Part shown: positions 1 through 28,141 of the stretch, in pieces
Layout of the letters: each line of letters opens with the position of its first letter
Position numbering within the stretch: position 1 is the stretch's first letter
From: a virus
Reading direction: 5' to 3' (one strand)
DNA length: 28,141 nucleotides
Virus record (IMG/VR): IMGVR_UViG_3300028653_000401
Location: 1-28,141 of that record
The notes under the pieces: generated by a model
Seen by the model: only the letters and a program-made list of their open reading frames with translations
The model's database searches: none
What the model was told of the DNA's origin: nothing
Translations under genes and position numbers: made by a program

Positions 1-1
1 T

Positions 2-3000
2 ATCGCCGACCTGAAGCCCGGTAAGACGGTCGGGGAGCCCACACCTTTGAACTCCAGAGGCTCTACCCAGCAGAACTATGATTATAGTCATATGTTAACC
101 CCGGAACACACAAAACAGGGCTACAAACTGATAGTGTCGCACATGGTACATCCTGGGCGGCAGGACGAGATTAAATCTCGGGTATATCACAGCACAGGGA
201 GTGGGTCATGGCAGCCAGAAACATCGTCACCGTTACGTAGTGTGGGACAGGTACACGCGAACATTGTAGAAGGCTCTATAGAACCCCATTCTTCTCTAGG
301 ACCAAGCTACCGTGGTCAGGGGTTGGGTAAAAAAATGTATGAGGCGTTATATACGCACGCTAAACACATAGCTGGAGTCGATCGCGTAACCGGGGGAGTC
401 CATTCAGAAGACGCTTCTAAGGTTCATCGAGCCTTGGCAGTTGCACACGGGCTGTGGTACTTCCCAGAAAAAAGGGAAGCATACGGTGAAGACCCGGACG
501 ACGAACATGTACAGCGTTATCCATATATGGACTACGACTACCAGATCAAAGGCGAGTTAGCGCCAGATCATGATGAGGAAGCCCTGCTGCTTTGTCCTCC
601 TGGCTGCCATGACCAGAAGATCGAGAAGGCTATCTCTGATATCTCTCCGGGTCCCCATGAAGAAGACCGACCGATCCCTGAAACAAACATCGTAAACCAA
701 GTCTATGACTACAACCACCTTTTGACCCCGTCCCAGCGCTCGATGGGGCTTACGCTGAAGGTGCATCAGAGAAAGGAGGGGCACAAACAATTCCCATCTA
801 TGGTCGAGGCAAGGCTGAGCAAATCCAACTACGGGGTGCAGCAGAATCTCGGTGGAGCCCATGGGCACATTAATCCGTCCACAAATGCCGAGTACGAATT
901 CCAAGATCAACTCCAAGGGGAGCCATACCTAGAGCCCCACTCCCAGTTAGAGAAGGAATATCGTGGCAAGGGGCTGGGCAAGGCGGCTTACAAGGCCCTC
1001 TATGCTCATGTCCATCATACTTTGGGGGTGAACCATGTCGTAGGAGGGGAACACTCAGCGGCGGCGGACAGGGTTCATCGATCGCTAGCCGGTGAAATGG
1101 GGCTAAACTACGTTTCAAAGAAAAGAAACCCCAAGAGCGGATTCGGTCTGCCTTTGGAGCAGTACCCGTATGATAGCTACCATTACCAACTCAAAGATGA
1201 ACTGGCCCCCGATCATGATGAAGAGGCTCTGTTGCTCTGTCCGCCCGGCTGTCACGACCAGAAGATCGAGAAAGCGATCTCTGACCTGAAGCCGGGCAAG
1301 TTTCAAGGGGAAACCACATTTCCTAACGGTGACGATGATTCAGGTGACCCGGTAACTCAGAAGAAGTTTGATTACGGCCATCTTTTGACGCCAGAACAAA
1401 AAGAGCAGGGCCTGTCGCTCCACGTTCATCATTCTTTCCAAAACAATGAAAACGGCAAAGAGCGGATAGTGGCGAGATTGACGAGACCAGGACGAGACCG
1501 CCCCAGATATGTGGGAGCCGTTACTGGATACGTGCGGCCGCCCAACAGTGTCAGAACCTTTAAGGGGTACGATCCTTTCGCCAAATTTACGAGGCTTGAA
1601 CCACACTCCGATCTAGACGAGCAATTTCGCGGACAGGGTTTAGGTAAAGCTATGTATGAGGCTCTTTACGCCCATGCAAAACATGTGGCGGGGATCGATC
1701 ACGTACAGGGCGGACCTCATTCTCCACAAGCAGAAGCGGTCCATATCGCTCTGTCGAAGAAACACGGCCTGGAACACGTTCCCTACGTCCTTCGTCCCGA
1801 GGACGGTTCTGACGATCCTGAAATCTCGGCCACACGTTACCCTTACGCCGGCTACCAGTACCAACTCAAAGGCGAGCTAGCCCCAGATCATGATGAGGAA
1901 ACTTTGTTGCTTTGCCCTCCTGGTTGTCACGACCAGAAGATCGAGAAAGCCATCGCCGACGTTCCTACCGGCAAACATATGAGCACCTACCAAGACGCCA
2001 ATGGCAACGACGTCCACCTACACGACTACTCCCATTTGCTCCCACAAGGTACGCCTTCGAACTTCAAGATGTTCGTCCGCCACAACCCTTCGAAAAACTA
2101 CCTCAGCACGTACATCAACGACGAATCGTCCAACAATCCGTTGGTCGGGAATGTGCAGGGGTATATCAAAAATAAGCACATCGAGCCCCATGCTGACCTC
2201 GATCTGGCCCACCACGGGAAAGGCTTCGGGAAGGCGATGTATCTAGCCACGTATTCCCACGCAAAGAACAAGCTGGGGGTCGAGGGGGTTGCCGGAGGGA
2301 TGCATTCTGCGCAGGCGAGTGCTGTACATCGAAGCTTGGCGGCAACACACGGCCTGGACTACAAAGTCGATCCTATCAATCCCGACGGTTCCGGAATCCA
2401 TGGCTCGAACATCTCACACATGCCTTATAAGTATGCCCTCAAGGCCGAGCTGGCTCCGAACGTTGACGAAGAAAAGCTTCTGCTTTGCCCGAAGGGCTGT
2501 CATGACCAAAAGGTCGAGAAGGCCATCAAGGACATTCCTGTGGGTAAGTATCAAAACGTGGACAGGACCCTCCATGGGACGGTGGTAGCCAGAAACTACA
2601 ACTACTCACACCTGCTGCCCGAGGAGATGCGCAAGACCCACAGCCTGGTTGTGCAGGAGCGCCGGCATGGAGTCGGAGGGAAGTACAATGTCCATCATAT
2701 CGTTGCCGAGCTGCACAACGATGCTCAACATATGACAGACGGAGATGTCCATTCGGACGTTCACTATCGCAACCGTAGCCTAGGCACAGGTGCGGAAAAA
2801 GAGAAATGGGAAGGGATGCTGACCCCCCATTCTTTTCTGAGCAGCAGTCTCCGGGGGCGAGGTCTGGGGAAGGCCATGTACGAGGCTCTTTACTCGCACG
2901 CCAAGAACAAGCTTGGGATCAAAGACGTTCAAGGAGGCAGCCATTCTGAAATGGCTCACAGGGTTCATCAGTCCTTGGCCGAGAAGCACGGGATGAGTTA

Positions 3001-3400
3001 CAACCCAGAGCCAGACGACTATGTTGATAACCGGGGCGTTAAATGGCATGGGCCCTACCAATACACCCTCAAGGGCGAATTCCCGGCCGAGAAGGAGGAC
3101 GACCTTTTGATTTGTGGCCCAGACTGCTCCCACCATGTAGCCAAAGAAGAAATCGAACCCAACGAGAAATTCCCGCCCGAGAAGGAGCTAAACAAGGAGT
3201 CCATGCCTCCGACCCACAAGGACCTGGAGCTGCCTGTGGGCTCGCTACACAATGGACACTTGAAGGTGCAACATGCGGACGGCACGGTGGGGTGGAAAGG
3301 TGTTACAGCCGGCCTCATTCAGGGACTTGAGCCCGGAGGCGCGGGTGGCGGAGGGGCCAACAGTCACGCTGTCTCAAGTAGGGAGCCGAATAGCCCGTAA
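2..3400 (+). CDS. Tandem GNAT-module giant protein (5' partial)
   Basis: The frame is open from the first full codon of the window, so the true start lies upstream. The first residues (IADLKPGK) match the end of the inter-module linker seen later (AISDLKPGK), so at least one more module precedes. Five modules of about 190-220 residues begin near nt 77, 704, 1367, 2021 and 2597. Each opens with a (Y/F/H)xY-x-H-(L/M)L motif and carries a GNAT acetyl-CoA-loop-like motif (YRGQGLGKKMYEALY, YRGKGLGKAAYKALY, FRGQGLGKAMYEALY, HHGKGFGKAMYLATY, LRGRGLGKAMYEALY). A GGxHSxxAxxVHxxLAxxxGL block follows, and each module closes with an ELAP..DEE.LLLCPPGCHDQKIEKAI-type linker. The C-terminus has HADGTVGWKGVTAG, a pattern I associate with phage virion or head-associated proteins, then a Gly-rich tail. 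GNAT enzymes transfer acyl groups from acyl-CoA to amines. Catalysis here is inferred only, and module 4 lacks the Arg of the loop. The gene is probably virion-associated. Confidence 0.8.
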   Translation: MADLKPGKTVGEPTPLNSRGSTQQNYDYSHMLTPEHTKQGYKLIVSHMVHPGRQDEIKSRVYHSTGSGSWQPETSSPLRSVGQVHANIVEGSIEPHSSLGPSYRGQGLGKKMYEALYTHAKHIAGVDRVTGGVHSEDASKVHRALAVAHGLWYFPEKREAYGEDPDDEHVQRYPYMDYDYQIKGELAPDHDEEALLLCPPGCHDQKIEKAISDISPGPHEEDRPIPETNIVNQVYDYNHLLTPSQRSMGLTLKVHQRKEGHKQFPSMVEARLSKSNYGVQQNLGGAHGHINPSTNAEYEFQDQLQGEPYLEPHSQLEKEYRGKGLGKAAYKALYAHVHHTLGVNHVVGGEHSAAADRVHRSLAGEMGLNYVSKKRNPKSGFGLPLEQYPYDSYHYQLKDELAPDHDEEALLLCPPGCHDQKIEKAISDLKPGKFQGETTFPNGDDDSGDPVTQKKFDYGHLLTPEQKEQGLSLHVHHSFQNNENGKERIVARLTRPGRDRPRYVGAVTGYVRPPNSVRTFKGYDPFAKFTRLEPHSDLDEQFRGQGLGKAMYEALYAHAKHVAGIDHVQGGPHSPQAEAVHIALSKKHGLEHVPYVLRPEDGSDDPEISATRYPYAGYQYQLKGELAPDHDEETLLLCPPGCHDQKIEKAIADVPTGKHMSTYQDANGNDVHLHDYSHLLPQGTPSNFKMFVRHNPSKNYLSTYINDESSNNPLVGNVQGYIKNKHIEPHADLDLAHHGKGFGKAMYLATYSHAKNKLGVEGVAGGMHSAQASAVHRSLAATHGLDYKVDPINPDGSGIHGSNISHMPYKYALKAELAPNVDEEKLLLCPKGCHDQKVEKAIKDIPVGKYQNVDRTLHGTVVARNYNYSHLLPEEMRKTHSLVVQERRHGVGGKYNVHHIVAELHNDAQHMTDGDVHSDVHYRNRSLGTGAEKEKWEGMLTPHSFLSSSLRGRGLGKAMYEALYSHAKNKLGIKDVQGGSHSEMAHRVHQSLAEKHGMSYNPEPDDYVDNRGVKWHGPYQYTLKGEFPAEKEDDLLICGPDCSHHVAKEEIEPNEKFPPEKELNKESMPPTHKDLELPVGSLHNGHLKVQHADGTVGWKGVTAGLIQGLEPGGAGGGGANSHAVSSREPNSP
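77..3229 (+). repeat. Five in-frame GNAT module repeats
   Basis: Module starts at about nt 77, 704, 1367, 2021 and 2597 give periods of roughly 627, 663, 654 and 576 nt. Linkers begin near nt 548, 1193, 1868, 2441 and 3071. The first three linkers are almost identical in protein and very similar in DNA (shared GATCATGATGA and GACCAGAAGATCGAGAA). The acetyltransferase-like bodies are far more diverged, and the last linker has drifted to CGPDCSHH. Confidence 0.8.
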
Positions 3401-4212
3401 TGTATAACATCAATATCGACCTCAGCTGCCTGGCTGGCTTCAAGGACTTAGCAGACATCATCAAGCAAGAAGCCGAGCAAGCCGCCAATGACCTCAGCAT
3501 ACAGGTACACGCCAAAGCTTTAGAACTAGCAAACGAACGTCTGCATTCTCGTAGGCAAATGTTTGTGGAAGCCCTGAGTCTTACCCACGAAGGCAACGGG
3601 GAGCACTACCTATCCCTTGCACAAGGTTCGGTATGGATCGACGACGGCATGGAGCCGCATTCTATGCTGGACGCATTGCTGAACAGCCCTTCGGCCAAGA
3701 CCTCGAAGGACGGGCATAAGTACCTGGTGGTACCATTCCAGCACGTGGGCCCCGGGAAGGGCCCTACGAACACTCCAGAGTCCTCCAAAGAGACCGTGGA
3801 TACCGTTCGGGCCGAGCTGAAGAAGCGGAAGATTCCGCTAGCCAAAATCGAGCGGGACGCACAAGGCCGTCCCAAGATGGGCAAGATTCACTCGTTCAAC
3901 ATCGAGGACAAACCTCTCAAGAGCGGAGAAGGTCCAGGGCAGGGTCACGGACCAGTGGGAGGTGTTAAGCAGGGCAAGACAGGCATACCGTTCCTTAGGG
4001 GCGTTTCTGTGTATCAGTCGGCTACACCTTCTGGGGGCACTAAAAAAAGTGTATTAACCTTTCGTGTGGCCACATCCAAGAACCCAGACGGGTTCTTCCA
4101 TCCGGGTCTTCAGCCCGTTCACATCTTCGATTCGGTATACGCTTGGGCATTAGAGGAGGTCGAGTCACACATCACGCCGGATCTCATCGAGCGAATAGCC
4201 TCGAAGATTTAA
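3400..4212 (+). CDS. Putative virion protein, coupled to the GNAT protein
   Basis: This is a 270-residue protein. Its ATG overlaps the upstream stop as TAATG, so translation is very likely coupled to the tandem GNAT gene. The N-terminal ~60 residues are helical and charged (IIKQEAEQAANDLS, HAKALELANERLHSRRQMFVEAL). The middle (GSVWIDDGMEPHSMLDALL, DGHKYLVVPFQHV) and the glycine-rich segment GEGPGQGHGPVGGVKQGKTG resemble patterns in small head-tail joining or gp10-like virion proteins of large phages. That is a resemblance from memory, not a demonstrated family match. No catalytic motif or signal peptide is visible. It ends 3 nt before the stop of the opposing deaminase gene with no hairpin terminator between. 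I do not recognise a precise function. Head-tail connector or neck protein is the best guess. Confidence 0.75.
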   Translation: MYNINIDLSCLAGFKDLADIIKQEAEQAANDLSIQVHAKALELANERLHSRRQMFVEALSLTHEGNGEHYLSLAQGSVWIDDGMEPHSMLDALLNSPSAKTSKDGHKYLVVPFQHVGPGKGPTNTPESSKETVDTVRAELKKRKIPLAKIERDAQGRPKMGKIHSFNIEDKPLKSGEGPGQGHGPVGGVKQGKTGIPFLRGVSVYQSATPSGGTKKSVLTFRVATSKNPDGFFHPGLQPVHIFDSVYAWALEEVESHITPDLIERIASKI

Positions 4213-4215
4213 ACG

Positions 4216-4677
4216 TCACTCTTCGATCTCGAACTCCAGCGAGACGCCAGCCTCCTTGAGCATCTCAACTGAGGCAAGCATCGATGCTCGCCAGTCTTCA
4301 CGCCAAGTAAGGGCGCCCCCGCTGAAGGAGCACACCACGCGGGAGATTCCCGCTTGAATGCATGCCCTTGAGCAGTCACAGCACGGAGGGCCCGGCATAG
4401 TTGCCGCCATATAGAGCGCAGCTCCTTCTGTCGCAATGCCACGTCTAGCTGCCTGGTAGATCGCGTTCCTCTCAGCGTGCTCAAAGTAGTGATACTTCGC
4501 AGGCCTGGTATGTCGAGCGTCCGACTCCTTTACACCTCGCGGAAAACCGTTATGGGCTTCCAATATATGTCCATTTTCTGTAACTATGACAGAGCCAACG
4601 CGCGTGGAGCGGTCAACGGAACGCCCACTTGTCTCCATCGCAATCCGCAGGAATATCAAGTCTTCGGGAGATATCAT
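4216..4677 (-). CDS. Deoxycytidylate (dCMP) deaminase
   Basis: This 153-residue protein has the cytidine/dCMP deaminase zinc site: HAE at residues 67-69 and PCCDC (PCxxC) at 98-102. The stretch AHNGFPRGV near residue 41 and the YFEHAERNAIYQAARRG block are typical of dCMP deaminases. The enzyme converts dCMP to dUMP in the cytoplasm and feeds thymidylate synthesis. The ATG at 4677 overlaps the upstream stop as ATGA, so it is translated as the second gene of a two-gene leftward operon. A longer open frame continues upstream of this ATG, but it runs through the preceding gene in another frame and is composition-poor, so I reject it. The family is secure. dCMP rather than free cytidine as substrate is inferred from the NGFPRGV signature. 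Confidence 0.9.
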   Translation of the reverse strand: MISPEDLIFLRIAMETSGRSVDRSTRVGSVIVTENGHILEAHNGFPRGVKESDARHTRPAKYHYFEHAERNAIYQAARRGIATEGAALYMAATMPGPPCCDCSRACIQAGISRVVCSFSGGALTWREDWRASMLASVEMLKEAGVSLEFEIEE

Positions 4678-5084
4678 ACCTTCTTCTTGACCCAAGGCAG
4701 CCGCAGGTAAGTCGCCCCTCGCTTCTTGGAAGCCTTGACGAAGCCCGCCTGAAGGATGCCGACCTCCTCCATCACGTCGAGGAGCTTGACGTATTGGTCC
4801 CAGGTCATATCTACGTCGAAATAGAGGTGGTTGCACCCCTTCGTGCTGGAGGGGAACACGTGCATCGGGATATCAATGTCGAGTGCCGGCTTGTGCTTGT
4901 TCGAATCCTCGAACGACACCGAAGAAACCAGGTTCGCGGAACCCAGCTCCTGCACTGTGTCTGGGATCATTGCGAACGTGTACTTGGTGTCGCTGGTGTC
5001 GAGGTAATCGCTGTGGGCGATCTGTCGGCCTAGGAAATTTGGGGCCATGCTGTCTGGGATAAGTACGAATTTGTTGTTTGGCAT
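4674..5084 (-). CDS. Small phage protein of unknown function
   Basis: This 136-residue protein is the first gene of the leftward pair with the dCMP deaminase. The ATG at 5084 is chosen because it follows a -10-like TAAAGT by only 7 nt and because further upstream the frame is antisense to the next rightward gene. The C-terminal half contains LDIDIPMHVFPSSTKGCNHLYFDVDMTW and ends in ATYLRLPWVKKK. Similar small proteins with a D-x-D...VPSS..G..HLY pattern occur in actinobacterial phage genomes. The layout faintly recalls primase-polymerase active-site strands, but the protein is too short to be a whole primase. There is no signal peptide or membrane segment. The function is unknown. A role linked to nucleotides or replication is suggested only by its coupling to a deaminase. 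Confidence 0.75.
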   Translation of the reverse strand: MPNNKFVLIPDSMAPNFLGRQIAHSDYLDTSDTKYTFAMIPDTVQELGSANLVSSVSFEDSNKHKPALDIDIPMHVFPSSTKGCNHLYFDVDMTWDQYVKLLDVMEEVGILQAGFVKASKKRGATYLRLPWVKKKV

Positions 5085-5091
5085 GGACTTG

Positions 5092-5120
5092 ACTTTAGCA
5101 TGACTCGCGTTCGCTGGCAA
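5092..5120 (-). promoter_or_regulatory. Promoter for the small protein/dCMP deaminase pair
   Basis: Reading leftward, TTGCCA at 5120-5115 is followed by a 17-nt spacer and TAAAGT at 5097-5092. The ATG at 5084 begins 7 nt after the -10 box, and no Shine-Dalgarno sequence intervenes. A leaderless or near-leaderless transcript is inferred. Confidence 0.5.
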
Positions 5121-5129
5121 TCTTGAAAG

Positions 5130-6164
5130 GTGCTTGACCCCCAAGACCTCAACCAGTCTCTTTCGGTTATCAAACCGAATTTTGATACCACCGAAGCTGT
5201 TGGTATCCACCAGAGCGATATCATAATCCGCACTGCCCTGGTCGAGGCAATCGCGGACCTCCGAGCTAATCCGTACTTGCTGGACTATTGCTTCGCCTCG
5301 CTTCGTCGCGACGACCTGACCTCCCAAACCTACGGCCAAAAAGAGATCGACCAAGCCAAGCGCTGGTTCCTTCGGACAGACATCCCTGTCGTGATGGACT
5401 ATCGGTTTGATAGTCCCGACTACGCCATGATTTCGATTTCGCTGGTCGAAAGTGTTGAGACCGACGTAACCCTAGGGGACGTCCACTACGTTCCTAGCGA
5501 GACCTCAGAAGCCACCTGGCCGGCCCTGGCTGGCCCTTTCACTCCTACGGCCTGGGACCCCACTACGGGCCAGCTGACGCTCCCAGAGGACGTATCAAAC
5601 GCCCTGCTCGTGACAAATCGTATGCAGATAATTTCGAAGACCGGCGTTTCGTACCCTATCGTAGGCGTAATCGGGAGAGAAATCATCCAGGTTGACATAG
5701 GTACCAATGACGACTTCCGAGGCGCGACGATTCGAGGCAACAATCCCAGGCTGGTCCAACAAGTTGAGTCACTCAATTTTCGGGAGACCTACAGGGTTGG
5801 TGCCCATTCCCACGGAGACCCTTTCTACCTGACCTGGCTCCACTCGATTGTTGTGTTCTGTCTTCTGAGATACAAGCAGACCCTTTTGGAGTCCCGAGGG
5901 TTCGAGCGAAGCACCATTTCTAGCAGCCAGTTTGCCAAGGACCTCCGCTTTGGTAACGGAGAGAACGCCTGGACCCGATTCGTCAACGTGACGGGGTTCG
6001 TTCGCCAGAGCTGGCCGAAGTTTATCAATGACCGGATTGAGTCGATCCAGATTGAGCCGGTTTTCTCTGCTTTTGATGACGAATCCGACGGCATTTTTGC
6101 CGACGAGGACTTCCAGCTGAATGGGTTTGCTACCCAGCCCGTTCCGCCTTCCAACAAGGTTTAA
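5130..6164 (+). CDS. Putative virion structural protein
   Basis: This 344-residue protein has no recognisable catalytic motif. It is rich in beta-strand-like segments (PSETSEATWPALAGPFTPTAWDP, GQLTLPEDVSNALLVTNRMQIIS, YPIVGVIGREIIQVDIG) followed by a more helical section (FYLTWLHSIVVFCLLRYKQTLLESRGF). It begins the long rightward structural run and sits directly before the tail fibre, so a tail- or baseplate-associated role is likely. An in-frame TGA lies at 5124, so GTG at 5130 is the first possible start. The AAGG before it nearly touches the GTG, which makes this a weak initiation site. It is divergent from the small leftward gene at 5084 with only 45 nt between. The function is inferred from context only. 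Confidence 0.75.
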   Translation: MLDPQDLNQSLSVIKPNFDTTEAVGIHQSDIIIRTALVEAIADLRANPYLLDYCFASLRRDDLTSQTYGQKEIDQAKRWFLRTDIPVVMDYRFDSPDYAMISISLVESVETDVTLGDVHYVPSETSEATWPALAGPFTPTAWDPTTGQLTLPEDVSNALLVTNRMQIISKTGVSYPIVGVIGREIIQVDIGTNDDFRGATIRGNNPRLVQQVESLNFRETYRVGAHSHGDPFYLTWLHSIVVFCLLRYKQTLLESRGFERSTISSSQFAKDLRFGNGENAWTRFVNVTGFVRQSWPKFINDRIESIQIEPVFSAFDDESDGIFADEDFQLNGFATQPVPPSNKV

Positions 6165-6188
6165 GTCAATGAGGCTAATCTTGATAGC

Positions 6189-9100
6189 GTGGCAGCGAAT
6201 GATGAAAATAGGCCCCGGCAGTATTCCATACCTACCGTAATTTATGGTAAGGATGGTCGCGGCTTTACCTGGAAGGGCGCCTACGCCAGCAATGTAACCT
6301 ATCTGCCGTACGATGCGGTGGTTTACAATGCCGCGACTTACGTCTGCCTCCAGCAGTCTACCGGCAATGCCCCCTCTAACAGTTCCTTTTGGAGCGTAGC
6401 TCTATCAAACGGGGTTACGGCCGCTACTGGAGATGTGGCCTTTTCCGGTACCGGTTCGGTTGTTGCCACACTTGCCACGGTAAATTCCAACGTAGGCACC
6501 TGGAGTGACGCATCCCATACTCCCCAGCTTGTGGTCAACGCTAAGGGGCTAGTAACTGGCGTTTCTAATATTTCGATCGCCATCGACGCTTCGGCTTTGA
6601 TATCAGGCACCCTCCCGGCCGGCCGGTTCCCCGCCCTGACAGGTGACCTGACCACTTCGGCGGGTGCCCTCGCTACCACCCTTGTGAATATACCGACCGG
6701 GGTGACGGCAGCGGGAACCATTCTCCACACTAATATCGCGGCTCCATCAACGCCTGCGGCCGGCAAGGTAGTGGTCTACACTGACTCGACCTCCAAGAAC
6801 TTCGCAGCTAAAAACGATGCGGGCATCGTCAACCACGGAATCCAGACAAAGACAGCAGTAGCTCACCAGTTTCTAACCTCGATTGCCGACGACGGTTCTT
6901 CTGTTCTGGCACAGCCGACCTTTGCGGACATCTCTGGGAGTCTATGGACGAAGACTCCTGGAGCGGTTGCGTTCATCGATGCTACCGGCCACCTGGTGGA
7001 CGCCGATGATACCAATTTATTTTGGGACAACCTGAATAAGCGCCTCCTTGTAGGGATCGGAGGGGCCTATACTCCTGCCGCAGGACCTCCTGTTACGGTA
7101 TCTAGCGCAGGCAATCTCGGCGGCTTCACAAACGTAGCCGTAGGCCTAGATAAGGCGGCGACACAGACCATTCTGAAGGCCAATGGTGCCTTCAATGTCG
7201 GTACCTCAGGCTCTAACAATATGAACCTGATCGCAAATGGTGCTTTCGCCATGACGATCAGTGGCTCTACCCAAGAGTTGACGTTTTTTACGGGTCTTAC
7301 ATCTTGGGGTCTTCAAGCTTCTCCTGCCACCCCTTCTGTAGGGTCTGCTCGTTGCTACATCGACTCCACCAGTTTGGCGCTTGCTTCAAAAAACTCTTCA
7401 GGGGCAGTAGCCAGTACAGCCTTTACTATCGCGCCCGTGGCCTCGAACTGGCTTCGTTCGTTCGATAGTTCTACCGGGCAGTTCACCGCCAGCAGGCCGG
7501 CATTCGCGGACATCTCAGGCACTTTGGCGGGAACCCAGTTTGGGCCTCTGACCGGAGACGTAACCACTTCGAGCTATGTCTCTACCCTGGCCACGGTCAA
7601 CTCCAACGTAGGCTCGTTTGGCGATGCCTCACACGCAGTAAGCTTCACCCTTAATGGGAAGGGTCTGGTGACAGCTGCTTCGTCCGCCCCGATTTCTATT
7701 GCTGCCGGAGCCGTGTCGGGCCTCGCCGCTATCGCCACCTCGGGGTCCGCCGCTGACCTAACGACAGGGATTTTGCCCGCAGCACGATTCGGCACTCTTA
7801 CTGGGGACATAGGAAACGGTGGAGGGTTTTCGTACGCCACCACCCTCAACAACATCCCCAATGATGTGCCCATGGCTGGCGATCTCCTGGCCACCACCAT
7901 AGTTGCGCCGGTTACCCCAAGTGCCGGCAAGGCCCGCCTTTATGTGGATTCCACTTCCAAGAACTTCGCTGTTAAAAGCGATGCAGGCGTCGTCAACCAT
8001 GGAATCCAGACCAAAGCCGCCGTAAGCCACCAGTTCTTGACTTCGGTTGCGGACGACGGTTCTTCTGTGTTGGCTCAGCCTGGATTTTCTGACATTTCTG
8101 GCACTCTTGCTGGCACCCAGTTTGGTCCTCTGACCGGAGACATAACGACTTCAAGCTATGCCTCTACCCTTGCTACGGTCAACTCCAACGTAGGCAGTTT
8201 CGGTGGAGCAGCTAGTGTAGGAACCTTCACCGTCAACGGGAAGGGTTTGATAACGGCTGCCGGTTCTACGGCTATTGCAATTGCTGCCGGAGCCGTGTCG
8301 GGCCTTGCTACCGTTGCAACCTCGGGCTCCGCCACAGACCTAACCTCTGGAACGTTGCCAGTAGGGCGCTTGCCCGCTTTTACGGGAGGTGATGTAACAA
8401 CTTCCGCAGGCTCTGGTGTAACGACTCTGTTGAATATATCAAACGGCGTTACCATGACCGGTGATATCCTTGTGACTTCCGTGGTGGCTCCGTCTTCTCC
8501 GGCGGCTGGCAAGCTGTTTATCTATGGAGACAGCACCTCTAAAAACTTCTGTTCAAAGGACGACGCTGGGAACGTTAACCACGGGGTCCGCAGCATTACC
8601 CCACCGGCAAACAACTTTATTTTCGCCATCTCCGACAACGGTGTGGTCTCGGCGGCTCAGCCATCGTTCTCGGGCATCTCAGGCGTCATCACGGCGGGCC
8701 AACTCCCGGCCTTCACGGGAGATGTCACGAAGCCACTCGGATCGACGGTGCAGACCCTCGCCAACATCCCGAACGACGTACCGGCGGCCGGGGACATTCA
8801 GTTCACTGAAATTGCGGCGCCTGCCGCGCCTAGCGCCGGTTCGCTGCGCGTTTGGGCGGACAGCACAACGCACGCATTGCGCGGGCGCAGCTCAGCGAAT
8901 TTGTGCACAATGGCTTTCCAATACGTCTCGCCTGCTAATCAATTCCTGACTGCGTTTGATGGAACCTTCGGAACGTTCAACTCTGCTCAGCCTACGTTCG
9001 GCAACATCTCAGGAACTCTCGGATTTAGCCAAGGAGGCACGGGGCAGACCTCGGCAGGCGCTGCGTTCGATGCACTCGGCAGTTCGTCCGCATCCATCGC

Positions 9101-9923
9101 GGCGGCCACCACCACCGACCTCTCGACCGTCTCGGGCGGATACGTCCTGCTCACCGGTGCCGGTGCCGTCAACATCACCTCTTTCGGAACGGTCACCAAC
9201 GGGCGGCGGGTGACACTTCGGAACACCACCGCGTCATCCGTCGGTTTCACTCACAATTCCACGTCCCTTCTCTGTCCAGGCGGCGCCCAGGGCATCCTCC
9301 TGGACATCGGAGACTCGGCCGAGATCATCTCTCTCGGCGGCGGAAACTGGCAGGTCCTATCGGTCAACAACGTCTCGGTCTGGATGGGCAAGGCGACCAC
9401 GACCGCTGTCGGACTCCAGACCGGCGGCACCGTACTGATGCAGGTGTCGGGGACCACGTTGGTCTTTAACGCCTCGATCCTGGCAAACGCCGGCGGCGGC
9501 AACACCACCCCGTCCTATTCGTTCAACGCTGACACCGGCACGGGAATGTGGCGCATCGGCGCTGGTGACATCGGCTTCGCGTCGGCGACCACTCAGCAAT
9601 TCCACGTCAACGCCAACGGGCTTCAGCACAACACGCGCCACCAGCAGGGCAAGGGCGCGACCGTCGCCAGCGCCGCGACCATCACCCTCGGCAACGACGG
9701 GAATGTTTTTGTTCTAAGCGGCACGACACCCGTTACGGCTATCACCACTACGGGCTGGCAATCGGGCTCGATTATCGTGTTGATTCCCAACTCTGCTTCT
9801 ATCACGTTGGGTCACTCGGCGTCGGCGGGAGGCATCAAGACTAAGACTGGCTCGCCAGTTGTGCCAGTGTTGGGTAGCCCTTATATGCTAGTTTATGACG
9901 GAAGCACTTGGAGCCTTTTTTAA
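6189..9923 (+). CDS. Large modular tail fibre protein
   Basis: This 1244-residue protein is almost entirely repeats of the type found in phage tail fibres. Near the N-terminus (residues ~20-70), WKGAYASNVTYLPYDAVVY and later YVCLQQSTGNAPSNSSFW resemble the aromatic CBM5/12-like carbohydrate-binding module. The body repeats two blocks. One is LTGDxTTS..STLATVNSNVGSF..NGKGLxTAA. The other is a longer block ending APxxPxAGKxxxYxDSTSKNFxxKxDAGxVNHG...FLTSxADDGSSVLAQPxFxDISG. A canonical fibre motif GGTGQTSAGAAFDALG lies near nt 9034-9080. The C-terminal ~250 residues (DTGTGMWRIGAGDIGF to GSTWSLF) form a different domain, likely the receptor-binding tip. GTG at 6189 is the first usable in-frame start after the upstream stop at 6162. 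GAGG upstream is poorly spaced. Base use changes in the C-terminal third (see findings). Confidence 0.9.
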   Translation: MAANDENRPRQYSIPTVIYGKDGRGFTWKGAYASNVTYLPYDAVVYNAATYVCLQQSTGNAPSNSSFWSVALSNGVTAATGDVAFSGTGSVVATLATVNSNVGTWSDASHTPQLVVNAKGLVTGVSNISIAIDASALISGTLPAGRFPALTGDLTTSAGALATTLVNIPTGVTAAGTILHTNIAAPSTPAAGKVVVYTDSTSKNFAAKNDAGIVNHGIQTKTAVAHQFLTSIADDGSSVLAQPTFADISGSLWTKTPGAVAFIDATGHLVDADDTNLFWDNLNKRLLVGIGGAYTPAAGPPVTVSSAGNLGGFTNVAVGLDKAATQTILKANGAFNVGTSGSNNMNLIANGAFAMTISGSTQELTFFTGLTSWGLQASPATPSVGSARCYIDSTSLALASKNSSGAVASTAFTIAPVASNWLRSFDSSTGQFTASRPAFADISGTLAGTQFGPLTGDVTTSSYVSTLATVNSNVGSFGDASHAVSFTLNGKGLVTAASSAPISIAAGAVSGLAAIATSGSAADLTTGILPAARFGTLTGDIGNGGGFSYATTLNNIPNDVPMAGDLLATTIVAPVTPSAGKARLYVDSTSKNFAVKSDAGVVNHGIQTKAAVSHQFLTSVADDGSSVLAQPGFSDISGTLAGTQFGPLTGDITTSSYASTLATVNSNVGSFGGAASVGTFTVNGKGLITAAGSTAIAIAAGAVSGLATVATSGSATDLTSGTLPVGRLPAFTGGDVTTSAGSGVTTLLNISNGVTMTGDILVTSVVAPSSPAAGKLFIYGDSTSKNFCSKDDAGNVNHGVRSITPPANNFIFAISDNGVVSAAQPSFSGISGVITAGQLPAFTGDVTKPLGSTVQTLANIPNDVPAAGDIQFTEIAAPAAPSAGSLRVWADSTTHALRGRSSANLCTMAFQYVSPANQFLTAFDGTFGTFNSAQPTFGNISGTLGFSQGGTGQTSAGAAFDALGSSSASIAAATTTDLSTVSGGYVLLTGAGAVNITSFGTVTNGRRVTLRNTTASSVGFTHNSTSLLCPGGAQGILLDIGDSAEIISLGGGNWQVLSVNNVSVWMGKATTTAVGLQTGGTVLMQVSGTTLVFNASILANAGGGNTTPSYSFNADTGTGMWRIGAGDIGFASATTQQFHVNANGLQHNTRHQQGKGATVASAATITLGNDGNVFVLSGTTPVTAITTTGWQSGSIIVLIPNSASITLGHSASAGGIKTKTGSPVVPVLGSPYMLVYDGSTWSLF
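6640..9005 (+). repeat. Tail-fibre internal repeats
   Basis: The DSTSKNF...DAGxVNHG block occurs near nt 6780-6935, 7945-8105 and 8525-8690, and a diverged form (DSTTHALRGRSSANLC) near 8860. The LTGD(V/I)TTSSY-STLATVNSNVGSF block occurs near 7546 and again near 8130, about 585 nt apart. Copies are similar but not identical in DNA, consistent with repeat-unit duplication within a fibre gene. Confidence 0.75.
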
Positions 9924-9951
9924 TCGTTCGTTCACCACTTAAAGGAGGTCA

Positions 9952-10311
9952 ATGCTCAACCTTACGGTCAACATCCCTGTTCCAAACCTAAACAAAATGC
10001 GCGTGGCCGTCGTCGATCTAAACGGCGATACCAATACAGCCCTGGTGACAGTAGCGGTTCAGGGCGTAGGGGCCCTCCCTTGGGCGTCCACGTATCAGCT
10101 AACGATCCAAGACGGAGCTTCAACCGGCATTCGCGGGAAGGCTTCGCCTTTGGGGTATGGGGATATTATTGAATACTTCGGGCTTCAGACTCCGACCGGG
10201 TTTACGGACTTGGTGGCCGCCATTTCCGGCAACGGTATCAATGCGAAGAACAAGTCGATAGAAACATACCTGTCTTCGATTGGCGCTCTGCCGGCCGGCA
10301 CTGTGGCGTAA
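9952..10311 (+). CDS. Small structural-operon protein
   Basis: This is a 119-residue protein of unknown family. The start is well supported: a strong AAAGGAGG lies just before the ATG. The sequence alternates short hydrophobic strands (LNLTVNIPVPNL, MRVAVVDLNGD, ALVTVAVQGVG) with a glycine-rich middle and a helical end. No cysteine pairs, signal peptide or membrane span is visible. It follows the tail fibre by 28 nt and precedes the zinc-ribbon protein by 12 nt, all on one strand. A fibre-associated or tail accessory role is plausible from position only. A chaperone for the fibre is another possibility but is unsupported by motif. Confidence 0.75.
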   Translation: MLNLTVNIPVPNLNKMRVAVVDLNGDTNTALVTVAVQGVGALPWASTYQLTIQDGASTGIRGKASPLGYGDIIEYFGLQTPTGFTDLVAAISGNGINAKNKSIETYLSSIGALPAGTVA

Positions 10312-10323
10312 TCTTGGTACCAC

Positions 10324-12375
10324 ATGCCACAGGACATGCCCACTTACTCCGAGCCTCTACCCGAGCTTCGGAGTCATCCCATTTTCGACCCTTCGGGCAC
10401 GTTCGGGCTGATCACTGCCGAGAACCCCAGGTTTCCCGTGCAGGCTCAGGGAGGTAATCCGTCTTTAGAGCGGAATCTGCAGCAGTTAGGTTTGCAGTAC
10501 CAAAAACACCAGGGCCATTATGGAGCGCCCGAATCTGGCTTTACGGTGCGGAATCCTACTCGCGAGCAGATGTATGGGCTGGCGAAGGCTTATGGGCAAG
10601 AGTCAGTAGTTTTCGGACGCGGCCACAAGCACGCAGAGATGCTTTACTCTAATGGAGACAAGGACGGGAGTTTTCATCCTAGCCTGCCTGTCTATGGGTA
10701 CCATCCGACCCAGCCGCCAGAGGATTACTACACCAGTATTGGCAACCAAGAGCGCCCTGACTATGTGCGGCTGCATTTCGATGAGAACAAGCTTTACAAA
10801 GCGCCTTTGAACAGCGCTACTCCCTTGCCTGTGGGGATCAAGAAACACAATTTGTATCCACAACTCCAAACCCAATCTATTGAAAGACAAAAAATGGACA
10901 ATTCACCCACTCGCAAAGATATCACTCAAGGCCTCGCTAAGGCGCTGGGTGCAGCTCTGGATAAGCATGAGCAAGAGGTAAAGTTTGTCCTGGCCAAGGA
11001 AGCGGCTGTCGCTCTCAAGAAAGCCGACATGTCCGCCGTTGCTCACGGCGTGGGTGTGGCTTTGGCTACTGCCAAGCCGGCTATTCAGCATGTGGCTGGC
11101 ATGATTAAGGACAAGTTTAAGAAGGACGAGTTTGGCAATCCCGAAACCGAGACTGACAGCCAGGCTTTGGGTCGCCAGTGCCCGGGATGTGGCGAGTCCG
11201 AAAGATATGCCCACATCGGCTCTCTCGGCAATCGAGATCACTTCGCTTGTCATACTTGCGGCATCATGGCTAGTACCCCTGTTGAGGAAAACAAGCAGTC
11301 GGTTGACAACAGCGTCCGCAAGGAAGAAAAACCTGCCTCGAAGGAGATCGCCGAGGTTGAGTCTGCTACCGAGAAGCCCACCAAGGGCGCCGTACTTCCC
11401 GACGACAAGAAAGAGAAGGTAATTGAAGCAGAGGGTTCGGGCGGCAAGGTGACAAAGAAGGCAGAGAAGAAAGATACCGGCCCAAAGACCAAGAAGTGTT
11501 CTCTCTGTGGAGCACACGCGAAGGTTCGCCAGGACGGTGAGCTTGTGACCCACGATAAGCCCGAGTCGGATGCTGTTTGTAACGGCAAGCGCATTATCAA
11601 GGCCGACTATGCCCAGATGAGCGTGGACCACACCCAGTCCCCTGGCCCACGCCTTCCGGGCATCACCGCTCCGCCTAAGCGCAGTGCTCCGCCAAGCCCG
11701 GCCATGCCTACCTCGGCGCCTATCCCGACCGGCGGCTTCCTCCGCAAGCCCTCTCATCCCGACCAGGGCACAATGAAGCCCAAGGTGGACGAGGCTGCAC
11801 AGCTCAAGGCCGACAAGCACGCTGCTGGTGTAGGCTTCCTCTCGGGGCTGATTGCTAAGTTCAAGGGCATCGGCAACAAGGGATGGTCGGCTCCTAGCGA
11901 GCATTCATCTCTCGCTGGTGCCACCCGCGCAATGGGCACCCGTATGGCTTTGGCAGAGAAGGAGCCCTCTAAAGAGGTCGTCGATCCCAAGCCTGCAGAG
12001 AAGGAACCCTCTAAAGAGGTCGTCGACCCTAAGCCTGCCAAGAAGGCCGTACAGGGCCGGCGTGACGTATATGCCGCCGAGACCAAGCGCGTGCAGGGGC
12101 AGGCTCTCAGGCGTCCATGGCAGCGCACCCAGAAGGACGAAATGGGCATGGGCGGAGGCACCGGCAACGATGCGATGTCGATGCCTGGCCTCGATAAGGC
12201 CGGTCTACCAGCCTCAAAGCCTGCGATGCCCAAGGCCCCTGGCGCTGCCGCTGTGGCCGCTCCTGCTGCTGCCCCTCCGGCAGCCCCCAAGACCCCCAAG
12301 CTTCCAGGTGTGAAGGCCGGCGTGCCCTCTACCGCTCTTCCAGGTTCCGCTCCCAAACCATCATTCAAGCCCTAA
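10324..12375 (+). CDS. DUF3293-like, zinc-ribbon and Pro/Ala-rich virion protein
   Basis: This 683-residue protein has a mosaic layout. Residues ~20-110 (ITAENP...N..L..LG...GHYGAPESGFTV..AKAYGQESVVF) match the pattern I know for DUF3293, a small domain of unknown function also found in phage polyvalent proteins. Residues ~283-313 hold a zinc ribbon (CPGC ... CHTC). A second candidate site near 391-425 has CSLC, a downstream His and a Cys. Between and after these are long charged, Lys/Glu- and Pro/Ala-rich low-complexity stretches, including a 14-residue tandem duplication (EKEPSKEVVDPKPA) and a PAAAPPAAPKTPKLPG end. The ATG at 10324 has no clear Shine-Dalgarno sequence. It precedes the tail sheath by 12 nt. 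It is probably an internal or tail-associated structural protein. The enzymatic role, if any, is unknown. Confidence 0.75.
   Translation: MPQDMPTYSEPLPELRSHPIFDPSGTFGLITAENPRFPVQAQGGNPSLERNLQQLGLQYQKHQGHYGAPESGFTVRNPTREQMYGLAKAYGQESVVFGRGHKHAEMLYSNGDKDGSFHPSLPVYGYHPTQPPEDYYTSIGNQERPDYVRLHFDENKLYKAPLNSATPLPVGIKKHNLYPQLQTQSIERQKMDNSPTRKDITQGLAKALGAALDKHEQEVKFVLAKEAAVALKKADMSAVAHGVGVALATAKPAIQHVAGMIKDKFKKDEFGNPETETDSQALGRQCPGCGESERYAHIGSLGNRDHFACHTCGIMASTPVEENKQSVDNSVRKEEKPASKEIAEVESATEKPTKGAVLPDDKKEKVIEAEGSGGKVTKKAEKKDTGPKTKKCSLCGAHAKVRQDGELVTHDKPESDAVCNGKRIIKADYAQMSVDHTQSPGPRLPGITAPPKRSAPPSPAMPTSAPIPTGGFLRKPSHPDQGTMKPKVDEAAQLKADKHAAGVGFLSGLIAKFKGIGNKGWSAPSEHSSLAGATRAMGTRMALAEKEPSKEVVDPKPAEKEPSKEVVDPKPAKKAVQGRRDVYAAETKRVQGQALRRPWQRTQKDEMGMGGGTGNDAMSMPGLDKAGLPASKPAMPKAPGAAAVAAPAAAPPAAPKTPKLPGVKAGVPSTALPGSAPKPSFKP
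11956..12039 (+). repeat. Two-copy 42-nt tandem repeat in coding sequence
   Basis: Two adjacent 42-nt units encode the same 14 residues, EKEPSKEVVDPKPA. They differ only at a few synonymous sites (GAG/GAA, GAT/GAC, CCC/CCT, GCA/GCC), so the duplication is recent or under protein-level selection. Confidence 0.85.
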
Positions 12376-12387
12376 GGAGAACTTTTC

Positions 12388-14925
12388 ATGGCACAGCAAG
12401 ATGTTACCGACAATGGGGTACTGATTGTACCTGGCGCATATGGACAAGTTCAGGTCCAGAACAACCCGACCAACCTCGGCACCTCGGGGGTTATTCTCCT
12501 TGTTGGCGAGTCTGATTCGGGTCCTCGATTCAGCGACGAGTCCGACCTCTCTCTGAACGCTTTCGGCCCCGACCAGATCGTAGACTTCACCAAGAAGTAT
12601 GGCTCGGGCCCGCTCGTGGACGCCTTTCGTGGCGCCGCCTCGGCTGCCAACGATCCCAACATCTCGGGGAGCTTCAGCAGTATCATTGCCGTAAAGACCA
12701 ACACCCCGACCCGCGCGAAGGCTACTTTGCTCGCTCCGGGTGCGTCTCCTTATGCTTACCTACTGGACGCCAGCAATGGTCGCACGGGCAATTTTATCAG
12801 CTACACCACGACCATCTCTACTGCCGAATCTCTCCCGACCACGGGCCCCCTCATCATCTGCCCTCCGCAGGTGACTGCCAACCCGTTGTTCGGTGTTAAC
12901 GGTGGCGTGCCGGTAAGCGCGACTTTGACGGTTGGCATGCTGCCTTCGGCGATGAAGACGGCTATTGATGCTCTCGCCGGGGTAGCCTGTACGGGAGGCG
13001 TCAATCGCTCTATCTTGACCTCTGCGGCTGGTACCTTGGCCATCACCGTGGACTCCGGTAATCAAGTTCACTTTACTGTCGCTGGCAATACTTTCGTAAA
13101 CGTTCCTACGGTGGGCGATATCCTGTATCTGCCCTCCACCAGCCCGCTGACTGCCAACAACGAGGGAACGTACGTTGTTACGGCTGCCACCAGCACTCGG
13201 ATTGATGCTTATAAGCTGCTGGATGCTGCCGGCGCGGGAACTGTTCTTTCTGCTCCTACCACTCAGGCTGGACAGACGATTGCCGCCACTACGGACATCC
13301 AGGCGTTCTCGCCGCTCGTTATCACTCTGGAAGCCGGCGCGGCTATCCAGGGCGTGGGCAAGTCGCTGGAAATTTCGAACGGGAACACGTCTCCAGTCAC
13401 CTCGGTTTCAGGCCTCTGCTTCGTGTTCAGCGGAGCCTCTTCCACTCCTCCTGCTTCCACCAGCCCCATGATTTCTGTTGCTGGCGCGGGGAAAATTATC
13501 ACCTCTACGGCCGAGCAGGCTGTTGATATCAATGTCGCTCGACAGAGCGATAGCCTCTCCCAGGATGTCATCACGGGCGGAGACATTTATCTGACCCTGG
13601 GGTTCAACGGTGGATCTATGGTGCCGACTGCGACCGCCACGGTCTCCAATGGCTTCCTCACCACCTCGATTTCTTCGGGTGGCACGAACCTGAGCATTCG
13701 CCTGTCGGACTACGCCACTATCAATGACCTGGTGGCCTACATCAACACCCAGTCGCTGTATTTTGCGGCCCCTGGGTCCGTGTCTTTGGGTCAAGCCTCG
13801 CCGCTCGACCTCGACCAGGTAACTGCGGTGGGCATCGGAGCCACCTTCGTCAACACCGTTAGCGGTCCCGGCCGTATCAAGGCTGACGGCGTGAACTTCC
13901 AGCGTGACGTGAATGCGGGCAGCACTTTGGTGACCGTGGGCGCGATTTCCCCTGCAATCCAGCCCTCGGGCCTTCCGGACGTCAACAGCATGGCCTTCCT
14001 CGCTGGTGGCGCCAAGGGCCCTACGCTCGCCGCAGACGTGTCCGCAGCCTTTACGGCTCTGGAGGGCGTCCGAGGGAATTTCGTGGTGCCACTGTTCTCC
14101 AGGGACGCTACGCTGGACATTGCGGCCGGTACGACTGATTCGTCCTCGACCTACACCATTGACGCGGTTCATGCCCTGGCTCGCTCCCATGTGCTTAAGA
14201 TGAGCCAGCTCAAGCGCCGTCGCCCTCGGCAGGCCTTCCTGTCGTATCGGGGAACCTTCAAGGACGCCCAGACAAAGGCCGGCAATATGGCCTCCAGCCG
14301 ATGCGCGATGTTCTTCCAGGACATCAAGCAGGTAAACTCGGTCGGCACCATCGTCCAGTTCCAGCCTTGGATGGCGGCCGTCAAGGCGGCCGGGATGCAG
14401 GCTGCTGGGTTCTACCGGGCTATCGTGTCCAAGTTCATCGACATCTCGGGAGCCCTCCAGGCTGCCGGCGACTACAATGACCAGCTCGATTCGAGTGCCG
14501 AGGCAGCCCTGACCTACGGTCTTTGTCCTATCGTTCGGGATATCACGGGTGGGTACCGCTGGGTTTCGGACCAGACCACCTACACGAAGGACAACAATTT
14601 CGTGTACAACAGCATCCAGGCCATGTATGACGCTGACCAGGTAAACACCACCTGCCAGACTCGCATGGAGGGGATGTTTGTGGGTCAGTCCGTAGCGGAC
14701 ATCTCTGCCTCTATCGCTTTGACGGCGTTTGAGGGGATTCTGTCTGACTTGAAGCGGCTGAAACTCCTGGCGGCGTCTGATGACGCTCCCAAGGGCTACA
14801 GGAAGCCGGTCATCAAGATCAGTGGGCCCGCCATGGCTTGCTCGGTCGAAATCAAGCTGGCAGGCGCGATCTACTTCATCACTATCAATTTCTTGGCCAC
14901 CCCTGTCGTAAGTTCGGCGGGGTAA
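12388..14925 (+). CDS. Contractile tail sheath protein
   Basis: This 845-residue protein begins with a typical sheath N-terminus: VLIVPGAYGQVQVQNNPTN then TSGVILLVGESDSGP, followed by FGPDQIVDFTKKYGSGPLVDAFRGA. The central region is a large Gly/Thr/Ser-rich beta insertion (LTVGMLPSAMKTAIDAL, ITVDSGNQVHFTVAGN and so on), which makes the protein longer than simple phage sheaths. The C-terminal third returns to the conserved helical sheath fold (KMSQLKRRRPRQAFLSYRG, EGMFVGQSVADISASIALTAFEGILSDLKRLKLL) and ends with the strand SVEIKLAGAIYFITINFLA. It assembles as a helical sleeve around the tail tube and contracts on infection. A good AAGGAGA lies 8 nt before the ATG. It sits upstream of a small decoration-like gene, with the tube-like gene further on at 17313. 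Confidence 0.92.
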   Translation: MAQQDVTDNGVLIVPGAYGQVQVQNNPTNLGTSGVILLVGESDSGPRFSDESDLSLNAFGPDQIVDFTKKYGSGPLVDAFRGAASAANDPNISGSFSSIIAVKTNTPTRAKATLLAPGASPYAYLLDASNGRTGNFISYTTTISTAESLPTTGPLIICPPQVTANPLFGVNGGVPVSATLTVGMLPSAMKTAIDALAGVACTGGVNRSILTSAAGTLAITVDSGNQVHFTVAGNTFVNVPTVGDILYLPSTSPLTANNEGTYVVTAATSTRIDAYKLLDAAGAGTVLSAPTTQAGQTIAATTDIQAFSPLVITLEAGAAIQGVGKSLEISNGNTSPVTSVSGLCFVFSGASSTPPASTSPMISVAGAGKIITSTAEQAVDINVARQSDSLSQDVITGGDIYLTLGFNGGSMVPTATATVSNGFLTTSISSGGTNLSIRLSDYATINDLVAYINTQSLYFAAPGSVSLGQASPLDLDQVTAVGIGATFVNTVSGPGRIKADGVNFQRDVNAGSTLVTVGAISPAIQPSGLPDVNSMAFLAGGAKGPTLAADVSAAFTALEGVRGNFVVPLFSRDATLDIAAGTTDSSSTYTIDAVHALARSHVLKMSQLKRRRPRQAFLSYRGTFKDAQTKAGNMASSRCAMFFQDIKQVNSVGTIVQFQPWMAAVKAAGMQAAGFYRAIVSKFIDISGALQAAGDYNDQLDSSAEAALTYGLCPIVRDITGGYRWVSDQTTYTKDNNFVYNSIQAMYDADQVNTTCQTRMEGMFVGQSVADISASIALTAFEGILSDLKRLKLLAASDDAPKGYRKPVIKISGPAMACSVEIKLAGAIYFITINFLATPVVSSAG

Positions 14926-14968
14926 TCTTTCTATCACCAACCACTAACGTAAAGGAAAATCAAGAAAC

Positions 14969-15289
14969 ATGCCACGTATCATTGCTTCGGAAGGCGATAT
15001 CTTCGAGGTTCGCGGGCGTCCGCGAAATTATGGAGCCAAGGACCAGGAGTTCTTCACTGTCGACGGCACCAGCATCAAGCTGGGCGGCGCTACCACCGAC
15101 CTGATTGCCTTTTGGGGCGTCAACCCGGTAGGCCAGCAATCGACCACGGGCACCTCGGCTGGTTTTACCGCCGGTTCGACGGGCGCTGTGTTCAACGACT
15201 CAACCTTCACCGGCAACACCGGCACCACGGCCTACCACATCGGCGACGTCGTGTTGGCTCTCAAGAACGTTGGGATTCTAAAGGCCTAA
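14969..15289 (+). CDS. Small Gly/Thr-rich virion protein
   Basis: This 106-residue protein has a recognisable virion-protein ending: LIAFWGVNPVGQQSTT, then a Ser/Thr/Gly-rich linker (GFTAGSTGAVFNDSTFTGNT), then YHIGDVVLALKNVGILKA. Phage head-fibre, decoration or tail-tip proteins often end this way, with a flexible linker followed by an IG-D-VxALK-xGLI helix. The N-terminus (PRIIASEGDIFEVRGRPRNYGAKDQEFF) is a short beta-rich part. An AAAGGA stretch lies in the 43-nt gap from the sheath stop. It is the last gene of this rightward run, ending 28 nt before a hairpin terminator. The assignment as decoration-type protein is by resemblance. Confidence 0.78.
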   Translation: MPRIIASEGDIFEVRGRPRNYGAKDQEFFTVDGTSIKLGGATTDLIAFWGVNPVGQQSTTGTSAGFTAGSTGAVFNDSTFTGNTGTTAYHIGDVVLALKNVGILKA

Positions 15290-15316
15290 CCCCGCCTGGG
15301 ATAGCATCCCTTGCCC

Positions 15317-15350
15317 GACGCCCCTGGCTCACGCTGGGGGCGTCTCTTTT
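15317..15350. terminator. Hairpin terminator, possibly bidirectional
   Basis: A perfect 8-bp stem (GACGCCCC at 15317-15324, GGGGCGTC at 15337-15344) encloses a 12-nt loop and is followed by TCTTTT. It lies between the rightward structural run and the leftward deaminase gene, whose stop overlaps the T-rich tail. Confidence 0.8.
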
Positions 15351-15702
15351 AGAGTTCGAATTCTGCCCAAGTCTGGGCGTCGATTGAGTAATACACTCGT
15401 CGCACTCCAGCTTCCCGAATCAGCGCTTGGCACTCTTCGCAGGGTCTACTGTGGGCTATTTTGCCCTTCGTGACCCGCGCAACGTACAGGCTGGCCCCTG
15501 ATGCGGCCTCTCCAGCGAGCTTTAGTGCGTGCTCCTCGGCATGGGTCGTAGAGCGCGCCGTATTGAGCCTGTGAGGTTTGGCGCTATTCACGCCCAGTGC
15601 TAGGATATTGCCGCCGCGTTCAATCGCAGCCCCGTGCTGGTACCTGGGATAGGACGAGGTGGCTGCCAGTTTGACGGCCACGTTTTTGACCCAGGGCTTC
15701 AC
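15349..15702 (-). CDS. Second cytidine/deoxycytidylate deaminase-family protein
   Basis: With a GTG start at 15702 the protein is 117 residues. That start is preferred because AAAAAGGA lies 5 nt upstream and it follows the previous stop by 1 nt. An in-frame TTG at 15729 would overlap the previous gene by 26 nt. The zinc site is HAEE (residues 54-57) plus PCEEC (87-91), preceded by YQHGAAIERGGNILALGVNS, the deaminase beta-strand core. This is a compact single-domain member, clearly different from the dCMP deaminase at 4216. It lacks the NGFPRGV signature, so the substrate could be a nucleoside, nucleotide, free base or nucleic acid. It is the last gene of a five-gene leftward cassette and ends in the shared terminator. 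Confidence 0.88.
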   Translation of the reverse strand: MKPWVKNVAVKLAATSSYPRYQHGAAIERGGNILALGVNSAKPHRLNTARSTTHAEEHALKLAGEAASGASLYVARVTKGKIAHSRPCEECQALIREAGVRRVYYSIDAQTWAEFEL

Positions 15703-15703
15703 A

Positions 15704-15862
15704 CTATTCCTTTTTGTCTCGCTCGCCAAGGTATCGATAGTGTCGCTCCAGGGTTTCCCTCACAGTCCCAGGTTCCTCTGGCCCATTGATGAAGCGGTCG
15801 ACCATCACCCCCGCCAAAATCAGGGGCAGCCAGAAAAGGAACAGCGCCTGGTCTCTATTCAT
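15704..15862 (-). CDS. One-pass small membrane protein
   Basis: This 52-residue protein has one hydrophobic span at about residues 7-23 (LFLFWLPLILAGVMVDR) followed by a charged, soluble C-terminus (EEPGTVRETLERHYRYLGERDKKE). Its ATG lies inside the last codons of the HTH gene (8-nt overlap), and it stops 1 nt before the GTG of the deaminase, so it is almost certainly co-translated. No lipobox is seen. It could be an inner-membrane anchor, a holin-like or i-spanin-like protein, or an exclusion factor. The sequence does not decide among these. Confidence 0.6.
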   Translation of the reverse strand: MNRDQALFLFWLPLILAGVMVDRFINGPEEPGTVRETLERHYRYLGERDKKE

Positions 15863-16109
15863 GGCCCAGACTGACCTTGATGTCAAGCCGAAGCCCGAGG
15901 ACCCAGAAGACCTTTGCGATATCCTCCACGCTGACCTTCGAGGGCTCGGACTCTCGCAAGAGCCGCTTAGTCCATCCTTTAGGCTTGCCGAGGATGTAAT
16001 CCACGTCCTTCTTCCTGGTGTCGGTCGCCACCAGGTACTCCGCCACCAGCTCCTGCAGCTGCAGCAGGAGCCCGAAGGACCTGGCCATGGCCTCATTGTC
16101 GGGCTTCAT
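15855..16109 (-). CDS. HTH (Cro/CI-like) DNA-binding protein
   Basis: This 84-residue protein has a helix-turn-helix-like order at about residues 31-77: RKKDVDYILGKPKGWTKRLL as the paired helices, then VSVEDIAKVFWVLGLRLDIKV. The latter matches the last part of XRE/Cro-type domains (the hydrophobic 'iakaLG.l.i.v' pattern). The N-terminal ARSFGLLLQLQELVAEYLVAT is helical. The ATG overlaps the DUF2786 stop as ATGA. A DNA-binding regulator inside a compact cassette could control the cassette itself. No operator can be assigned. It could also be an antitoxin-like protein, but no toxin domain is recognised beside it. Confidence 0.65.
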   Translation of the reverse strand: MKPDNEAMARSFGLLLQLQELVAEYLVATDTRKKDVDYILGKPKGWTKRLLRESEPSKVSVEDIAKVFWVLGLRLDIKVSLGHE

Positions 16110-16897
16110 CGGAGCAGCCCCGGGCCCGCGCCCAGCTGTCCCCGGCCACCGCCGGAGAGGTTGACGCCGCTACCGGCAGCCTGGCCCGCAGCGTAGCCGT
16201 TGCCATTGCTGACTCGGCCAGTAGCGCTGCTCGTGCGCAGCTTGATCTTCCCGTCACGCAGGTACGCCGCGTAAGCGTCGCGCACGGCCAGGTCGTTCTT
16301 GGCGACGATCACCAGGGCCTGGTTGCCGTTGTTGATGCCCTGCTCTCGGTATTTCCGATTCGCGTTCTCCAGCTCGCACAGCCGCTGGTGGACGCGGTGC
16401 CCGAAGCCGACGCGGAAGCTGTTGCCCCAAGCCTTCCCGTTTTCGATGTAGCCGAGGGTCGAGGCGTTCCGCAGGTAAGCCGCGTACCCCTCGCGGGACA
16501 GGCGCTCGCCGATATTCGTCAGGAAGGCAAGGGTGTACTTGACGGTCTGGATGGACGAGGTCCGCCCGAACAGGTTCGAGACAGCGACCTTCTTGCCGGC
16601 CAGGGTGCGCTTCTTGGTGACAAACACCTTGACGTTGTGCAGCTTGCACAAGCCGAGGAGGATGGCGTCCTCCCACCGGGATCGGTTCGCCCCCTCCGCC
16701 TCCCAGGCGTCCGCGACGATGTCGTCGTCGATGCCTTCGCCCGTCTCCAGCTCGATCTGGGCGGCTTCGATCTGGTACTCTTCCTGAAGCTTGGCGGCAG
16801 CGGCAGCGGCAGCCTGGGCCTCGTTCTCGTTGGCCGAAGAGGCCAGGGCCAGAAGCTTGCGGATGCGGTCGATGACTTTGTCGAGGTTCGCGCTCAT
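16106..16897 (-). CDS. DUF2786 family protein
   Basis: This is a 263-residue protein. The N-terminus (DKVIDRIRKLLALASSANENEAQAAAAAAAKLQEEYQI) is the DUF2786 signature, an acidic/Ala-rich helical segment found in many phage and mobile-element proteins. The middle (WEDAILLGLCKLHNVKVFVTKK, YTLAFLTNIGERLSREGY, WGNSFRVGFGHRVHQRL) resembles the DUF7168-type companion region. The C-terminus is Gly/Asn-rich and probably disordered. The function of the family is not established. The ATG at 16897 has a clean AGGAG upstream and a TTGACC-16-TAGAGT promoter within the preceding gene's 3' end, so it can be transcribed independently of the first cassette gene. Confidence 0.85.
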   Translation of the reverse strand: MSANLDKVIDRIRKLLALASSANENEAQAAAAAAAKLQEEYQIEAAQIELETGEGIDDDIVADAWEAEGANRSRWEDAILLGLCKLHNVKVFVTKKRTLAGKKVAVSNLFGRTSSIQTVKYTLAFLTNIGERLSREGYAAYLRNASTLGYIENGKAWGNSFRVGFGHRVHQRLCELENANRKYREQGINNGNQALVIVAKNDLAVRDAYAAYLRDGKIKLRTSSATGRVSNGNGYAAGQAAGSGVNLSGGGRGQLGAGPGLLR

Positions 16898-16937
16898 GGG
16901 GTTCTCCTAGAAGGGGTTTGCGTTCGGGACAAGAATT

Positions 16938-16965
16938 ACTCTACCAGACTATCAAACTTGGTCAA
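16938..16965 (-). promoter_or_regulatory. Promoter for the DUF2786 gene
   Basis: Reading leftward, TTGACC at 16965-16960, a 16-nt spacer and TAGAGT at 16943-16938. It overlaps the last codons of the gene ending at 16952. A normal leader with AGGAG follows before the ATG at 16897. Confidence 0.65.
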
Positions 16966-17218
16966 GAACTTTTTGAGCTTTCAGGCGCCGGGCCATGCTC
17001 TTGGTGACCGGCAGAAAATTGTCTCTATCAAATTCCTCGATGCCCTCCGCTTCCGCCCGAGCGATTTGCGCAGCGTGGCGCGCATTTTTACGTTCGGCGC
17101 CTTCTATTTCCGCGCTTTTGGTGGCGATATACACCTCCAGGTCCCGTTTGTTGACCTGTACCCAGTTTTCGGAGAGCTTGTGGACTTCTTTGTGCCATTT
17201 GAGAGGGAATTTTGCCAT
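16952..17218 (-). CDS. Small coil-rich protein of unknown function
   Basis: This 88-residue protein is highly charged and helical (KSAEIEGAERKNARHAAQIARAEAEG). ATG at 17218 (MAKFPLKWHKEV) is preferred over an in-frame ATG 18 nt upstream, because that earlier codon lies in the promoter spacer. The -10 box TAGGCT ends 8 nt before 17218 and there is no Shine-Dalgarno sequence, which points to a leaderless mRNA. No enzyme motif, cysteine pair, signal or membrane span is seen. It is the first gene of the leftward cassette. Small size, charge and an own promoter fit an early-expressed accessory protein, but the function is unknown. Confidence 0.65.
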   Translation of the reverse strand: MAKFPLKWHKEVHKLSENWVQVNKRDLEVYIATKSAEIEGAERKNARHAAQIARAEAEGIEEFDRDNFLPVTKSMARRLKAQKVLDQV

Positions 17219-17226
17219 TTGAGGGC

Positions 17227-17255
17227 AGCCTAGCATTTGTTTTGAGAGCCGTCAA
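17227..17255 (-). promoter_or_regulatory. Promoter with TCTCAAAA box (leftward cassette)
   Basis: Reading leftward, TTGACG at 17255-17250, a 17-nt spacer containing TCTCAAAA, and TAGGCT at 17232-17227. The ATG at 17218 begins 8 nt later. It shares the octamer with the promoters at 20374 and 21682. Confidence 0.7.
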
Positions 17256-17312
17256 GAACAAAGGACACAGTCATAATCTTTTGTCCATGTACAATAGCAA
17301 GGTGAACAGCTA

Positions 17313-17801
17313 ATGGCCGCTCCGAAAGTAATGAGTGGCGCTCGCGCCAAGGTTGCGATGGTAGACCCGAACACCGGAGAAGCCAAGGTAATTGGCCTTT
17401 TTTCGAACGTCAGCTATGGCGTGACGTACGAGGTTTCGCCTGCATTCATCCTCGGTCGCTATTCGGCGGCAGAGATTGACTACACCTCGGTCGACGTCGT
17501 GCAGATCACCTGCTCTGGCTGGCGCGTTATTGGTCACGGCTGGCACACCGACGGACGGGTGCCCCGGGTGCAGGACCTCTTGCTGCACGAGTACCTGGAG
17601 ATGGTTATCATCGACCGCCAGGCCGAGGCCCTTGGCCAGGAGCCCCGTATCGCCAAAATCCGAAACGTTCGACCCACCTCGGGCTCGGGCGGTTTCGCGG
17701 CTCGCCAGCTTTCCGAGGCTACGTTCTCATACGTAGGGCTCCTTGTGGACGACGAGTCGGTTATCAATGATGAGCACCCGACTGCGGCCAATCTTCCGTA
17801 A
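17313..17801 (+). CDS. Putative tail tube / virion structural protein
   Basis: This 162-residue protein has the pattern I know from a common large-phage structural protein: APKVMSGARAKVAMVDPNTG, IGLFSNVSYGVTYEVSPAFILGRYS, VVQITCSGWRVIGHG, VPRVQDLLLHEYLEMVIIDRQ, ending FSYVGLLVDDESVIN. Its size and beta-strand-rich composition fit a tail tube or related inner tail protein. Tube genes usually follow the sheath gene. Here they are separated by the five-gene leftward cassette, which supports insertion of that cassette. AAGGTGA lies about 8 nt before the ATG. Only a weak candidate -10 (TACAAT at 17290) is visible, without a good -35. Tube is the best guess, but other tail structural roles remain possible. 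Confidence 0.75.
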   Translation: MAAPKVMSGARAKVAMVDPNTGEAKVIGLFSNVSYGVTYEVSPAFILGRYSAAEIDYTSVDVVQITCSGWRVIGHGWHTDGRVPRVQDLLLHEYLEMVIIDRQAEALGQEPRIAKIRNVRPTSGSGGFAARQLSEATFSYVGLLVDDESVINDEHPTAANLP

Positions 17802-17881
17802 CTATTTCAAGTAATTAGCGGCCTCCAATCACAGTTTAAGAAGATTAGGAACATTTCAGAACGTTGGGATGCAGGTTTGCC

Positions 17882-17910
17882 TTGAGTGCCCGCCTAACAT
17901 CTGATATAGT
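17882..17910 (+). promoter_or_regulatory. Promoter for the homing endonuclease gene
   Basis: TTGAGT at 17882-17887, a 17-nt spacer, then TATAGT at 17905-17910. The ATG at 17917 starts exactly 6 nt after the -10 box with no Shine-Dalgarno sequence, so transcription would begin at or next to the start codon. Confidence 0.65.
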
Positions 17911-17916
17911 TCCTAT

Positions 17917-19407
17917 ATGTCTCGGCCGATAACTTGGGAAGAATTCCAGCAGAGATGCTCGAAGTTCGCCCCAACTTTCGGTGGTAAAAAGTTCAATACG
18001 CAAGCGGTCGTCGGGCTAACCTGTCCGCTGTGCGGTTCCTATTTTGAAGCCAAATCCCGCGCCGTTTGGTATGGTGTGACTCAGTCTTGCGGCTGTCTAC
18101 AGAAACAGGTCGCCGCTCGGGCGAATCCCTCCAAACGCACCTGGGCCGACATCTCGGGAGTGCTTGCGGAGCGGCAGGTTGTCCTCGTGTCAGAGGTATC
18201 TCCAGAGGACCCCTTAACCAAGGTCACAAAACCCGGTGCATGGCGCTTTCGGTGTCGCTGTAGCAATGAATTTGGACAGACCTGCACCCTCAAGGCCGTT
18301 CTCTCGGGGAACACGACTTCGTGTGGGTGCGCGTTTGTAAGTGGAGCGATCGCGAGCGGCATCGCCAAACGCGGCAAATACACTGCCGCACAAAAGGCCA
18401 GTTCTGTAAATCGATACTCCCTTACCTCGGGTCAGGTCGGAGAGGTCCTTGCTTCCGTCGGTGGGAAACTGAAGGAGCCCATCCCGGACAAGGTCCATAC
18501 CCGCTGGCCCTGTGTTTGCCTTTGTAAGTGTGGGAGAGAATTCACAACGACCGCACAGTACATAGCCCTGCGCCGCACCCTCTATTGCGGCTGCACCAAA
18601 TCCGGCATAGAGCTTGAATTATTTGACTTCGTAAAAAACGTGGCCCCAGACACAGTCCACAACACCAGGAAAGTGATCGCACCTTACGAAATCGACGTTT
18701 TTGTTCCAGGTAAGCTAGCGATTGAATTGAATGGGATGTATTGGCACCAGGAGGGTAAAGAGAAGGTGACCATGCAGCAGAAACACGCCTTACTTGTTGC
18801 TGCCGGAATCCCCAGTTCCTTGTTCCTCTTCGAGGACGAATGGAGGGAGCGGCGAAGCGCGGTGGAGGGATTCATAAAGGGCATTCTGGGTGTCAAGCCC
18901 AAAATTGGAGCTAGGAAGTGTGAAATTCAATCCGGGGGCACAGATTTCATAGACAAAAACCATATTCAGGGGGCTGGCCCGGCGGGGACCACTCTACGGT
19001 TGGTCCACCAGGGAATCGCTGTGGCCGCTGCGACCTTTGTGGCCCATAAATCAGGAGAATGGAATCTGACGAGATACTGTGTTGGCGAAAACGCGGTGGT
19101 TGGGGGGTTGAGCAGGCTGATCGCCGCCTTCCGGAGGGCCCATCCCGAGCCTGTCTTTACGTTTTCCGATCTACGGTTTAGCAATGGCAGGCTTTATGAA
19201 GCTACGGGTTTTCAAAAGGTCGGAGCGGTTCCTCCCAGGTATTGGTACTTTAAGGGAACAAAGCGCTACCATCGGTTTGGTTTTCGGAAAGACGGCCTTA
19301 GAGCGAAGGGTTTGTTGAACAAGGGCGAGACGGAACGGGAGTGTACTGAACGCAATGGGTTTGCCCGGGTTTGGGATATCGGGAAGGTGAAGTGGAGACT
19401 CGTTTGA
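17917..19407 (+). CDS. Vsr-like homing endonuclease with three zinc ribbons
   Basis: This is a 496-residue protein in three parts. Residues ~33-62, 111-139 and 197-227 are three CxC/CxxC ... CGC zinc-ribbon units (C36/C39/C58/C60; C113/C115/C136/C138; C203/C205/C224/C226) of the type attached to phage homing nucleases. Residues ~231-325 look like the Vsr/PD-(D/E)xK nuclease core of EDxHD homing endonucleases: IELELFDFV, YEIDVFVPGKLAIELNGMYWH with D260, E270 and H277, then KHALLVAAGIPSSLFLFEDEW. Residues ~334-446 match a C-terminal domain often fused to these nucleases (FIDKNHIQG...LTRYCVGENAVVGGLSRLI...FSDLRFSNGRLYEATGF...PRYWYF). It would cut DNA at an intron-less or allelic target and spread by repair. 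It stands alone beside the tmRNA gene and has its own leaderless-type promoter. Confidence 0.85.
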   Translation: MSRPITWEEFQQRCSKFAPTFGGKKFNTQAVVGLTCPLCGSYFEAKSRAVWYGVTQSCGCLQKQVAARANPSKRTWADISGVLAERQVVLVSEVSPEDPLTKVTKPGAWRFRCRCSNEFGQTCTLKAVLSGNTTSCGCAFVSGAIASGIAKRGKYTAAQKASSVNRYSLTSGQVGEVLASVGGKLKEPIPDKVHTRWPCVCLCKCGREFTTTAQYIALRRTLYCGCTKSGIELELFDFVKNVAPDTVHNTRKVIAPYEIDVFVPGKLAIELNGMYWHQEGKEKVTMQQKHALLVAAGIPSSLFLFEDEWRERRSAVEGFIKGILGVKPKIGARKCEIQSGGTDFIDKNHIQGAGPAGTTLRLVHQGIAVAAATFVAHKSGEWNLTRYCVGENAVVGGLSRLIAAFRRAHPEPVFTFSDLRFSNGRLYEATGFQKVGAVPPRYWYFKGTKRYHRFGFRKDGLRAKGLLNKGETERECTERNGFARVWDIGKVKWRLV

Positions 19408-19413
19408 TTTTAT

Positions 19414-19441
19414 TTGACAACCCCTATGGGCGTGCTAATCT
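19414..19441 (+). promoter_or_regulatory. Promoter likely driving the tmRNA
   Basis: TTGACA at 19414-19419, a 16-nt spacer, then TAATCT at 19436-19441. It lies 6 nt after the endonuclease stop and about 165 nt before the mature tmRNA 5' end, so a long precursor leader that needs 5' processing is inferred. Confidence 0.6.
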
Positions 19442-19556
19442 CTTTCTCCAGACGAAGAGTCTAGTGCACAAGGAGGGAAGAGATGTAAGCGCAGAGGGCC
19501 TGGCCCATACCTTCAAACCTTTTGGTATCAGGTAAATTTGTGGAAATTTTGAGAGT

Positions 19557-19596
19557 GGTACCGGGCTGTTTTCTGGTGCTGGAGCAGCCCGGTACC
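19557..19596 (+). other. Perfect 12-bp inverted repeat just upstream of tmRNA
   Basis: GGTACCGGGCTG at 19557-19568 pairs perfectly with CAGCCCGGTACC at 19585-19596 around a 16-nt loop. It ends 10 nt before the tmRNA 5' end and has no T-run, so it is unlikely to be a terminator. It may be a processing hairpin or a protein-binding dyad. I see no gene in the rest of the leader (19442-19556), only a weak ATACC/GGTAT hairpin. Confidence 0.7.
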
Positions 19597-19606
19597 CAGT
19601 ATGTAC

Positions 19607-19955
19607 GGGGATGAACTGGTTTCGACTGAAGTAAGTGAAAAATGAGTTGCGTGTCGAGGTGTCCGAGGCCTCGTAAAAACGGACAAAGTAATACCTGCTA
19701 ACGAGCAGTCGTTCGCTCTCGCGGCCTAAAGAACCGCCGAGCCCATGAACTAGAGGGTGCCCGTACTCTAGGGATTGGTCATTCACAGGGATATGCCCCA
19801 AGAACCTGTCTGCCATGATTGGGGCGAGAATAGGCGGACAAAGCGTCCAGGCTCCTTCTCGTGGGGTCCCGGGTGACGAAAATAAAGCGCGAGAAACACA
19901 CGTAGTAGCAAGTTTGTAGCTCTTCAACACTGGGGTTCGACTCCCCACATCTCCA
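19607..19955 (+). ncRNA. ssrA: tmRNA (transfer-messenger RNA)
   Basis: The 5' end GGGGATGAACTGGTTTCGAC and the 3' end (T-arm TGGGG-TTCGACT-CCCCA, then CATCTCC plus discriminator A) form the tRNA-like acceptor: GGGGATG pairs with CATCTCC over 7 bp with one G-U. CCA is not encoded (CTT follows). The tag frame at 19697-19729 reads GCT AAC GAG CAG TCG TTC GCT CTC GCG GCC TAA, giving ANEQSFALAA. The ALAA end is the classical ClpXP/ClpAP degron. tmRNA enters stalled ribosomes with SmpB, tags the nascent chain and releases the ribosome. No SmpB gene is in this window, so host SmpB is presumably used. It lies between a homing endonuclease and small accessory genes in a phage-type setting, so it is phage-encoded. 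Confidence 0.95.
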
Positions 19956-20002
19956 CTTTCGATCCGGCACAAAACCGGGTCAAGATGCAGACACGCCGCA
20001 AA

Positions 20003-20022
20003 GGTCCTCCGGCCGGAGGACC
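20003..20022. other. Perfect 20-bp palindrome downstream of tmRNA
   Basis: GGTCCTCCGG is followed directly by its exact reverse complement. As RNA it would form a strong G+C-rich hairpin, but no T-run follows, so intrinsic termination is not supported. The rest of 19956-20098 shows no gene, only a weak CCGG/CCGG hairpin near 19965 and an AAGGG ribosome site before the next ATG. Confidence 0.7.
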
Positions 20023-20098
20023 GCTTGCCCTGGATTGGCCACCGGGTTGGTAAGATGCGTGTGTTTTTATTCGGGCCCCCGCTACGCAAGGGTATAAA

Positions 20099-20371
20099 AT
20101 GGCAAACAGAATCCAACAGCTTCTTCCGCCCCCAGCCGGTCTCGAAGCCTTCTTCCGTGAAGATGGCGAGGTGCATTCCATTCCCGTTCTTGCCCTGGCT
20201 TGGGTCAAGGACGCCGGGGAAGAGTTTATAAGGACGATCGTCTCTTCGCCGTTTGACTATGTCTTCGCCGAGGATGATCCAGGGTTTTTGGGGGTCCTTA
20301 CCCAAAACGAAGCCGCGCGCCGGGCTTTTCTGATTGCGGAAGTTGACGTTGCAGAAGCCACCGAAGAATAA
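20099..20371 (+). CDS. Small acidic protein of unknown function
   Basis: This 90-residue acidic protein (MANRIQQLLPPPAGLEAFF...VDVAEATEE) has no recognised family. AAGGG lies 6 nt before the ATG. A TATAAA directly abuts the start, but no convincing -35 matches it. Its residues 22-60 (EDGEVHSIPVLALAWVKDAGEEF) look like a small alpha/beta fold without cysteines or membrane segments. It is the first protein gene after the tmRNA and may be co-transcribed with it. The function is unknown. Confidence 0.65.
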   Translation: MANRIQQLLPPPAGLEAFFREDGEVHSIPVLALAWVKDAGEEFIRTIVSSPFDYVFAEDDPGFLGVLTQNEAARRAFLIAEVDVAEATEE

Positions 20372-20373
20372 AT

Positions 20374-20401
20374 TTGACAGTCTCAAAACACGAGGTATCA
20401 T
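20374..20401 (+). promoter_or_regulatory. Promoter with TCTCAAAA box
   Basis: TTGACA at 20374-20379, a 16-nt spacer containing TCTCAAAA, then TATCAT at 20396-20401. The ATG at 20408 follows the -10 by exactly 6 nt. It starts 3 nt after the stop of the preceding gene. Confidence 0.75.
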
Positions 20402-20407
20402 TCTCTT

Positions 20408-20629
20408 ATGCCAATCACTCAAGAGTCTGCCAAGAAGATGTCGACCGATTCCCTCCTGTACGTCCGCAAGGACCTCTTGGAGGTCATCCACATCCAGGAG
20501 CGCTTGAACGCAGCAGGGTATCACACCCCGAAGCTGGGCTTCTATCACGACGAGCTGGCGGCCGTGGGCTTCGAGCTGGCCCGCCGTATGGGCCTCCACG
20601 ACTGCCACGCTTGCTGGAGGCCGCTGTGA
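20408..20629 (+). CDS. Small protein with C-terminal Cys/His pairs
   Basis: This is a 73-residue protein. It is helical in the first half (ITQESAKKMSTDSLLYVRKDLLEVIHIQERLNAAGYH) and ends with LARRMGLHDCHACWRPL, where HDCHAC could bind a metal. There is no Shine-Dalgarno sequence. The -10 box lies 6 nt before the ATG, so a leaderless mRNA is likely. Its TGA overlaps the GTG of the next gene (GTGA), indicating translational coupling. The family is not recognised. Confidence 0.65.
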   Translation: MPITQESAKKMSTDSLLYVRKDLLEVIHIQERLNAAGYHTPKLGFYHDELAAVGFELARRMGLHDCHACWRPL

Positions 20630-20907
20630 GTCACGGGCTTTGTGGGAAGCAGGTGTACGTCTACAGAACACCACCCGACGCGGATTGTTATGTCGTCCGG
20701 CAAGACTCTGACGGAGTGAACCGGTATTGGTGCAGCGACTGTGTCGCCAGCTTTGCCCCCGCTGGTTCGACCGCTCTGGCGGCTGTAGTTCCACTTTTGG
20801 ATACCATGCGGGCTCAAATCCGCGAGCTTCAAGATCAGGTTGATAGACTAACGAGCGAAGTCCAGGTGGCTGCTGTGGCCTTTGATAGCAGCTCTTATCG
20901 TTACTGA
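20626..20907 (+). CDS. Small cysteine-containing protein with coiled coil
   Basis: This 93-residue protein starts at GTG 20626, overlapping the previous stop by 4 nt. Earlier in-frame codons lie inside the preceding gene in a shadow frame and are rejected. The N-terminal half has Cys residues at C6, C22, C36 and C39 (CxxC in YWCSDCVASF), consistent with a small zinc-binding fold. The C-terminal half (LLDTMRAQIRELQDQVDRLTSEVQVAAVAF) is a heptad-like coiled coil suited to dimerisation. It ends 6 nt before the first tRNA. Possibly a small nucleic-acid-binding or adaptor protein. The function is unknown. Confidence 0.65.
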   Translation: MSHGLCGKQVYVYRTPPDADCYVVRQDSDGVNRYWCSDCVASFAPAGSTALAAVVPLLDTMRAQIRELQDQVDRLTSEVQVAAVAFDSSSYRY

Positions 20908-20913
20908 GTTACG

Positions 20914-20984
20914 GGACCCGTAGTTTAATGGTAGAACTCAAGCCGTTAAGGCCTGAGGTGCAGGGTCGAATCCTGCCGGGTCCC
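20914..20984 (+). tRNA. tRNA-like gene with atypical anticodon loop
   Basis: The acceptor GGACCCG pairs with CGGGTCC, with a further G(-1):C73 pair. The D-arm is GTTT-AATGGTA-GAAC. The anticodon stem CAAGC/GCCTG has one A-C mismatch and a 7-nt loop CGTTAAG. The T-arm is GCAGG-GTCGAAT-CCTGC. With standard numbering the anticodon is UUA (would read UAA stop codons), but position 33 is G instead of U. Sliding the reading gives GUU (Asn) or UAA (Leu) with broken pairing. CCA is not encoded. The cloverleaf is secure, the identity is not. Confidence 0.7.
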
Positions 20985-20991
20985 CGATGTT

Positions 20992-21065
20992 TGTGTTGTA
21001 GTTTCAACTGGCAAAACGACCGCCTTATTGGCGGATTGTTGCAGGTTCGACTCCTGCCAGCACAA
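20992..21065 (+). tRNA. tRNA, anticodon UAU by position (Ile?)
   Basis: The acceptor TGTGTTG pairs with CAGCACA, discriminator A. The D-arm is GTTT/AAAC, and the anticodon arm is (A)CCGC-CTTATTG-GCGG(A), with U33 and anticodon TAT at 34-36. The variable loop is 5 nt and the T-arm GCAGG-TTCGACT-CCTGC is canonical. Oddities are an A-A mismatch at 27-43, T at position 37, and a GTT/AAC extension outside the acceptor. CCA is not encoded. Confidence 0.8.
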
Positions 21066-21075
21066 ACACTCAATT

Positions 21076-21143
21076 TCCTGGGTCGTCTAGTAAGGACACC
21101 GTGCATGGGCGCGGAGACGCGAGTTTAACGCTCGCCCCGGGGA
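21076..21143 (+). tRNA. Degenerate tRNA-like gene (Glu/Gln-type D-arm)
   Basis: The acceptor TCCTGGG pairs with CCCGGGG (two G-U), discriminator A. The TC-GTCTAGTAAGGACACC region resembles tRNA-Glu D-arms but lacks the D-loop GG. The anticodon stem CCGTG/CGCGG pairs fully but leaves a 6-nt loop (CATGGG), or an 8-nt loop if one pair is opened. The T-arm is GCGAG-TTTAACG-CTCGC with T instead of C at position 56. At 68 nt it is short. It may be a decayed or non-standard tRNA. Confidence 0.55.
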
Positions 21144-21148
21144 CCTTT

Positions 21149-21279
21149 GAATAGACCTGGAGCTAAGACTTGCGCGGGCACCTCAGAGAAGGACCCTGGG
21201 ATAGCAACCCAAACGTACAAGTGAAAGTGAGGGGAAGTCGCTAGCCCCACTGCTAAAACGCAGGTCTATTCATTTTTTT
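21149..21279 (+). ncRNA. Candidate structured RNA closed by 11-bp stem and T7 tract
   Basis: GAATAGACCTG (21149-21159) pairs perfectly with CAGGTCTATTC (21261-21271), and TTTTTTT follows at 21273-21279. Inside, nested helices are visible: GGAGCTA with TAGCCCC (one mismatch), GACTT with AAGTC, and CCTCA with TGAGG, plus a TGGG/CCCA hairpin. I do not recognise the family. It starts 5 nt after a tRNA-like gene and ends before the 62-residue gene, so it could be an independent RNA, a riboswitch-like leader, or the transcript end of the tRNA cluster. Confidence 0.55.
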
Positions 21280-21293
21280 AAGAAAGGCACCCA

Positions 21294-21482
21294 ATGATCG
21301 ACATGAAGATGAAAGAGTCTGTTAAGCTCTTGGCCCAAGCAGTCAAAGCGGCTGACGAATACTACGGAGACGACCTCCAGACCTTGATGGACCTGGCCGC
21401 CGACCTCCATATCGCTGCCGGCCTGGTGGCCCAAGATTTCGCGGACCTCAACGCGCCCAAAGGTACCGGGCGCGACTATTAA
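21294..21482 (+). CDS. Small helical acidic protein
   Basis: This 62-residue protein (MIDMKMKESVKLLAQAVKAADEYYGDDLQTLMDLAADLHIAAGLV...) is mostly amphipathic helix. A ribosome site AGAAAGG lies 8 nt before the ATG, directly after the T-tract of the structured RNA. It is flanked by the structured RNA and tRNA-Tyr (6 nt away), so it lies inside an RNA gene cluster. No family is recognised. Confidence 0.7.
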   Translation: MIDMKMKESVKLLAQAVKAADEYYGDDLQTLMDLAADLHIAAGLVAQDFADLNAPKGTGRDY

Positions 21483-21488
21483 CCTTAC

Positions 21489-21572
21489 TGGTGAGTGACC
21501 CGAGTGGCAAAGGGTCGTGACTGTAAATCCCGCGCTTCGGCTTCGCAGGTTCGAGTCCTGCCTCACCAACCA
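21489..21572 (+). tRNA. tRNA-Tyr (GTA)
   Basis: The acceptor TGGTGAG pairs with CTCACCA, discriminator A, and CCA is encoded. The anticodon loop CTGTAAA gives GTA. The anticodon stem CGTGA/TCCCG has one mismatch. A long class II variable arm (CGCTTCGGCTTCG) and a canonical T-arm GCAGG-TTCGAGT-CCTGC confirm tRNA-Tyr. It is the only tRNA here with an encoded CCA and a fully ordinary anticodon loop. Confidence 0.93.
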
Positions 21573-21669
21573 GCTCTCCTCCCTGCATTTGGTGCCATAA
21601 AACGTTGGTAACCAGGAATCACGAAACCTTTTGGTTATCGCCTGGTTTGATGTGCGGAGGAGGGTGAGC
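21573..21669 (+). ncRNA. Second structured segment after tRNA-Tyr
   Basis: Outer arms CTCCTCC (21576-21582) and GGAGGAG (21656-21662) enclose AACCAGG (21610-21616) / CCTGGTT (21641-21647), which in turn enclose an AACC-TTTT-GGTT hairpin (21625-21636). All are exact complements. There is no open frame and no T-run. It lies between tRNA-Tyr and the promoter at 21682. It could be a 3' processing or stability structure or a separate small RNA. Confidence 0.4.
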
Positions 21670-21681
21670 GCCTAAAAGTAC

Positions 21682-21709
21682 TTGACGACTCTCAAAAGAA
21701 TGGTAGGAT
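21682..21709 (+). promoter_or_regulatory. Promoter with TCTCAAAA box
   Basis: TTGACG at 21682-21687, a 16-nt spacer containing TCTCAAAA, then TAGGAT at 21704-21709. The ATG at 21716 begins 6 nt after the -10, with no Shine-Dalgarno sequence. Confidence 0.75.
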
Positions 21710-21715
21710 GAGTCT

Positions 21716-22003
21716 ATGTCAAGCATCAAGTTCGAGCCCCGCTCCGACAAGTACATGTTCGGCTTCGTCAAGGTTGGCAAGGCGACGCACGCTGTCCGTG
21801 GCATCAAGGAGGCCGGTGGGTGGAGGATTGACCGCTGCGAGGCTGTATGCGGCACCTGGACCCCGTGGGAAGCCATTAACACCGAGTCTTACCCAAACTT
21901 CCTGCTGGCCAGGAAGGCGATCGAGCGTTTTTACGATGAGGTCGCCCTCTCGAACCAAATTATCGACGAGCTTATCGAAGAGGAGCGCTTGACAACTCGA
22001 TAA
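21716..22003 (+). CDS. Small protein of unknown function
   Basis: This 95-residue protein begins SSIKFEPRSDKYMFGFVKVGKATHAVRGIKEAGGWRIDRCEAVCGTWTPW, a likely compact beta-rich fold with two Cys. It ends in an acidic helix (NQIIDELIEEERLTTR). It starts 6 nt after a -10 box without a leader, so it is probably translated from a leaderless mRNA. Its last codons contain the -35 of the next promoter. No family is recognised. Confidence 0.7.
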   Translation: MSSIKFEPRSDKYMFGFVKVGKATHAVRGIKEAGGWRIDRCEAVCGTWTPWEAINTESYPNFLLARKAIERFYDEVALSNQIIDELIEEERLTTR

Positions 22004-22016
22004 CCTGATGTATCAT
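21989..22016 (+). promoter_or_regulatory. Promoter for the lipoprotein/RNA ligase unit
   Basis: TTGACA at 21989-21994, a 16-nt spacer, TATCAT at 22011-22016. It overlaps the end of the preceding gene. A conventional leader of about 28 nt with AAAGGAG then leads to the ATG at 22052. Confidence 0.75.
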
Positions 22017-22051
22017 GATCCCGACCAAGATCGAAAACCAAAGGAGATCCC

Positions 22052-22285
22052 ATGAAGAAGCTTGCTCTCGCCCTCAGTCTCGTTCTCGCCCTGTCCACCT
22101 CCGCCTGCACCAGCTCCAACGAATATGGAGAGTGTGTCGGCGTTCAAGACCCACACGAGGGGTATAAGGTGTCGGCCCGGAACGTGGCCATGGGGGCGAT
22201 TTTCATCGGGACCCTTTTCGCTCCGGCCATCACTTTGTTCTGTGACTTCTACTGCCCGACGGCGGCTTCTGCCGGCAAGAAGTAA
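22052..22285 (+). CDS. Putative small lipoprotein
   Basis: This 77-residue protein starts MKKLALALSLVLALSTSAC, a typical type II signal with Cys at 19, though position -3 is Thr rather than Leu, so the lipobox is not ideal. A second hydrophobic stretch (residues ~44-64, NVAMGAIFIGTLFAPAITLF) and a CDFYCP end resemble small bacterial envelope lipoproteins. AAAGGAG precedes the ATG. Phage lipoproteins can act as outer spanins or as superinfection-exclusion factors. Neither is proven. It is directly upstream of the RNA ligase in one transcript. Confidence 0.7.
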   Translation: MKKLALALSLVLALSTSACTSSNEYGECVGVQDPHEGYKVSARNVAMGAIFIGTLFAPAITLFCDFYCPTAASAGKK

Positions 22286-22297
22286 AGGAAGGTCCCC

Positions 22298-23389
22298 ATG
22301 TCTGAGTTTGTCGTACCGTGCGTCCGAATCGGCGCCATCACCAAGCATCCTAACGCTGACACCCTTTCGATTACCGAGGTCGAAGGCCAGCCCGTCGTGT
22401 TTCGTACTGGCGACTTCAAGGAGGGTGACCTGGCGATCTACATCCCGGTCGAGGCTGTCATCCCCGAGAACGAGCCCTGGGTGAAGAACCACCTCAGCTT
22501 CCTGGAATTCAAGAGCGGAAAGCACCGGGTCAAGGCCAAGAAGCTTCGCGGCGTGTTCTCGATGGGGATTCTGATCGGGCCCCGGGTGGAGACCGGTGAC
22601 AGCGTGAGGGGTTCCTTCCTCCAGGCCCTGGAGGGGTCTGTCAGGCTGGCTGAGGCTCTCAAAATCACCAAGTACGAAGAGCCTGAGGAATTCGTCCCCG
22701 AGCCAAAGGAGCCACCGACGTTTTGGGAGCGCTTGGCTTGGCGTGTCCGCCGTTTCCTGGGTCTCCCCCAGAAGCGCCGCAAGGCCCAGCCCCGACCCTT
22801 CCCCGTCTATGACCTCGACAATTTTCGGAAGTACCATGGGCTGTTCGAGCCTGGAGAGCTGGTGGAGGTTACCGAAAAAATCCACGGGACCAACTTTGTA
22901 TTCGGGCGGGTCGGCAAGAAGGGCGAGCTGGTGGTATCTTCACACAAGGTCATTCGCAAGGAAGACAACTCTGTTTACTGGCGAGCCGTGCGCGAGCTGA
23001 AGCTCGATAAGGCTCTCCCCCTGGGCCTCGCCTTCTACGCCGAAATCTATGGCAATGGTGTCCAGGACCTTGCGTACGATACGCGGCTTGGGATGAAGGT
23101 GTTCGACGTTTATGACACCGTCAACAAGTGCTGGTTGAGCCTGCGCGACCGGAACGAGGCGGTTTGGGAGGCTGGGCTTTCATTGGTCCCCGAAATGTAC
23201 CTGGGCTCCTTCAACAAGGCCTTTATCGAGTCACTGCAGAATGGCAAGACGAATCTGGGTCGCGGGAGTCACATTCGGGAGGGGGTTGTAGTCCGTAGGG
23301 TACATGAAACCCTTGACAAGCCGCGTTTGGTGCTTAAGCTAGTAGGGTCGGACTATCTCCTCCGTAAGGGAGGAACGGAGCGACACTAG
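22298..23389 (+). CDS. RNA ligase, Rnl5/DRB0094 type
   Basis: This 363-residue protein has an N-terminal OB-like domain (VPCVRIGAITKHPNADTLSITEVEG ... GDLAIYIPVEAVIP, residues 1-60) and a nucleotidyltransferase core. Motif I is KIHGTN at 194-199, with K194 as the expected adenylated lysine. The motif III region is AFYAEIYG at 245-252, motif IV is REGVVVRR at 327-334 and motif V is LVLKLVG at 344-350. This order and the N-terminal domain match the RNA ligases typified by the Deinococcus DRB0094 protein, which seal 3'-OH/5'-phosphate nicks in RNA-containing duplexes using ATP. A basic insertion (RVRRFLGLPQKRRK) lies before the core. GGAAGG precedes the ATG. Its position after the tmRNA and tRNA genes suggests a repair role for structured RNAs. 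Confidence 0.9.
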   Translation: MSEFVVPCVRIGAITKHPNADTLSITEVEGQPVVFRTGDFKEGDLAIYIPVEAVIPENEPWVKNHLSFLEFKSGKHRVKAKKLRGVFSMGILIGPRVETGDSVRGSFLQALEGSVRLAEALKITKYEEPEEFVPEPKEPPTFWERLAWRVRRFLGLPQKRRKAQPRPFPVYDLDNFRKYHGLFEPGELVEVTEKIHGTNFVFGRVGKKGELVVSSHKVIRKEDNSVYWRAVRELKLDKALPLGLAFYAEIYGNGVQDLAYDTRLGMKVFDVYDTVNKCWLSLRDRNEAVWEAGLSLVPEMYLGSFNKAFIESLQNGKTNLGRGSHIREGVVVRRVHETLDKPRLVLKLVGSDYLLRKGGTERH

Positions 23390-23439
23390 CAAAAGTCGAG
23401 AGCATGTTCCCCCGGCCGCTGCCGGTCGGGAGGACATCA

Positions 23440-23637
23440 ATGAAAAAAGCTTTGATTTTTGCGGTGTGTTGGGCGATTCTGGGTGGTGGCTGCAGCCCGC
23501 AATTAGAGGGCATGGACGATCACGTTCATCCGGAACCAGTCGCTGTTTATTCGCCGATGGCGGTAAAGAAGCGGCTGGAGGAACCAAGGAAAAGATTGCC
23601 CGATATGTCGGGATGGGACACAGACTTGGAGGATTGA
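23440..23637 (+). CDS. Second putative small lipoprotein
   Basis: This 65-residue protein starts MKKALIFAVCWAILGGGC, a signal-peptide-like N-terminus with Cys at 18. The -3 position is Gly, so lipidation is likely but not certain. GGGAGGA lies 6 nt upstream of this ATG, which makes it the start instead of an in-frame ATG 36 nt earlier. The rest is polar and charged (PMAVKKRLEEPRKRLPDMSGWDTDLED), suited to a periplasmic or surface role. A small hairpin (CCGGC/GCCGG) precedes the ribosome site. Possible outer spanin or exclusion lipoprotein. Unproven. Confidence 0.65.
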   Translation: MKKALIFAVCWAILGGGCSPQLEGMDDHVHPEPVAVYSPMAVKKRLEEPRKRLPDMSGWDTDLED

Positions 23638-23638
23638 G

Positions 23639-23950
23639 ATGGAAAACGGGACACGCAATGGCGGGATGTTTGCCACGCAGGCGACCATCCAGAATAACAG
23701 CCTGGACAGGGCTCGAAGAGAAAACCGTGTGACACACGCCGATTGCTTGCAGGCGGCAGTGGCCAACGTGCTGAGCGAAGAAAACGCCGAAGCCCTAGCC
23801 ACCAAGCTGGCGCTTCTGGAGGCGGTCGTGAGAGATTGGCAGCATGACCTCTTTGTCCAGGCACGGATGAAGCTTCTGGCCGGTAAGCCTGCCGGCGCTG
23901 TGTTTTCGAGAGACGAGCTGGAGCAGGCCTTCAAGGAGGGCTTGCTGTAA
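23639..23950 (+). CDS. Small helical protein of unknown function
   Basis: This 103-residue protein is mainly helical in the second half (NVLSEENAEALATKLALLEAVVRDWQHDLFVQARMKLLAGK). GGAGG lies just upstream of the ATG, inside the end of the lipoprotein gene, so the two are translated together. Its TAA directly abuts the stop of the opposing hub gene (TAATTA) with no intergenic base. No family is recognised. Confidence 0.7.
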   Translation: MENGTRNGGMFATQATIQNNSLDRARRENRVTHADCLQAAVANVLSEENAEALATKLALLEAVVRDWQHDLFVQARMKLLAGKPAGAVFSRDELEQAFKEGLL

Positions 23951-25960
23951 TTACCGAGACGAAGTGAACCCGGGGTCCTGAGACTCTAGAATCGAGTCGT
24001 CTCCGACCGTCTTGGTATCGACATCGCCAGCGGTTTCCTGTTGGACTTCTTCGGTCCACGTGAAACCCTGGCCCGTGTCATGTTCGACGTTCACGGCGTG
24101 TTTCTTGGAGCCCTGAATAGAGCCCGCGTTGGTGAATCCGGGGTAGACCGGGAAGTCAGCGGTGGCGCCGTCCTGGTTCGCCGGCATGCCGTTTGACAAG
24201 TGGAGGTTAGTCCGGAATTGCTTCTGGCCACCAGCTGCGACTGAGCAGGTGTGGGACACTTCCTCGATGTGGTAGACCATGCCGTCAATTTCGCAGTTAT
24301 CGCCTTCGGCTATTGGACTCTGGATGCCCACCAGGCTTACGGAGCCGTTCAAGGTGAGGTGAGAGCCGAAAGTCCAGTCTGCGATGGCCTCCATCCAGAT
24401 TCGTGCGCCATCGGTGCGCTGGGCGTCTTCCAGGGCACAGTTCACAGTCTTCATCATGGCGTGGATGCCCGAGCGCTGGATATCCGTGCTGTCAAAAATG
24501 GGTGGGTTGCGGACCATTTGGGTCGTGACGTCCCCGATGGAGGTCCCCGATGTGGTGGCCTCTCCGTAGACATGGATCATGTTGGCTCGTGTCGCGTTGG
24601 ACCTTCCCACATCAATGTTCCAAATCATGGTGGGGGAGACAACCCACCTGGGCAGCTCCATAAACCGCGTGACAGGGAACTCGGGGCGCTCCACCAGGGA
24701 CTCGGTCGTGAAAGGAATCTGCCTGACAACCACGGTGGGCACCACCGCCCCGTCAGGGTTCACTTTCAGGGCAGTATACATCTCATTGATGGTGTCGTTT
24801 AGGAATTGCTGTAGCAAGGTCCACAGAGGTCTATTGACGAACGACGGATTGACGGGCAAGAAGGTGCCCTTCAGCTTGATGTCGGTCCTGCGTCGAGACT
24901 GTGTGCCGGTGACCTCGGGATAGAACAAGGCGGGCACGAAGATCCCCGAGGCGTTGTTGACGCTCGGGTCGTACTTCTGGACCCCGATGAGCGTTTCCAG
25001 AATATCGGCGTAACCATAGATGCCGGACTTCGTTGCCTCGATGGTGCTGAGGCCCAAAAGTGAGCCCACGTCCCGGGGGACCAGGTAGGCGTAAGGCGCC
25101 TCTTTGTTGGCCTGTGGAGCTATCTTTAGTTCCGAGAATCCCGAGGTCGCCGAAGAGTCTAGCGCGTGTGCACGGGCTGCGCCCTCTTCGATTGGGGCGT
25201 TGACCTCTGCAGACACGCCCTTGCCGACAATGGTATCAATCATCGTCTCAATTAGTCGGTCAGCGTTGTCTTTGAGAACGCCTGCGGCCTGTTCTTCCTG
25301 GTTCGCCCACTTACTAAAGTCGAGCCCAAGTTGGGCCATGAAGAGAGAGATTTCGTTGCTTACGCCAGCGCTGGTGGCCAGCGCCATGTCATAAAAGAAG
25401 TTGCTGTCCAATTCTTCGAAACCAACACACTGCAGAGAAAACCCGGAGTCACGTTGGCCCTCGGCTGACACAGATATGTGCTTGCGAATCGAGTGGGCCC
25501 GGCCTACGAACTTGAGTCCGTCGGTGAAGTTGTTGCAAGGCTTGCGGTCCAAAACCTGCTGCCTGATGCGAGACAGGTCTTCCCGGTTATTGAACATCCA
25601 GGCCATCACCCAATCGCCTGGCAGCAGTACGTCTTGGTTTAGGTAGTTGGTGCCAGAGTTCTTGAGAGTCGCATTCAGGTGTTTGGTGTGGCTGCCCTTG
25701 GGGTTACTGATCGACAGCTGGACGCAGTCTTCGTCAATCAGCAGGGGGATATCGTTCCGGGTGAACGCGCCTTCTTTGACGTCTCCTACGCTCTTGTACT
25801 CGCGTCGAGAAAAGCTGATAGGCTTCCCTAACCGAATGACAGCGATCAGCCACGCTGGCGACAGTGAGATGTACCTCTGGTCGCTGACTCCATTGAGGTC
25901 GTCCTTCAGGGAGGCCTGGTACTCCCGAATCAAATCATAGCGCGCAGCTTTGGAGGCCAT
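23951..25960 (-). CDS. Baseplate/tail hub-like protein
   Basis: This is a 669-residue protein. The N-terminal part (LSISNPKGSHTKHLNATLKNSG, VLLPGDWVMAWMFNNREDLSRI, SAEGQRDSGFSLQCVGFEELD) and the late strand NCEIDGMVYHIEEVSHTCSVAAGGQKQFRTNLHLSNG resemble the double-barrel hub proteins at the centre of myovirus baseplates (gp27/gp44/gpD-like). The middle is longer and more irregular than simple hubs. The C-terminal ~60 residues are acidic and low-complexity. The ATG overlaps the upstream stop as TAATG, so it is coupled to the tape-measure-like gene. In myoviruses the hub often follows the tape measure gene, which supports both calls. The family is inferred from pattern, not proven. Confidence 0.65.
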   Translation of the reverse strand: MASKAARYDLIREYQASLKDDLNGVSDQRYISLSPAWLIAVIRLGKPISFSRREYKSVGDVKEGAFTRNDIPLLIDEDCVQLSISNPKGSHTKHLNATLKNSGTNYLNQDVLLPGDWVMAWMFNNREDLSRIRQQVLDRKPCNNFTDGLKFVGRAHSIRKHISVSAEGQRDSGFSLQCVGFEELDSNFFYDMALATSAGVSNEISLFMAQLGLDFSKWANQEEQAAGVLKDNADRLIETMIDTIVGKGVSAEVNAPIEEGAARAHALDSSATSGFSELKIAPQANKEAPYAYLVPRDVGSLLGLSTIEATKSGIYGYADILETLIGVQKYDPSVNNASGIFVPALFYPEVTGTQSRRRTDIKLKGTFLPVNPSFVNRPLWTLLQQFLNDTINEMYTALKVNPDGAVVPTVVVRQIPFTTESLVERPEFPVTRFMELPRWVVSPTMIWNIDVGRSNATRANMIHVYGEATTSGTSIGDVTTQMVRNPPIFDSTDIQRSGIHAMMKTVNCALEDAQRTDGARIWMEAIADWTFGSHLTLNGSVSLVGIQSPIAEGDNCEIDGMVYHIEEVSHTCSVAAGGQKQFRTNLHLSNGMPANQDGATADFPVYPGFTNAGSIQGSKKHAVNVEHDTGQGFTWTEEVQQETAGDVDTKTVGDDSILESQDPGFTSSR

Positions 25961-28141
25961 TACTTCACCTTCTGGAGGCCAGTGTCCTTCGAAATTTCCT
26001 TCGCGAACGCCTGTAGCGCCCCGATGAGGGCGCCTACCGAGCCGTTGATACCAGCCCCATAGCTTTCGGACCCGAGCAAAGCCACACTGCCAGCCGCCTT
26101 TTTCCTGAGAGCTAGAGGATCGACGTTCTTGATGATGTCAGCTGCGCCCTTAGCCTGCTTGCCGTCGTCAGCCACCACTTCTGCTGTTTTTGTAAGCGCC
26201 TCCTTTTCGAGCCCAGTCGGAGCCGCAGCACCTACGCCCTTGCCGTGGAGTGCGGACGCCCAGCCTTTGGATTGAGTAAATTGCCCCAAAAACATACCCG
26301 CACCGCTCTCAAGTGAAGTGGCAAGCCCTGCGGCGTGAGCGGCGGCGCCAAGCTGTCCAGTAATCTCTTGGACCTTTGCCCAGCGTCGCTTGGCGTAGTC
26401 GGAGGCTTTCTCATTATGGCCTCTCGGACCCACCGCTTTTTCTACCATGGTCTGAACAGTACCACCTGTCGATACTTCCTTTTGGTATGCGGCGACGACA
26501 GCCCCCGCCGAGCCTCCAACACGAGAAGCGTTCACCTCCATCAAAGGAGCAGAGCCGGAGGCCTTGAGATACTTGGCGGCGATTTCTGGGGTGATACCCA
26601 AAGAAGCAAGAGCTGGGGACACAGCCCCCTTCTCTCCACGGGCTATGGCGGTGAGCTGTTTCGGATCGAGGCGCCGAAGCTCTTCAGCCCCAAGAGAGTA
26701 GCCGCCCATAGCTCCGATAGCAGCCATAAGAGAAGTAGCCTTATAAAGTGGTGCTTTGGCCCCTGACGTGAATGCCCCGAAGTCATTCATGCCTCCCGAG
26801 AGTTGACCTGCCATTCTCTGCTGGCCGCCAACATCGGCTCCAGACCCACCTATCAACCCGGTAGCTGCAGAAGCGTAATTCTGTGCGGCCGACGAGCCCC
26901 CGTAGTTGCCAGAAGCGGCAGCCGAAGACGCCACCTCACCGAACAGGTCTCTTCCTACTGCAACGTCGAGCCCGCCAGTCCCCATAGAAGATTGCGCCGC
27001 GCGATACATCGCCCCAGCTCCAGCCACAGAACCAGTCATAGCCCCTCCGGCTCGAATCAAAGATGCCGCGTTGGTGAATCCGGCCATGCCCGCAGAAACC
27101 AGCATTGGATTAGGGCCGCCGCCCCCTGTGATCCTGGAATATCCAGCGCCGATTCCCAATGTTTGTTGCCAGTTAGAAGAAGCGTCTCCGTGTGTCCACC
27201 CACCCTTCATGAGCTTGGCCTCCATCTCTTCAAACCGGGAGGTGGTATAGGTCTGGCCGTTAGGCCCCCGTCGGGTGACCTCTCCAGCTGACATTCCCAT
27301 CGACCGCATAGCGCCTACGCGCCCCATCGCCCCACCGTAAATCTTGTTGGCTTGGTCAGCGATTACTGGGTTCATCAACGCGCGCTCTGCGGCCATAGCG
27401 GCCGACATCTGTGCAGCCGACTGGGCGTCCACGTTGTTTAGGGCAGCTTTGCGCTCTAGGTCGAATTTGGTTTCCGAAGTGGTTCCCTCAGTATTGTTGA
27501 GATAGGAGCCACCGGCTGAAACAGCCTTTCCCCACATGCCTCCGCTGAGGGTATTCCAGGTCTGGTTGAGCCCTCTGGTCACTAGGTCCATGACGCCATT
27601 GTGGGAGGGTACGTAGCCCCTCAGCGCATTGATACCGCTTTTTATACCGTACGTTGCCGTGCCGGCCCCGATCCCCCGCATCTCTCTCTCGGTACGAAGG
27701 TCAATCTGGTTGAGGGATTTTTGCAATCCCTTGTTGGCCATTGCTCGCTGAAAGGCGTACATTGAGGATACGTCACGGCCTTGGACAGCTCCGTGCATTT
27801 GCAGGAACGGCTGCGCCATGGCCACCTTGCGGCTCATGACAGCGAAGGGGTCTCCGGTGGTGTAGTCGATGCGCGCCTGGCGTTCGCCCGAGACCACTGT
27901 ATTGACAGTTTCTCCGAGCTTGAAACCGCCGTAGAGAGCTGCCCCAGCCAGACCCAAAGTACCGGCCCCGGACTGCAGGAATCCCATAACGTTGCCGCCA
28001 ACCAGAGCATTCGCCGCATTGATTCCGCCTATGACCCCCGTCCCCCGTCGCCCCCGCCCACTGCCTCCTCCTGTTCCCCCACTGCTGCCGCCCCCGCCAC
28101 CGCCCCCACCAGCTCCACCACCAGCTCCACCACCAGCCGCC
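25960..28141 (-). CDS. Tape-measure-like glycine-rich tail protein (5' partial)
   Basis: The frame is open through the window end, so the N-terminus is missing. An internal ATG at 27987 is not the start: the upstream frame encodes a Gly/Ala-rich tract followed by TGVIGGINAANALVGGNV. The visible ~726 residues are rich in Ala, Gly, Ser and Met, with long helical and low-complexity stretches (AAMAAERALMNPVIADQANKIYGGAMGRVGAMRSMG, AAGLATSLESGAGMFLG). This is typical of tape measure C-termini, with short hydrophobic segments (AGTLGLAGAALYGGFKLG). Tape measure proteins set tail length and are injected or act at the membrane during infection. The coupled hub gene downstream supports the call. A baseplate or lysis-linked structural protein is the alternative. 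Confidence 0.6.
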   Translation of the reverse strand, partial: AAGGGAGGGAGGGGGGGGSSGGTGGGSGRGRRGTGVIGGINAANALVGGNVMGFLQSGAGTLGLAGAALYGGFKLGETVNTVVSGERQARIDYTTGDPFAVMSRKVAMAQPFLQMHGAVQGRDVSSMYAFQRAMANKGLQKSLNQIDLRTEREMRGIGAGTATYGIKSGINALRGYVPSHNGVMDLVTRGLNQTWNTLSGGMWGKAVSAGGSYLNNTEGTTSETKFDLERKAALNNVDAQSAAQMSAAMAAERALMNPVIADQANKIYGGAMGRVGAMRSMGMSAGEVTRRGPNGQTYTTSRFEEMEAKLMKGGWTHGDASSNWQQTLGIGAGYSRITGGGGPNPMLVSAGMAGFTNAASLIRAGGAMTGSVAGAGAMYRAAQSSMGTGGLDVAVGRDLFGEVASSAAASGNYGGSSAAQNYASAATGLIGGSGADVGGQQRMAGQLSGGMNDFGAFTSGAKAPLYKATSLMAAIGAMGGYSLGAEELRRLDPKQLTAIARGEKGAVSPALASLGITPEIAAKYLKASGSAPLMEVNASRVGGSAGAVVAAYQKEVSTGGTVQTMVEKAVGPRGHNEKASDYAKRRWAKVQEITGQLGAAAHAAGLATSLESGAGMFLGQFTQSKGWASALHGKGVGAAAPTGLEKEALTKTAEVVADDGKQAKGAADIIKNVDPLALRKKAAGSVALLGSESYGAGINGSVGALIGALQAFAKEISKDTGLQKVK

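Follow-up and report, generated by a model that had tools for sequence, protein, structure and literature searches.

A one-piece tmRNA gene in a phage related to Myxococcus phage Mx1 and the diverse tags of its relatives

Introduction

Phages are known to carry tmRNA genes; a survey of 18,146 phage genomes recorded one in 402 of them (PMC9004378). Examples are mycobacteriophages Bxz1, Cali, Catera, and Wildcat and Bacillus phage G (PMC4131195), and both tmRNA and SmpB occur in huge phages (PMC7162821). The marine phage Melnitz has a two-piece tmRNA which is linked to a riboswitch and is patchy in its phage group (PMC9004378).

The DNA analyzed here (the window, 28,141 nucleotides) is an IMG/VR virus record and belongs, as an incomplete piece, to a soil phage which has a contractile tail and is a relative of Myxococcus phage Mx1. 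It was found to have a one-piece tmRNA gene, which Myxococcus-type phages related to it possess as a long-established phage gene. As in Bxz1, Cali, Catera, Wildcat, and phage G, the tmRNA lies in a phage genome, but the lineage is a different one (Mx1-like, about 165-182 kb) and its tags are diverse within one family. Like that of Melnitz, the tmRNA is phage-encoded and patchy in its group, whereas it is made of one piece. It shares with the bacterial one-piece tmRNA (ssrA, RF00023) the full-length model match, the G3-U70 pair, the PK elements, and the ALAA end of the tag. It differs from ssrA in being phage-borne, in lacking an encoded CCA, and in its identity of at most about 57-59% to tmRNAs of the sampled host-candidate phylum. 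The Mx1 tmRNA belongs to the same family and likewise follows the tail sheath at a distance of 4.5-4.7 kb with an HNH endonuclease adjacent, while its tag (VNTNVFGSQMMAAA) starts from a Val resume codon and the RNA is 50% identical to that of the window. What was not expected is a lineage at the level of a phage family in which the charging elements are constant and the tags diverge strongly.

Results

The tmRNA gene of the window

ARAGORN called a tmRNA with the tag ANEQSFALAA* at 19607-19956 (+). The RF00023 match found by cmscan covers the full model (1-374) and reaches 144 bits, where the gathering score is 47 (E = 8.2e-57); chance is ruled out as the source of the score. The two programs agree, and the span of the complete tmRNA is exactly that of the original prediction, which had been made from the letters of the sequence. 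The gene has the following parts.

19607..19955, plus strand: one-piece tmRNA gene, mature part, with the discriminator A73 at 19955 and CCA not encoded (ARAGORN, cmscan RF00023, G3-U70)
19655..19685, plus strand: PK1, both stems; S1 CGAGG/CCUCG at 19655-19659/19669-19673, S2 UGUCCG/CGGACA at 19660-19665/19680-19685 (sequence reading)
19697..19729, plus strand: tag frame GCU AAC GAG CAG UCG UUC GCU CUC GCG GCC UAA, ANEQSFALAA* (ARAGORN, 91-123 of the gene, and direct reading)
19750..19771, plus strand: PK2 stem 1, CUAGAG/CUCUAG (sequence reading)
19795..19839, plus strand: PK3, both stems; S1 GCCCCAA/UUGGGGC, S2 GUCUGCC/GGCGGAC with one G-U (sequence reading)
19856..19895, plus strand: PK4 stem 2, UUCUCG/CGAGAA at 19856-19861/19890-19895 (sequence reading)

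The tRNA-like domain has a T arm and an acceptor stem (GGGGATG/CATCTCC) which contains G3·U70, the identity pair for alanyl-tRNA synthetase. As had been noticed, the gene has no CCA; A73 is followed by CTT, and therefore CCA must be added post-transcriptionally. The predicted tag was obtained in the same frame by ARAGORN and by direct reading, with GCU as the resume codon and UAA as the internal stop. The covariance-model search that had been proposed as a check is the RF00023 match given above, and elements of all four pseudoknots are legible in the sequence: PK1 and PK3 with both stems, PK2 with stem 1, and PK4 with stem 2. The minimum free energy fold of the entire RNA gave a z of -0.6, a value which is uninformative for a pseudoknotted RNA such as this.

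Related phages

That the gene is phage-encoded is supported both by its surroundings (a tail sheath, a PHROG homing endonuclease, and an RNA ligase) and by its presence in eight related phages.

12388..14925, plus strand: tail sheath, the marker gene for comparisons within the Mx1-like family (phrog_279; 45% over 94% to the Mx1 tail sheath)
17917..19407, plus strand: HNH/homing endonuclease, directly 5′ of the tmRNA region (phrog_3339)
22298..23389, plus strand: RNA ligase, PF09414 and PHA02142 OB-fold (domain matches, including the Naegleria RNA ligase N-terminal domain)

The homologous tail sheath places the window in the Mx1-like family, and 243 related stretches with a sheath alignment were found in viral (environmental) contigs. 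A second contig of the same virus is 99.99-100% identical along the shared stretch and gives no independent variation; a tail-tube search found only this same virus in the second contig. A DNA search of phages with the tmRNA region of the window gave only matches of about 30 nt near the 3′ end.

The eight further members with a tmRNA are Mx1 and the IMG/VR records G002, G005, G200, G204, G207, G213, and G226, and in most of them the gene lies on the strand of the tail sheath, 3′ to it. The Mx1 tmRNA (OR576727.2, 46646-47022) is missing from the annotation of that record. In the same record (L009), a short 'Hef-like endonuclease' CDS is drawn across the tmRNA, and several tRNAs found by ARAGORN are likewise absent. 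The gene was found in five of the 13 family records which reach 100 kb or more; the tmRNA is therefore dispensable or replaceable in the Mx1-like family. The original statement that such genes are uncommon is consistent, for phages at large, with the survey cited above (PMC9004378), but five of the nine near-complete family records examined, of more than 160 kb each, have one.

G3·U70 is kept in all nine family tmRNAs although their mutual identity is only 42-71%, and therefore their function has been selected. The tag stop is UAA in all nine, and CCA is not encoded in eight. No SmpB (PF01668) was found in the searched family records, which include the whole Mx1 genome. Thus, SmpB of the host would be needed, and the family tmRNAs would presumably work with it.

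Tags of the phage family

The tags of the nine phages are given below. Those other than that of the window, with their resume codons and frames, were read from alignments.

Window: ANEQSFALAA
G226: AEKPQIRMAA
G200: DNVEMAMAA
Mx1: VNTNVFGSQMMAAA
G005: ANDNSYAAPLSAAA
G002: AKNEEFDVPFDLIVANGFGVGHGVRALA
G207: AKNDEFDVPFDLVVAAGFGGGPSARAWN
G204: ANDEFDVPFDLIEANGFGGYGARALAA
G213: AKTKMVMLEDEDFGGITFDLTPASAFGYGPGVRAQA

For G002, ARAGORN probably misplaced the tag start (VANGFG...); the frame begins upstream of it. Tag length in the family is 9-36 residues; four of the nine tags have 27-36 residues, and three lack a terminal AA. Endings among some relatives are MAAA, SAAA, RALA, AQA, and AWN. The 27-36-residue tags (L365, L366, L367, and L012) have a common core, which reads EFDVPFDL...GFG...RA in three of them. 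The differences among the three EFDVPFDL tags cluster at third codon positions, which fits translation of the long tags. The motif N[DE]EFDVPFDL was scanned in viral contigs and found in only three, all already known.

Tags in the tmRNA database most often have 10 residues (PMC11915505). In the sampled host phylum, nearly all tags have 9-13 residues; 131 of the 137 scored end in AA and 104 in LAA. The tag of the window, with the C-terminal LAA of a ClpXP tag in its ALAA end, is of the ordinary host type.

It had been suggested that the phage tmRNA may redirect tagging. If this were its main role, rescued proteins, or host proteins which have been tagged, would meet another fate, such as stability or another protease. 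Some relatives fit the idea: the family tags vary between 9 and 36 residues and include the Mx1 tag and the long AKNEEFDVPFDLIVANGFGVGHGVRALA and its relatives, ends such as AWN, AQA, and ALA occur, nearly all scored tags of the host phylum end in AA, and the third-position excess of the long tags is as expected for translated sequences. However, the window has a host-type tag whose LAA end is that of most scored tags of the host-candidate phylum, and the tags of that phylum are variable too, some ending in AAA or AVA. I consider redirected tagging an unlikely main role, and the suggestion is not supported for the tag of the window.

A regulatory role is less probable still. The tRNA-like domain might act as a decoy which competes for SmpB or AlaRS and inhibits trans-translation of the host, and a precedent is the tag-less, DS6A-like RNA with the TLD only, which inhibits tmRNA (PMC4131195, PMC11915505). 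However, a decoy would need neither the whole tag frame and the pseudoknots, which are kept here, nor the long tags of the relatives with their third-position excess.

A comparison of the tag with host tmRNAs had also been proposed for inferring the host. A pattern scan of genome contigs gave no ANEQSFALAA among the matches listed; the closest among them, ANDNSFALAA, occurred in three MAGs (Myxococcales, Deltaproteobacteria, and Proteobacteria), and in the phylum sample ANDNAFALAA is a close tag. With tags varying so widely inside the phage family, the host was not obtained in this way. A Myxococcota host may be supposed for the window phage from Mx1 only.

Origin of the phage tmRNA

The host-candidate sample consists of 142 tmRNAs from the phylum of the MAG titled Myxococcales. 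A divergent group in this phylum (L284-L289) scores about 95-98 bits and has odd ARAGORN tags (ANTSPRPSRLS and similar), probably from misread frames. In the tmRNA tree, eight of the nine phage sequences fall into a single clade (SH-aLRT 95). The likelihood was better than that of the free tree when all nine were constrained to group together (p-AU 0.917); a single origin in phages is thus not rejected, although the phage branches are long and long-branch attraction may contribute. The four long-tag phages form a clade in both trees, with support of 97 for the tmRNA and 100/99 for the sheath, which indicates vertical inheritance.

Temperate phages frequently integrate in ssrA (PMC12656738), and the gene might accordingly be a recently captured host copy or the remnant of an integration site. 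However, the closest of the 142 sampled tmRNAs is about 57% identical to it (59% when first aligned), the gene is whole and lies internally, none of the window proteins searched was an integrase, and the gene has similar positions in relatives. Recent capture from a host of the sampled phylum is unlikely on these grounds, for the eight related tmRNAs as well; I rejected recent capture and an att-site remnant on identity and context, and regarded the whole explanation as very improbable.

Expression signals and neighboring genes

The original prediction gave the tmRNA a promoter of its own. The following elements flank the gene.

19414..19441, plus strand: promoter-like TTGACA-N16-TAATCT with TG ahead of its second hexamer, 166 nt 5′ of the tmRNA (pattern search)
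19557..19596, plus strand: perfect 12-bp hairpin GGTACCGGGCTG/CAGCCCGGTACC, its end 10 nt ahead of the tmRNA 5′ end
20003..20022, plus strand: perfect 20-nt palindrome beginning 47 nt past the tmRNA, with no other in the window

The pattern TTGACAN{15,18}TANNNT occurs at four sites in the window, all on the plus strand (beginning at 19414, 20374, 21989, and 23313), against 0.30 expected, and none of 100 shuffles reached four. The latter three lie 7 to 64 nt ahead of the ORF starts at 20408, 22052, and 23404. Together, the four sites are likely to be the promoters of the short genes found here. An own promoter is plausible from the site at 19414-19441, although a stricter sigma-70 scan gave no site in the tmRNA region. 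The hairpin is the only perfect 12-bp hairpin in the window (none in 10 random sequences). Neither it nor the palindrome has a U run, and most of the relatives compared lack such flanking hairpins. The two elements may be processing marks or transcript ends.

Downstream of the tmRNA are tRNA genes.

20914..21067, plus strand: two tRNA-like genes, 20914-20985 (anticodon called UUA) and 20991-21067, tRNA-Ile UAU (ARAGORN, cmscan)
21489..21572, plus strand: tRNA-Tyr (GUA) (ARAGORN, cmscan)

The anticodon UUA of the first (20913-20985) would read the UAA stop, but its loop is CGUUAAG with G33 in place of U33, and the anticodon stem has an A-C mismatch. G at 20913 could form a G-1:C73 pair in the manner of tRNA-His, and a phage tRNA-Leu(UAA) in L341 aligns to it most closely. 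Since TAA ends most window genes, this tRNA is possibly decayed or miscalled; with G33 in the loop as well, ochre suppression by such a 'tRNA-Stop' is unlikely. The RNA ligase is probably an RNA-repair gene belonging to the translation cluster of the tmRNA.

Two further observations concern other genes. A long ORF at 2-3400, beside structural genes, has about five repeated GNAT acetyltransferase-like units, most with a terminal motif like ELAPDHDEEALLLCPPGCHDQKIEKAI. Two separate cytidine/deoxycytidylate deaminase-like genes (PF00383) lie between virion genes, at 4216-4836 (-) and 15349-15729 (-).

The patchy presence of the tmRNA in the family, the adjoining homing endonuclease, and the abnormal neighboring tRNA might suggest a decaying passenger of a mobile tRNA/homing-endonuclease region, currently without function; the identity elements, the tag frame, and the stems are intact despite deep divergence, which makes this the least probable of the explanations.

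Discussion

The gene is probably a functional, phage-owned tmRNA which adds ribosome-rescue capacity in infection. Replacing or supplementing the host tmRNA is a plausible and the leading explanation, and since the ALAA end is ordinary, supplementary trans-translation is the simplest reading of the window tmRNA.

Completion, charging, and use of tmRNA by host enzymes and removal of the tagged products by host proteases are established tmRNA biology. The phage tmRNA would be transcribed from its own promoter or as part of the operon around it, its two ends would be trimmed, and CCA would be supplied by the CCA-adding enzyme of the host. Host AlaRS would charge it with alanine through G3-U70. 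On the assumption that host SmpB and ClpXP are compatible with it, the tmRNA would bind SmpB and enter ribosomes stalled on broken mRNAs, ANEQSFALAA would be appended, and the ALAA end should route the product to ClpXP-type proteases. The RNA ligase and the tRNAs nearby suggest a shared role in sustaining translation when RNAs are cut. Together with the tmRNA, they may constitute a translation-maintenance cluster, which would benefit the phage when host RNA is being degraded or RNases are set free.

Judging from the tags of some relatives, which lack the standard degron, degradation does not seem to be the common purpose across the family. A bolder and rather unlikely proposal is that an ancient tmRNA lineage belongs to the Mx1-like phages and that its tag was freed from the host degron and repurposed. 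The conserved 27-36-residue tags of the EFDVPFDL...GFG...RA type would then act otherwise than by hand-over to ClpXP, and the window would have kept or regained a host-type tag.

The Mx1-like family is a natural series within a single phage lineage: its charging elements are conserved, and its tags extend from one with a standard degron to one of 36 residues that has none. An isolated member, Myxococcus phage Mx1, is available. A comparison of the fates of tags across the family RNAs would separate the view that rescue matters from the view that the tag matters.
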